Shown: piece after piece, positions 1-64,000 of the stretch
Position numbering within the stretch: position 1 is the stretch's first letter
Layout: every line of letters begins with the position of its first letter
NCBI GenBank assembly: GCA_946534715.1
Contig: CAMNCW010000041.1
Location: 62,001 to 126,000 of the forward strand
DNA length: 64,000 bases
Source: an uncultured Bacteroidales bacterium
GTDB lineage: Bacteria > Bacteroidota > Bacteroidia > Bacteroidales > Paludibacteraceae
Direction: 5' to 3'
Translations under genes and position numbers: made by a program
Notes under the pieces: model-generated
What the model was told of the DNA's origin: nothing
The model's input: the letters and a program-made list of their open reading frames with translations, nothing else
Databases searched by the model: none

Positions 1-1792
1 AATCGTTTTGGATAACATTTTGTATGTCCTGCTGCGTATAGTCGCTGTTAGCAGCCAACTCCTTGATGTCACGGTCTGCAAAAGCATCCAGATCTATCCA
101 TTGGTTAGCTCCCAATAAGTCATCAATGGTCTTATAATGAATACCTTGCGAGTACTTGCCCTCTACGCCGACAGTCATCTTCAGATGGTCAAATTTCGTA
201 TTTACGTAGTTGAAGGATGCGTTGGCTTCCTGGATGTCATTGTGGCGGCGCTCCAGAATATATCGAGCCGGTGTCATGGTTCCTTTGGCGGCATCGTTCG
301 CATTGTTGGCATAGTTGGAGGCGTAGATGTTGTTCCAATCAATCTGCGTCGTTTTGTCGTCGCGGCTCTTCCAAAGATCTACCAAGTTGTTGTACTGATC
401 TTTATTGATAGAAGGACCTACCAAATTGCCGTCATGTCCGATGAAACCGGAGCCAAAGCTGTTTCCGTTCATGTCTGCACCGGCAAATAATCCCCAAGGA
501 TAGTGAGCTCCTGCTGCGTCATAGAGTTGCATAAACGAACTCTCTACATTTGGGTTAACAATCTGTCCGTCCCACATGAATGAAGGCAGGTTGCGGTAAT
601 AGTCCGGGCGGGGATCAGGAGCGTTATAGAAGTTCAGCGCAGAGCCGGAATACATTGAGTAATGATATCCGGCAGCTACTTTGATCTTTTGCTGCTCGTC
701 GATATTGTGCTCAAAGGCGGCGATTACGGTCGGATCATAGGATTTGATAATGCGTGCGTTACGTACTTTGCCGTCCTGATATCCCCAGTTCGGGTTGTAG
801 TAAATACTTCCGGTCAAATCGTACACTTCCTGTGTCACGGCTGCGTTCTGTCCGCGCTCTGTGGGAGCACCGAAAGTGATGAGTTTGAGCCTTGAATTTT
901 CCCAAATACGCTCTGCGGTCAGGAAATAACCCAACGAATAGTACTTGATTCCTTCACCGATGATTCCTTTGGCATCAATGTAAGGCGAGAAACGATAAGC
1001 CACTTGTGCGGTCACGGACCATCCGTTGTCCATGATACCGGTAGAGTAGGTGGCATTGATACGGGCTTTGTAGTTGCGGTTTGTGCCGGCTACACCTACT
1101 TTCCACCCCTGCGCGTAGCGGCTTGCACCCATCAGGTAATTGGTGGACTGACCGATACCGCCGAAGCTGAAGTTAGTTGCTTCCAGCGGATTGAGCACCT
1201 CCTTGTAGCGGCTTGCGTCATTCAGACCGCCCATTGCGGAGTAGTTAAACTGACCGCGTTCCTGCGAGTTAAAGGATAAACCCTCAATGTAGTAGTTCTC
1301 TTCCTTTGACTCATAGCCGCGGTTTCGGTAACGCGCTGTTGACCATGCGAAAGAGGTGTTGGAATTGAATACGTCCGTCGATGCCGATGAAGATGATGCT
1401 TGCGCCTGAGAGCGGCCTTCATCATCGTTCATCTCCTCTTCGGTCAAATTCAGCAAGATTTCGCTTTGTACTTGCGAGGATAAGTCCTGTTGGAGTTGAA
1501 TCGGTGTTAACTGATTCTCTTGATTTTCCTTCAGGGCTACTAACTCCAATTCGGAAACGAAACCATCGGCTTCAATCAACACCTCTTCGTCAACTGCTTC
1601 AAGGTAAAGCAACGTAAACTCTCCAGCTGCGTTTGTCGTAGTGGAAATGTTTTGGTTTGCGAGCGTAATCTTGGCGCCAACGACCGGAGTCTGCGAGTTG
1701 GCGTCAATGATGCGACCCTTGAGTGAGGTCTGTGCTACTCCGGCTACGGAGATTATCAGCACAGACATCAGTGTAAAGAGCTTGTTTCTCAT
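1..1792 (-). CDS. TonB-dependent outer-membrane receptor with N-terminal carboxypeptidase-regulatory-like domain (partial, 3' end beyond window)
   Basis: Reverse-strand frame open from ATG at 1792 to window edge: MRNKLFTLMSVLIISVAGVAQTSLKGRIIDANSQTPVVGAKITLANQNISTTTNAAGEFTL...; absent from ORF track because no stop in window. Confidence 0.75.
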   Translation of the reverse strand, partial: MRNKLFTLMSVLIISVAGVAQTSLKGRIIDANSQTPVVGAKITLANQNISTTTNAAGEFTLLYLEAVDEEVLIEADGFVSELELVALKENQENQLTPIQLQQDLSSQVQSEILLNLTEEEMNDDEGRSQAQASSSSASTDVFNSNTSFAWSTARYRNRGYESKEENYYIEGLSFNSQERGQFNYSAMGGLNDASRYKEVLNPLEATNFSFGGIGQSTNYLMGASRYAQGWKVGVAGTNRNYKARINATYSTGIMDNGWSVTAQVAYRFSPYIDAKGIIGEGIKYYSLGYFLTAERIWENSRLKLITFGAPTERGQNAAVTQEVYDLTGSIYYNPNWGYQDGKVRNARIIKSYDPTVIAAFEHNIDEQQKIKVAAGYHYSMYSGSALNFYNAPDPRPDYYRNLPSFMWDGQIVNPNVESSFMQLYDAAGAHYPWGLFAGADMNGNSFGSGFIGHDGNLVGPSINKDQYNNLVDLWKSRDDKTTQIDWNNIYASNYANNANDAAKGTMTPARYILERRHNDIQEANASFNYVNTKFDHLKMTVGVEGKYSQGIHYKTIDDLLGANQWIDLDAFADRDIKELAANSDYTQQDIQNVIQND

Positions 1793-1827
1793 AACGATTG
1801 TTTGTTAGTGTTTTTTATGCTATTTGT

Positions 1828-3225
1828 TTAAAATTCTGCTGTTTTAGGTGTACGCGGGAACGGAATGACGTCGCGGATGTTCTGCATGCCCGTAACGAAG
1901 AGCATCAAGCGCTCGAAGCCTAAACCGAAACCTGCGTGAGGCGCTGAGCCGAAACGGCGGGTGTCCAAGTACCACCACATATCTTTCATCGGAATATTGC
2001 GGCGCTCGATCTCTGCATTGAGCAGATCCAGACTCTCTTCACGCACGCTGCCACCGATGATCTCACCAATCTGCGGGAAGAGTACATCGGTTCCTTGTAC
2101 GGTCTTGCCGTCCTCGTTGATCTTCATGTAGAATGCCTTGATCTCCTTCGGATAATCGGTCATGATCACCGGTTTCTTGAAGTGCTCTTCTACCAAATAG
2201 CGCTCGTGCTCGGAAGCCAAATCGTCACCCCAGTTGCAGGGGAACTCAAACTTCTTACCGTTCTTGATTGCTTCTTGGAGAATGCGAATGCCTTCTGTGT
2301 AAGGCAGACGGACAAATTCGGTATCTACCACCGACTTCAAACGCTCTATCAGACCTTTGTCCACAAATTGGTTGAGGAACTCCAAATCGTCCATACAATG
2401 CTCCAATGCCCAGCGAACGCAGAACTTGATAAAATCCTCTTCGAGGTCCATCAGTTCGTCCTTTTGGATGAATGCCACTTCCGGCTCGATCATCCAGAAC
2501 TCCGCCAAGTGGCGCGGGGTGTTGCTGTTCTCTGCGCGGAAAGTAGGACCGAAGGTATAGATCTTGCCTAATGCCATTGCGCCTAACTCTCCTTCCAATT
2601 GGCCGCTTACTGTCAGTGCGGTTTGTTTGCCGAAGAAATCATCGGAGTAGTCGATCTGACCGTCCTCGTTATATTTGAGGTTATAGAGGTTTTTGGTCGT
2701 TACTTGGAACATCTGACCTGCTCCCTCACAGTCCGAAGCCGTGATCAGCGGAGTGTGGAAATAGAAATAGCCGTGCTCATGGAAATAGGTGTGAATAGCC
2801 ATTGCCATGTTGTGGCGGATACGGAATACCGCGCCAAAAGTGTTTGTACGCGGACGGAGATGCGCTATTGTGCGCAGGAACTCCATTGATAAACCTTTCT
2901 TTTGCAGCGGGTATTTCTCCGGATCGGCTGTTCCGTACACTTCCAAATCCGTTAACTGAATTTCTACCGCCTGACCTGCTCCCTGGCTCTCTACCAAAGT
3001 ACCGGTAGCGGAGATACACGAACCGGTCGTTACTGGTTTGAGACGTTCTTCGTCAAATTTCTCCAAATCAACGACGATCTGGATGTTTTTAATGGTAGAG
3101 CCGTCATTGAGGGCAATAAACGAAACGTTCTTGTTGCCTCGACGGCTGCGAACCCATCCGCGCACGTTGACCGTTGCTCCGAAATCGGTGCGCTTCAATG
3201 CGTCTATAATTACTGTTCTTTGCAT
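1828..3225 (-). CDS. asnS: asparaginyl-tRNA synthetase
   Basis: 465 aa class II aa[44 protein letters not shown]-terminus. Confidence 0.96.
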
Positions 3226-3251
3226 ATATTATATTAATTATCAATTCTCAA

Positions 3252-4832
3252 TTATAAAGTGTATTGGCTTAAATCTTCGCCTAAACTGTTGGTACTCATA
3301 CCGTCCGGCGACATTTGTTGTCCGAAGGAGACAGCTCCCATGGAACTGTTCATACTTGATTGTATCGACACGCTTTCGCTGCCTGCTACCGGCGGCATAT
3401 TCATCTCGTCGGCATCTACTGCCTCGTCCTCATTTTGGAATTTGGCATATTTGCCGCGGAAACGAAGCCACACGCTGTCCGTGGCGCCGTTACGGTGCTT
3501 TGCCACGATGATCTGCGCCAAACCGCGCAAATCCTTACCGGTCTTGTCATCATTGTAAAGGTGATAGTATTCCGGTCGGTGAATGAAACACACCATGTCG
3601 GCATCCTGCTCAATGGCTCCGGACTCACGGAGATCGCTCAACTGAGGTGTCTTTCCTTCAACACCTTGACGGGATTCAACACCACGGTTCAACTGCGACA
3701 GGGCGATAATAGGGATATCCAACTCTTTGGCAAGCGCTTTCAGGCTTCGTGAGATGATAGACACCTCCTGCTCACGGCTGCCGAAAGACGAACCCTGTGC
3801 GTTCATCAACTGCAAGTAGTCGATGATGATCATCTTCACTTGGTGTTCGCGGACTAACTTGCGGGCTTTCGAGCGCAACTCAAAGATGGATAGAGAAGGG
3901 GTGTCGTCCATGTAGAGCGGCTTGCCCTTCATAATATTGATCTTCGTATTCAACCGGATCTTGTCCTCTTTGGTCATCTTTCCGGTCTTGATCTTATCGC
4001 CTTCCAACTCGCACACGTTCATGATCAAACGGTTGACTAACTGCACGTTGGACATCTCTAACGAGAAGATAGCTACCGGTATGTTACGATCCACGGCGAT
4101 GTTTTTTGCCATCGAAAGCACGAAAGCCGTTTTACCCATAGCCGGACGAGCGGCGATGATAATCAAGTCCGGTGTTTGCCAGCCCGAGGTGATCTTGTCC
4201 AATGCGGTGAAACCGGAAGGAATACCGGAGATAGAACCCGTATTCAGCGAGGCTTTCTCCATGCGGGCAAACGCTTCTTCAATCACGGAATCAATCTGCA
4301 CAACATCGCGTTTCTGCGACCGTTGTGAGATCTCAAAGATGCCGGCTTCCGCTTCTTGCATCAGCTCGTCTATATCCTGCGTCTCGTCGAAACCTTTCTC
4401 TTCTATCTGCGCCGCCATGGCAATCAAGTCACGCGCGGTAGCTTTCTTGGCGATGATCTCTGCGTGATAGCGGAGATGCGCGGTGGATGCCACGCGTTTC
4501 GTCAAATCCGCTATATAAACCGCGCCGCCGGCACGCTCCAAGGTGCCTAAACTGCGCATCTTCTCACCCACGGAAAGCAGGTCGATCGGCTGATCTTTGG
4601 ACGCCAATTCGCGAATTGCTTCGTAAACCATGCGATTCTGATCCTTATAGAACACCTCCGGGCGCAACAAATCGGCTACGGTTCCGTAAGCTTCTTTCTC
4701 GATCATCAATGCGCCGAGCACGGAGTCTTCCAACTCTTGTGCCTGAGGGGGTAGTTTGCCCATCTCGTTGGCGCCCACTTTGATGATGGTCGGTTGTGCG
4801 GTACGTTTGGTATTTTTACTTGATCCTGCCAT
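3252..4832 (-). CDS. dnaB: replicative DNA helicase
   Basis: 526 aa; PPQAQELEDSVLGALMIEKEAY N-domain, Walker A ARPAMGKTAF, DYLQLM. Confidence 0.97.
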   Translation of the reverse strand: MAGSSKNTKRTAQPTIIKVGANEMGKLPPQAQELEDSVLGALMIEKEAYGTVADLLRPEVFYKDQNRMVYEAIRELASKDQPIDLLSVGEKMRSLGTLERAGGAVYIADLTKRVASTAHLRYHAEIIAKKATARDLIAMAAQIEEKGFDETQDIDELMQEAEAGIFEISQRSQKRDVVQIDSVIEEAFARMEKASLNTGSISGIPSGFTALDKITSGWQTPDLIIIAARPAMGKTAFVLSMAKNIAVDRNIPVAIFSLEMSNVQLVNRLIMNVCELEGDKIKTGKMTKEDKIRLNTKINIMKGKPLYMDDTPSLSIFELRSKARKLVREHQVKMIIIDYLQLMNAQGSSFGSREQEVSIISRSLKALAKELDIPIIALSQLNRGVESRQGVEGKTPQLSDLRESGAIEQDADMVCFIHRPEYYHLYNDDKTGKDLRGLAQIIVAKHRNGATDSVWLRFRGKYAKFQNEDEAVDADEMNMPPVAGSESVSIQSSMNSSMGAVSFGQQMSPDGMSTNSLGEDLSQYTL

Positions 4833-5907
4833 ATTCGGTTAATAAGTTGTGCGCAGCGATGAAGCTGCTTATCTCGTTGTTCAGCACTTGTCGTTCGGCT
4901 ACGGTGATATGATTTTCCATTCGCTCGTTTTTGTAGAAGCCGTCCAACAGCGCTTGATTGATTGTTTCGTACATCCAGTATTTGGCTTGTTCAGTGCGGT
5001 GAGCGTCAAAATAGCCGTTTGCTTTGGTGAAACGGATGTATTCTTCTATATTCTCCCATACATCCATTACGCCGGTATAATCGATGGACGAGCAACAGAT
5101 GGCTTCCGGTTTCCACCCTGACTCGGAGGGCGGAAAGAGCGCGAGCGCATTTTTGAAGCTCACGCGCGCAGCGCGCGCACGCTCCATATTATTACCGTCG
5201 CATTTGTTGATGGCAATGCCGTCTGCCATCTCCATGATGCCGCGTTTGATCCCTTGTAACTCATCGCCGGTTCCCGTCACTTGCAGTAACAGAAAATAAT
5301 CCACCATCGAGTGAGCCGCTGTCTCCGATTGTCCCACACCCACAGTCTCCAAGAGAATGGTGTCAAAGCCTGCCGCCTCACAAAGTACAATTGTCTCGCG
5401 GGTCTTACGGGCTACGCCGCCTAAGGAACCTGCGGACGGACTCGGGCGGATGAACGCGTTGGATTTGACGGACAACTCGTTCATACGGGTCTTGTCACCC
5501 AGGATCGAACCTTTGCTGCGTTCGCTCGATGGGTCTATCGCCAATACCGCCAATTTCTTACCTTTGTCGCATAGCTTGCTGCCTAAAGCCTCTATAAAAG
5601 TGGATTTGCCGGCTCCCGGAACACCGGTTATGCCGACGCGGATCGAATTGCCGGCATATGGCAGGCACAACTCAATCACTTTCTGGGCGATCTCTTGATC
5701 CGCCAACAGATTGCTTTCTACCAGCGTCACGGCCTGACTCAATATCGTCATGTCCCCGCGGCGGATTCCCTCGAAATACGCTTCGGGGCTCAGCACGATC
5801 TTCTTCCTGCGGAAAGTGGCATAAGGATTAACGGAAGGCAGGTTTTCTACACCTGCATTCACCGTCAGTCCTTTATATTCCTCGCTATTTTCTGGATGCT
5901 CTATCAT
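4816..5907 (-). CDS. meaB: methylmalonyl-CoA mutase-associated GTPase MeaB/ArgK
   Basis: 363 aa; GITGVPGAGKSTFIEALG, ILLETVGVGQSE, INKCDGNN. Confidence 0.93.
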   Translation of the reverse strand: MIEHPENSEEYKGLTVNAGVENLPSVNPYATFRRKKIVLSPEAYFEGIRRGDMTILSQAVTLVESNLLADQEIAQKVIELCLPYAGNSIRVGITGVPGAGKSTFIEALGSKLCDKGKKLAVLAIDPSSERSKGSILGDKTRMNELSVKSNAFIRPSPSAGSLGGVARKTRETIVLCEAAGFDTILLETVGVGQSETAAHSMVDYFLLLQVTGTGDELQGIKRGIMEMADGIAINKCDGNNMERARAARVSFKNALALFPPSESGWKPEAICCSSIDYTGVMDVWENIEEYIRFTKANGYFDAHRTEQAKYWMYETINQALLDGFYKNERMENHITVAERQVLNNEISSFIAAHNLLTEYGRIK

Positions 5908-7004
5908 TCAATAACAAAGTTGACTTTTACGCGTTTTACCGGGTTTGCGTAGTCGTTGCTGATGATCACTACCTCGCGGCTGTATATGCCAGGTTGCAGA
6001 TCCTTGGTGTTGATCTCGATAGCTACGTTGCCTTTTTTGCCGGATTTGATGGCTTTCGGCTGTTTTACGTTTAGCGCTTTGTCGGTCGAGTATGCACGGC
6101 GTACTTCCAATGCGTTCTCACCGGCGTTCTTTACCGGAAGCGCGCATTTGAGATTCTTGCCCGCTGCTACTTTGCCGGCCTCGATTTCGCCTGCTACCTC
6201 AATGATCGGAGCTGCTTGTTTCTCCTCAACGCTCATTTGGCTGAAATCTTCTACGATCTCGGCTTTGATGGTCAGTTGATAAGCCTCGCTCAGCTCTTTC
6301 TTGCCGTCCACAATGACATAGGCATATGCCTCTACCGGTCCGTACAACTTGGTGTTGCGGGTATCGATAGCGAATACGAATTTGCCGGTCTCGTTCGGTT
6401 TGACGGTTGCCAAAGTCGTCTGGCTTACCAGGAATGCATCCTGACTGTTAGTAACCAAATCAACGCTGTGCTCAGCTTGAGTGAGGTTTGCATACTCCAA
6501 TTCGCCGTTCATGGTCTCGCCTTTCTTGATGTTACCCAAGTTCAGCGTTTTGCCCTTCATGCTCAGTTCGCCGACAGCTACGGTATATACGTTCACCGGT
6601 TTGGCCGGCTTCGGAATTACTTCACCTTTGATATATACGCGTTTGGTGGCCTCGGTGGCATTGGAGGTGATGGTCACGGTCTTTTGGAAACGACCCGGAC
6701 GGCCGTTCGGGTTATAAGTGACGGTAATACTGCCTGTTTGTCCCGGTTCTACCGGCTCTTTGGTCCAGGTCGGAGTGGTACAACCGCAGCTCGCGCGTAC
6801 GTTGCTCAATACCAACGGGGACATACCTTCGTTCTTGAAGTTGAACACTACCGATACACGACCGTTCTCTTCATGAATCTTACCGAAATCGTGTTCGGTT
6901 TTCTCAAACGTGATTACTGGGTCTTGTGCCATCATGGCTACTGCTGCGAGAGCCATGCAGAGAGTGCTAAAAATCTTTTTCATAATAAATCTATTAATTT
7001 TCAA
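5904..7004 (-). CDS. DUF1573 domain-containing exported protein
   Basis: signal peptide then ITFEKTEHDFGKIHEENGRVSVVFNFKNEG...SCGCTTPTW, typical DUF1573 motif. Confidence 0.85.
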   Translation of the reverse strand: MKINRFIMKKIFSTLCMALAAVAMMAQDPVITFEKTEHDFGKIHEENGRVSVVFNFKNEGMSPLVLSNVRASCGCTTPTWTKEPVEPGQTGSITVTYNPNGRPGRFQKTVTITSNATEATKRVYIKGEVIPKPAKPVNVYTVAVGELSMKGKTLNLGNIKKGETMNGELEYANLTQAEHSVDLVTNSQDAFLVSQTTLATVKPNETGKFVFAIDTRNTKLYGPVEAYAYVIVDGKKELSEAYQLTIKAEIVEDFSQMSVEEKQAAPIIEVAGEIEAGKVAAGKNLKCALPVKNAGENALEVRRAYSTDKALNVKQPKAIKSGKKGNVAIEINTKDLQPGIYSREVVIISNDYANPVKRVKVNFVIE

Positions 7005-9275
7005 TTAGTTATCGTTAACTACTCGTTTAACTTCTTTGATATCTTCTATTTTGCGGATTGCCTTCAGCAGGTCGTCCAACTCGCTGCGGTCATAGACGTA
7101 TATTTCCATTGTGCCTTTGAAGATTCCGTCTTCGCTCGTCACATGTACCGTGCGCATGTTTATATGGAATTCGGTGGTGATCGTTTGCAGCACTTGGATG
7201 AACACGCCGAATTTGTCTATTCCTTTGAACTCGATGGTCTCCACGAACGATTGAACTCGATGCGTGTTCCAGGTCGCGGAATAGATCCGTTTGCCGAAAC
7301 TGGTCTTTAGCAGGTTCGCTTCCGGGCAATCGATCTTATGGATATACATTTTTCCGTCGCTGTCCAGGTAACCTAATACCTCGTCGCCCGGAATAGGGTG
7401 ACAGCAGTTACTCAGGATGTATTGTTTGCCCAAGTTTTCATCGGTCAGAACAATCGCGTGCGGCTCTTTTTTCTTCGGTTTGTCCGCCGGTTTGTTCTCC
7501 GTAGCAGGAGTCTCTTGTTCTTTGGGCAGCTTCACAGGCTCTTCCTGTTTCGTCATTCGCCCGATGAACGGAATATACGATCTCCAACCGCGTTTGGGGA
7601 ACACAATCTCGTTGATATTGTCCAAACGGATCGTGCCTTGACCTACTTGCAAGTACAACTCGCTCGGTTGTGTCATTCCGTAATAACTCAACAATCGTGC
7701 CAAAACCATGTCGTGGTTAGCCGCTAACTGCTTGTCCATGGCGATGGCGTCTTCCACCAGATGCTCGCCGTGCTTCATATAACGGCGTTCTTCGCGGCGG
7801 AAATATTGGTTGAGCACATTCTTGGCTTTTGCTGTGGTTACTATGTCTAACCATTCCTGCTGCGGATGTTGGCTCGTGGAGGTGAGGATCTCGATCTGGT
7901 CGCCGCCTTTGAGCTTGTAGGACAGAGGCACAAGGCTGTGGTTCACTTTGGCGCCGATACAATGTTCGCCTAATTCCGAGTGAAGCAGGAATGCAAAGTC
8001 CAATGCCGTAGAACCTAAAGGCATGGTCTTGATCTCGCCGGATGGAGTGAATACAAACACTTCCTGTGCAAACAGGTTCAACTTGAATGTACCCAAGAAC
8101 TCCATGGCGTCTTTCTCCGGGTGCGCTAAGATCTCTTTGATCTCGCGTATCCATTTGTCCAGCTCGCTGTCGTCGGACTCGCCGGTCTTGTATTTCCAGT
8201 GTGCGGCATAGCCTCGTTCCGCTATTTCGTTCATGCGGTCCGTGCGGATCTGAACTTCTATCCATTCGCCGTTGGCGCCCATTACCGTCACATGGAGTGC
8301 TTCATAGCCATTTGCTTTCGGCGTCGAAATCCAATCCCTGATTCGCTCCGGATGAGGACGGTAAAGCTCCGTGATCGCGGAATAAATCATCCAGCACTGG
8401 TCTTTCTCGCTCATCGATTCATTGGGAGTGAAGATAATCCGGACAGCCAGTAAATCATATACGTCCTCAAACGCACATTGCTGGCGTACCATTTTCTTCC
8501 AGATCGAATAGACCGATTTGATACGCGCTTTGAGCACAAAATTATAGCCCATACTCGTCAAACGCTCGCGGATAGGAGCCGCAAACTGCTCGTAGGTCTC
8601 CATCTGGCTCGCTTTCACTTTCTCCAGCTTGTCGTGAATCTCCTGCCATGTCTCCGGATGTTCGTAGTGGAAACTCAGGTCCTCTAATTCCGTTTTGATG
8701 GGGAACAAACCCAAACGGTGGGCAAGCGGCGCGTAGATGTATTGCGTCTCGCCGGCTATTTTGTATTGTTTGTCTTTCGGCTGAGCGCCTAACGTGCGCA
8801 TGTTGTGAAGACGGTCCGCAATTTTGATCAGTACTACGCGGATATCGTCGCTGATGGTCAGAAGCAACTTGCGGAAGTTCTCCGCCTGTTCCGATGCCTG
8901 ACTGCCGAACACTCCGCCGCTGATTTTCGTCAGACCGCTTACGATCTGCGCGATCTTGTCGCCGAACAGACCGGCTATGTCCTCCACCGTGTAATCGGTG
9001 TCTTCCACCACGTCGTGTAGCAGGGCGGAGCAGATACTGGTACTACCTAAACCTATTTCGCGCGCGCAAATACGAGCAACCGCCAATGGATGCATGATAT
9101 AAGGCTCGCCGCTCAAGCGACGAACACCATAGTGAGCCTTGTAGGCAAAATTGAACGCATGAGTTATCAATTCCGTCTTTTGACGGTGGGGAGTTTGGGC
9201 ATAATCCGCTAACAACGCTTCAAACTCGCGCTGGATCATCAAATCCTCTTCTGGTGTAAATTCACTCTTTTGCAT
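7005..9275 (-). CDS. spoT: bifunctional (p)ppGpp synthetase/hydrolase (RelA/SpoT)
   Basis: 756 aa; HD domain ALLHDVVEDTDYT, synthetase, TGS and ACT regions. Confidence 0.95.
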   Translation of the reverse strand: MQKSEFTPEEDLMIQREFEALLADYAQTPHRQKTELITHAFNFAYKAHYGVRRLSGEPYIMHPLAVARICAREIGLGSTSICSALLHDVVEDTDYTVEDIAGLFGDKIAQIVSGLTKISGGVFGSQASEQAENFRKLLLTISDDIRVVLIKIADRLHNMRTLGAQPKDKQYKIAGETQYIYAPLAHRLGLFPIKTELEDLSFHYEHPETWQEIHDKLEKVKASQMETYEQFAAPIRERLTSMGYNFVLKARIKSVYSIWKKMVRQQCAFEDVYDLLAVRIIFTPNESMSEKDQCWMIYSAITELYRPHPERIRDWISTPKANGYEALHVTVMGANGEWIEVQIRTDRMNEIAERGYAAHWKYKTGESDDSELDKWIREIKEILAHPEKDAMEFLGTFKLNLFAQEVFVFTPSGEIKTMPLGSTALDFAFLLHSELGEHCIGAKVNHSLVPLSYKLKGGDQIEILTSTSQHPQQEWLDIVTTAKAKNVLNQYFRREERRYMKHGEHLVEDAIAMDKQLAANHDMVLARLLSYYGMTQPSELYLQVGQGTIRLDNINEIVFPKRGWRSYIPFIGRMTKQEEPVKLPKEQETPATENKPADKPKKKEPHAIVLTDENLGKQYILSNCCHPIPGDEVLGYLDSDGKMYIHKIDCPEANLLKTSFGKRIYSATWNTHRVQSFVETIEFKGIDKFGVFIQVLQTITTEFHINMRTVHVTSEDGIFKGTMEIYVYDRSELDDLLKAIRKIEDIKEVKRVVNDN

Positions 9276-9447
9276 AGTAAAGCCAAAATGACGCGCAAAA
9301 TTACAAAAAATATTTCATATACGCAAGTGCGCACGCATAAAAAATGAAAAAAATGCAAAAAATGCACTTTTTTTTACTTCTTTATACAGAATATTTTCTA
9401 CTTCCGAAATTTTTTTGTACCTTTGCAAAAGATTAAAATGCCCGAGT

Positions 9448-10566
9448 ATGCGTAAAAATCATTTTTTTCTTATCATAGCGCTTGGTTTGCTTCCGATGGT
9501 GGCAAACGCATATACGGTTGTCCTTGATGCAGGACATGGTGGTAAAGATCCCGGAGCAGTGGGTAAGTTTGCCAAGGAAAAGGACTTGAACCTCTCGCTC
9601 GCGCTCGAAGTGGGAAAACAGATGAAAGAGCAGTTCCCGGATGTCAAAGTCGTGTACACACGTTCGACAGATGTGTTCATCCCTTTGCAGGAACGAGCCA
9701 ATATCGCCAATAAAAGTAACGCGGATCTCTTCATCTCTATCCACACCAATTCCGCGGAAAAGAAAGAACCTTGCGGAGTAGAGACTTTCATTCTCGGAAC
9801 CGATAAAATGGAGGCGAACTTGGACGTCGCTATGCGCGAGAACGCCGTTATGAAATTGGAATCCGATTATAAGACCACTTACCAGGGTTTTGACCCCAAT
9901 TCCATTGATTCGTATATCATGTTCGAACTCATGCAGAATAACTACATGGATCAGTCCTTGCAGTTTGCTACCCAGGTGCAAAACCATTTTGTGGGACATC
10001 TCAACCGCTCCGACAGAGGCGTTCGTCAGGCGGCATTCTGGGTGCTTCTCAAAACGGCGTGTCCTTCAATCCTTTTTGAAATGGGCTTTATCTCCAATCC
10101 CGCAGAGGAAAAATACCTTAGTTCCGACACCGCCATGACACAAATGGCGGACGCGCTGGTCAAAGCCTTTGCTGCATACACCCATCGCCAGGCCGCCAAA
10201 TCCGAAGTTCTTGTCATAGAATCTACTAAGAATCAGCAGTTGGAATCGACATCAACACGTAAACGAGACGTAAACGAATCGGACTCGTCTGCTACCAATA
10301 CCGTGCTTAAAGCGGACACTGTACAGAAGAAAAAAGTGGAGGCGAAGGAAAAAACTAAGTATTACGCTGTGCAGATTTGTGCTTCCAAGAAGCCCTTGGA
10401 GAAGAATGATCCGAAACTGAAAGGAACGGAGTGCGAATATCTGCAACTCGGCGAATGGTATAAGTATTATACCGCCGCCAATACGGACCGGAAAAAAGCA
10501 GAGGAAGCGCAAAAGAAACTCAAAGCCGCTTTCCCGGATTGTTGGATCATAACATTTGAAAAATAA
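9448..10566 (+). CDS. N-acetylmuramoyl-L-alanine amidase with C-terminal SPOR-like region
   Basis: VVLDAGHGGKDPGAVG...SIHTNSAE...ILFEMGFISNPAEEKYL; C-terminal YYAVQICASKKPL. Confidence 0.92.
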   Translation: MRKNHFFLIIALGLLPMVANAYTVVLDAGHGGKDPGAVGKFAKEKDLNLSLALEVGKQMKEQFPDVKVVYTRSTDVFIPLQERANIANKSNADLFISIHTNSAEKKEPCGVETFILGTDKMEANLDVAMRENAVMKLESDYKTTYQGFDPNSIDSYIMFELMQNNYMDQSLQFATQVQNHFVGHLNRSDRGVRQAAFWVLLKTACPSILFEMGFISNPAEEKYLSSDTAMTQMADALVKAFAAYTHRQAAKSEVLVIESTKNQQLESTSTRKRDVNESDSSATNTVLKADTVQKKKVEAKEKTKYYAVQICASKKPLEKNDPKLKGTECEYLQLGEWYKYYTAANTDRKKAEEAQKKLKAAFPDCWIITFEK

Positions 10567-10612
10567 CCATTTAAGCTTTATTTATAAAAACCATTTTAGC
10601 TTTATATTAAAT

Positions 10613-11494
10613 ATGAAATACGCACGTGAGATCAAAGTCGGCGTTCTGGCCGCAGTCTGTTTGTTTTTGCTCTTCTTTGGCTTGAATTTCCTCAAAGGAG
10701 TGAATATCTTCTCGCCGACCAACAGTTACCATGGTGTTTTCTATAACCTCCACGGTCTCGAGGAGCAAGCGGCGGTGTATATCCGCGGACACCGGGTCGG
10801 ACAAGTGGACGTTATTCATTATGACTTTACGGCTGATAGTGCTTTTACTGTGGATTTGTCAATTCGCAAAGACATCGCTTTGCCGCAAGGAACAGCGATG
10901 GCACTCGTCTCGGACGGTCTTCTGGGAGGTATGGCGGTTGAATTGCAGTTCCCCGAGAACACGAACAATGCGGACTTGGCAACGGTAGAGAAGGGTGCTT
11001 ATCTGCCCACAGTGTATGTACCGGGTATTATGGAATCGCTCAAAGGCGATCTCATGGCGCATATCGATCAGGCTATCCTGAGTGTGGACTCCTTGGTAGC
11101 TTCACTTCAGGACCAAGTGAACGGCGGACATATTAAGAGTTCCTTAGTGAACGTAGATCGTATCACCAGCGACCTCACAACCGTTTCTTCCGACCTCAAA
11201 CATGTGATGAAAAACCAAGTGCCGAGAATTGTTAATAACGCGGACACGACATTGGCTAATCTGAACGCCGTTGTAGCGGATATCAAGTCTGCCGATTTGG
11301 CATCTACCGTAGCGCGTGTGGACACCGCTGTCGAGAACGTCAATTCCCTTGTTACAGAAGTGCGGAAGCCTATTGCGCCGCTTATGCAACACATAGATGC
11401 TACGGTCGTTTCTGCCGACTCCTTATTGGTCGATCTGAAGGCGCATCCCAAACGCTATGTGCATTTCAGCTTATTCGGAAAAAAAGATAAGTAA
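10613..11494 (+). CDS. MlaD/MCE family protein
   Basis: KYAREIKVGVLAAVCLFLLFFGLNFLKGVNIF...VYIRGHRVGQVDVI. Confidence 0.9.
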   Translation: MKYAREIKVGVLAAVCLFLLFFGLNFLKGVNIFSPTNSYHGVFYNLHGLEEQAAVYIRGHRVGQVDVIHYDFTADSAFTVDLSIRKDIALPQGTAMALVSDGLLGGMAVELQFPENTNNADLATVEKGAYLPTVYVPGIMESLKGDLMAHIDQAILSVDSLVASLQDQVNGGHIKSSLVNVDRITSDLTTVSSDLKHVMKNQVPRIVNNADTTLANLNAVVADIKSADLASTVARVDTAVENVNSLVTEVRKPIAPLMQHIDATVVSADSLLVDLKAHPKRYVHFSLFGKKDK

Positions 11495-11568
11495 GGCCTG
11501 TTGATAACCTACTAAATTGAACATAAACTAATTTGTATTTTTTCTAAATTGAAACAATCTTCTACCCT

Positions 11569-11608
11569 GCGTAAAGCCCCAAAAACTTTGGCTTTACGCA
11601 CTTTTTTT
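11569..11608 (+). terminator. intrinsic terminator after mlaD-like gene
   Basis: gcgtaaagcc-ccaaaaacttt-ggctttacgc-acttttttt: perfect 10-bp stem. Confidence 0.85.
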
Positions 11609-11768
11609 CAAAAAAATGAGTTACCTCTTGCATATATCAAACCCGCTGAAAATCAAGGGTTTAGAACTCAACAAAGTACATAATTGCTTGTAAATCAATG
11701 TTTTATTTCTAAAGTGCTGAAATTACGTGGTTTACAAAAGTCTGTGAATTTTGCCATTCTCCCAATAT

Positions 11769-11801
11769 TTGCATATGTCAAAAAAAAGTAGTACCTTTGC
11801 A
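11769..11801 (+). promoter_or_regulatory. sigma-ABfr-type promoter for dnaA
   Basis: tttgcatatgtcaaaaaaaagtagtacctttgc. Confidence 0.78.
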
Positions 11802-11900
11802 CTCGTTTTCGCCTAAAATGGATGTCAAACATGCCTATAAAACTCCATGTTGATAACTCGCGAAACAATATACACCTTATTTATATATTAGAATTAAAAA

Positions 11901-13271
11901 ATGCAAACATTACAACAACAATGGGCCCAGTGTCAGACCATCTTGGCTGATAACTTGACGACCAGCGCTTACCAGACGTGGTTCGCGCCTATTGTACCGT
12001 TGCAGTTTGCGCAAGGTGTTCTGACGCTGCAAGTCAAATCGCAGTTCGTGGCGGAGTATATTGAGGAAAACTATATTCCTCTGCTCTCTGCCGCTATCTT
12101 CCGTGTGTTCGGTCAAGGTACTAAATTGGAGTACCGCGTGCTGATAGATGCTACTTCCGGAGCAGGAACGATGCTTCCTTCTGCGGGAGCTCCTTCAAAA
12201 AGCCAGATGTTGCCTAATATGCCGCAACCGGCTTCTGCAAACAACTTTGATACACAGCTCAATACCTTTTATACCTTTGATTCGTTCGTCGCAGGAGAAC
12301 CGAATAAACTGGCGCGTAACGCCGGCATGAGTATTGTGCAGAATCCCGGTAGAACCGCTTTCAACCCATTGTTCATCTATGGAGGAAGTGGAGTCGGTAA
12401 GACACACTTGGCAAATGCTATCGGAAACCAGGTCTTGGCGCTCAATCCGTACGCACGCGTGTTGTATGTGAGTGCCAACACGTTCAAACTCCAATATCAG
12501 GATGCAGCGAAAGCGAACAGAATACCGGATTTCCTGAATTTCTATCAGGCGGTAGATGTGCTGATTGTCGATGATATTCAGTATTTTGCAGGCTTGAAAG
12601 GTACACAGGACACTTTCTTCCACATTTTCAATTATTTGCAGCAGTCTCGCAAACAGTTGATATTGACCTCCGATCGTCCTCCTATCGAGTTGAAAGACAT
12701 AGAGGAGCGCCTCCTTACCCGTTTCAAATGGGGCTTGGCGGCGGAAATAACACGGCCGGATTATCAACTGAGAAGGAATATTCTGCTCAGCAAAATGCAC
12801 AGAGACGGTATAACGCTTTCGGACGATGTAATCGATTTCATTGCGCAGAACGTGCGTGATTCTGTTCGTGACCTCGAAGGTATATTAGCCTCTCTCCTTG
12901 CGCACTCTACGCTTACTGACAAAGAGATTGATGTTCAATTGGCAGAGCAGATCATCAGCCGTATTGTGGCTATTCAGCCGCGCCAGACTACGATCCCGGA
13001 CATTATTGCTACCGTAGCAGAATATTTCAATGTCCCCCCGAAATCCATTGTGGCGCAAAATCGCTCGAAGGATATTAGTCAGGCGCGGCATGTGGCGCTC
13101 TATTTGAGCAAAGAGCTGACCAACTGCTCGCTCAACGAAATAGGCTTCAAGATGGGAAGGCGCACACACGCAACGGTACTTCATTCAATCAGTCTGGTCA
13201 AATCACAATTGGAGTTCGATCCCGTTCTGCGCCAGCGCGTAGCACAACTCCAAGCTGCTTTAACAGCATAA
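11901..13271 (+). CDS. dnaA: chromosomal replication initiator DnaA
   Basis: 456 aa; FIYGGSGVGKTHLANAIGN, DVLIVDDIQYFAG, C-terminal MGRRTHATVLHS. Confidence 0.97.
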   Translation: MQTLQQQWAQCQTILADNLTTSAYQTWFAPIVPLQFAQGVLTLQVKSQFVAEYIEENYIPLLSAAIFRVFGQGTKLEYRVLIDATSGAGTMLPSAGAPSKSQMLPNMPQPASANNFDTQLNTFYTFDSFVAGEPNKLARNAGMSIVQNPGRTAFNPLFIYGGSGVGKTHLANAIGNQVLALNPYARVLYVSANTFKLQYQDAAKANRIPDFLNFYQAVDVLIVDDIQYFAGLKGTQDTFFHIFNYLQQSRKQLILTSDRPPIELKDIEERLLTRFKWGLAAEITRPDYQLRRNILLSKMHRDGITLSDDVIDFIAQNVRDSVRDLEGILASLLAHSTLTDKEIDVQLAEQIISRIVAIQPRQTTIPDIIATVAEYFNVPPKSIVAQNRSKDISQARHVALYLSKELTNCSLNEIGFKMGRRTHATVLHSISLVKSQLEFDPVLRQRVAQLQAALTA

Positions 13272-13290
13272 TAAAAAGGGTTAAAAAAGC

Positions 13291-13320
13291 AAAAATGGCA
13301 CTCTTTCGGGTGCCATTTTT
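13291..13320. terminator. bidirectional terminator between dnaA and groL
   Basis: aaaaatggcac-tctttcgg-gtgccattttt: 11-bp stem, convergent genes. Confidence 0.85.
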
Positions 13321-13369
13321 GATGATTGCCTTTCGTGCTCCAAGCACGGTTCGTTATGGGCTTATGATG

Positions 13370-15004
<1,635 letters not shown>

Positions 15005-15028
15005 TTAACGATTTAACGGTTTAACAAT

Positions 15029-15304
15029 TTAACAAACAACAGCGAGCACGTCGCTTTGACGCATAATGAGGTATTTCTCACCGTCCAACTCCAACTCTGT
15101 TCCGGCATATTTGCCGTAGAGTACCTGGTCTCCGACTTTGAGAACCATCTCTTCGTCTTTTGTTCCGTTACCCACAGCGAGTACTTCACCGCGCAGGGGT
15201 TTCTCTTTGGCGCTATCAGGAATAATAATACCGCCGATTGTTTTTTCTTCTGCAGCAGCGGGCTTGATCAGCACGCGGTCTGCTAATGGTTGAATCTTGC
15301 TCAT
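15029..15304 (-). CDS. groS: co-chaperonin GroES
   Basis: 91 aa; [33 protein letters not shown]. Confidence 0.98.
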
Positions 15305-15447
15305 AATATAAGTGTTTTAAATATTAAATCATTATTTTCGCGCGTATGTTACGCGTATCTTGCGCGTATGTTACACGCTTGGAATCATATTCGCTAAATG
15401 AGTATCAAACGCTATGCCAAACGGAGTGTGTCTGCCAAAATGGCAGT

Positions 15448-15624
15448 TTACCAGAAGCGTTTGGCATCTGCGCTGTATTCGTAGCCTGCGTTATGCAGGT
15501 TTTGGCAGAGTTCATCCAAATTGATGTCCAAATCGTCACATAGTTCTTCCAATGAAGCATACTCATCGCGCAATTTCATGTTTACGAAACTGACTAACAT
15601 GTTCGGGTTTGTAGGGATATTCAT
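15448..15624 (-). CDS. DUF4250-like small protein (58 aa, missed by ORF track)
   Basis: Own reverse-strand translation: MNIPTNPNMLVSFVNMKLRDEYASLEELCDDLDINLDELCQNLHNAGYEYSADAKRFW*; preceded by a TAnnTTTG promoter on the minus strand. Confidence 0.75.
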   Translation of the reverse strand: MNIPTNPNMLVSFVNMKLRDEYASLEELCDDLDINLDELCQNLHNAGYEYSADAKRFW

Positions 15625-15670
15625 ATTCTTTCTGTTGAGTTTAGAGGGTTAAATTCTTCAAAATTTTCTG

Positions 15671-15718
15671 CAAAGGTACAAAAATATTTGCAAATATCAA
15701 AATTTTTTAGTACCTTTG
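15671..15718. promoter_or_regulatory. divergent overlapping promoters (ubiE + / DUF4250 -)
   Basis: caaaggta...atatttgcaaatat...tacctttg; both strands have TTTG-19/20 nt-TACCTTTG. Confidence 0.78.
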
Positions 15719-15727
15719 CGCAGAATT

Positions 15728-16438
15728 ATGGAAGAGAAACAAAATATTGGCGGTTTATTTGACCGAATAGCTAAGACGTACGACGGGCTGAATCATGGTC
15801 TGTCGCTTAATATTGACCGTTTATGGAGACGTAAGACGGTCGCGAAAATGCAGTCCTCGGAGCATGTTCTGGATGTGGCAATCGGAACAGCTGATTTGAC
15901 CATCGAAATGCTCCGTCAGGGTAAGGCTGTACGTGTGACAGGCCTTGATTTGTCGAAAGAGATGATGGCAATAGGGGAGCGGAAAGTGGAACAGTTAAAG
16001 CGGAAAGGCACGTTGGACAAGAACTCCGAAGTGTCGTTCTTGTATGGAAATGCACAGCAAATGCCTTTCGCGGATGAGACATTCGGAGCGGTTACTTGTG
16101 CTTTCGGTTGCCGTAATTTCAGCGATTTGGATGCCGGGCTGAAGGAGATGTTCCGTGTACTGCGACCGGGCGGACAAGTAACCATTTTGGAGTTCTCTTA
16201 TCCGAAAAATCCGGTCATACGCGCGCTGTATGACTTCTATTTCACGCATCTGTTACCGTTCATCGGTCGTCTTGTCAGCCGTGACAAAACGGCTTATACG
16301 TATCTCAATCGCAGCGTGAAAGGTTTCGTCTGGGGTGAAGCGTTTGTACAACATCTGAAAGACGCCGGTTTTATTCAGGAGCATTTCGAACCTCTGACTT
16401 TCGGCATTGCTACTATCTACACAGCTCGGAAAGTTTAG
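15728..16438 (+). CDS. ubiE: demethylmenaquinone/ubiquinone methyltransferase UbiE/MenG
   Basis: VLDVAIGTADLTIEML, GNAQQMPFADETFGAVTCAFGCRNFSD. Confidence 0.94.
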   Translation: MEEKQNIGGLFDRIAKTYDGLNHGLSLNIDRLWRRKTVAKMQSSEHVLDVAIGTADLTIEMLRQGKAVRVTGLDLSKEMMAIGERKVEQLKRKGTLDKNSEVSFLYGNAQQMPFADETFGAVTCAFGCRNFSDLDAGLKEMFRVLRPGGQVTILEFSYPKNPVIRALYDFYFTHLLPFIGRLVSRDKTAYTYLNRSVKGFVWGEAFVQHLKDAGFIQEHFEPLTFGIATIYTARKV

Positions 16439-16455
16439 AGCTCGTCAGAACGAAG

Positions 16456-16491
16456 TGGTGTAGATCTCACGGATTTGAACCGTTGTAGCAC
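16456..16491 (-). other. tRNA 3'-half-like relic (T-arm plus acceptor-like tail ending CCA)
   Basis: Reverse complement GTGCTACAACGGTTCAAATCCGTGAGATCTACACCA; T-loop TTCAAAT flanked by ACGG/CCGT; no D or anticodon arm next to it. Confidence 0.4.
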
Positions 16492-16522
16492 AAAAAAAGG
16501 AACGTTCTTGCGTTCCTTTTTC
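16492..16522 (-). terminator. hairpin terminator downstream of tRNA-Glu
   Basis: aaaaaaaggaacg-ttcttg-cgttccttttt: inverted repeat with A/T tails. Confidence 0.7.
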
Positions 16523-16524
16523 AG

Positions 16525-16597
16525 TAGTGCTACCCGGACTCGAACCGGGGTTTACGGCGTGAGAGGCCGTTGTCCTAGGCCACTAGACGATAGCACC
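16525..16597 (-). tRNA. tRNA-Glu (anticodon CTC)
   Basis: Reverse complement GGTGCTATCGTCTAGTGGCCTAGGACAACGGCCTCTCACGCCGTAAACCCCGGTTCGAGTCCGGGTAGCACTA folds as cloverleaf; anticodon loop CTCTCAC. Confidence 0.9.
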
Positions 16598-16805
16598 AAG
16601 GGGTTAATTTCAAAACCGAGTGCAAAGGTACTGCTTTTTTTTGACATGACCAAATATTTTTGAAAAAAAATTCATTTTCATTGCATTTTTTTGCATTTTT
16701 ATGTAAAAAACAGGCTTTTTTACCTCCTTTTTGACAAATTTTCGCGCGCGCACTTGCGTATGTCAATTTTTTTTTGTAACTTTGCGCCCAAAATAATATT
16801 ATATC

Positions 16806-18737
16806 ATGAATGCGAATTTCGGATTTGTGCGTGTAGCGGCCGCAGTGCCGACCATGCGCGTAGCAGACTGCCGCTACAATGCGGAGCAAATTAAGTTGCA
16901 AATCGACGAAGCAATAGCTGAAGGCGTCGAGGTAATCTGTTTCCCTGAGTTGAGCATAACCGGCTATTCGTGTGCCGATTTGTTCTTTACACAAGCGCTC
17001 CAGCAGAGTTCTATGCGTGAGTTGGAATCAATATGCGATTACACGCGCGGCAAAGCAATCATTGTGCTTGTGGGTGCGCCGCTGCAAGTTGATAACGACC
17101 TGTTCAACTGCGCGTTTGTGATGACAGACGGCGAAGTGATGGGTGTTGTACCTAAAGTCAACCTGCCGAACACCGGTGAGTTCTACGAGAAGAGATGGTT
17201 TACTTCCGGACGTGCCGCACGCGAATATACGCCCGGAGGCATCGCACCGCGTATTCCGAAGATCGAGATATGGAGTGGAGAAGTGCCATTTGGAACGGAT
17301 CTGCTATTCTGCACACGCACTTATACTTTTGGTATTGAGATTTGCGAGGATCTTTGGTCACCGCTGCCTCCTTCTACACAGTTAGCTATTCAAGGCGCGG
17401 AACTGATCTTCAACCTCTCCTCGTCCAACTGCGTGATAGGCAAGCACATCTTCCGCAAACAGATGATCAAGCAGCAGTCGGCGCGTGTCCATTGCGGTTA
17501 TGTCTATACCTCTTCCGGCGTCGGTGAATCCACAACGGATGTGGTATTCTCCGGTAGTACCTATATTGCGGAGAATGGTGATATACTGACCGTGGGCGAA
17601 CGGTTCCAACGTGAAAATTCGATGATCATTCAGGAAATTGATATTGAGCGTCTTCGTACCGACAGACAGCGCAATACGAACTTCACGAAAGATAAAACAG
17701 GTCATTACCGCCATATTAACGTGGCGCCGATTGATAGAGAAGAGGAGTGTACGGAGCCTATTCACCGTACTTTCTCGCCTTCGCCGTTCTTGCCCACGAA
17801 AGACAAAGAAGACCAGTACTGTATGGATGTGTTCTCTATTCAGACGAGTGCTCTTGCGCGACGTTGGGAACATACGCACACCAATACGCTCGTGTTAGGT
17901 ATCTCCGGCGGTTTGGATAGTACGCTTGCGCTGTTGGTTTGCGTGCAGACAGCGGATTTGTTGGGTTATGACCGTAGTCAGATTGTGGGCGTGACGATGC
18001 CGGGCTTTGGTACCAGCGACCGCACATACCAGAATGCGTTGAGTCTGATGAAAGAGTTGGGAATCACGCACCGGGAGATACCTATCCGCGAAGAAGCAAC
18101 CCAACACCTGAGCGACATCGAACATGATATCAACTGTCACGACGTGACATACGAGAACGCGCAAGCGCGCATACGTACATTAATATTAATGGATCTCGCC
18201 AACAAACTGAACGGATTGGTGGTCGGAACAGGTGACTTGAGCGAATTGGCACTCGGATGGGCTACGTACAACGGCGACCAGATGTCCATGTACGGCATCA
18301 ATGCCGGAATACCCAAGACGCTTGTCCGCTATCTGGTCAGCTATGCGGCGCAGAATCTGTATGGTGAACCTTTGCGGAGTATTCTGCTTGACATCGTAGA
18401 TACGCCGGTTTCACCGGAACTTTTACCGACGGATGAGCATGGAGAGATAGCCCAAAAGACCGAGGACAAGGTGGGTCCGTATGAGTTGCATGATTTCTTC
18501 TTATACTATTTTTTGCGCTTCGGTTTCACGCGCGAGAAGATCAAATACATGGCTGTCAGGGCGTTCGAAGATCTGTATGACGAAGAGACCATTGACAAAT
18601 GGCTGAATGTGTTCATGCGCCGTTTCTGCCAGCAGCAGTTCAAACGCAGTTGTATGCCGGATGGACCCAAAGTGGTGAGCGTGAGCCTGAGTCCGCGAGG
18701 CGACTGGAGAATGCCGAGCGACGCGTGCTGTATTTAA
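16806..18737 (+). CDS. nadE: glutamine-dependent NAD+ synthetase
   Basis: 643 aa; N-terminal nitrilase domain (ELSITGYSCADLF), C-terminal synthetase LGISGGLDSTLALLV. Confidence 0.96.
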   Translation: MNANFGFVRVAAAVPTMRVADCRYNAEQIKLQIDEAIAEGVEVICFPELSITGYSCADLFFTQALQQSSMRELESICDYTRGKAIIVLVGAPLQVDNDLFNCAFVMTDGEVMGVVPKVNLPNTGEFYEKRWFTSGRAAREYTPGGIAPRIPKIEIWSGEVPFGTDLLFCTRTYTFGIEICEDLWSPLPPSTQLAIQGAELIFNLSSSNCVIGKHIFRKQMIKQQSARVHCGYVYTSSGVGESTTDVVFSGSTYIAENGDILTVGERFQRENSMIIQEIDIERLRTDRQRNTNFTKDKTGHYRHINVAPIDREEECTEPIHRTFSPSPFLPTKDKEDQYCMDVFSIQTSALARRWEHTHTNTLVLGISGGLDSTLALLVCVQTADLLGYDRSQIVGVTMPGFGTSDRTYQNALSLMKELGITHREIPIREEATQHLSDIEHDINCHDVTYENAQARIRTLILMDLANKLNGLVVGTGDLSELALGWATYNGDQMSMYGINAGIPKTLVRYLVSYAAQNLYGEPLRSILLDIVDTPVSPELLPTDEHGEIAQKTEDKVGPYELHDFFLYYFLRFGFTREKIKYMAVRAFEDLYDEETIDKWLNVFMRRFCQQQFKRSCMPDGPKVVSVSLSPRGDWRMPSDACCI

Positions 18738-18753
18738 ATGAGAAATTGTGAAA

Positions 18754-19683
18754 ATGAAAAAATACGAAAATATATCCCTTCTGCCGTATAACACCTTCGG
18801 CATAGATGTCAAAGCGCGGCTGTTCATCGAGTACTACTCGCTGGACGAGTTGCGGCAAGTGCTGAAAGAGCATAAAGGCGAGCAGATATTGCATATAGGG
18901 CAGGGTTCGAACCTGCTCTTTACCCGCGATTTCAATGGAATAATTCTGCATTCCGGCATGGCTCGTGCGCGGTTTATTGATGATGAGACCGTAGAGGCGC
19001 AGAACGGTCTGCGGCTTGATGATCTCATTGCTCAACTGACCGACATGGCGTACTGCGGCATGGAGAAACTAAGTCTTATTCCGGGCGAAGTGGGCGCTTC
19101 GGCAGTACAGAATGTCGGGGCGTACGGCGTAGAAGCGAAAGATGTGATAGAACGTGTTTATACGATGGATGTGGAGACGCAGGAAGAACGGGTCTTTACC
19201 AACGAGGAGTGCAAGTTCGGTTATAGGGATAGTATTTTCAAGCACGAACTGAAAGGTAAGTATATCGTCACGTCGGTGGTTTATAAGGTCAAACCCGGTG
19301 AGGCATCCAAGACCCGCGAGGAGATCATCCAGACGCGTATGGCGAAACTGCCGACAGTGGGCGAAGTGGGTTCTGCCGGTTCGTTCTTCATGAATCCGTT
19401 TGTGCCGGAAGAGAAAGCGAAGGAATTGTTGGAACTCTATCCCGATATGCCTAATTTCCCATCGCCGCAAGGCGTGAAGATCCCTGCGGCATGGCTAATC
19501 GAGCAATGCGGATGGAAGGGTAAGACGCTCGGCGGTGCGCAAGTGTGGCCTAAACAGCCGCTGGTCATCGTCAATGCGAATAACGCCACACCCGATGACA
19601 TCATCGCCCTTGCCGCACAAGTCAGCGCAAGCGTCAAAGAGAAATTCGGCATCGACATTCACCCCGAAGTGAACTATATTTAA
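18754..19683 (+). CDS. murB: UDP-N-acetylmuramate dehydrogenase
   Basis: NTFGIDVKARLFIEYYS, LIPGEVGASAVQNVGAYGVE, GSFFMNP. Confidence 0.96.
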   Translation: MKKYENISLLPYNTFGIDVKARLFIEYYSLDELRQVLKEHKGEQILHIGQGSNLLFTRDFNGIILHSGMARARFIDDETVEAQNGLRLDDLIAQLTDMAYCGMEKLSLIPGEVGASAVQNVGAYGVEAKDVIERVYTMDVETQEERVFTNEECKFGYRDSIFKHELKGKYIVTSVVYKVKPGEASKTREEIIQTRMAKLPTVGEVGSAGSFFMNPFVPEEKAKELLELYPDMPNFPSPQGVKIPAAWLIEQCGWKGKTLGGAQVWPKQPLVIVNANNATPDDIIALAAQVSASVKEKFGIDIHPEVNYI

Positions 19684-19744
19684 TTGTAAATTGTGAAATA
19701 ATCGTGCCCCTTGTGGGCTAAGAATTGTAAATTGTGAATTGAAA

Positions 19745-21052
19745 ATGGCTACATTTGTAATAGAAGGCGGACATAAATTACATGGATCTATCACCCCGCA
19801 AGGCGCTAAGAATGAGGCGCTTCAAGTGCTCTGCGCTGTTTTATTGACCAAAGAGACGGTCGTTATTGACAATCTCCCGAATATATTGGATGTGAATAAC
19901 CTCATCGACCTGCTGGCATCTATTGGCGTGACGGTGGAGAAACTGTCCAAAGGCAAGTTTGCTTTCACTGCGGCTAATCTCGACACAGCGTACCTGCGGA
20001 GTGCGGATTTTCTCAAGAAATGCAATAAACTCCGTGGCTCGGTTATGCTCATCGGTCCGCTTTTGGCGCGTCTGGGGGAAGTGACATATGCAAAACCCGG
20101 TGGTGACAAAATAGGTCGTCGGCGTTTGGACACGCATTTCCAAGGAATGGTGAACCTCGGCGCTACCTTTACATACGACCAGGACTTGCTCGCTTATCGT
20201 TTTGAGGGCAAGCACCTCAAAGGCTGCTATATGCTCTTGGACGAAGCTTCTGTCACCGGAACAGCGAACATTATTATGGCGTCTGTCCTTGCCGAAGGAA
20301 CCACTACCATCTACAATGCAGCTTGCGAACCGTACGTGCAGCAACTTTGCCGTCTCTTGAATAACATGGGTGCGAAGATCAGTGGAGTCGGTTCGAACTT
20401 GTTGACCATCGAAGGTGTGAAATCGCTTCACGGCGCACAACATAAACTCCTGCCGGATATGATTGAGGTCGGTTCGTTCATCGGCATGGCAGCTATCACC
20501 GGCTCTGAACTGCGTATCAAAGAGGCGGGAATAAAAGACCTTGGAATCATTCCCGATGCATTCCGTCGTTTGGGTATCCGCATTGAGGAAGAAGGAGATG
20601 ATCTCGTCATTCCGGCGCAGGAACACTATCAGATTGAATCGTTCCTCGATGGCTCTATTCTTACGGTAGCTGATGCCCCGTGGCCGGGTCTGACGCCGGA
20701 CTTGCTGTCTGTCCTTCTTGTGGTAGCCACACAGGCAAAAGGCTCTGTGCTCATCCACCAGAAGATGTTCGAATCCCGTCTTTTCTTTGTAGATAAGCTG
20801 ATTGACATGGGCGCACAGATCATCCTCTGTGATCCTCACCGTGCAGTTGTAGTCGGTCACGACCACACCCGCCAACTCAAACGCAATAACATGACTTCGC
20901 CCGACATCCGTGCAGGTATAGCCATGCTCATTGCCGCCATGTCTGCTGAAGGCACGTCTCGTATCGACCACATCGACCAAATCGACCGTGGTTATGAAGA
21001 CATCGAAAACCGGTTGAATGCGATTGGGGCTTGTATAAGGAGAGAGGAGTGA
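19745..21052 (+). CDS. murA: UDP-N-acetylglucosamine 1-carboxyvinyltransferase
   Basis: FVIEGGHKLHGSITPQGAKNEALQVLCAVLLT; EPSP synthase fold protein. Confidence 0.96.
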   Translation: MATFVIEGGHKLHGSITPQGAKNEALQVLCAVLLTKETVVIDNLPNILDVNNLIDLLASIGVTVEKLSKGKFAFTAANLDTAYLRSADFLKKCNKLRGSVMLIGPLLARLGEVTYAKPGGDKIGRRRLDTHFQGMVNLGATFTYDQDLLAYRFEGKHLKGCYMLLDEASVTGTANIIMASVLAEGTTTIYNAACEPYVQQLCRLLNNMGAKISGVGSNLLTIEGVKSLHGAQHKLLPDMIEVGSFIGMAAITGSELRIKEAGIKDLGIIPDAFRRLGIRIEEEGDDLVIPAQEHYQIESFLDGSILTVADAPWPGLTPDLLSVLLVVATQAKGSVLIHQKMFESRLFFVDKLIDMGAQIILCDPHRAVVVGHDHTRQLKRNNMTSPDIRAGIAMLIAAMSAEGTSRIDHIDQIDRGYEDIENRLNAIGACIRREE

Positions 21053-21114
21053 TTGTAGTGTGCAAATTTTGCATATAACAAGATAAACGTGCATTTTATA
21101 CACGTTAATAAGAA

Positions 21115-21606
21115 ATGATAGAATTTAAGCAAATATCAGTAGATTTTCCAGATGAGAAAGATGTTGAAGTACTTTCTTTGAGGATTTCAGGCACTTATTC
21201 TGGCGGTTTTGAGGGGACTTGCCGTAGTGTTTCTATCCATCAGATATGTGATTTCTTTGCAAAAGCAAAAGAAGGTGGTTTTTATTTTCGTTTAACAAAG
21301 GATCAATTAGTAAAAGAAGAGCTGGCTAATATGCCGCAACGTTGGATAGAAAGAGAACAAGAAAGGGAGAAAATGTATTTTGCTGAATATAAAGCAAAAA
21401 TGCAGGTTTTGCAACCGAATGATGTTCTGAAACCATATTGTTTCAATCTTTCTCTTCGGGACAAAAATCATAATAGTTATTTGACAGTGGTTTGGTTTGA
21501 TGAAGCGCCAAATCTTAATATGTCGCTAAATGACATCATTTTACCTCATATTCAGTCAATTAATTATAACGACTTTGCGAGGAAGATAGACTGGGATAAT
21601 TTTTAA
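21115..21606 (+). CDS. uncharacterised protein (163 aa), first gene of DUF262 cassette
   Basis: Continuous ORF, AT-rich, 17 nt upstream of the DUF262 gene; no family recognised by eye. Confidence 0.75.
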   Translation: MIEFKQISVDFPDEKDVEVLSLRISGTYSGGFEGTCRSVSIHQICDFFAKAKEGGFYFRLTKDQLVKEELANMPQRWIEREQEREKMYFAEYKAKMQVLQPNDVLKPYCFNLSLRDKNHNSYLTVVWFDEAPNLNMSLNDIILPHIQSINYNDFARKIDWDNF

Positions 21607-21623
21607 ATGAAAACAATAGTAAT

Positions 21624-23465
21624 ATGATAGATTCCGTACATGATTATCCGATTAGCCAGATTTTTAGTAAAGATGCTAATTGGTATTATTGCATCCCAAA
21701 GTATCAAAGGGAATATACTTGGTCATATTCTCATTGGGGTACGTTGTTTAATGATATAGAATCCAATGCTTTAGGTTACTTTATCGGTTCGATAATATGC
21801 ATAAACAACACGCACGATTCTTTCCAAATAAAGCAACTTGAAGTGGTGGACGGTCAGCAACGTTTGACCACATTAAGTATATTATTGGCTGCAATATATA
21901 CACAACTACAGAAATATAAAGATTATATTTCAGATGATGATATAGATGTGCTGCCATCAATAAGAAAATCGTTGCGCCGGAATGATGCACCTAATGGATT
22001 GATTTTACAACCACAAATACAAAATTACAATTCAGATGATTTCTCCTATTTGATGCAGGAAGCAGCTATCTTGGATGTAAATAAATTCGGGCGAAAAAAA
22101 GCAGTTTCTTATTATCCACAACGTAAACTCGGTAGATGCTATAATTATTATATTCAAAGGTTAGAATCTCTTCTTAAAGACATTCCCACAGAAGAGAAAG
22201 TATCTAAGTTATTGGATATTTACAATAAAATCAATCAAGCTGTTTTAGTAAAGATAGAGGTAAGTAGTCATACAGAGGCGTATATGCTTTTTGAAGCCTT
22301 GAATGACAGAGGTACGCCTCTTACTGCTATAGATTTGATGAAGAATACCATTCTTTCTAAGGCAAAAAGTAATGAAGAAGTAGATGCTTATTATGAGCAA
22401 TGGAAATCACTCATAGAATCGCTTACAGACGATTATCATACTCAAGAAAGATTCTTCCGTCATTATTATAATGCTTTTAAACAGAGACATAATAAACCTT
22501 TTATTTCTGAGGAAATCCGCAGTAAAGAACCTCTTGGCGTGATTGCAACTAAAACCAATTTGTTAAGCATATATGAGAAGTTAATCAATTTGAATTTAGA
22601 TGCTTTTATTACGGATATTACTAAATGCGGACAGATTTACGCTAATTTTGTAAATCCGAATATTGCTCCTATTCAATTTAAGGATGCGCTATTAGATTTG
22701 CTGCATGTACAAGCGGTGCCTGCAAATACCTTGTTGTTGTATCTTTTCTATTATCAAGAGGAACTGAACTTGTCAGACAAAATGCTGAACAAGATAATAA
22801 ATCTGATGGTAAAGTTTTTTGTTCGTCGTAATATTACGGACACTCCTAATACTTATACGCTTGATAGAATTTTTATGAGTATAATATCGAATATCAATGT
22901 CAATATATCAATAGGTGAAAATGGTATGTACGATATTATATATGAATCTTTATTAGAGGTGTCTGCTTCGGATAAAGATTTTGCTGAAAAATTATCCGGA
23001 AATATTTACGAAGAGAATGTCGGAGTCACTCGCTTTGTATTATGCAAGTTGTGCGAAAAATACATGACGACAGAAAATTGGACTAATCTATGGGAGCAGA
23101 ATATTGTGTCAAATAAAAAGATTTATGTCTGGACAATAGAGCATATTTTCCCCGAAGGCGCGAATATTCCCGAAAGTTGGGTTCAGATGATAGCAAATGG
23201 AGATAAAGAATTAGCTCAGGCATATAGAGCAGAATATGTTCACAAAATTGGCAACTTGACGATAAGTGGATTCAATAGTACATTGAGCAATAAATCTTTT
23301 GTCGATAAAAGAGATATGACCAATAAAAAAGGTCTATATGTCGGCTATAAAAACGGTTTGGAAATCAACAAGCTACTTGCTCAAAAGGAAAGTTGGACAA
23401 TAGAAGATATTAAGTCTCGGACATCAGTTTTTGTAAATGAACTAATAGAGATGTTTAAGTTATAA
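21624..23465 (+). CDS. DUF262 + DUF1524/HNH (GmrSD-type) endonuclease-like protein
   Basis: CIPKYQREYTWSYSHW, EVVDGQQRLTTLSILLAA (GmrS-like motif); C-terminal WTIEHIFPEG...HKIGNLTISGFNSTLSNKSFVDKR (GmrD HNH-like). Confidence 0.9.
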   Translation: MIDSVHDYPISQIFSKDANWYYCIPKYQREYTWSYSHWGTLFNDIESNALGYFIGSIICINNTHDSFQIKQLEVVDGQQRLTTLSILLAAIYTQLQKYKDYISDDDIDVLPSIRKSLRRNDAPNGLILQPQIQNYNSDDFSYLMQEAAILDVNKFGRKKAVSYYPQRKLGRCYNYYIQRLESLLKDIPTEEKVSKLLDIYNKINQAVLVKIEVSSHTEAYMLFEALNDRGTPLTAIDLMKNTILSKAKSNEEVDAYYEQWKSLIESLTDDYHTQERFFRHYYNAFKQRHNKPFISEEIRSKEPLGVIATKTNLLSIYEKLINLNLDAFITDITKCGQIYANFVNPNIAPIQFKDALLDLLHVQAVPANTLLLYLFYYQEELNLSDKMLNKIINLMVKFFVRRNITDTPNTYTLDRIFMSIISNINVNISIGENGMYDIIYESLLEVSASDKDFAEKLSGNIYEENVGVTRFVLCKLCEKYMTTENWTNLWEQNIVSNKKIYVWTIEHIFPEGANIPESWVQMIANGDKELAQAYRAEYVHKIGNLTISGFNSTLSNKSFVDKRDMTNKKGLYVGYKNGLEINKLLAQKESWTIEDIKSRTSVFVNELIEMFKL

Positions 23466-23477
23466 TTTCTAACAACA

Positions 23478-24275
23478 ATGTACGTCTATTGCGGAGAAGA
23501 TAGTATTGAGTATTTGGTGGATACGGAGGCAGAAAAGGTCTATGAACTCACTATAGGAGAAAATGAGGAAGTAATCAGTTATAGTGAGCATAGACAAGAA
23601 ATGCAGAATTTTCTTCGTTGGCGTCCATATCTGCAAATATTCAAAGAGACCAGCGATAGACCAAATTGGCTGAATTTAGAAATGAGTCCGTCAGATATTA
23701 AAGAAGCAGGTTGTTTGACACGAGATCTATATTTTGCTTTTGAATTAAAGAAATATAAAAAAGGACAAGATTTACTTGTGCAAATTGAGAATGTTGAGAG
23801 AGTTAGAAAACATAATGAAAGCTTGCAAACAATATGTCAATTCCTTGTGAACGAATTTTGTAAAGATAAACAAGCTCCTTTATGGGGACTCAAATATTGC
23901 GCAGCAAATGAAAATCAAAATGACAAAGAAAGACAAGCTTTTTGTGATACGATAGATTCTATCATAGAGATTGCATCAAATGGGTATAGTAAAGAAATTG
24001 CACATAATATGTATTTGCTATTAATGGCATATAAGTACGATTTTACCTATATTTGTAGATGTATTCGTCAGAATAACCTATTGGAAGGTTTTCATCAGTA
24101 TATCTTGTCGGATACGAACGCTTGTATTATAGGGGCTGAATTATATGATGCAATTACATTTTTAAAAGAAAATGGACAAAAACCTATTTATTTACTTACG
24201 GAAGAAATGGTAACGGATGGAATAGTAAAATATAGACAGTCATATCCGATATTAAAATGTCCTCCTTGTAATTAA
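23478..24275 (+). CDS. uncharacterised protein (265 aa), third gene of DUF262 cassette
   Basis: ORF begins 12 nt after DUF262 stop; same AT-rich composition; no family recognised. Confidence 0.75.
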   Translation: MYVYCGEDSIEYLVDTEAEKVYELTIGENEEVISYSEHRQEMQNFLRWRPYLQIFKETSDRPNWLNLEMSPSDIKEAGCLTRDLYFAFELKKYKKGQDLLVQIENVERVRKHNESLQTICQFLVNEFCKDKQAPLWGLKYCAANENQNDKERQAFCDTIDSIIEIASNGYSKEIAHNMYLLLMAYKYDFTYICRCIRQNNLLEGFHQYILSDTNACIIGAELYDAITFLKENGQKPIYLLTEEMVTDGIVKYRQSYPILKCPPCN

Positions 24276-24331
24276 AATTAAATATATAATATGATGAAAA
24301 CAATGTGGTAAATAACCCCATTTACCTTCGT

Positions 24332-24364
24332 AACACGGCAAAAACACGGCAAAAACACGGCAAT
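24332..24364. repeat. about 3 tandem copies of 11-bp unit aacacggcaaa
   Basis: aacacggcaaa aacacggcaaa aacacggcaat read directly. Confidence 0.85.
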
Positions 24365-24421
24365 GACGTATAATGTCACTACAACCTCAGTACAATAATC
24401 AACTAAAATTTGTTATCAAAT

Positions 24422-24751
24422 ATGGCACAAGCGGAATTAAATATAACTATTGACAAACTATCTGGTAAGATCTACGGAAACAGCGATGTGTATATTGCGA
24501 ATCGTAACGGAAAAACGGTTATAAGTCATTATCCCAAACATCGTGATCCAAATTCACTCACGCCACATCAGCGTGACCTGAACACTTCTTTTGCCCAAAT
24601 ATCCAAGCAGGCAAAACTCGAACTCACAGATCCCGACAAACGTGCTGCTTGGCAGCAACGATATGACGAATACAAAGCTAATTATAACTCGAAAGACAAG
24701 TACTATTTTACCCTCCGTGGATTTGTAATCGCTCAACTCTCAAAAAAATGA
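24422..24751 (+). CDS. small uncharacterised protein (about 109 aa) upstream of RhuM
   Basis: MAQAELNITIDKLSGKIYGNSDVYIANRNGKTVISHYPKHRDPNSLTPHQ...; stop 3 nt before RhuM start. Confidence 0.7.
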   Translation: MAQAELNITIDKLSGKIYGNSDVYIANRNGKTVISHYPKHRDPNSLTPHQRDLNTSFAQISKQAKLELTDPDKRAAWQQRYDEYKANYNSKDKYYFTLRGFVIAQLSKK

Positions 24752-24754
24752 AAT

Positions 24755-25786
24755 ATGACACCATTAGATAAACAAACATTATTTCTTTTGTATGATGCGC
24801 CGGACAATACAGCGCAGGTGCAAGTAGTGGTACGAGATGAGACCATTTGGATGACTCAAAAAGCGATGGCTACGCTTTTTGATGTTAATGTGCCAGCAAT
24901 AAGCAAGCATTTAAAGAATATCTTTGAAAGTGGAGAACTTGAAGAGAAAGTGGTTGTTTCCAAAATGGAAATAGCCACTCCACATGGAGCTATAGCAGGA
25001 AAAATGCAGACAATAGAGACAAATTTCTACAATCTCGATGCGATTATCTCTGTTGGCTATCGTGTCAATTCTACCCGTGCAACGCGTTTCCGTCAATGGG
25101 CGACAAAGATTTTGAACGAATATATACGCAAAGGATTTGTGTTGGATGATGATCGTCTCAAACAAGGCAAAACGGTATTTGGGCAGGATTATTTCCGTGA
25201 ACTCTTGGAACGTGTACGTTCCATTCGTGCGAGCGAACGACGTATTTGGCAACAAATAACTGACATCTATGCGGAGTGCAGTATAGATTATGACCCGAAA
25301 GCACCGACTACGCGTGAGTTCTATGCAATGATCCAAAATCGTTTTCATTATGCCATTACAGGTCAAACAGCTGCGGAGATTATTTATACGCACGCTGACC
25401 ATGAGCAACCGAATATGGGACTCAAGACTTGGAAGAACTCACCTGATGGACGTATTTTGAAGTCGGACGTCACGGTGGCTAAAAATTATTTGGATGAGAA
25501 GCAAATCCGTCGTTTAGAGCGTGCAGTGACCGGATATTTTGATTATATAGAGGATTTAATTGAAAACGAAAATACATTTAATATGGAGCAGTTTGCCGCC
25601 AGTGTGAATGAGTTTCTTTCATTCCGACGCTATAATATATTGCCAGATAAGGGACGTATTTCCAAGGCGCAAGCGGATGAAAAAGCAGAGGCAGAGTACG
25701 ATATTTTCAATCGTACGCAACCGATTACTTCTGACTTCGATAGAGAAATTAAAAGAATGATAGAACAAGAAAACGGCAACATATGA
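24755..25786 (+). CDS. RhuM family (virulence RhuM-like) protein
   Basis: [39 protein letters not shown]...[37 protein letters not shown], hallmark RhuM. Confidence 0.9.
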
Positions 25787-27438
25787 AAAGAATATTAGGT
25801 ATTTTATTGGCTGTTTTGCCGATGATGGTGGCAGGACAGATGGTACAGCCGGTGACGTGGACGGGTGAAGAGGCCGGGACGATGGATGAAAACGGCATCG
25901 GAGACAGCGTGCGGATACGGGCAACTGTGGAAGAGGGATGGCATATGAGCATTCTCGAAATGGGAGAGTTCATGTTTACACAGGAATACAAGGATTCCTT
26001 TGTGATGACTGTCGCTAAAACGGAAATGGCGCCTATTCGGTTTAACGCGTGCAACGATGTGATGTGTACGGCCCCGGAAGTGTGGAGTTATGAAGAGAAA
26101 ACCCCTCTCCAGCCCTCCTCACAAGGGAGGGAGAATATTTCCGCGGGGGAAGATGGTTACACAGACTCAGTTACCGGTAATAGGTCGCTGTGGTTGATTT
26201 TCCTGCTGGGATTGTTGGGAGGATTGTTGGCAATCTTCACGCCTTGCGTGTGGCCGATTATTCCGATGACGGTGAGCTTCTTCCTGAAGAAAGGCGGCGG
26301 ACTGAAGGATGCGGTTCTATATGGGCTGAGTATCGTGATCCTTTATGTGGGATTAGGGCTCTTGGTGACGATTCTCTTTGGCGCTTCGGCTCTGAACGAG
26401 ATGAGTACCAACGCGGTAGTGAATATCGTGTTCTTCTTGATTTTGGTGATTTTTGCGCTCTCTTTCTTCGGATTGTTCGAGATCACTTTGCCGGACAGCT
26501 GGTCCACGGCATTGGACAGCAAAGCACGAAGTACAGGCGGTTTCCTGAGTATTCTGCTGATGGCGTTTACGTTAGTTATTGTCTCGTTCTCTTGTACGGG
26601 ACCTATTATCGGCACGCTGTTGGTAGAAGCGGCAGGCAAGTCTCTCTTAGCTCCTGCGATGGGAATGTTGGGCTTTGCGATTGCACTCGCTTTGCCTTTC
26701 TCGCTGTTTGCTATGTTCCCTCAGTGGCTCAAACAGGCTCCTAAGTCAGGTGACTGGATGACGAGTTTCAAAGTGGTGTTGGCGTTCCTTGAGTTGGCGC
26801 TTTCGTTGAAGTTCCTGAGTGTGGCAGACATGGCATACGGGTGGGGTATACTGCCGAGATGGCTCTTTATTGCGATATGGATCGTTTGCTTCCTCGGCAT
26901 AGGAATCTATCTTATATGGGATATATGGAGCGTATCGACCCCACGTAAAATCATCCGTGCAATCGTGATCATCCCATCCCTGGCCTTTGCGTTTTACCTG
27001 GTACCGGGTCTTCGCGGCGCGCCCGTGAAAGCTATCAGCGCTTTTGCGCCTCCTATGGAGATTGAGGGGCGTGTCGTCTTTAACGATTATGAGGAGGGAA
27101 TGGCTTATGCACGACAGACGGGAAAGCCGATTATCCTCGATTTCACCGGCTATGGATGCGTTAATTGCCGGAAGATGGAAGCCTTTGTGTTAGACAACGA
27201 CAGCGTGAAGGAACGGTTAAAAAGTTACGTTTTCATCGAGCTTTTTGTGGATGACCGTTTGGACGCAGACAGCGACGGAGAGAGTGAAGGTACCGAAAAC
27301 AGCCGAATTCAACGGGAACTTTACGGCTCTAATGCACAGCCGTACTTCGTGCAATTAGACGCAAAAGGCAATCAAGTAGCTGCTCCGATGGCCTTTACAA
27401 CGGATCCGAATGAATTTATAGAATGGTTAAAATATTGA
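25783..27438 (+). CDS. dsbD: thiol:disulfide interchange protein DsbD-like (cytochrome c biogenesis transmembrane + thioredoxin)
   Basis: N-terminal DsbC-like domain, multiple TM segments ([16 protein letters not shown]), C-terminal [15 protein letters not shown]. Confidence 0.9.
26102..26134. repeat. palindromic Bacteroidota-type intergenic repeat located inside dsbD
   Basis: cccctctccagccctcctcacaagggagggaga: ccctcc...ggaggg inverted arms; translates as [12 protein letters not shown] in a linker. Confidence 0.6.
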
Positions 27439-27576
27439 TAATATGAAAAAGTTTTTCTCCTTAGCATGCCGGCAGAGTATATGATGCAAAAGGCAATTAT
27501 GTAGCAAAATTTTGACAATAAATTTGCATATATGAAAAAAAAATAGTATCTTTGCACCGTTTTAATATATCAAGAT

Positions 27577-28014
27577 ATGAAAAAGACATTTTTAATGGCC
27601 ATTATGGCAGTATTATTCGGTTTGAGTTCCTGCAATACGCATGACCAACTCATCACATTTGCCCAACTGCCGGAAGCAGGTCAACAATTGGTACAAGCTA
27701 ATTTTGACGTTGCCAATATCGCTTATGTGAAGAAAGATAGAGAGTGGTTTGACAAGGAGTATGAAGTGCGTTTTAACGACGGCACGGACTTGGATTTGGA
27801 AGGTGACGGAAGCCTCAAACATGTGGATTGCAAGTATCAGGCCGTTCCGGAGGCTTTAGTTCCAGAGTTCGTTCGTCAGCAAGTAGCTGCTCAGTTCCCG
27901 CAAGCATTCATCGTGGAGTGGGGTAAAGACGACCGGGGATGGAAGGCTGAACTCAATAACAAGTTGGAACTTAAGTTCAACCGCAGTTTTGAATTAACCG
28001 GCTTAGACGACTAA
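27577..28014 (+). CDS. PepSY-like (DUF2874-type) lipoprotein
   Basis: Signal MKKTFLMAIMAVLFGLSSC; duplicated PepSY-like pattern (YEVRFNDGTDLDLEGDGSLKHVDCKYQAVPEALVPEFV). Confidence 0.75.
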   Translation: MKKTFLMAIMAVLFGLSSCNTHDQLITFAQLPEAGQQLVQANFDVANIAYVKKDREWFDKEYEVRFNDGTDLDLEGDGSLKHVDCKYQAVPEALVPEFVRQQVAAQFPQAFIVEWGKDDRGWKAELNNKLELKFNRSFELTGLDD

Positions 28015-28019
28015 TAACG

Positions 28020-28796
28020 ATGATAGCAAAGAAGAATTATGAGACCAAGCGTCCGCCGGAGAAGGAAATGATTTTCGGTGTACGCGCTGTTATGGAAGCC
28101 ATCGATGCCGGCAAGGCGCTGGACAAAGTGCTTGTGCGCAGAGACATGTCTTCGGCTATCGGGCGTGAGTTGCTTATCAAGTTAGAAGGCACATCGACGC
28201 CGATTCAGCGTGTTCCATTAGAGAAACTCAACCAATTCACGGACAAGAACCACCAAGGCGTGATTGCTTTTCTCAGTCCGATAGAGTTCTATCCGTTAGA
28301 GAATATGGTAGCATCGTTGTTTGATGAGGGTAAAGTGCCTCTTCTGATGCTGTTGGACGGCGTGACGGATGTACGCAATTTCGGAGCTATCGCGCGTACT
28401 TGTGTGTGTGCGGGCGTACACGCGTTAATTATAGGTTCGCGCGGGAGCGCTGCCATCAACGGCGATGCGGTCAAAGCGTCCGCGGGTGCGTTGCATTCAT
28501 TGCCGATATGCAAGGTAGAGAACCTGCAAAACGCGTTGCGTTACCTGCAAGAAAGCGGTTTGCGCATTGTGGCGGCAACGGAACATACCGATCGTAATTA
28601 CACAGAAGTGGACATGACCGTTCCGACCTGTATTGTAATGGGCAGCGAGGAAAAAGGTATCTATGAGGAGAACCTCAAACTATGTACAGACCAGGTGCGT
28701 CTTCCGATGACAGGCGTGATTGAATCGCTCAATGTCTCTGTTGCCGCCGGTGTTTTCATCTACGAGGCCGTTCGGCAGAGAGCACTGAACAACTAA
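28020..28796 (+). CDS. rlmB: TrmH/RlmB-type rRNA 2'-O-methyltransferase (SpoU family)
   Basis: [49 protein letters not shown]. Confidence 0.92.
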
Positions 28797-28824
28797 AAAT
28801 TATAAACTCTTAAAATTGAACATT

Positions 28825-28983
28825 ATGGCAAAGTATGTTTGTGATGTCTGCGGGTACGAATATGACCCCAGCGTTGGTGATCCGGAGAACGGCATCGCCG
28901 CAGGAACCGCATTTGAAGACCTTCCGGCAGAGTGGAGTTGTCCTCTCTGCGGAGTTGGCAAAGACCAGTTCACCAAGGAATAA
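28825..28983 (+). CDS. rubredoxin (52 aa, missed by ORF track)
   Basis: [52 protein letters not shown]: two CxxCG knuckles. Confidence 0.95.
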
Positions 28984-29663
28984 TGACCGTTTTATACGAA
29001 GACAATCATATTATTGCGGTCAATAAGACTTGCAACGAAATCGTACAAGGCGACAAGACAGGCGATACTCCGCTTGCGGATACAGTAAAGGTCTATATCA
29101 AAGAGAAATACCATAAGCCAGGCGAGGTGTTTTTAGGTGTAACGCACCGATTAGACCGTCCGACAAGCGGAGTAGTGCTCTTTGCGCGCACGAGCAAGGC
29201 GCTCTCGCGTTTGAACGAGATGTTCAAGAGCCACGAGCAAATCCGCAAGACCTATTGGGCGATTGTGCAAGGTGCTCCCAAACAGGCGGAAGCACGTTTG
29301 GAGAATTGGCTTGTCCGCAATGAAGCGCAGAACAAGAGTTATATAGCCAAACCCGGCGCGAAAGAAGCCAAGTTGGCTGTGTTGAGTTATAAAACTCTTG
29401 TCAAAGGCGACCATTATTCGCTCTTGGAAGTTAATTTGGAGACTGGCCGGCATCATCAGATCCGCTGTCAGTTAGCGGCAATAGGATGCCCGATAAAGGG
29501 CGACCTGAAATATGGCGCCAAAAGGTCTAATCCCGATGGAGGTATTAGTCTTCACGCACGCAAAATTGAATTTATTCACCCTGTAAGCAAACAAGATATA
29601 TGTATTACAGCTCCTGTACCAGACGATTCATTATGGCAGCAGTTTGCTGCATTAGTTCCTTAA
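28983..29663 (+). CDS. RluA family pseudouridine synthase
   Basis: HRLDRPTSGVVLFARTSKALSRL, LETGRHHQIRCQLAAIGCPIKGD. Confidence 0.93.
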   Translation: MTVLYEDNHIIAVNKTCNEIVQGDKTGDTPLADTVKVYIKEKYHKPGEVFLGVTHRLDRPTSGVVLFARTSKALSRLNEMFKSHEQIRKTYWAIVQGAPKQAEARLENWLVRNEAQNKSYIAKPGAKEAKLAVLSYKTLVKGDHYSLLEVNLETGRHHQIRCQLAAIGCPIKGDLKYGAKRSNPDGGISLHARKIEFIHPVSKQDICITAPVPDDSLWQQFAALVP

Positions 29664-31276
29664 TGGTGAGTGCCGGTTTGTTACCCGACACGCTTGTGGC
29701 TTTCCCAGGCGCAGAAGGTTTCGGCAAATATACGTCCGGCGGCCGCGGAGGACAGGTGGTTTATGTCACTTCGCTGGGAGACGATGCTTCCGGCGCCAAA
29801 GAAGGTACGCTCCGTTGGGCGATGCAGCAATATCCCGGTGAGCCGTTGACGGTTTGTTTTGCTGTGTCGGGTGAGATCAGGCTGGTTAAGGACTTGCGAA
29901 TCAACCGCCAGAATTATACCATAGCCGGACAAACGGCTCCGGGCATGGGTATAGTGATCACGCATAACAAAGTCAATTTCGGTGGCTCAAAGAACTTTAT
30001 TGTCCGCAATATCCGTTTCCGTTTAGGTCAATATGATGTGAATGGAAAATTGTTGGACGCAAACGCTGTTGGAGCGGAGAATTGCGAGAGTTATATCTTC
30101 GACCATTGCGATTTCGGTTGGTCAATGGAAGAGAATATGAACTCTTACGACAGCCATTTTATTACTGTGCAATACTGTATCGTGCATGAAGGTTTGTACG
30201 ATGCAGGACACAAAAAAGGTCAGCGTGCCTATGGTTGTCAATGGGGCGGTTCGCCGGCTACATATCATCATAACTTGTTGGTTCATAACAACAAACGTTC
30301 GTGCCGTTTTAACGGAGCGCAAGGGGTAAACGATTGTGTGGTCTATATTGATTATATCAATAATGTGCAGTATAATTTTGAGGGCGGTTCGAACGGTTGT
30401 TATGGTGGTGAGAATACTGCTAAATTAGCGGAAGGTGAATATAATGGTCTGAACTCGGCGCATGAGTGCAATTTTATCAATAACTACTACAAAGCAGGAC
30501 CGAATACGACGAATAAGAAAAATTTTGTTTCAGTAGAGAAAGCGCGCTCCGGAGCTACGTCTTGGGGACCAAGCAAATGGTATCTCTCCGGTAATGTGTT
30601 TGATGGAGCAGCTTCGGCTACGGCAGATAACTGGTCGGCTGTGAACGTGAAGACCTATACGAAAGACGATATACGGGTAGATACACTCATTCGTCCGAAA
30701 ACACCTTGGTGGAAATGGACTACCGATTCTATCTATGGTCGCTATGATTTCGAAATGTATGCTTATGCTGTCAGCGATTACGAAACGGCAGAGGAAGCGT
30801 ACGAGACCGTTTTGGACACGGCAGGTTGTTTCCCACGTGACCATGTGGAGTTACGATTAGTGAACGATACCCGTAATAAGCAAGCTACTTATAGCGGTGC
30901 CTCCAGAGGAAACGGTATTATTGACACCGAGGAAGACGCCGAGGGATTCTATGATTATCCGGCTGTAGAAGCGCTGAAAGATACGGATCTGGACGGAATG
31001 CCGGATGTATGGGAGAGTGAGAATGATTGTGATCCCAATGTGCCGGACAATAATGTGCGTCACGCAAGCGGCTATACGATGTTAGAGATGTATTTGGATT
31101 ATGCCATGAGTCATCGGTTGCAGATGGAGGACGGTTATCAAAAGCCGGAAGGATTAGAGTACACCCATACTCAGCCCGGTAGCAGCAATGAACGCTACAA
31201 TATCTTAGGTCAGCGAGTTGGAGATGACTACAAGGGAATTGTAATCCAGAACGGACAAAAGTATTTACAACAATAA
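29600..31276 (+). CDS. secreted pectate lyase (PL1-like) with C-terminal NILGQRV tail; start may be 29600 or 29633
   Basis: AFPGAEGFGKYTSGGRGGQVVYVTSLGDDASGAKEGTLRWAMQQ, NFIVRNIRFRLGQ. Confidence 0.88.
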   Translation: MYYSSCTRRFIMAAVCCISSLMVSAGLLPDTLVAFPGAEGFGKYTSGGRGGQVVYVTSLGDDASGAKEGTLRWAMQQYPGEPLTVCFAVSGEIRLVKDLRINRQNYTIAGQTAPGMGIVITHNKVNFGGSKNFIVRNIRFRLGQYDVNGKLLDANAVGAENCESYIFDHCDFGWSMEENMNSYDSHFITVQYCIVHEGLYDAGHKKGQRAYGCQWGGSPATYHHNLLVHNNKRSCRFNGAQGVNDCVVYIDYINNVQYNFEGGSNGCYGGENTAKLAEGEYNGLNSAHECNFINNYYKAGPNTTNKKNFVSVEKARSGATSWGPSKWYLSGNVFDGAASATADNWSAVNVKTYTKDDIRVDTLIRPKTPWWKWTTDSIYGRYDFEMYAYAVSDYETAEEAYETVLDTAGCFPRDHVELRLVNDTRNKQATYSGASRGNGIIDTEEDAEGFYDYPAVEALKDTDLDGMPDVWESENDCDPNVPDNNVRHASGYTMLEMYLDYAMSHRLQMEDGYQKPEGLEYTHTQPGSSNERYNILGQRVGDDYKGIVIQNGQKYLQQ

Positions 31277-31298
31277 GATTTTGAGAATATTTGATGAT

Positions 31299-31718
31299 AT
31301 GAAGAAGTTCTTTACAATCGCCATGCTGATGTTAGCATTGGTAGCTTGCCGGGATCAGGTGCAACAAGTATCCGGATCCTATTCCTATAAAATCAGCGGA
31401 AAGGCAACAGTGAATGGTGTCAGCCGAAATTTATCCGATGAAATCGGCACTTTGGACATTATCCATAAGACCGACAGTACGGCGTTACTCACTTTTAACG
31501 CCATGGGAGGATCCGTTTACTACACTAATGCAAAAATTAAAGACAAGAACATTGACATGGAGGTTTTCAGCCGCCGTATTACGCAATCCGTCGGAGAATA
31601 CGATGTGCAGGTGATAGGAAGCGGCAAGATCTACGACGGAACCATCATCTTTGATCTTATGTACATCGGTTCATCGTTGAAGGCGGATAATTTGGTAATG
31701 GTATGCAAAAGGAACTAA
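31299..31718 (+). CDS. small lipoprotein, unknown function
   Basis: MKKFFTIAMLMLALVACRDQVQQ signal/lipobox. Confidence 0.7.
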   Translation: MKKFFTIAMLMLALVACRDQVQQVSGSYSYKISGKATVNGVSRNLSDEIGTLDIIHKTDSTALLTFNAMGGSVYYTNAKIKDKNIDMEVFSRRITQSVGEYDVQVIGSGKIYDGTIIFDLMYIGSSLKADNLVMVCKRN

Positions 31719-31720
31719 CA

Positions 31721-32758
31721 ATGAAAAAGGCGTGTCAGTCAGGTGTGGTTTGCGTTTGTCTGCTGCTCATAACTGCTTGCGGCAGGGTGAGTGAGCAGAA
31801 ACCGGCTCTTCAGCCTATTCCTGTTCGTGTGCAAGTGGTGACAGCCGGTGTGGCAACGTCTCCTTCCCGTTATGTCGGAACAGTAGAGGCCGTTCGTGAG
31901 ACGCCGCTCAGCGTTCAGACAGGCGGCCGTGTGCTGAGTGTGCATGTGAAAGACGGCGAGTATGTGAAGAAAGGACAAGTTCTGCTTTGTGTCGATAGTG
32001 CGCAAGCACTCAATGCCGTCCGCACGACGAAAGCGGTATATGAACAAGCGAAAGACGGATACGAGCGTGCCAAACAAGTGTATGACAAAGGCGCCGTGAC
32101 CGACCAGAAGATGGTGGAAATAGAGAGCCAGTACACACAGGCCCGTTCACTCTACGATGCAGCGCGCCAACAACTCAGCGAATGTACTTTGCGCGCTCCG
32201 CAGGACGGAGTGATAAGCGGATGGAAAATTCAGCCCGGTCAATCGGTATTGCCTGCTATACGAATCGGTGTGATCCTAGACCTTTCCGCCTATCAAGTGC
32301 TATTCACAGTGCCGGAGACAGAGATAGGCATGGTAACAATAGGTCAGCGCGGAGAGATGGATTGTGCGGCTGTTGGCAAGTCGTATGAGATTCAGGTAAC
32401 TGAGAAAAGCATGAAAGCCGATCCTGTGGCTCATACTTATACTGTTTCTGCGCGCGTGAGCGGAACAACGGATTCGCGATTGATGCCCGGCATGGTAGCC
32501 AAATGCCGTCTGGACGGACATAAGAACGCACAAGCGGAGAATAATGAGATTGTGATTCCGAACAGGTGTGTGCTTCTGACGAAGAACGGTCCGACGGTTT
32601 GGATAGCAGCAGACGGCAAGGCAGAGCGCCGCGCGATCAGAACAGGACGATACAAGTCCGATGGAGTAGAGGTGACAGACGGTTTGCACGCCGGCGATAC
32701 ACTTATTATAGACGGCTATCAGAAATTATATAACGGCTGCAAACTGCGCATACAATGA
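31721..32758 (+). CDS. RND efflux periplasmic adaptor subunit (lipoprotein)
   Basis: LLLITACGRVSEQKP lipobox; PLSVQTGGRVLSVHVKDGEYVKKGQVLLCVDS biotinyl-lipoyl-like. Confidence 0.92.
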   Translation: MKKACQSGVVCVCLLLITACGRVSEQKPALQPIPVRVQVVTAGVATSPSRYVGTVEAVRETPLSVQTGGRVLSVHVKDGEYVKKGQVLLCVDSAQALNAVRTTKAVYEQAKDGYERAKQVYDKGAVTDQKMVEIESQYTQARSLYDAARQQLSECTLRAPQDGVISGWKIQPGQSVLPAIRIGVILDLSAYQVLFTVPETEIGMVTIGQRGEMDCAAVGKSYEIQVTEKSMKADPVAHTYTVSARVSGTTDSRLMPGMVAKCRLDGHKNAQAENNEIVIPNRCVLLTKNGPTVWIAADGKAERRAIRTGRYKSDGVEVTDGLHAGDTLIIDGYQKLYNGCKLRIQ

Positions 32759-35700
32759 AAACGAGCAAGCACATAGAAGGCGCCATGAAGCATCACAATG
32801 TGGTGATTGCTTTGTTCATGCTGCTCATGGGCTTCGGTATCTGGTGTCTGCCGCGTCTGAACAAGGATGAGTTTCCGCAGTTCACGATCCGTCAGGGTGT
32901 AGTAGCGGCAGTTTATCCGGGAGCAACGGCTCAAGAGGTGGAAGAACAGGTGACGATGCCGCTTGAGGATTACATCAACTCGTTTGAAGAAGTGGATCGT
33001 TCCATGACTTTCAGTGTATCAGAAGATGGTATTTCGTACGTTTACGTCATGCTTCGCAACTCAGTGGAGGATACCGAAGGTACATGGACCAAAATGCGTG
33101 CAGGATTACCTTTGCTGCAAAAAACGGCTATGCCGTCCGGAGTTGTACAGACACTGATCATCGATGATTTCGGCTATACCTCCTCTTTGCTCATTGCTAT
33201 CGAGAGTGAGCAGCGAAGTCCTCGTGAGTTGGAACAATACGCCAAACAGGTATGTTCGCGCTTACGCACGATCAAAGAGATGGGTAAGTTGCGGATCATG
33301 GGGCAACAAAACGAAGAGATAGCTGTGACAATCGATCCCGAACGGCTGTCCATGTATGGTGTCAGTCCAACTATGTTGCAGGCTCAGTTAGCGTTGCAAG
33401 GTCTTAGGACAATCGGCGGAGAGGCAGATGGCGCGGCTTTACAGGTGGTTATTCCTTACCAAACGGAATATGAGATCCAGGAACAGATCGTGTGGGCGGA
33501 TCCGCTGACAGGAGCTACAATCCGCATGAAAGATATAGCCACCATCGAGCGCCGATACCAGAAAGCGGAGCGATACGTGGAGCACAACGGCGCGGCTTGT
33601 GTGGTTCTGAACATCGAGATGGAGCCGGGCAATAACATTGTGGAGTTTGGTGAAAAAGTAGATGAACAGATGGCAGAGGCAATGCGTCTTTTGCCGCCGG
33701 ATATTCATTTCCACCGAGTAACGGATCAGCCGAGAGTTGTTCAAAGTTCCGTAGTTTCTTTCCTGCACGACATTGTCATTTCTATTATTGTGGTAATAGC
33801 GGTTATGCTCTTCTTCTTCCCGCTTCGTACTGCTTTGGTAGCATCCACAGGTGTTCCTGTCTGCACGGCTATCTGTATCGGATTGATGTACCTTACAGGT
33901 ATTGAGTTGAATACAGTGACGTTAGCGGCATTGATCTTTGTGTTAGGAATGATTGTCGATGATTCGGTGATTGTGATAGACGGTTATACGAATCAGTTGG
34001 CGCGCAGACATTCCCGGTGGTATTCGGCGGTAGTGAGCACGAGTCTGCTGTTCGTTCCGATGTCGCTTGCCACTTGCGCCATCAGCGGAATGTTCTTCCC
34101 GATGACACGTATTATAGAAGGTCCTCTTGGTGAGTTCTTGCAACTCTTCCCATGGGCGGTACTCTATGCTTTGGGAGCCAGTATATTCTATTCCACTTGG
34201 GTGACCCCGTATCTCTCTTACCGCTTTATCAAGTTGCGCAACGAGAGTGAACTGAATCCTGTGGAGCGTGTACAGAACCGATTCTTCGGTTGGTTGCAGA
34301 AAACGTATGAGCGTATTTTAGGGGCTTGCTTTGCTCATACATGGATAGTATGGATCTTATTAGGCGGTTCTATATTCATCGGTTTATTCTTGATGACACG
34401 TCTCAATTTGCAGTTGTTGCCGAAAGCGGAACGTGAGTTTTTCGCTGTAGAGATCCATTTGCGCGACGGTGCGACCGTAGAGGAGAGTGCCGTAGTGGCA
34501 GATTCATTGGCCAATATTCTGCGTTCGGATCCGTTAGTGACCAGCGTAACTGCATTCATCGGTCAGTCTTCACCGCGTTTCCATGCGGCATATACGCCTC
34601 AGACACCGAGACCCAATTATGCGCAACTGATTGTCAATACACTTTCCGGCAAGGCGACAGAGCAAGTGATTGCGAAATACAGCGTGGCTTATGAGAACTA
34701 TTTCCCGAATGCCTATGCTCGTTTCAAGCAGTTGGATTATCAATCGGCTACCAACCCACTTGAGTTGCGCGTAATAGGCGATGATTATGAGCAGATGGAG
34801 ATATATGCTGACAGCCTGTATCAATTCATGGCTCAGATGCCGGAATTACAATGGGTACACAGCGAATATCATGGCATGTCTCCCTCGACGCGCATTGTGC
34901 TCAAGGCGGATGAGGCAACCCGTTTGGGTGTGACCGAGACGATGCTCTCGCTCTATCTGCGTCAAGCTACCAAAGGCGCAACTCTTACCACGCTTTATGA
35001 AGGCAGTTATAAACTGCCGGTAGTGCTCTATATGGCAGGAATGGATACCCTTTCCCCGCAGGCATTGGGTGAGATTATGATTCCAACGGCAGTTCCGGGC
35101 AAATGGGTTCCGCTTCGTCAGGTAGCAGATATCGAGCCGTACTGGCATCATACTTCGTTAGAGCACCGCAACTCGATGCGTGCTATCACCATCGGCGCGG
35201 ATTTGCGCGGCAACATCAGTCAGGTGAGTGCGGATAAGAAAGTGAAGAAATGGATGAGCGAACACCTTAATCAACTGCCCGACGGGGTAGAAATTCAAGA
35301 TGGTGGTCTGACCTTCCTCAACAAACTAATAGTTCCTCGGATTATGTGGTCCGTCGTAGCAGCATTGGCTGTGATGTTAGTATTGCTGATTTATCACTTC
35401 GGCAAACTTGGTTTGGCGTTGTTAGCTTTGTCCAGCGCGGTGTTGTGTCTTTTCGGCGCTATGTTAGGTCTGTGGATCTTCCAGCTGGACATTTCCATTA
35501 CCGCCGTTTTGGGTGTAGTCAGTTTGATCGGAATCATCGTGCGTAATGCGATTATGATGTATGAATACGCCGAGGATTGCAAGAAATACAAGCATTTTGA
35601 CACTCGTCAGGCGGCTTACTACGCCGGTTTGAGACGAATGAGGCCTGTATTCCTGACTTCCGCTACTACGGCGCTCGGCGTGTTGCCGATGATCCTTGCG

Positions 35701-35814
35701 CATACCAGCCTCTGGATGCCGATGGGAGTTGTGATTTGTTTTGGCACAATTTTTACTCTGCCGCTGACAGTAACTATTCTGCCTGTGGTATATTGGAAAG
35801 TATATGACAAGTAA
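32755..35814 (+). CDS. RND efflux permease (AcrB-like)
   Basis: 1019 aa; PGATAQEVEEQVTMPLE, multi-TM, LIGIIVRNAIMMYEYAED. Confidence 0.95.
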   Translation: MKTSKHIEGAMKHHNVVIALFMLLMGFGIWCLPRLNKDEFPQFTIRQGVVAAVYPGATAQEVEEQVTMPLEDYINSFEEVDRSMTFSVSEDGISYVYVMLRNSVEDTEGTWTKMRAGLPLLQKTAMPSGVVQTLIIDDFGYTSSLLIAIESEQRSPRELEQYAKQVCSRLRTIKEMGKLRIMGQQNEEIAVTIDPERLSMYGVSPTMLQAQLALQGLRTIGGEADGAALQVVIPYQTEYEIQEQIVWADPLTGATIRMKDIATIERRYQKAERYVEHNGAACVVLNIEMEPGNNIVEFGEKVDEQMAEAMRLLPPDIHFHRVTDQPRVVQSSVVSFLHDIVISIIVVIAVMLFFFPLRTALVASTGVPVCTAICIGLMYLTGIELNTVTLAALIFVLGMIVDDSVIVIDGYTNQLARRHSRWYSAVVSTSLLFVPMSLATCAISGMFFPMTRIIEGPLGEFLQLFPWAVLYALGASIFYSTWVTPYLSYRFIKLRNESELNPVERVQNRFFGWLQKTYERILGACFAHTWIVWILLGGSIFIGLFLMTRLNLQLLPKAEREFFAVEIHLRDGATVEESAVVADSLANILRSDPLVTSVTAFIGQSSPRFHAAYTPQTPRPNYAQLIVNTLSGKATEQVIAKYSVAYENYFPNAYARFKQLDYQSATNPLELRVIGDDYEQMEIYADSLYQFMAQMPELQWVHSEYHGMSPSTRIVLKADEATRLGVTETMLSLYLRQATKGATLTTLYEGSYKLPVVLYMAGMDTLSPQALGEIMIPTAVPGKWVPLRQVADIEPYWHHTSLEHRNSMRAITIGADLRGNISQVSADKKVKKWMSEHLNQLPDGVEIQDGGLTFLNKLIVPRIMWSVVAALAVMLVLLIYHFGKLGLALLALSSAVLCLFGAMLGLWIFQLDISITAVLGVVSLIGIIVRNAIMMYEYAEDCKKYKHFDTRQAAYYAGLRRMRPVFLTSATTALGVLPMILAHTSLWMPMGVVICFGTIFTLPLTVTILPVVYWKVYDK

Positions 35815-37168
35815 ACGGAACATAGTGCTCTTGGGCAGCTGTTTGATAGCTGTGGGCTGCTTCGCGCAAGCGTTGACGTTAGATTCCTGTCTATCGATGG
35901 CAAGAAGGAACAATCCTGATTTGCGCAAGTCAGAATTGTCAGTCAAGCGCGCAGAAGAAGTCCGGATGCAAGCCATGACCAAGTATTTCCCGCAGGTTAG
36001 GGGCATGGCATTCGGCTATCACGCTTTGAACCCGTTAGTTGATATAGGAGTTGATGATATAGGCAATGCCACGGTGCGCGATCTGCTCAATGTGTTATAC
36101 GGTAATTTCGGCGCCGCTTTGGGAATGCCGAATACCTTCAGTCTTTTGCAACATGGTTACGGCGCGAGTGTTGTAGCTATCCAGCCGCTGTTTGTGGGCG
36201 GCAAGATCGTAGCCGGCAATCAACTTGCTAAATTGGGTGTAGAAGCCGCCAAACTGCAAGCGCAGATGAGTGAGCGCAACAAGTTAGAGGAAGTAGAGGA
36301 AAGTTACTGGTTAGTATATGGATTGCAGCAGAAACGCAAGATCATAGATGATGCAAACGCGTTGTTGGATACCACTTATCAAATGGTTCATAGCGCCGTA
36401 GAAGCCGGTTTGGCTTTGCAGTATGACCTTTCGCAAGTAGAAATCAAGCGTGACGAAGTGGCTCGCCAGCAATTACAATTACAGAGCGGCACCCGTTTGG
36501 CGAAGCGTGCGCTGGCGTTAGCTATCGGTTTGGAGAGCATCGATTCGCTTGAGATCGCCGAGCAAGAAGGGAATGAAGAACTGATCACCGAGTTACTGCC
36601 GAATGATTCCGCAGCGGCTACGCCGGAGCAGCAGTTACTTTCGCTCCAAGTGCGTGCGGCGGAACTGGAGAAACGGATGGTTTTGGCGGACGCGTTGCCG
36701 CAGATAGCACTTGGTGCCAACTATGGCTATTCTCGTTTTCAAACCAATTTCCTGCGTGACGGAATCCATAATAAGAACGGCAACGGCGCATTGTTTGTTA
36801 CGCTGAATGTGCCGATAACCGGTTGGTGGGAGACGACGCACAAGATGCGCGAGAAACAATACGCTATCGAGCAGGCTAAGATAGATGAAGAGAATTTGGG
36901 TACACAGTTGCAGTTGCGTACGCAGCAGGCTTATGACCAGATGAACGATGCATTAGCGATGGTTCAGTTGCGCCAACGGGCATGTGAACATGCACGTGAG
37001 GCTCACAGCCACATGCAAGCCAATTACGAAGCGGGTAGAGCCACTATCGCGGAATGGCTTCAAGCGCAGATGGCGCTTACGCAAGCGGAATCCGACCTTA
37101 CCGATGCTGAGATAGCTTACCGGGTACATGTGCGCAGATACAAAGATCTGACCCACTCGGAGCGTTAG
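35804..37168 (+). CDS. TolC-family outer-membrane efflux protein
   Basis: LTLDSCLSMARRNNPDLRKSELSVKRAEE...VEESYWLVYGLQQKRKI. Confidence 0.9.
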   Translation: MTSKRNIVLLGSCLIAVGCFAQALTLDSCLSMARRNNPDLRKSELSVKRAEEVRMQAMTKYFPQVRGMAFGYHALNPLVDIGVDDIGNATVRDLLNVLYGNFGAALGMPNTFSLLQHGYGASVVAIQPLFVGGKIVAGNQLAKLGVEAAKLQAQMSERNKLEEVEESYWLVYGLQQKRKIIDDANALLDTTYQMVHSAVEAGLALQYDLSQVEIKRDEVARQQLQLQSGTRLAKRALALAIGLESIDSLEIAEQEGNEELITELLPNDSAAATPEQQLLSLQVRAAELEKRMVLADALPQIALGANYGYSRFQTNFLRDGIHNKNGNGALFVTLNVPITGWWETTHKMREKQYAIEQAKIDEENLGTQLQLRTQQAYDQMNDALAMVQLRQRACEHAREAHSHMQANYEAGRATIAEWLQAQMALTQAESDLTDAEIAYRVHVRRYKDLTHSER

Positions 37169-37292
37169 TTCTCGGGCTTACGGCTCCTATATAAGGTAGA
37201 TAAAAGGCAGGGAAACAACCAACGAACCTCCAACTAATATCCAACTATCACCAACGGTTGTTTCGGAGATGAGTCGTATTGGGCTATTGGTG

Positions 37293-37351
37293 GCGGGATA
37301 ACATCCCGCATAATGGACATAAAACCGGCATAGGATGCCGGGCTAATGGAC
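37293..37351. repeat. two tandem hairpins each followed by TAATGGAC
   Basis: gcgggat-aac-atcccgc-a-taatggac and ccggcat-agg-atgccgg-gc-taatggac read directly. Confidence 0.7.
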
Positions 37352-37450
37352 GAAGGAAAATTTGCACTGGCGAAAGTGGCGATATTGGCGATATCGCCAA
37401 AAACGACAAAATCGCCATGCAAAAAAATTGACAGAGCAAATTTTTATATA

Positions 37451-38065
37451 TTACAAGGGGAGATAGATGACTTGTTTTGTTTCAAACCATTCTCCTTTAA
37501 ACCATTGGCTGCACGGAGTGATCTCCGCCTCTTTGAAGGGGCGGAGTTCTTCTTTCAAGTCACCGCCTTTGAGTACTACCAATCCGTTTGGAACTGCGTT
37601 TCGCTGTTTGTTAGAGATGTTCTTGCGAACCAACTTCACGAGTTCGGGCATGGGCATAACCGCCCGACTGACGACAAAGTCAAACTTCTGCTTCTCTTCT
37701 TCAGCACGTTCCTGTTTGCAGACTACGTTCGTGAGACCCAAAGCTTGCGCCACTTCTGAGGCTACTTTGATTTTCTTTCCGATAGAATCAATGAGCAGGA
37801 ATTGGCATTCGGGAAACATAATCGCCAAGGGAATACCCGGGAATCCGCCTCCCGTTCCGACATCCATGACGGTTGATCCGGGTTGAAAAGGCAGCAGTTT
37901 GGCAATCGCGAGAGAGTGGAGTACATGGTGTTCGTATAAGTTATCAATATCCTTACGCGAGATCACATTGATTTTGCTATTCCAATCGCGATAAAGCGCG
38001 TCAAGCTGAGCAAACTGCTCAGCCTGACGATCGGTTAATTGAAAATAATCGGTGATTGATTTCAT
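37451..38065 (-). CDS. rsmG: 16S rRNA (guanine527-N7)-methyltransferase
   Basis: MKSITDYFQLTDRQAEQFAQLDALYRDWNSKINVISRKDIDNLYEHHVLHSLAIAK, VMDVGTGGGFPGIPLAI. Confidence 0.95.
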   Translation of the reverse strand: MKSITDYFQLTDRQAEQFAQLDALYRDWNSKINVISRKDIDNLYEHHVLHSLAIAKLLPFQPGSTVMDVGTGGGFPGIPLAIMFPECQFLLIDSIGKKIKVASEVAQALGLTNVVCKQERAEEEKQKFDFVVSRAVMPMPELVKLVRKNISNKQRNAVPNGLVVLKGGDLKEELRPFKEAEITPCSQWFKGEWFETKQVIYLPL

Positions 38066-38099
38066 GTTTATTGCTTCGCGTTTATTGTGCTTTGCACGT

Positions 38100-38819
38100 T
38101 TATTCCGCCATGTTGGTGAATACGTTCTGTACGTCTTCGTCCTCTTCGATTTTGTCGATGAGTTTCTGAACGGACTCACGTTGCTCATCGGTGAGCTCTT
38201 TGGTGTCGTTCGGAATACGAACGAACTCGATGGATTGGATTTCGAATCCTTGCTCCTCGAGATATTTCTGCATGTTGATAGCCTCGTTGAAATCGGAGTA
38301 AATGACGATTGTGTTCTCCTCCTCGTCCACACCGAGTTCCTCCACACCGAAGTCAATCAACTCCAACTCAAGTTCATCCAGATCGATGCCGTCCTTCATC
38401 GTAACGGTGAAGCAAGCCTTGCGGTCAAAGAGGAACTGGAGGCTACCCTGTGTACCGAGAGTACCGCCGAATTTGGTGAAATACGAACGGATGTTAGCGA
38501 CGGTACGCATGTGGTTGTCGGTAGCCGTTTCGACGAAGATAGCGATACCGTGTGGTCCGTATCCTTCGTAGTTGATCTCTTTGTAGCCTTCAGAGGATTT
38601 ATCGGTAGCTTTCTTAATAGCGCGGTCGATATTGTCCTTCGGCATGTTCTCGCGTTTACACTGTTGGATCAATGCACGCAGACGAGGGTTCGAATCAGGA
38701 TCCGGTCCACCCTCACGGGCAGCAATAGTGATTTCTTTACCGAGTTTAGTAAATGTGCGGGACATGTGTCCCCAACGTTTCAATTTAGTTGCTTTGCGAT
38801 ATTCAAATGCGCGTCCCAT
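38100..38819 (-). CDS. yebC: YebC/PmpR family regulator/translation factor
   Basis: MGRAFEYRKATKLKRWGHMSRTFTKLGKEITIAAREGGPDPDSN. Confidence 0.96.
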   Translation of the reverse strand: MGRAFEYRKATKLKRWGHMSRTFTKLGKEITIAAREGGPDPDSNPRLRALIQQCKRENMPKDNIDRAIKKATDKSSEGYKEINYEGYGPHGIAIFVETATDNHMRTVANIRSYFTKFGGTLGTQGSLQFLFDRKACFTVTMKDGIDLDELELELIDFGVEELGVDEEENTIVIYSDFNEAINMQKYLEEQGFEIQSIEFVRIPNDTKELTDEQRESVQKLIDKIEEDEDVQNVFTNMAE

Positions 38820-38889
38820 ATTAAATGTAAATTTTAATGTTATTAAATATAATAGTTAGATGGCGGCCGTTCAAAGCCGCCATCCAGAT

Positions 38890-41517
38890 TTATTGAGCGA
38901 CAGCTGTGCTATCCGTATGAGCGGGTGCCGGATCAGCGTGATCCAGAACGGTCTCATAACTGATTTGCTCGAAGCTGATCTTGAACTCCACGCGGCGGTT
39001 CTTAGCCCGACCAGCCTTGGTTTTGTTATCCGCAACAGGCATCTCATCTCCGTATCCCTTAGCCGAGAGACGCTCCGCCGGAACACCCTTACCGATGAGG
39101 TATTCCATAACGGCATTTGCACGTTTCTGCGAGAGTTCTTTGTTCTTTTCCGGCTTACCGGTGTTATCGGTGTGGCCTTGTACCTCCACGATGTAATTGC
39201 TGTTATCAATGAAGATCGTTGAAATAAGGTCAAGCAGCGGGTAAGATTTCGATTTGATAGAAGCCTTACCGGTTTCAAACTCGATACCTTGCATCGCCTT
39301 ATTGAGGAGTTGGCGCACTTCGCGTTTCACCTCCGGGCATCCTTTGTTCTCGGGCACACCGATGACGAACGGACACTCATCTTTGTAATCCGGCACACCG
39401 TCACCATCGCTATCGAGGATACATCCTTTCGGGTCCACCTTTCCGTTCACCTCTTTCGGTGTGTTGGGGCACTCGTCCATGAAATCAGGAACACCATCTT
39501 CATCGCTATCCACCGGACAGCCCTTCTCGTCCACTAAACCACGAGCTGCTTCCGGTGTGTTGGGACACTGGTCCAGATAATCGGGCACACCGTCTGAATC
39601 GCTATCAATCGGACATCCCTTAGCGTCCACTTTACCCCAAGCTTCTTGCGGCGTATCTGGGCACTCGTCTTTATAATCAGGCACACCGTCACCATCGCTA
39701 TCGAGGGGACAACCGATGCTGTCCACTTTACCAGCCGCCTCTTTCGGTGTGTTCGGGCATTGATCCTTATAATCCTCAACACCATCTCCATCGGTATCCA
39801 ACATGCAGCCCGTCGAATCCACGAATCGTCGAGCTTCCGCCGGCGTACCTAAACAATGATCGAGGTAATCGGGCACACCATCATGGTCCTCATCCAACGG
39901 ACAACCGACCGAGTCCACCTGTACACCACGCGGTGTATTGGGGCAGAGGTCAATCTTATCCCAAACGCCATCATGGTCTTTATCCCGACGGTTTGTGCCC
40001 CAACAGATGGAGAATCCGAGAGCAACATTGACCATTTTTGCTTTGTCAGGAATGACGTAAGTTTGTGTATTGGGCAGCGCAGCATAGCTGGTCGGGATAT
40101 AATCCAAAGCCAGGGTGAGGTTAATACCATCATATGGCATGAAACCGATACCGGCTCCGATGTTGCTGTATTTACCATTATTGAGGAGCGAGTATGATGC
40201 CGCAATGTTGAACCAGTTAACAGGACGGAAAGCAAAACCGAAGGTGACTTCCTCATAGAGGCGTGCGTTATACAAACGCGTAGCCGAAACAACACCTAAA
40301 CCGATGCGGTTGTCCCAGAAATTAGCATCCAAGCCGACATTCAAACGCGTAGAGATCATGCGAGCCATTCCCACGTTATTCGTCGGAGTGCTGAAAGTAA
40401 TACCACTCAGGATGTTTTGGAGATTCTGCATAGCCTGGTCAGAAACCTTGCTGATATCAAAATTACCCTGTTCATCGCGGTATTGCGGATCACCGTAATC
40501 GATGTTTCCGACACCATTGAATGTGGAGTTCATGTTACAATCATAGTGGGTCCCTTTGGTCCAATAGATGAAACCTAAGTCCGTAACGGCGGCACTAATT
40601 TGCAATTGGTCAATAGGTTTGAACGTAAAACCGAGATCCAAAGCAGCTCCGTATCCTGAAGGAATACTAAGAGATGTCAAGTTCGCTGTATTCAGTAATT
40701 GGTTTGTATCAAACGTACCATCGGAGAACCCGTCGATCACTTGTTGCGCGTTTTTTCCCGCCATGTAGGAGTTGAGATAAGCCGTATTGATCGGGCCGGC
40801 GAAATCCAAATCCAATTGTCCGTTCAGGTTAATCTCATTCGTGCTACCATTGATGGTCAAATGTTTGCTATTGAACTTTCCGTAGATATGTCCCATCAGG
40901 AATTTCAACTTACCACCGACCGTCCATTGATCGTTGATTTTATGGCTATAACCACCACTTACCTCAGTGTACATAGTACCTCCAAGTCCGAGTCCTATGA
41001 GGTTAAACGGAGTAGAACCTGTTCCGGTGAAATCAATGCCTCCCATAGGGTATGCAATGAGATCTCTCGGGAGCGTGTTACCCAACTCAATGCGTTCGTT
41101 GATACCGATGGTGAGGTATCCATTGTCTTTGATACGTGTACCTAAGTTCAACAAACCCAAGGTGATGTCTCCATTGATAGCCGTAACGGATCTGATTTGC
41201 TTGAGGAAATTAGCCTGCTGCGCTTTCGCATTGGGGTGAAGGATAGTGATCGTTTTGCCGTACGTAGGACTATTAGGATCTCTGTCCACCAAGAATATAT
41301 CGCTCATTGTCAGCGAGTTATTGCCCAAACTGATGGAACTCCAACCCAGCGGAGTGAAGTTGAGGTATCCCTGACTAACCGGTTGGAACGCCGGGTTGAT
41401 AGTGTGGCGCATCGGTGTGTTCTCCAAGAAATACATGGTAGTCACTTGCTGTGCGCTTGCAGTAAGGGTGATGGCTGCCATCAGGGCTGCCACGATGTAT
41501 TTATTCACATTTTTCAT
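38890..41517 (-). CDS. outer-membrane protein: DUF5723-like N-terminal barrel, TSP3 repeats, C-terminal OmpA domain
   Basis: 875 aa; seven DxDxDGVxDxxDxCPxTP repeats; VEVQGHTDNTGKPEKNKELSQKRANAVMEYLIGKG. Confidence 0.9.
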   Translation of the reverse strand: MKNVNKYIVAALMAAITLTASAQQVTTMYFLENTPMRHTINPAFQPVSQGYLNFTPLGWSSISLGNNSLTMSDIFLVDRDPNSPTYGKTITILHPNAKAQQANFLKQIRSVTAINGDITLGLLNLGTRIKDNGYLTIGINERIELGNTLPRDLIAYPMGGIDFTGTGSTPFNLIGLGLGGTMYTEVSGGYSHKINDQWTVGGKLKFLMGHIYGKFNSKHLTINGSTNEINLNGQLDLDFAGPINTAYLNSYMAGKNAQQVIDGFSDGTFDTNQLLNTANLTSLSIPSGYGAALDLGFTFKPIDQLQISAAVTDLGFIYWTKGTHYDCNMNSTFNGVGNIDYGDPQYRDEQGNFDISKVSDQAMQNLQNILSGITFSTPTNNVGMARMISTRLNVGLDANFWDNRIGLGVVSATRLYNARLYEEVTFGFAFRPVNWFNIAASYSLLNNGKYSNIGAGIGFMPYDGINLTLALDYIPTSYAALPNTQTYVIPDKAKMVNVALGFSICWGTNRRDKDHDGVWDKIDLCPNTPRGVQVDSVGCPLDEDHDGVPDYLDHCLGTPAEARRFVDSTGCMLDTDGDGVEDYKDQCPNTPKEAAGKVDSIGCPLDSDGDGVPDYKDECPDTPQEAWGKVDAKGCPIDSDSDGVPDYLDQCPNTPEAARGLVDEKGCPVDSDEDGVPDFMDECPNTPKEVNGKVDPKGCILDSDGDGVPDYKDECPFVIGVPENKGCPEVKREVRQLLNKAMQGIEFETGKASIKSKSYPLLDLISTIFIDNSNYIVEVQGHTDNTGKPEKNKELSQKRANAVMEYLIGKGVPAERLSAKGYGDEMPVADNKTKAGRAKNRRVEFKISFEQISYETVLDHADPAPAHTDSTAVAQ
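39335..39985. repeat. TSP3-encoding tandem repeats (about 96-bp unit, seven copies)
   Basis: Repeated DSDGDGVPDYKDECPDTPQEAWGKVDAKGCP units in the OmpA-family protein. Confidence 0.85.
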
Positions 41518-41533
41518 TGTTCAGCCCTCCTCA

Positions 41534-43399
41534 TTATTTTGTATTACCGTTATTATTACCTTTCGGGTTGATATAGGCATTCAAGTCCGCAGTAATACCC
41601 ATCCGGATGTAGAGGCTATTGCTACCCTTGATGACCGTAGATTGACCTTCCGGAGCTTTCGCAATAATGGTATAAACGATTGATTTAACCTCCGGGAAGA
41701 TATTCATGCGTGCCTGGTTGAGCATGCAAGTAATAGGTTCTCTTTGCTGCTCTTCATAAAATTCCGTAGGAATGCAGATAGTGTCTTTGGGGAAGATAGT
41801 GAACGGTTTCGAGTTATCCTCCGGATCCATGATGACCGAATTGTCCGCTCTGAGACACTTAAACGACACATACAAATCCAAAGGAATACTATCAATCACG
41901 TTCATAACGAGCGTAGCTTCGTTTACTTTTGCCGAATCAATAGCCGGTACACCGCTCAAGAGCGAATCCACTTGCAGTTGCGAGATAGCTACACCTGCCA
42001 TCGTATCGGTAAAGTTAAACTCGAGTCCCGGTTTGAATTTGAACGGAAAAGTAGCCGTTGCTTTCATATCGAAATACATGTCGTTTACGAGACGGACTTG
42101 CGGCGTTGCTTTCTTGTCAAATTGGAATTTCACATTGAAAGCCAATTTTTCCGGCATCTTAGCGAACAACAGGTCAATCTGACCACTATCAACGTGATTG
42201 TTGAAATGCAGCGGAATAATGGTAGAATCATTGAAGCTGCTGGTAGCCGGATTCATTCCTTTGAATGACCAATTGAAGAAGGGCAGCCCGCTGAACATAG
42301 CATAACGCGGCTCGATAGAACCCTTATCCAAAGCAGCGAGCGATCCGTTCAAGTTAATATCGCCGGCAGCGTTGGTTTTGATAGTAGCGTCCACTCTGGG
42401 TTCGGCAATCGGGAAACTGGAGTTCTTCAAGAACGGAATGCTATCCAATTGTTTGGAAATGTTGATTGTATCCGAAGCTTCCTGTCCTTGCGTCTGTTTG
42501 AACCAACCCCAAATAGCAGCAACCTCCAGTTTGTTTTTCTGAAAATCACATACGATACCGGAATTCTTGTAAATAGTATATATACTTCCAGGAGTAATTT
42601 CATACACAATTTCTACAGGGAATGTAACCTTATTATACACATTATCATCTCCCGGAGCCGCATTCGGGTCTTTCATGAGGTTCAACTGAACAGCTCCCAA
42701 ATCCATGGTCAAATTCAATGTTTCGGAGTTTGGAACAGGATCGCCTTTCTTGAAGAGAATGACCTCGCTGGAAGGATCATTACGACGGACGATGTATTTG
42801 CCCAAATCCAGTTTAATCGTATCAACCCAATTCCAATCCAATCCCTCAAAGTTATCTTTGGTGATTGTGATATTGAAACTTGCCGCCGGAAGGTATGCAC
42901 TATCCACACGGTTTTGCGCACCCTCAGTATTGATACCTGTTAATTCCAGAGGCATGTCGAATCTGAATCTATCCTTAAATTCGCAACCATAAGGCAGAAC
43001 AATCTGGTTAATGCCAGAAGCCTCTAATAATCTTAAAATGGAATCATTTGTGTGTGTGTAAGGATTGTAGAATGTTTTTCCCTCTAATTGATTGTAGAGG
43101 TTAACTTTGAAATTTGCATTCTGCAATTTGCCCTCCAGGTCGAAAGGCTCGAACTTACTGGCGCGATTGAATGTCATTCTCCATGTATATGTACCATCGG
43201 GACCGATTTCTAAATTCATGGAGTCATTCGATTTGATAAAATCACTCACTTTGGCATGAATAGTACCAAGTGGTAGCGCCATTTTAATTTGTGCCTCCAT
43301 TGTTGGGTCGAGATTGCCAAGCTGAATATCCGAATGGCAACTCATCAACAGGCACCCTGCAAAAATCGCAATTACAGCGCGTAGTTGTTTGTAAATCAT
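41534..43399 (-). CDS. uncharacterised lipoprotein (621 aa) paired with OmpA/TSP3 gene
   Basis: MIYKQLRAVIAIFAGCLLMSCHSDIQLG lipobox; single long ORF with own promoter. Confidence 0.75.
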   Translation of the reverse strand: MIYKQLRAVIAIFAGCLLMSCHSDIQLGNLDPTMEAQIKMALPLGTIHAKVSDFIKSNDSMNLEIGPDGTYTWRMTFNRASKFEPFDLEGKLQNANFKVNLYNQLEGKTFYNPYTHTNDSILRLLEASGINQIVLPYGCEFKDRFRFDMPLELTGINTEGAQNRVDSAYLPAASFNITITKDNFEGLDWNWVDTIKLDLGKYIVRRNDPSSEVILFKKGDPVPNSETLNLTMDLGAVQLNLMKDPNAAPGDDNVYNKVTFPVEIVYEITPGSIYTIYKNSGIVCDFQKNKLEVAAIWGWFKQTQGQEASDTINISKQLDSIPFLKNSSFPIAEPRVDATIKTNAAGDINLNGSLAALDKGSIEPRYAMFSGLPFFNWSFKGMNPATSSFNDSTIIPLHFNNHVDSGQIDLLFAKMPEKLAFNVKFQFDKKATPQVRLVNDMYFDMKATATFPFKFKPGLEFNFTDTMAGVAISQLQVDSLLSGVPAIDSAKVNEATLVMNVIDSIPLDLYVSFKCLRADNSVIMDPEDNSKPFTIFPKDTICIPTEFYEEQQREPITCMLNQARMNIFPEVKSIVYTIIAKAPEGQSTVIKGSNSLYIRMGITADLNAYINPKGNNNGNTK

Positions 43400-43509
43400 A
43401 GTTTTATAAATTTAAATTGTTTGTAATTAGTATATTTTGCATGATTTTGCGTGCAAAGATACAAAAAATTTTGCATATATGCAAATAAAATTCATATTTT
43501 CCACGCTTT

Positions 43510-44916
43510 TTAGCGTAATAAGTATATTTTCTGCGTGGAACGAGTAAGAGCCGTGTATAGCCATCGCAGGTATTCTACCTGCTCGTTTCGGGTTAGACCG
43601 CTGATCCAATCCTCGCTGAAGCCCGTGTCTATATACACATGTTTCCATTGTCCGCCTTGCGCTTTATGGCATGTGACACAATAGGCAAAACGGACTTGCA
43701 GGGCATTGTAGTACGGCGATTCGTAGATTTTTTTTACCAGTTCTTTTTTGTTTCTGATTTCCTGATAATCTTCCGCAATGCGCGAGAAGAGTTCTTTTTG
43801 CAGGGAATAATTGGCTTCCGGTGAATCGGTGGTCAAAGTGTCGAGCCAGATCAACGCTTCAATCTCCCAATTATAATCGACCGAACGGAGGCTGGCTTTG
43901 GCAAAATTGAAGCCGTACATCTCATGCTGGCCGGAAAGCCGCTCAATTTCGAACATATCGCCATTCGCCAGAAACTCCAAATCCTTGTAATCTTTGGTCC
44001 AGAAATAGTTGTTTTTACTAACCATGAGCCTGTCTCCGTTGGACAGCTCATCTTCTTTCCATAAGACACGTGCTCGTACACCTCCGTTGTAGAGGTTCGT
44101 CATTTTATTGCTTCTGGCAATGATAAGCGTATCTTCCGCTCCGACGTCATGCCAACTCTGTTCCAAGGTCTCAATAACCTCTTCACCGGGCAGTTTGACG
44201 ATGTCTTTTCCGTTCGGACTCACGGAGAGATCCGATATCCTGCCGCTGAAATCAGAAAGCAGGTTTCTAATTCTTGTCGCCTCGCTCAAGATACCACTAT
44301 CCAAGGCTTGTCGCGCTACGTCTTTTAATTGATAATTGAAAATTGACAATTGATAATTGTTAGCCATGAAATCGGGATCCAAAGCCGGGCTGTTGTTGCT
44401 TCCCACCGGCGGCAACTGCGCATCATCGCCAAGCAGCATGAGACTGCATCCTTGCCCGTGATAGACATATCTGACCAAATCGTCCAAAAGACATCCGCTT
44501 CCGAAGGTTCCATTATCCCGGTTACCGGAAAGCATTGATGCCTCGTCCACAATAAAAAGCGTGTTTTTATGCAGATTATCGCTGAGAGAGAAGGCTTCAA
44601 TGCCTAATTGGTTTTGTCGGTAGATCTTCTTATGTATAGTGTAAGCTTGCGAGCCGGAGTATTTACTCAGCACTTTCGCGGCACGTCCGGTAGGAGCGAG
44701 TAGCACACAAGGTTGTTTTAGCCCCGCCATCGCTCGCACTAATGCGCTCATAACGCTTGTTTTACCGGTTCCGGCATATCCCCGCAAAATAAAGGCTTTC
44801 CGTTCATCCCGCGAGACAATAAAGGATCCGAGCGCCTTGAAAAGCCCCTCTTTTTCCTTATTGGGTTCAAAGGGTAATTCCGCCTTAATACGTCCTATGA
44901 TAAAGTCTTCTAACAA
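43510..44916 (-). CDS. RecD-like ATP-dependent exodeoxyribonuclease/helicase (AAA_30/UvrD_C2)
   Basis: FILRGYAGTGKTSVMSALVRAM, FIVDEASML, LLGDDAQLPPVG, FAYCVTCHKAQGGQWKHVYID. Confidence 0.9.
   Translation of the reverse strand: MLEDFIIGRIKAELPFEPNKEKEGLFKALGSFIVSRDERKAFILRGYAGTGKTSVMSALVRAMAGLKQPCVLLAPTGRAAKVLSKYSGSQAYTIHKKIYRQNQLGIEAFSLSDNLHKNTLFIVDEASMLSGNRDNGTFGSGCLLDDLVRYVYHGQGCSLMLLGDDAQLPPVGSNNSPALDPDFMANNYQLSIFNYQLKDVARQALDSGILSEATRIRNLLSDFSGRISDLSVSPNGKDIVKLPGEEVIETLEQSWHDVGAEDTLIIARSNKMTNLYNGGVRARVLWKEDELSNGDRLMVSKNNYFWTKDYKDLEFLANGDMFEIERLSGQHEMYGFNFAKASLRSVDYNWEIEALIWLDTLTTDSPEANYSLQKELFSRIAEDYQEIRNKKELVKKIYESPYYNALQVRFAYCVTCHKAQGGQWKHVYIDTGFSEDWISGLTRNEQVEYLRWLYTALTRSTQKIYLLR
44325..44361. 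repeat. AATT-rich intergenic-type repeat (tttaattgataattgaaaattgacaattgataattg) inside RecD-like CDS
   Basis: Short palindromic AATTxxCAATT units; encode NNYQLSIFNYQLK in frame. Confidence 0.7.
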
Positions 44917-44945
44917 TTAAAAAGTCATTTTTTTGCAAAAAAATT

Positions 44946-44978
44946 TGCATATGTCAAAAAAAAGTAGTACCTTTGCAG
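44946..44978 (+). promoter_or_regulatory. Bacteroidota sigma-ABfr-type promoter upstream of SRP RNA
   Basis: tttgcatatgtcaaaaaaaagtagtacctttgc: -33 TTTG, -7 TAccTTTG. Confidence 0.8.
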
Positions 44979-45018
44979 CCGATTTCAAAATCAAGAGATC
45001 TAATTTGGTTAAATAAGT

Positions 45019-45122
45019 ATGAGCAAGTCCTACACGACCAGCTCCCTCTGAACTCCCCCAGGCCTTGACCGGAGCAAGGGTAGGAGGTTGTAGCGGTGCG
45101 ATGTAGTAAGCTTGCTCTTTTT
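45019..45122 (+). ncRNA. ffs: signal recognition particle RNA, small bacterial type
   Basis: Closing stem gagcaag...cttgctc; conserved core gctccctctgaactcccccagg...ggagcaagggtaggagg; poly-T tail; strong upstream promoter. Confidence 0.82.
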
Positions 45123-46535
45123 TTATTCTATCCGTTGTCCGGCAAGGTTGTATATATGTCCATGACGGAAGATAAGTATCTGCTCCCCGCGAATGACTTT
45201 CGAAGGTTGTTCGATCTCCATGTTTTGTACCAATTCGGTGCTTTGTTCGTCTCCCATTTTATAGGCTTTCCATGCGTCCGGAATGCCATATCCGTATTGA
45301 TTTTCGTCGGGATTGTCATATCTGTCCGCGGAACTGATGATTCGTTCGCGGATCTGCATTGCGTTCTCGTCCGGCAAAGCAGACCACAAGGAAGCCGCCA
45401 AACCCGCCAGAAGCGGAGTAGCATAACTCGTACCGTTGCTACGAATGATTGTACCATCACTTGAGCGAACCAGCGTTGTTTTTACCCCCACCGCGCATAC
45501 TTCGGGTTTGATCCGTCCGTCGGCAGAAGGTCCAAAACTGGAGAATGCGCCAATGATACTATCCACTCCCACGGCTCCCACTGTCAGCACGCTGTCAGCG
45601 TCCGCCGGAACACTAATAGTGTGCCATGAATCGCTTCCCTCGTTGCCGGCAGCTACACAGACCAGCATTCCTTTACGTGCGGCGATGGTAGCAGCACGGC
45701 TTACACGGGTAGAAACACCATCCAAGGCTGATTTGGGGAGCGTCCAATCCTCATTATCAAACTTAGCATAGCCCAACGAAACAGAGAACACATTGACACC
45801 CAATGAGTCCGCCGTCTCCAAAGCCACCACGAGGTTGTCCATCTCTTTAGGCGATTCGGTATCATTCTCTTCAGAGCGCATCAGATAATATTGCGCCTTG
45901 GTGGCAGCTCCCTTAAATCCTTCGCACATGCCGGAAATGGTACTTAGACACTGCGTTCCATGGCTGCCCTTTTCTCCATAAAAATCATATTTCTCATCCG
46001 TGAAATCGAAATGCCCCTTTTGCAGTTCGTTTTGCCGAAAACAGGTGAGTGTATTTGCATTTTGAAATGCTCCATCACAAACAGCCATTAAGATGCCTTG
46101 TCCCTCAAAGCCCAGTTCGTGAAGGGGGGCAAGGTTAAACAGCGCCAATTGTTCGTCTGTGAAGTTAGCTGCATCTTGATAGTCGGTTTCCCATGCCCGC
46201 ATTTTCCGATGGGTGTTTACTTTTCCCGGCGCGTCATCTTCACGGGTCTTTTCAATATCGATGACAAATTTGAGCTTGCCCACTTCGTTAGCCAGCGAGT
46301 CAGTCATCTCCATAGTAGCTCCGTTCATCCATCGGCTGGAGTGGTGTAATTTAGCGCCCATGCGGCAGATACTATCCATGTACATTCTGCACACCGGATA
46401 ATCCATTTCATCAGTAGCAATCTTCCATTTGGCACGTTGCTCCAACGCGCGTTCCGACAAAGCTGGTGCGCTCTTTTCCGGTTTATCGAGGAACGAAACA
46501 AAGAAGATATTTAATATAACAAGTAATAATTTCAT
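45123..46535 (-). CDS. S8 family serine peptidase
   Basis: ILMAVCDGAF, GSHGTQCLSTISG, SNGTSYATPLLAGLAASLW. Confidence 0.87.
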   Translation of the reverse strand: MKLLLVILNIFFVSFLDKPEKSAPALSERALEQRAKWKIATDEMDYPVCRMYMDSICRMGAKLHHSSRWMNGATMEMTDSLANEVGKLKFVIDIEKTREDDAPGKVNTHRKMRAWETDYQDAANFTDEQLALFNLAPLHELGFEGQGILMAVCDGAFQNANTLTCFRQNELQKGHFDFTDEKYDFYGEKGSHGTQCLSTISGMCEGFKGAATKAQYYLMRSEENDTESPKEMDNLVVALETADSLGVNVFSVSLGYAKFDNEDWTLPKSALDGVSTRVSRAATIAARKGMLVCVAAGNEGSDSWHTISVPADADSVLTVGAVGVDSIIGAFSSFGPSADGRIKPEVCAVGVKTTLVRSSDGTIIRSNGTSYATPLLAGLAASLWSALPDENAMQIRERIISSADRYDNPDENQYGYGIPDAWKAYKMGDEQSTELVQNMEIEQPSKVIRGEQILIFRHGHIYNLAGQRIE

Positions 46536-46548
46536 AGCGATTTACCTT

Positions 46549-47997
46549 TTATTTAAGAACCAGTTGCACTACATTCTCGACGTGTTGCGTATGAGGGAAC
46601 ATGTCCACCGGTTGCACTTTGGTGACTTTGTATTTGGCATCTAAGAGTTGTAAATCTCGTGCCTGTGTGGCAGGATTGCAACTGACATAGACAATCCGTT
46701 TTGGTTCTGCATTAAGTATGACATTGACCACATCTTCGTGCATTCCTGCTCGCGGCGGATCGGTAATAATGACGTCCGGTCGTCCATGATGCGCCACAAA
46801 GTCATCGTTCAAAATATCCTTCATATCTCCTGCGAAGAAGAGTGTATTTTTGATGTTGTTCATCTTCGAATTAACTTTTGCATCTTCTATTGCTTCGGGG
46901 ACATACTCAATACCGATCACCTGGCGTGCTCGCTGAGCTACGAAATTGGCGATTGTTCCAGTACCGGTATAGAGGTCATAGACGAGGGGCAGTTGTGATT
47001 GTTGATTGGTCATAGGTAATTGGTCAAAGGCAAAATCACGTGCCACTTTGTATAGTTCGTACGCTTGCTCGGTGTTGGTCTGATAGAAGGATTTGGGACC
47101 CACTTTGAATTGCAAGCCTTCCATCTCTTCAATGATGTGGTCCTGGCCGAAATAGGTCACGACATCCAAGTCTCCGATGGTGTCGTTGAACTTCAGGTTT
47201 TCCACATAGAGCAGGGAGATTATTTCCGGAAAATTATGATGAATATATTCCAGAAGATTGGTTATTTGTGATTTGTGATCGGCGATAGTTTCTCCAAAGA
47301 CCACAATCAGCATCAATTCTCCTTTGTGGTTGTTTCTTAATATCAGCGTCCGCAACAGACCTTGGTGGGTGTGCTCGTTATAGAAAGTTAGACCGTGTTC
47401 ACGCGCGTATGTGCGCACGCTATTCCTTATTTTATTGTTGATATCCGGCATGAGATGGCATTCCTCAATGTCCAATACTTTGTCAAAGGCATTGGGTATA
47501 TGGAATCCCAAGCCATATGCACTATCGATCTTATCCAAACCACCGGCAGCTTCAATAACTTCCCATGGGAACCATTTGCGATCCGCGCAAGTGAACTCCA
47601 GTTTATTGCGATATTCGTATATATGCTTTGAGCCCAAGATCGGACTAATTTCCGGCAGTTCAATCTTACCGATACGAGTCAGATTATCAACGATTTGTTG
47701 CTGTTTGTATTTGAGTTGCTCCTCATAGGGCAGGATTTGCCATTTGCAGCCTCCGCAGACACCAAAATGCTTGCATTTAGCTTCACAACGAATAGCACTC
47801 GGTTTTACAACACGCAGCACTTTAGCCTCCATGAAGCTATGCTTTTTCTTGGTTACTTGCAGATCCACCACGTCGCCCGGAACGCAATTCGGCACAAAAG
47901 TGACGATGTCGTTAATCCTCACTAATGCTTTTCCTTCCGCGGCAACGCCGGTGATTTCCACGTTCTCTATGATCGGTAAATTTTTCTTCTTTCCCAT
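46549..47997 (-). CDS. rlmD: 23S rRNA (uracil1939-C5)-methyltransferase RlmD
   Basis: TRAM domain, CKHFGVCGGCKWQ Fe-S motif, YDLYTGTGTIANFVA, ITDPPRAGMHEDV, VYVSCNPATQARDL. Confidence 0.94.
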   Translation of the reverse strand: MGKKKNLPIIENVEITGVAAEGKALVRINDIVTFVPNCVPGDVVDLQVTKKKHSFMEAKVLRVVKPSAIRCEAKCKHFGVCGGCKWQILPYEEQLKYKQQQIVDNLTRIGKIELPEISPILGSKHIYEYRNKLEFTCADRKWFPWEVIEAAGGLDKIDSAYGLGFHIPNAFDKVLDIEECHLMPDINNKIRNSVRTYAREHGLTFYNEHTHQGLLRTLILRNNHKGELMLIVVFGETIADHKSQITNLLEYIHHNFPEIISLLYVENLKFNDTIGDLDVVTYFGQDHIIEEMEGLQFKVGPKSFYQTNTEQAYELYKVARDFAFDQLPMTNQQSQLPLVYDLYTGTGTIANFVAQRARQVIGIEYVPEAIEDAKVNSKMNNIKNTLFFAGDMKDILNDDFVAHHGRPDVIITDPPRAGMHEDVVNVILNAEPKRIVYVSCNPATQARDLQLLDAKYKVTKVQPVDMFPHTQHVENVVQLVLK

Positions 47998-48004
47998 ATA
48001 CAAT

Positions 48005-49279
48005 TTAAAGGATTGCGCTTTTGATAGACTCAACAATGTATTCAATATCTTCGTCCGTAACCATAGGACCAGCAGGCAAGCACATGCCGACTTTGAAGAT
48101 AGCCTCGCTCACGCCATTCAAATATGCCGGAGAGTTTTTGAAAACAGGTTGTTTGTGCATCGGCTTCCAAACCGGTCGAGCCTCAATCTTGCGCTCCAGC
48201 ATATATACGCGCAAAGCCTCCACGTTCTCATTCGGTTGACAATCAGTTGTCGGCGAATCCACTTGGTGGATAACACCAGCCGCTCCGCCAACAGCGGATT
48301 TAACGGTCTCTTTGTAAGCATTTTCTTGTCCTTTGATGCGAACCTCCGGATCAATAGTGATGGTACAAAGCCAATAGTTGGCATCAAAATCTGCGTTCGG
48401 AGCCTCGTGCAGATGAATACCCGGAACATTTTTCAGCAGTTCAGCATAGCGTGCTTGCACATGTTTATGATGCGCCAAGTGTTTATCCAAAACGGTCATT
48501 TGTCCGCGACCGATACCTGCGCAGATATTGGAGAGGCGATAGTTGAAACCGATAGTCTCGTGCTGATAGTACGGATATGCCTCGCGTGCTTGGGTTGCCA
48601 GCCACATCACTTTATTTTTTGATTCTGCGTCTTTGCAAATCAACGCACCACCACCGGAAGTGGTGATCATCTTGTTTCCATTGAATGACAAGATCCCGAA
48701 AGTACCGAATGTACCCAAAACTTGTCCTTTCCAACGGCTGCCCATACCTTCTGCGGCATCTTCGATAACGGGGATGCCGTATTTATCGGCGATTTGCATG
48801 ATTTGGTCAATGCGGTAAGGCATACCATATAGGGCTACAGGGATAATGGCTTTCGGGTACTTGCCGGTTTTGGCTTTGCGGTCGATAATCGCTTTCTCCA
48901 GCAACTCGGGATCCATGTTCCATGAATCTTTCTCTGAATCGATGAATACCGGTGTAGCACCGATATAAGTAACGGGGTTCGCGGATGCACAGAAGGTAAA
49001 TGACTGACAAATAACTTCATCTCCTGCTTGTACGCCGCAAGCAATCAATGCCAAATGAATAGCAGCAGTTCCTGCCGACAATGCCACAATCTCTCGATTA
49101 GGATTCTCGCTACCGTTTTCCTGCGAATTAACAAACTTCTTGAGTTCTTCCTCAAACGCATTGACATTCGGCCCAAGAGGCACTACCCAATTCGTATCAA
49201 AAGCCTCTTTGATGTACTTCTGCTCCAATCCCTCTTCGGACATATGAGCCAAACATAAATATATAGTTTTTCTTTCCAT
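48005..49279 (-). CDS. DegT/DnrJ/EryC1 family PLP sugar aminotransferase (PglE-like)
   Basis: VALSAGTAAIHLALIACGVQAGDEVICQSFTFCASANPVTYIGATPVFID, FSFNGNKMITTSGGGAL. Confidence 0.92.
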   Translation of the reverse strand: MERKTIYLCLAHMSEEGLEQKYIKEAFDTNWVVPLGPNVNAFEEELKKFVNSQENGSENPNREIVALSAGTAAIHLALIACGVQAGDEVICQSFTFCASANPVTYIGATPVFIDSEKDSWNMDPELLEKAIIDRKAKTGKYPKAIIPVALYGMPYRIDQIMQIADKYGIPVIEDAAEGMGSRWKGQVLGTFGTFGILSFNGNKMITTSGGGALICKDAESKNKVMWLATQAREAYPYYQHETIGFNYRLSNICAGIGRGQMTVLDKHLAHHKHVQARYAELLKNVPGIHLHEAPNADFDANYWLCTITIDPEVRIKGQENAYKETVKSAVGGAAGVIHQVDSPTTDCQPNENVEALRVYMLERKIEARPVWKPMHKQPVFKNSPAYLNGVSEAIFKVGMCLPAGPMVTDEDIEYIVESIKSAIL

Positions 49280-49293
49280 AAGAATTTGATTAA

Positions 49294-49902
49294 TCAATTG
49301 TGTCCATTAAATGTTTCTGCGGTAGCAGCTCCTTCGTGAGAAATATCTTTACGATGCAAGACATTATGTATCGTCATAAAGATTATTTTGATATCCAAGT
49401 CCAAACTCAAATGATCTACATACCATACGTCATATTCAAATTTCTTTGTGTGCGAAATGGCATTACGTCCATTTACTTGTGCCCATCCTGTTATACCCGG
49501 ACGCACTTCATGACGCCGATGTTGTTCAGCAGAGTAGAGCGGCAGGTATTTCACCAATAGCGGTCTCGGACCAATCAATGCCATGTCGCCTTTCAGGACA
49601 TTGAATAATTGCGGTAATTCGTCCAATGACATCGAACGGATAATCTTGCCGACTTTAGTAAGACGGTCTTTATCCGGCAGCAAGTTTCCTTCCTTGTCGC
49701 GTTTCTCATTCATTGTCTTGAATTTGATGAGCCGGAAAATCTTTTCGTTTCTACCCGGTCGGTCTTGTGTAAAGAACACGCCTGCGCCTTCATTGGAAAA
49801 ATAGAGCAATATGATTAATGCAAGTAGTATGGGACTGATGCAGATTAATCCCGTCAGTGCAATGCAGAAATCAAAAATCCGTTTGAAGCAATGTGCGTAC
49901 AT
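49294..49902 (-). CDS. initiating sugar-phosphate transferase (PglC/bacterial sugar transferase)
   Basis: [47 protein letters not shown]. Confidence 0.93.
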
Positions 49903-49903
49903 G

Positions 49904-50704
49904 TTATTCTATATGGTGTTGATGAACATAATTCATTAAACAATTCTCTAATATATCCGCCATTCGTCCCTGAATATCTTTTCCTTCGTCCCCTCTAAGT
50001 GGATGCCATCCATATTCAATATCGTCAATAAACTCAGTATCTGTGGCATAAAGGACAGACGGTTGGGTTCCATCGGGGAGTGGATGATATTTTGTGAACC
50101 CGATATTTTTATCTATCTCGCATACTCCCGTATTCCATCTTTGTGCAAGTTTGCGTACACTCTCATTATATGTTACCCGACCATCATGCCAGTGCGTTAC
50201 GAAAATGACATGCATCGGTTTATGCCTTTGTTCACATAACTGCTGCCATTTCTTTAAGATGTAGTCTATTCTCTGGGCATGGCTGTATTCGTAAAAAGGT
50301 TTGTCTGTTTGGACTGTATAATTTTTTGTATATTCGTCTGCTGTTTGGTAGAATGTCGTGCTGTCGCCGTATACATCATGGCAGTTTGCAAATTGGATTA
50401 GTACAACATCAATCATATCCAATTCGTCATCTGCCGCATATTCGTTTCTCCATATTTTTTGTGCGAAATGAAGTGTCGTTTCACCGCTTACCGCTTTGTT
50501 GAAACATTCATACCCCAGTTCTTTACATGCTTGTTCTACCCATCCGTTTTCGTAATACATCAGGGAGGCTCCCATTGTAGCAACAACTATCTTGTCGTTC
50601 GGATCGTCCCAATTGTCGGATTTCTTACAACTCGTGCATATAGATGATAATACAACAGGTATGCATATAAAACCAAATAATATCTTCGTACAATAGGAGG
50701 GCAT
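49904..50704 (-). CDS. exported SGNH-hydrolase-like protein (DUF5040-type)
   Basis: [16 protein letters not shown] block I-like; C-terminal [20 protein letters not shown]. Confidence 0.6.
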
Positions 50705-50710
50705 TTTACA

Positions 50711-51178
50711 CTAATCTACCAGTTCACCAGGATCTTCTATTTGCGTTCTGTCGGTAATGATTGTACCTTTGCGTATTATATGGGCTGGGTTGCCTCCAAT
50801 CATGCAGTGATCCGGAAAACTTTTAGTCACGACACTTCCGGCTGCTACAAATACGTGGTTTCCAAGTTTTACACCCGGCAATATGATTGAGCGTCCGCCA
50901 ATTACGCAGTGATGACCAATATAGGTATCCGTCCACATACTATGAGTGAGGCCGCGGGAATAATCATGGGCAATAATCAGCGCTTCTAACATAACCCGGC
51001 TATAATCTCCGATATGTACACCTTTGGGGTTTGCTCTGTCCAAACTGGCACGCCATGATATAATACAATTTTTCCCGATATTGTATTTACGGATTTTAAT
51101 GAGATACCAAATATAAATATCCGAAATAAGCTTGCTGATTCTTTGTCTGGGAGACAATTTTATGGTATTTTTTTCCAT
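50711..51178 (-). CDS. hexapeptide-repeat acyltransferase
   Basis: YIGHHCVIGGRSIILPGVKLGNHVFVAAGSVVTKSFPDHCMIGGNPA. Confidence 0.88.
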   Translation of the reverse strand: MEKNTIKLSPRQRISKLISDIYIWYLIKIRKYNIGKNCIISWRASLDRANPKGVHIGDYSRVMLEALIIAHDYSRGLTHSMWTDTYIGHHCVIGGRSIILPGVKLGNHVFVAAGSVVTKSFPDHCMIGGNPAHIIRKGTIITDRTQIEDPGELVD

Positions 51179-51182
51179 ACTT

Positions 51183-52247
51183 TTATATTTCTATCAATTC
51201 AGGAATAACCAGGTTCTTTACGTTTAACAGCATTGTTCCCCAGCTAAGACCAAGTCCAAAAGAAGAACAAAGTAAACGATGCGGTTCGTCTTTTTGCAGT
51301 TGCTCACGGAGACGAGTTACCATCAGTCCTGGAACACTGGCACCACCAGTATTGCCGAAAGACTCCAAGTTGTAGGGGACTTTCTCAACAGGAAGTTTCA
51401 GTTTCTTAACCAAACGGTCAACAATCAGTTTGTTAGCCTGATGAATCAGGTAGTAGTCAATATCGTTTTCACGGTCAATACCCAATTCCTCAATGATATT
51501 GGCAACGGTCTTTGCAGGTTTGCTGATGGCAAAAGTGAATACTGCCATTCCGTCAATCAGCGTATCTTTCGGCGCACGGAGAATACCGTTGCCGAAATCT
51601 TCTTGAACGAATGATTCCGGAGTCAATGGATGACGGAAACCTCCGTGAGGTGTCATCAAGGCCTTATAGCCGCTTCCCTGTGTATGGAAATCAATAAGAA
51701 TAGGCTCTGCGGTAGTGTCATACTCCAGAGCTACAGCCGTTCCCATATCTCCGAAGAGTGGAACACGACTCTTGTCCTGCATAGAACCCATGCGTAATGC
51801 AGTATCGCCAATGAGCACAAGAGCGCGCTTGATATTGCCATTAGACAGCATATTGCCGGCTACGTTCATTGCGTACATACATCCGCAGCAACCCATAGGA
51901 ATATCCAAACAGAAACAATCTTCAGATAATCCAAGACGATCTTGGAGCAAACATGAAGTGGGCGGAGTAGGATGAAAATCTGCCGTAACTGACTCAAAGA
52001 TAAGCATATCAATGCTCTCTTTTCCCCATCCTAATTCAGCAATCAGTTTCTCTGCTGCTGCTTGGCACATATCTGATGCGCAAAGACTGTCCGGTCCTAA
52101 ACGGCGTTCGCGGATACCAACGGTATTGTTAAAGACCTCGGCTCCTTCTTTGTCAAAGAACAGGAAATCTTCGGTGTGAACAACCTTTTTAGGAACGCAT
52201 GCGCTCACGCCGCGCACAGAAACATTATGTATATTCCAACGAGCCAT
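51183..52247 (-). CDS. 3-oxoacyl-ACP synthase III family (FabH-like ketosynthase)
   Basis: DIPMGCCGCMYAMNVA (active Cys region), YYLIHQANKLIVDRL (His), SFGNTGGASVP (Asn). Confidence 0.92.
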   Translation of the reverse strand: MARWNIHNVSVRGVSACVPKKVVHTEDFLFFDKEGAEVFNNTVGIRERRLGPDSLCASDMCQAAAEKLIAELGWGKESIDMLIFESVTADFHPTPPTSCLLQDRLGLSEDCFCLDIPMGCCGCMYAMNVAGNMLSNGNIKRALVLIGDTALRMGSMQDKSRVPLFGDMGTAVALEYDTTAEPILIDFHTQGSGYKALMTPHGGFRHPLTPESFVQEDFGNGILRAPKDTLIDGMAVFTFAISKPAKTVANIIEELGIDRENDIDYYLIHQANKLIVDRLVKKLKLPVEKVPYNLESFGNTGGASVPGLMVTRLREQLQKDEPHRLLCSSFGLGLSWGTMLLNVKNLVIPELIEI

Positions 52248-52282
52248 CCTAATTTACGATTTAACTATTTGAAATGTACGAT

Positions 52283-52522
52283 TTACAGCTTTACACCGTT
52301 ACGGGCAAGAATCTCTTTTCCGGCATTGTAACTTGTGCAAGCCATAATGTCCTCAGGATCCAGCATCAAATCGAATGTCTCTTCCATCAAAGAAATAATA
52401 TTCAACTGGTGTACAGAGTCCCACTCGGAAACCGTTTCTTTGCTATAGTTGTCTCCTAATAACGCAATATCTGCGCCGAATACCTGTACAAAAATGTCGT
52501 TGTACTTTTCTAAATTAGTCAT
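52283..52522 (-). CDS. acyl carrier protein (79 aa)
   Basis: SEWDSVHQLNIISLMEETFDLMLDPEDI phosphopantetheine attachment region. Confidence 0.85.
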   Translation of the reverse strand: MTNLEKYNDIFVQVFGADIALLGDNYSKETVSEWDSVHQLNIISLMEETFDLMLDPEDIMACTSYNAGKEILARNGVKL

Positions 52523-52526
52523 ATGA

Positions 52527-53900
52527 TTATTTGTTTTCTAGTTTGCTATACAATTTTTTCCCTGCTTCGTTCTTGGGAATTTCTGTAATTATGCGAATCT
52601 CGAATGAGGTAGCGACGATATGGGTTTTCTCCACGAGTGCATCTTTGACAGCTTGCGTTTTTGCGGCATCGGTGATATAGACGATCATTTTCTCGTCCGT
52701 GCCCACACATGCACTTTCCGTTTGGCAATCCGAGGCAATAATCTGCTCGCATTCATCCAATCCGACCCGCATGCCAAATAATTTGAGGAAACGTCCCATA
52801 CGGCCAACGATGTAATAACATCCGTCCTCATCGAAATATGCCAAGTCGCCAGTGCGTATAAATCCATTTCGCTCATCGCCTAAAGTGAGATCTTCAAGAC
52901 TTCGTGCATAACCAAGTGTTACGTTTTTGCCTCGGTAGCACATCTCGCCTTCCGTGTGAGGCGTATTGATCGGGTTGCCTTCCGCATCAATGAGGCTCAG
53001 TTCGCCATTCGGAACTGCAATACCGATACTGCCGACTTTCTCTACCGCCCATTTGGCAGGTAACCATGCCATGCGTGCGGAACACTCCGATTGACCGTAA
53101 GTGGCTATCCACCGCTTGCCGTTGTCGCGACAGTATTCTGCAAATTTGAGGTTCAGTCCTCTTTCCATTTTGCCTCCGCCTTGTGTCAGCAGTTCCAATG
53201 CTGGCAGATCCATACGGAAGAACCGCATCATGTTCAGTATCTGGAAAGAGTAAGGCACGCCGGTAAACGAAGTGGCTGCTTTCTCTTTGATGAATTTCCA
53301 AAAAACTGGGTCGGTCATGTTTCTGCCCGTAATAAGCACTGTAGCGCCTACTTTGAAATGACTGAAAACCATTGATAGCCCCATGGTATAATATAAAGGA
53401 AGAACCATCAACGGGCGATCCGTTTCTTTTAGTTCAAAGAAAGTGGAAATATTCAATCCTGCCGCTTCTATATTTTCGTATTTATGCCGTACTAATTTCG
53501 GGCTTCCTGTACTGCCGGAAGTAGGCAGTAAATGTGACAACTCCGGGAAGAGCGGTGCAATTGGGTTTACTGTGCGGATTAGTTCTCCGTTTTTCCAAAT
53601 ATATGCCGGTTTATAGGTGGATAACAAGTTGTTGTATAGCACTTCGTCTGTTTTGGCGTTCAGAATCAGCGGCACTAATCTGCGGCTGATCAATGAAGCC
53701 ATAACCCATTCGATGCAATTCACGTTGTTTTCCACCAACATGAAACACAATGCTCTATTCGAAAAATTGGCCTCGATCTCTTTAGCACGGTTAATAATAT
53801 CACCGTAAGTCAGTTTTCCGCCTTCGCTATCTATTGCTGCTATGCGGTTGGGATCTATATGTTCTAATCCTAAAAGCATATTAAATAGAGGCGCATCCAT
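52527..53900 (-). CDS. AMP-dependent acyl-CoA/acyl-ACP synthetase-like
   Basis: LLPTSGSTGSPKLVRHKYENIEAAG, GQSECSARMAWLP, IRTGDLAYFDEDGCYYIVGRMGRFLKLFGMRVG. Confidence 0.92.
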   Translation of the reverse strand: MDAPLFNMLLGLEHIDPNRIAAIDSEGGKLTYGDIINRAKEIEANFSNRALCFMLVENNVNCIEWVMASLISRRLVPLILNAKTDEVLYNNLLSTYKPAYIWKNGELIRTVNPIAPLFPELSHLLPTSGSTGSPKLVRHKYENIEAAGLNISTFFELKETDRPLMVLPLYYTMGLSMVFSHFKVGATVLITGRNMTDPVFWKFIKEKAATSFTGVPYSFQILNMMRFFRMDLPALELLTQGGGKMERGLNLKFAEYCRDNGKRWIATYGQSECSARMAWLPAKWAVEKVGSIGIAVPNGELSLIDAEGNPINTPHTEGEMCYRGKNVTLGYARSLEDLTLGDERNGFIRTGDLAYFDEDGCYYIVGRMGRFLKLFGMRVGLDECEQIIASDCQTESACVGTDEKMIVYITDAAKTQAVKDALVEKTHIVATSFEIRIITEIPKNEAGKKLYSKLENK

Positions 53901-54615
53901 CTACACCTAAAATATGTCCTGAAATATAACTTGCTCTGTCACTGGCAAGGAACGAACATGCGTTGGCTATATCTTCCGGTGTACCAAGACGACCTAAAGC
54001 TATACGACTGATGCGTTCATCAATCTTCTCTCCGTTCGCTTCGTATAACTCTGCAAACCGCTCTGTTTTGACAATGCCGGGAGCTACCGCATTGACGCGG
54101 ATGCCTTGCGGTGCCAACTCTTTGGCTGCAGATTTGGTCATGGCGATGATTGCGCCTTTGGTAGCGGAGTAGGCTACCTGACCGGGCGAACCTAATACGG
54201 CTGTGACAGATGCTATATTGACGATGCTTCCTCCGCCATTTCGCGCCATAAGCCGGCTGACCAGCTGGATCAATTCCAAAACAGCAATCACATTGATGCG
54301 GAACATGAGTTCGGTCTCCTCACGCATGATCATTCCGATTTTGCGATTGAAGACAACACCCGCATTATTTACCAACACATCAATGCGTCCTTCCGTCTTG
54401 AATACCTGCATCATGGCTTGTTTTACAGCTGCGGTATCCGTAATATCGAAAACCAAAGGATGTATGGCTTTGTTATCACTTGTGAAGTCTTGCCGGTCGC
54501 ATGCATAGACGATTGCTCCGTCCTCTGCAAACCGGCAGGCTATCTCACGCCCGATGCCTTGTGCGGCGCCGGTAATGATACAAATTTTATTTTCCAATAA
54601 CCGTTCCATAATCAA
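53881..54615 (-). CDS. SDR family oxidoreductase (FabG-like)
   Basis: CIITGAAQGIGREIACRFAEDG, NNAGVV, YSATKGAI, LGVDGCASI. Confidence 0.92.
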   Translation of the reverse strand: MIMERLLENKICIITGAAQGIGREIACRFAEDGAIVYACDRQDFTSDNKAIHPLVFDITDTAAVKQAMMQVFKTEGRIDVLVNNAGVVFNRKIGMIMREETELMFRINVIAVLELIQLVSRLMARNGGGSIVNIASVTAVLGSPGQVAYSATKGAIIAMTKSAAKELAPQGIRVNAVAPGIVKTERFAELYEANGEKIDERISRIALGRLGTPEDIANACSFLASDRASYISGHILGVDGCASI

Positions 54616-55358
54616 ATCAGAGTTCTTCCTCCGTCAATGGTAATACTTGTTCCTGTAATCCATTTCGCCGCGTCCGATAACAGATAAACAGCCGCTTGTG
54701 CAACCTCCTCCGGCATGCCGTAACGATGCAGAGGATATTTAGCCAAATCTTTTGCCAAGTCCTCTTCGTTCATGGTTTGGTTTTGCAGCAACTTAGTTTC
54801 GATGCGTCCGGGGCAGATCGTATTGCACCTGATTCTCTTTCCGGAAAGTTCAATAGCGGCATATTTGACAAAACTGTTCAATGCACTCTTTGAACTGCCA
54901 TACAGTGATAATGCTGTCGCCGTATTGCCGTTTCCGGATATAGAAGATATATATACCAGCGACGCTTCCGTATTCAGTTTGCGTTTTTTGACTAATGTCT
55001 TTGTCAGAAGAACCGGCGCATTATAGTTGGTGTCAAAAATGGTTTTAATATCTTTTTCTGCTAAAACCTGGATGGGCTTTAGCATACTGATCCCGGTAGC
55101 ACATACCACACCGTCCAATTCGGGTACTTGTTCCGTCAGCTGTTTGATGGCGTCCTCGTTGGTTAAATCTGCAATTATGTACTGATGTCCTTCTCCTTTC
55201 AGGAGTTGCATGGTTTCTTGCAGTCGCTCTTCATTCCGTGCGGTCATGATGATAGTAGCGCCCATTTTAGAGCACTCTATAGCAGTTGCTTTGCCGATAC
55301 CGGAGGAAGCGCCTGTAACCAGAATGGTTTTACCGGAAAGTGAGAAAGGATTATACAT
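54612..55358 (-). CDS. SDR family oxidoreductase
   Basis: ILVTGASSGIGKATAIECSKMG, LYGSSKSALNSF, SITIDGGRTLI. Confidence 0.92.
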   Translation of the reverse strand: MYNPFSLSGKTILVTGASSGIGKATAIECSKMGATIIMTARNEERLQETMQLLKGEGHQYIIADLTNEDAIKQLTEQVPELDGVVCATGISMLKPIQVLAEKDIKTIFDTNYNAPVLLTKTLVKKRKLNTEASLVYISSISGNGNTATALSLYGSSKSALNSFVKYAAIELSGKRIRCNTICPGRIETKLLQNQTMNEEDLAKDLAKYPLHRYGMPEEVAQAAVYLLSDAAKWITGTSITIDGGRTLI

Positions 55359-55585
55359 TATAATTTGCTTTGAACAAGGTCAAACAATTCTTGTATAGTA
55401 TTTGTTTTGCGCATTTCCTCTGGAGGTAATACGATACCATACTCCTCATCTACCATAGTGATGACTAATAATGCTACTAACGAACTCCATTCCTCCAGTT
55501 GGCGGAAATTGGTTTCCGGTGTCAATTCGGAGTTTAACTCGTCAAACTGCTCTGCAAAATGCTCAATAAATTCTTTAATATCCAT
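55358..55585 (-). CDS. second acyl carrier protein (75 aa)
   Basis: FRQLEEWSSLVALLVITMVDEEYGIVLPPEEMRKTNTIQELFDLV. Confidence 0.82.
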   Translation of the reverse strand: MDIKEFIEHFAEQFDELNSELTPETNFRQLEEWSSLVALLVITMVDEEYGIVLPPEEMRKTNTIQELFDLVQSKL

Positions 55586-55601
55586 ATTTGTATAGTTTTA
55601 A

Positions 55602-56231
55602 TTACATTAATCGTTTAGCAGGATTACCCATTACGGTAGTTCCGCTTTTGACGCGACGGATGACGAAACTGCATGCTGCTACTCGCGAGTTACTCTCTAT
55701 GGTCACATTATGGCTAATCATTGCGCCGGTATGTATATCCGTTTCATCTTCTACTTTGGTTCCGCCAACGAGCGTAACGTGCGTGTCAATTCTGTTCCAA
55801 TCGCCGATTTGCGTGTCATGACCGATTACGGTGTAGGATTGGATGAGATTACATTTACCGACATGTACATCCGCTCCCAATGTCGTAAAGGCTCCGATTA
55901 CGGTTCCTTCACCTACTTGTACATTGGTTCCAATACGGGCGGTACTATGAATCATAGTTAGGAATTGGCCGCCTTTGGCAATGATCTCTTCCATACATTT
56001 GCGGCGTGCGCCTCCACCTATAGAGCATACAAACACCTCATCTGCTTGGGGCTGATAATCACTAATAGTACCCAGCATAGGCGGATAGTTTTCAAAACTA
56101 TCTAATGCTGACAGGTTATCGTCGATAAAACCTTTGATCACATATTCCGTTCCATAGCCGATGCTTTCTCGTGCCATGTCATAAAATGTGCGTCCCATTC
56201 CACCTGCTCCTATAATAACTAATTGTTTCAT
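55602..56231 (-). CDS. PglD/NeuD-like sugar O/N-acyltransferase
   Basis: MKQLVIIGAGGMGRTFYDMARES, left-handed beta helix TNVQVGEGTVIGAFTTLGADVHVGKC. Confidence 0.9.
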   Translation of the reverse strand: MKQLVIIGAGGMGRTFYDMARESIGYGTEYVIKGFIDDNLSALDSFENYPPMLGTISDYQPQADEVFVCSIGGGARRKCMEEIIAKGGQFLTMIHSTARIGTNVQVGEGTVIGAFTTLGADVHVGKCNLIQSYTVIGHDTQIGDWNRIDTHVTLVGGTKVEDETDIHTGAMISHNVTIESNSRVAACSFVIRRVKSGTTVMGNPAKRLM

Positions 56232-56252
56232 CTTCGTTGGTCTCAAAAATCG

Positions 56253-56285
56253 TGCAAAGATACAACTTTTTTTTGATATATGCAA
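56253..56285 (-). promoter_or_regulatory. internal sigma-ABfr-type promoter for the acyl module
   Basis: Reverse complement ttttcttgcatatatcaaaaaaaagttgtatctttgcacg: -7 TAtcTTTG; spaced before the acyltransferase start. Confidence 0.75.
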
Positions 56286-56295
56286 GAAAAATCAT

Positions 56296-57456
56296 CTAAT
56301 TTGTAGCCTTTGTGGGGTGTTTGGCTACAACATCTTCAAAAATTCCAGTCAATTGCTTAGCAATGACTTCGGAAGAGAAACGTGCTTGGCAATTTTCCGC
56401 AATAGCTTCTCTGTCGTATTCTTGGTAATGATGGAACATATAATTTAAACAATTTGCCAGTCCATCAACGTCATTAACTTCGAATAGTAGTCCGTTTTTA
56501 TCGTCAATACATTCCCGTATGCCTCCACAAATGCTTGCTACAACAGGAAGTCCACATGCCAATGCTTCTAATACAGCCACAGAAAAGTTCTCGTTGCGAG
56601 AGGGGAGCACAAAGATATCTGATTCATTGAGCATTTTGGCAATCTCATCTTTATTTTTTGAACCGACTAACTGAATATTATTCTTAAAGCCGGCCTCTTC
56701 AATCTGTTTTTGTAGTCGTGCATGTTCTTCCCCTTCACCTATGATTTTTAGTTTCCATTTGTCTTTAGGCATATTGAGTTGCGTAAATGCTTTTGCAAGC
56801 AAATCGAATCCTTTGCGGTAAATGAGACTTCCTGTAGTGATAAAGCGTACTATAGAGGATGATGGAGTGGGGACATAATGAAATTCTCCTCCTACCATGT
56901 TGTATATTATTTTCGAATCAATGTTGGTATGCCTTTTAATGGCACTTTGCAACGAGCCGCATACTGCGATTAATTGATCTACATTATTGTATGATTTGGT
57001 GTACTGCTGTATGCGTGGAGACAAAGTGCTTTTTTGCAATTCCGACCAATGCTCAATAGCTACCAATGGAATATTGTAGGCCTTTTTAAGGGCAACTGCT
57101 TCCTGAGTGATGAATAAATAATGCGAATATAAGATATCGGGACTTCCTATCTCATAGATTGCTCTTTTAAATAGTTTATTCAACTGCCATAACCTAAATT
57201 TATATAGTATTTTTTCTCCAAATAATTTTCGAACTATGGTATTGGGCATAAGGAAGGAATTATATGCAGTTACCCCCTCTTTTTGTTGTTTGGTAATACC
57301 AAATTTACGATAATACCATCTAAATCGCCTATCAACACTTAGGCATACCACCTCGTGTCCAAGTTTTGCCAATGCTTTAGCTTGGTCAAATTCAAAACAT
57401 CCCCATTGAGGATCTTGGGCAGATGGAATTCCTCGTATAATAAAATAAATGGTCAT
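56296..57456 (-). CDS. glycosyltransferase group 1 (GT4-like)
   Basis: KMLNESDIFVLPSRNENFSVAVLEALACGLPVVASICGGIRE. Confidence 0.92.
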   Translation of the reverse strand: MTIYFIIRGIPSAQDPQWGCFEFDQAKALAKLGHEVVCLSVDRRFRWYYRKFGITKQQKEGVTAYNSFLMPNTIVRKLFGEKILYKFRLWQLNKLFKRAIYEIGSPDILYSHYLFITQEAVALKKAYNIPLVAIEHWSELQKSTLSPRIQQYTKSYNNVDQLIAVCGSLQSAIKRHTNIDSKIIYNMVGGEFHYVPTPSSSIVRFITTGSLIYRKGFDLLAKAFTQLNMPKDKWKLKIIGEGEEHARLQKQIEEAGFKNNIQLVGSKNKDEIAKMLNESDIFVLPSRNENFSVAVLEALACGLPVVASICGGIRECIDDKNGLLFEVNDVDGLANCLNYMFHHYQEYDREAIAENCQARFSSEVIAKQLTGIFEDVVAKHPTKATN

Positions 57457-58610
57457 CAGTGTAATTGCCGTTTTAATGCATCCAAATATCCGTGTCCGTA
57501 GTCCAGATCAGGTTCTACATAGTTTCCTTCTGCCCATTCATTCCATGATTGCAGAATCAAAATGCGATGTTCGTACGGACGGTCTTCTACCAATCGGAGC
57601 GCTTCCTTTATTTGCTGCTCAAATACTTCCGGTGTACTCTCATAATAGAGACGTGCTTTGCGTCCTGAGCGAGCCGTTCTATCCCAGTTCGGTAAGAGTG
57701 TTGGATATACGTTTTCCCACTTGTCTTCTTTGACGTAAAGGTATTTATTTATCTCTTTTTGCTTGATTTTGCTAACAGGAGTGTAATGGAACAATCGCAT
57801 GGCTACTGATCGCCATACCTTCTCTATCCATGAACGAGCCATATAGTCCGCTCTCTTGAATCCACGGGAGTTGATGGCATCATAACCTACATCCAAAAGC
57901 TTCTGGTAGTTCTCTGCCGCATGATCTGGGAGTTTATTGCCAATTAGACTCTTAACATTGATCTCATCATCATATGTGGAATAACCTAATCCAACGAACC
58001 ATATTCCAGGCAAACCATTCTGCTTGGCAAGGTTCTGCCATAGATTGATGAATGCTTTCGGATCAGGGAATCCTAATGCGCTGAAAACAAAGAATAGCGG
58101 TTTGTCATCTACGGTGATATAACGTTTGTCTCTGAAAGCCGGCAAGACATCATAAAAATGCTTGATATATTCTTCTTCGGAATATATGACTTTCATAAGT
58201 GTCTGCTCTTGTACCTTTTTGTGACCAACATCCCAAGTTTTGTTCGTCCAATCATGGTTAGCCCATCCTAAGCAGAACGGAAAATCCGGTTTTCCGGAAG
58301 CAAGTACCTCGTTGAAAGGGCGTTCCAGTAATTGCCGGTCATGACTAAACCAGTAATGCCAATAGCAAAAGCCTTCAATACCGGCTTCACGTGCCATTTC
58401 GGCTTGCGCTTCACGCACTTCGGGCATTCGCAAATCATAGTATCCCAAATCTGCAGGAACACGAGGCTGGAGGTGCCCTTTGAATAATGGCTTTGCTTTT
58501 CCAACATTGGTCCATTCCGTAAATCCTTTTCCCCACCATTGGTCATTCTCCGGGATGGGATGAAACTGTGGCAGGTAAAAGGCAATGACGCGAGCTTTAT
58601 TACTTTTCAT
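57456..58610 (-). CDS. WbsX-like GH99-like domain protein
   Basis: ARVIAFYLPQFHPIPENDQWWGKGFTEWTNVGKAKPLFKGHLQPRVPADLGYYDLRMPEVREAQAEMAREAGIEGFCYWHYWF. Confidence 0.93.
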   Translation of the reverse strand: MKSNKARVIAFYLPQFHPIPENDQWWGKGFTEWTNVGKAKPLFKGHLQPRVPADLGYYDLRMPEVREAQAEMAREAGIEGFCYWHYWFSHDRQLLERPFNEVLASGKPDFPFCLGWANHDWTNKTWDVGHKKVQEQTLMKVIYSEEEYIKHFYDVLPAFRDKRYITVDDKPLFFVFSALGFPDPKAFINLWQNLAKQNGLPGIWFVGLGYSTYDDEINVKSLIGNKLPDHAAENYQKLLDVGYDAINSRGFKRADYMARSWIEKVWRSVAMRLFHYTPVSKIKQKEINKYLYVKEDKWENVYPTLLPNWDRTARSGRKARLYYESTPEVFEQQIKEALRLVEDRPYEHRILILQSWNEWAEGNYVEPDLDYGHGYLDALKRQLH

Positions 58611-58616
58611 AGTTCA

Positions 58617-59771
58617 CTATTTATTTGCTATCTGCATGTACACATTGTCGAACACATTTTTTGCAATGTATTTCCATGACTTTTGTCCATTAGTATATGT
58701 TGTATGAATCTTTTGTGAGAATTGTTGTTGCATTTCAGGATATTCTATTATCTGGCATATGGCATCTGCTAATGCTTGCACATTTTTGGGAGGAACGATA
58801 AGTCCATATTCTCCATTCCCAACCATATCAGGTAAGCCGCCAACATTAGTCACGATACATGGCTTATCAAACGCGTATGCGGACATAACTACACCGCTTT
58901 GTGTAGCATCGATATATGGACACACCACACATTCTGCATTAGCAATTAGAGATGCTTGCTCTGCATCATCAATATATCGATTGCGGATGTCAAAATAATC
59001 GTATGTGTAATATTCACTTATGTCAAAATAGTACATTCCTCCTCCTGCAATAATCAATTTGAAGTTCGGATGTTTTCTGTGTACCAATTTCATTGCAGGG
59101 AATAAGTAATCCAATCCTTTATGACTCCATATTCTTCCTATAAACAATATATACTTATCACGTGACTTTTGATGGGATTCATAGATGCGCAAATACGAAT
59201 ACACGCTAAGTGTACTTTCAAAGACCTGTTTCTTTTGTAACTTATAAAAATTAATAAAGTCCTGTGTTTGAACTGAATTAAACACTATAAAATGTGATAG
59301 ACTTTTGAACATGAGTCGCCGATAGGCTTCAACTACTTTTGAACGCATGTATGAATGGCTAAAAGGATCATGAACCGACATAACTGATTTATGCCGAAAT
59401 CTGAGTAATTCCATCTCGTTTGCACGCAATGATTCCGTAAAATGTATGACATCAAAATGCTCTTTCTTTAATAATTTAGCCAATTGATGGGTGATTTTGA
59501 AATTGGATAAGTCGCGACTACTTCGTTCATAACGTACGACTATCTTCGTTTTATCCAAATCAATGAGTTCTTTCAACACTGCCATTTCCGGAATATTTAT
59601 CGCCTTATATATCCCGGATTTTTCTAGTTTAGGACACTCAATGGCGCACCCTTTGAATTCCGGTCGAGCGATAGGAAAATAATGAATATCACAATAGTTT
59701 CGCATTTCGTGAATAAATGATATATCCACATTGGCGAAATATATAGGTGATATATAAGCGACTTTAAGCAT
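58617..59771 (-). CDS. glycosyltransferase family 4-like
   Basis: YILFIGRIWSHKGLDYLFPAMKLVHRKHPNFKLIIAGGG, AFDKPCIVTNVGGLPDMV. Confidence 0.9.
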   Translation of the reverse strand: MLKVAYISPIYFANVDISFIHEMRNYCDIHYFPIARPEFKGCAIECPKLEKSGIYKAINIPEMAVLKELIDLDKTKIVVRYERSSRDLSNFKITHQLAKLLKKEHFDVIHFTESLRANEMELLRFRHKSVMSVHDPFSHSYMRSKVVEAYRRLMFKSLSHFIVFNSVQTQDFINFYKLQKKQVFESTLSVYSYLRIYESHQKSRDKYILFIGRIWSHKGLDYLFPAMKLVHRKHPNFKLIIAGGGMYYFDISEYYTYDYFDIRNRYIDDAEQASLIANAECVVCPYIDATQSGVVMSAYAFDKPCIVTNVGGLPDMVGNGEYGLIVPPKNVQALADAICQIIEYPEMQQQFSQKIHTTYTNGQKSWKYIAKNVFDNVYMQIANK

Positions 59772-59774
59772 ATT

Positions 59775-60668
59775 TTACGTATTTGCGTATTCTTGTATCA
59801 ATTTATCAATTACATTTAGCAGTGGCCCGACTGATGTACTTGGCCTATGGTGAATGCGGTTTGCAATGTTTCCTAATATGTTCTCTAATTGAGTGTATCT
59901 TCTTTCCCTCTGCAAAAACTCAACTGCGGTTAAACCTTGCTTTTGGGCAACATAAGTTAATGATCGTAGCTGACGCTCTACTTGCTTTTCCGAGAACTCC
60001 CTATCTCCGGCGAGATGAATATATTTGTGCTGTTGTAGATAAATGAATTTTGCATTCTTAAACCATTTGCGTAATCTTAGATGAATATCCATCTCTTCTC
60101 CGTACATAAATATTTTCTCATCAAAATATCCGATATCGGCAAAAGCATCTTTGCGAATGAAGAAGAAAGCGCCTTGCAGCCACATGTATCTATCGATATA
60201 GATGTCTTTTTTTGTGGCTATATATCGTATTATGAACCTGAATAAAGGAGGTAGTGTATATAGTGGATAATACGAAATAGCTTTTCTGGTTGAATCGTAA
60301 TATTGTTTTCCTCCGCACATGATCATGTCCTTTCGCTGTAATGTTTCAACCGCTGTTTCAAAGATGGGCATTATGAGTCGTATATCGGGATTCATGATGG
60401 CGATGATAGGTGCTGTGGCAAGCTGGATGCCGACATTATTCCCTTGGCCGTATCCGCCATTGGTTGTGTTGGATACAACGATAACTTTATCTCCGTATAG
60501 TTGCTGTATCTTTTTATACATTTTGTCATAATCGCGACTACAATTATCCACTACAATGATTTCAAGTTCATCTCCAATATCATTGTATTGATATACAGAA
60601 GCAAGACAATCGTAAATGTCTTTTTCTGAATTATATGTTACTATTATGATGGATATTTTTTTATTCAT
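59775..60668 (-). CDS. glycosyltransferase family 2 (rhamnosyltransferase-like)
   Basis: ISIIIVTYNSEKDIYDCLASVYQY, IIAIMNPDIRL, LQGAFFFIRKDAFADIGYFDEKIFMYGEEMDIHLR. Confidence 0.93.
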   Translation of the reverse strand: MNKKISIIIVTYNSEKDIYDCLASVYQYNDIGDELEIIVVDNCSRDYDKMYKKIQQLYGDKVIVVSNTTNGGYGQGNNVGIQLATAPIIAIMNPDIRLIMPIFETAVETLQRKDMIMCGGKQYYDSTRKAISYYPLYTLPPLFRFIIRYIATKKDIYIDRYMWLQGAFFFIRKDAFADIGYFDEKIFMYGEEMDIHLRLRKWFKNAKFIYLQQHKYIHLAGDREFSEKQVERQLRSLTYVAQKQGLTAVEFLQRERRYTQLENILGNIANRIHHRPSTSVGPLLNVIDKLIQEYANT

Positions 60669-61924
60669 TATAGGCTATTATGGGATGTCAATCTAAATTT
60701 GTAACGAAAAACTATATATAGAAAATATGAAAATAAAACGTATAACGAATTAAAAAGTCTTAAAAAAGGTACATCAAATATACCGCGAACGATGATGCAA
60801 GAGCATACGGCAAAAAGGATAAGGGCGGAGAAGTCTATTTCATTCTGCTTAGGGAGAACTAATTTTTGCATAGTGAGCTGAAACACCATAACGTATAGTA
60901 CCATCCCAATGATTCCAATATCTAAAATCAAAGAGCCGAATAAAGTAAAAAATACGTTAACTCGGATAGGATATTCTTCTGCGAGCATTGAATAAAATTC
61001 CTTCATGTCATATGTTTGATGATTAATCAGCATATTAGAGAGAGGAAATACTCGCTGTATATGCCAGTGCTCTAGCTCTGCATATGGTAATGCGGCGCAA
61101 AAATTATTAAAAGGTTGTCCTGCGTATGCAATAAACGAATCGATAGCATATTGAGTGTCGAAACTAAATCTTGAGACGGTGATTAACCATAATCCCAAAA
61201 ACCCAACACCTCCGGCAATCAGCATGATAAGGAGTATTTGTTTACGCAAGATAGCGTTCATGTGTTTTCTGAATAATGCATAAAACATCATAAATGTGAG
61301 TCCCCACCAAAGTACTTCTGCGCGACCGCCTGTAGCATATCCGGATATCATTAGTATCATTGACATGAATAGTAAAGCGATGCGTATTAATTTGGATTGT
61401 GGACAAATAGTGATGGAGGCAAACCAACAAAGTAAGGTTAAGGGATATCCCACTGCTATCATTTTGGGTATCCATAGCAAAAACAGACCTTTGCTTTGGT
61501 AAAAAGCTGAATTATCATGGCTGTTTGCATAGTTCTCATCTCCACTTAGCATAAAACCTTCTCTTACCACATCAATAAAACCGCCAAATAGAATCCATAC
61601 AAGCACACTAATACAGATGAACCAGCAAAGGTATTTAAAAAGAGTAGGCTTCTGAACGGTCAGATGGATGTCTGGATTATCCATTTTTGTAAACGGACAT
61701 AAAACCACCGTCCATAATAAGCAATATAGTAGCGTAGAGATAGGGGTGATAGCATATTCATTCACACCGAGAACACCGTATAGATTATGCGTGTCAACGA
61801 GTATGGAAAAAAATGCAGACGCATCGATCCACGCAATTGCCACGAATCCAGCGCCAATAGTACGATACTTATACCAGTACCAAAGGAGAAAAATGGTAAA
61901 ATATATGAATGGAATAAATGCCAT
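60668..61924 (-). CDS. O-antigen/oligosaccharide repeat-unit polymerase-like membrane protein
   Basis: 418 aa, many TM segments, GRAEVLWWGL and genomic context. Confidence 0.75.
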   Translation of the reverse strand: MAFIPFIYFTIFLLWYWYKYRTIGAGFVAIAWIDASAFFSILVDTHNLYGVLGVNEYAITPISTLLYCLLWTVVLCPFTKMDNPDIHLTVQKPTLFKYLCWFICISVLVWILFGGFIDVVREGFMLSGDENYANSHDNSAFYQSKGLFLLWIPKMIAVGYPLTLLCWFASITICPQSKLIRIALLFMSMILMISGYATGGRAEVLWWGLTFMMFYALFRKHMNAILRKQILLIMLIAGGVGFLGLWLITVSRFSFDTQYAIDSFIAYAGQPFNNFCAALPYAELEHWHIQRVFPLSNMLINHQTYDMKEFYSMLAEEYPIRVNVFFTLFGSLILDIGIIGMVLYVMVFQLTMQKLVLPKQNEIDFSALILFAVCSCIIVRGIFDVPFLRLFNSLYVLFSYFLYIVFRYKFRLTSHNSL

Positions 61925-61956
61925 ATTTGTTGTGTGGATGCAGAGATTCCTATATG

Positions 61957-63309
61957 TTAAAAATAAAGTTCTTTAATAACTACACTTGGCCATTTCCAAT
62001 TCTGGTATGCTAATTGGGCGAGACCAGGGGCTAATATCAGTCCCCAAATACCCATTTGCATGGGCGAGAGGAAAATGAATAATAATAGGATCGTCGCTGC
62101 TCCACTGACCAAAGATGGGATAAAGAACGGAATCCTGTTATCTGCCATGATAAATCCTGCTGACGTGGAGTGGTTGTGCTCTAACGCGCTGATAAGCAGC
62201 ATAACTATCAACATTGCCGTAGGAAGAAAATGTGTTTGACTACCAATCAGGTCTAAAGCCCAATCACCCAAGAAGATCCATGCAATACCTCCCACAATGT
62301 ATATGATCCATAAGCTGCTTATGCAAAGTATAAAATAGTGCTTGAGTTGTTGAATGTTGTTCTCTGCGCGGAGTTGAGCTAATTTTGGTATATACGATTG
62401 ATAAAAGACCGTAGCACACCGCGCAAGGATATCCATCACCTGCATGGTGATACCATAAAAGGCAATTTCCTCAAGCGTCAAGAATGCCGAACCTATCAAA
62501 ATGGCGGATTTGTTCACTAAAAAACTACCTACTTGCGTTAAACCAATCTTGGTCGCATTGGGAATGATGGCTGTGAGTATCTCTTTCGGATCTTCGGCTT
62601 CTACATCCCGTAATCGACCTTTCAGTTCCGGGGTGAAAAAGACGCGATAGGATAAGACACGACGTATGACAATTGATATCAATTGAGAACTAACAATGGC
62701 TGTTAACCCAAAACCGGCATATATTAAACCGATTGCTAACCCAATGTAAACAACTTGTCCTAAGATGGTAATCTGTTGAATGCGCTTGACATATCCTTTG
62801 CCTGTTAATAGTGCATCGTAGTAGAAAGAGTAGAGATTGTAGCAATGTAATGCAATGAGCAGAAACCATGCTATAAGAGTATCTTGACGATTTCCTGAGT
62901 ATTTTTGTAAAATACAGTAAAAATATGCCGTCCCAGCCGTGGATAATAATACAAAGGCACCCAATGCTATCCACTGGTAGAATCGGCGCATCGCCTTTAA
63001 TGAACCTTTAAGCAAACCATAATCGATAGTTGCATCCGTATCGATATGGTTAACTCCGTTTTTTTGAAGTTTCTTGACTCCCGAGAAGATATAACTGATA
63101 TTTCTGGCAAAAGTAGGGCGAAAACCAAAATCTAACATTAACACCAACGCAGTGATCGTATGGAAAATATTCCAAATACCAACTGTTTCTTGTGGCATCA
63201 TATGTAGAATAAATGGGAGCAATACGACACCGGCTCCAATAGTGAATGCCGTAGAGACATAGCTCCATACTATATCCTTCTTGCCAATATGTTCGATCTT
63301 TTCAGCCAT
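61957..63309 (-). CDS. polysaccharide flippase (Wzx/MATE-like)
   Basis: 450 aa, about 12 TM pattern, IVWSYVSTAFTIGAGVVLLPFILHMM. Confidence 0.85.
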   Translation of the reverse strand: MAEKIEHIGKKDIVWSYVSTAFTIGAGVVLLPFILHMMPQETVGIWNIFHTITALVLMLDFGFRPTFARNISYIFSGVKKLQKNGVNHIDTDATIDYGLLKGSLKAMRRFYQWIALGAFVLLSTAGTAYFYCILQKYSGNRQDTLIAWFLLIALHCYNLYSFYYDALLTGKGYVKRIQQITILGQVVYIGLAIGLIYAGFGLTAIVSSQLISIVIRRVLSYRVFFTPELKGRLRDVEAEDPKEILTAIIPNATKIGLTQVGSFLVNKSAILIGSAFLTLEEIAFYGITMQVMDILARCATVFYQSYIPKLAQLRAENNIQQLKHYFILCISSLWIIYIVGGIAWIFLGDWALDLIGSQTHFLPTAMLIVMLLISALEHNHSTSAGFIMADNRIPFFIPSLVSGAATILLLFIFLSPMQMGIWGLILAPGLAQLAYQNWKWPSVVIKELYF

Positions 63310-63358
63310 CGGTATTCTGTTTTTTTGCGATCAGTATTCTGTATTTAAATTGCGAGTG

Positions 63359-64000
63359 TTAGTCGCGGCGGAAGATGTCACGGGTATAAACTTTTTCTTG
63401 GACATCGTCGAGGACAGGGTCAAAACGATTGGCGATGATGGCTTGAGAACGGGACTTGAAGGCGGCAAGGTCGTTCACTACGAGAGAACCGAAGAAAGTT
63501 GAATTGTCCGGCAAAGTGGGTTCGTAAATGATGACTTGGGCACCTTTGGCCTTCACACGTTTCATGATGCCCTGAATAGAGGACTGACGGAAATTGTCGG
63601 AGTTCGACTTCATCGTCAAGCGGTAAACGCCGATGACGCACGGGTGCTCCTCCGAGGCGTTGTACTGGCCGTTGTTGTAATAGTCGTAATAGCCGGCTTT
63701 CGCCAAGACGCGGTCGGCGATGAAGTCTTTGCGGGTGCGATTAGACTCGACGATGGCTTCAATGAGGTTCTCGGGGACGTCTTGGTAATTGGCGAGAAGT
63801 TGTTTGGTATCCTTTGGGAGACAATAACCGCCATAACCAAAAGAGGGGTTGTTATAGTGCGTGCCGATACGCGGATCAAGGCAGACACCATCGATGATGT
63901 CCTGTGTGTTGAGACCTTTCATCTCCGCGTATGTGTCGAGTTCGTTGAAATAGCTGACGCGCAGGGCAAGGTACGTGTTGGCAAAGAGTTTGACGGCTTC
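63359..64000 (-). CDS. UDP-glucose/nucleotide-sugar 6-dehydrogenase (partial, 5' end beyond window)
   Basis: [72 protein letters not shown]. Confidence 0.95.

Follow-up and report, generated by a model that had tools for sequence, protein, structure and literature searches.

Does a GmrSD-type nuclease work with the small proteins encoded on either side of it, or do those genes simply lie beside it? The GmrSD family provides some of the commonest type IV restriction systems, and to our knowledge little is known about how its enzymes are restrained or assisted in cells. The question is raised by a cassette in a 64,000-nucleotide stretch of DNA from an uncultured Bacteroidales bacterium (the window), where ORF calling placed three plus-strand ORFs at 21115-21606, 21624-23465 and 23478-24275, separated by spacers of 17 and 12 nt. 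GC content is 34.1, 33.2 and 32.6% for the genes in order and 45.5% for the window, and both coordinates and composition agree with an earlier note on this DNA, which had described three closely spaced, co-directional, AT-rich genes between murA and dsbD. murA does lie 5′ of the cassette, ending at 21052, but dsbD is not the immediate neighbor on the other side, as a 113-aa ORF and a RhuM-family gene intervene. The 113-aa-class ORF directly downstream (24422-24751) has no known domain, and we rejected it as a fourth cassette member because its family is multicopy across the genus, being present in 53 of 61 genomes with up to 10 copies in each. The RhuM-family gene adjoining the cassette (24755-25786) matches PF13310 (E 5.7e-104) and the PADLOC candidate PDC-S05 (E 5.9e-158); in G543, a relative of the same genus, a RhuM-N/Fic-like gene, its family judged by eye, lies 5′ of the first cassette gene.

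The middle gene (21624-23465, 613 aa), which we call the type I core, encodes a fused GmrSD-family enzyme with a DUF262 (GmrSD_N) domain and a DUF1524 (GmrSD_C) HNH domain, matching Pfam PF03235 at E 2.4e-35 and PF07510 at E 5.7e-18. Its top PADLOC profile is HEC-06 (PDLC04155, E 2.1e-65), aligned between residues 9-610 of the protein and positions 11-557 of 562 of the profile, and the next PADLOC profiles are several called Orf5. The NTPase motif VVDGQQRLTT occupies residues 74-83, with DGQQR invariant among homologues, and the HNH blocks IEHIFPEG (505-512), KIGNLTISGFN (541-551) and NKSFVDKR (556-563) follow; in a four-sequence alignment, these motifs are mostly invariant. The DGQQR and HNH motifs define the GmrSD family (PMC4619093), and the core carries the (E/D)H...N...N signature of GmrSD_C, its middle motif being a variant of L(G/A)NLxLLxxxN. 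Both Pfam domains and the HEC-06 match thus confirm the fused DUF262/HNH nuclease that had been read from the sequence, but the further statement that the locus matches no known system went too far: the core resembles HEC-06 and BrxU, GmrSD enzymes for which activity without other proteins has been reported. The nuclease itself is an ordinary gene of a known kind.

Several known systems share this architecture. HEC-06, a GmrSD-like, Hma-embedded candidate in PADLOC, also has DUF262 and DUF1524 in one chain and matches the core over its full length; PMC11411939 reports, citing the original work, that it acts independently, and no partners like A and B (below) have been described for it. We found no Hma locus around the cassette, where the neighbors are murA, the 113-aa ORF, the RhuM-family gene and dsbD. 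BrxU (HEC-05), a type IV restriction enzyme within BREX, resembles the core in domain layout and motifs, but brxU of pEFER is a single gene between brxC and pglX, without A or B (PMC8565348), whereas the cassette has no BREX genes alongside, as had been noted before: brxC, pglX and pglZ are absent, and only a domain like the BrxC C terminus occurs, in the third ORF. BrxU alone is sufficient for defense (PMC8565348). In TgvAB, a two-gene GmrSD-family system of Vibrio cholerae, the GmrSD-type effector depends on a second protein (PMC11411939); that partner, TgvA, has a DUF262 domain of its own, whereas the flanking proteins A and B described below have none. SspE, the phosphorothioate-sensing protein, has the same two domains and is matched at the sequence level (6jiv, E 3.2e-6), but its profiles cover only stretches of the core and HEC-06 matches better; no ssp genes were seen in the immediate flanks of the cassette, in a genome that is 64% complete.

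The flanking genes had been described as two unrecognized partners, which holds for the first but only in part for the third. Gene A (21115-21606) encodes a protein of 163 aa whose family has no name and whose strong matches were seen only in the genus of the window, and like B it is absent from the four profile libraries searched (Pfam, PADLOC, NCBIfam and PHROG). Members of an A HMM occur in 10 of 121 genus genomes, and no credible member of A or B turned up outside the window's own genome when about 390 Bacteroidales genomes from across the order were searched with profiles; two matches to A in that search (E 0.003-0.005) lay in an amylase-like ORF and in a broken frame, neither of them credible. 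No structure or domain match points to a role for A: AlphaFold, run on 10 homologues, gave a mean pLDDT of 39, and an identity as Csx1_CARF was rejected, as the matches of short members (E 8e-4 and 0.002) fall under the curated cut-off and come from one sub-branch only. A-like sequence also forms the end of a 357-aa protein in G538, whose N-terminal region is nuclease-like with a weak, sub-threshold NOV_C match, and, more doubtfully, of a peptidylarginine-deiminase-like protein (family judged by eye) in G632. The dN/dS of A is 0.15-0.20. In G126, A carries a 1-nt frameshift, which may be an assembly error of that metagenome-assembled genome.

The third ORF, of 265 aa, is composite. Its first ~67 residues (23478-23681) form module B, a 67-aa acidic stand-alone protein in relatives, free-standing in G126, G087, G615, G623, G600 and G142, and its C-terminal ~197 aa (23682-24275) form module C, in which ORF residues ~76-255 match the BrxC C terminus. 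B is predicted to be a compact beta-rich domain (beta-beta-beta-beta-alpha-beta, pLDDT about 80-87), has a pI of 4.2-5.0 in all members but one and shows dN/dS values mostly of 0.14-0.23, with one pair at 0.43; the single match of its profile among PDB chains was a surface-anchored protein (E 0.005). C matches the PADLOC BrxC profile at positions 884-1060 of 1133 (E 6.2e-9; two relatives, E 9.5e-8 and 4.3e-7), and a three-sequence C HMM matches residues 948-1076 of a 1197-aa BrxC-like ORF (domain i-E 8.6e-20). Foldseek of the B-C model, in which the C half has a pLDDT below 50, found nothing in the PDB at E <= 0.001, no relatives of the whole third ORF were found on viral contigs, and a tblastn search of plasmids gave no relatives. 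The B-C fusion is common to the window and G543, where C has 83% protein identity and a dN/dS of 0.19; G645 has an intact core and has retained C, with only about ten codons of B left. A, B and C therefore all evolve under purifying selection, as constrained proteins.

B also occurs in other settings. In G643 (L237:7208-8020), its reading frame runs on into that of a GNAT acetyltransferase (PF00583, E 3.3e-9); judging by G600, the stop codon of B appears to have been lost in a short deletion. In G142 (L009:3013-8624), a 61-aa B protein lies 3′ of a HIRAN-domain gene (PF08797, E 1e-9), in a locus with McrB- and McrC-like genes (by eye) and a radical-SAM-like gene and without A or DUF262. A possible HIRAN-gene remnant between A and B in G600 and G643 is plausible from its position, B being directly preceded by KIEGDVYM there and in G142 alike, but its score (23.9 bits, E 0.16) does no more than equal the best of 100 shuffles, and the remnant is suggestive only.

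To see whether the core needs such neighbors, we can look at its homologues elsewhere. From 84,980 species genomes scanned, we took the best 80 homologues, which match over almost the full length and are spread over many phyla. At least two BREX genes lie near 31 of these 80, some homologues being placed between pglX and pglZ of BREX operons, and at locus L069 profiles confirmed BrxC, PglX, PglZ and BrxL around the homologue; the others stand beside 5mC methylases or alone. Five of the best 80 are near a 5mC methylase, one of them also with an HpaII-type enzyme nearby. Type I homologues near C5-cytosine methylases were noted at L029, L031, L045, L072, L092 and L104, some with HpaII-type enzymes, and such copies presumably spare the 5mC sites of their own host.

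The placement of close homologues inside BREX operons, together with the likeness of C to the BrxC C terminus, could mean that the cassette is the remnant of a decayed BREX operon, made of a BrxU-like gene and a brxC tail. We consider this very improbable and rejected it: the flanks hold no BREX gene, C is in frame with B and conserved in G543, and it also accompanies an unrelated nuclease (core II) in G543 and G645. The PglZ-domain match in the window's genome is a 520-aa frame, of a size seen at least once in nearly every member of the genus.

Relatives of A and B together were present in 2 of the best 80 homologue loci, both from the window's genus, and absent from the other 78, although some of those loci are short and absence is less reliable there. 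The core can therefore stand without A and B, and since BrxU is sufficient alone, the two are not generally needed. This also bears on whether the nuclease harms its host until infection and A, B or both neutralize it, as a promiscuous Panacea-type antitoxin would. Panacea antitoxins show such a pattern, one partner being conserved while the other is swapped (PMC10440598), and B is small and, in all but one member, acidic, as nuclease inhibitors can be. An antitoxin role is nevertheless improbable, because the core is widespread without A or B; in type II toxin-antitoxin systems the toxin is always found with its antitoxin. In addition, the cores of G126 and G645 are intact beside a broken A and a nearly lost B, respectively, and over-expression of BrxU is not toxic (PMC8565348).

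Among 121 genomes of the genus, strong A was found in 10, strong B in 9 and both in 8 (Fisher p 4e-10, with genomes treated as independent); the nine cassettes share ancestry, and they therefore amount to about four independent associations. Every one of the nine stand-alone A genes belongs to a cassette with a DUF262 gene, and eight of these cassettes also contain B, confirming that the flankers are conserved next to DUF262 homologues in this genus. DUF262 genes are themselves common there (80/121 genomes), most of them without A and B. Type I cores occur in the order A-core-B in the window and G126 and as core-B-A in G087; core II is found as A-core-B in G615, G623 (split over two contigs) and G543 and as A-core-C in G645; cores III and IV are found as core-A-B in G643 and G600, respectively. 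A and B are thus found in one locus with each of the four types of DUF262 core. Core types I, II/III and IV have 17-20% identity between them, and II and III 42%. All contain GmrSD_N, and type IV scores above threshold for GmrSD_C as well; types II and III carry an HNH block of the DIHHI type, with HNH_4 matches that stay below threshold. The type IV core of G600 is HEC-05 (E 4.9e-176).

Comparison of these cassettes indicates that the nuclease has been exchanged. At the same site in G126 and G615, DNA identity is ~97% for A and 99% for B, and protein identity of the cores is 19%. In G643 and G600, A and B are 99.2% identical over 665 nt, and the adjoining cores are 17% identical. Between the window and G543, A is 82% and the B-C gene 87% identical, the cores are unrelated and the bounds of homology are gene bounds, so that exchange breakpoints coincide with gene boundaries. 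Divergence from a common ancestor could not produce this pattern, but a replaced nuclease could, and in the first two pairs the exchange is, on these identities, recent. G087 and G600 differ in gene order, with DNA identities of 87% for A and 84% for B, so rearrangement has taken more than one form. Tandem REP-like repeats (GTATCCGCCATATATGGAGGAT...) separate A from a putative RAYT-type transposase gene (weak Y1_Tnp match) in G126 (L007:11380-11620) and G615 (L235, upstream of A), a possible route of cassette movement.

Because A and B remain while the nuclease is swapped, and are absent from 78 of the best 80 loci, they are not, in the strict sense, dedicated partners of this particular nuclease (sensor, regulator or inhibitor), as the earlier note had proposed. 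The main rival explanation, possible though rather unlikely, is that the nuclease works alone like BrxU and that A and B, two small genes independent of it, hitchhike at the flanks of a defense hotspot, where recombination swaps the cargo. A and B are missing beside most core homologues, BrxU is reported to be active as a single gene (PMC8565348), as are HEC-05 and HEC-06 according to PMC11411939, B stands beside an McrBC-like operon in G142, and the order varies among A-core-B, core-B-A and core-A-B. However, a mere hotspot should capture other cargo too, and in the nine genomes whatever is found with both A and B is a DUF262-HNH enzyme, of which at least four unrelated versions occur; A and B also remain together despite reordering, and both are under purifying selection.

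The reading we prefer, though we consider it evenly balanced between true and false, is that the cassette holds an interchangeable type IV nuclease with A and B as shared accessory or control proteins. A further proposal, held only tentatively, is that A and B serve GmrSD-type nucleases in general as a pair for control or delivery; this would be a multi-gene type IV restriction system with a constant pair and a modification-sensing nuclease swapped like a cartridge through recombination in the genes beside it. The frameshifted A of G126, the mostly lost B beside an intact core in G645 and the B without A or DUF262 in G142 all count against a partnership, and action of A and B is not required to explain defense, because BrxU alone protects (PMC8565348).

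If the shared-accessory reading is correct, the locus would be a modification-dependent restriction cassette with the middle protein as effector. By analogy with BrxU and SspE, which are the basis for expecting NTP binding by DUF262 and cutting of modified DNA by HNH (PMC8565348, PMC10952713), the DUF262 domain would bind and hydrolyze NTP and so gate the HNH domain, which would cut incoming DNA that most likely carries modified bases. From the exchange pattern, we infer that A and B would act, physically or functionally, on features common to all GmrSD-type enzymes, most likely NTP-dependent gating or DNA engagement, and unrelated enzymes could thus be inserted next to or between them. The swap itself would come about by homologous recombination within the genes for A and B, changing recognition while the partners stay, and C, a BrxC-type helical module fused to B here, would probably add a protein contact.

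What appears to be new is the behavior of the flankers, with constant A and B families and nuclease exchange between them, of which we found no description in the literature searched, a limited library. A recurrently acquired nuclease-protease pair (PMC12799240), recombined with unrelated defense proteins, and the Panacea antitoxins (PMC10440598), one module with unrelated toxins, share the principle alone; their proteins differ, the A/B pair has no assigned activity, and the swapped cores here all belong to one superfamily. If the association is functional, constant A and B beside four unrelated GmrSD enzymes would suggest that the superfamily as a whole is under shared regulation, and the same A and B with different nucleases would provide natural matched pairs for testing it. 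It would also mean that bacteria can change restriction specificity by swapping a whole nuclease between constant arms.
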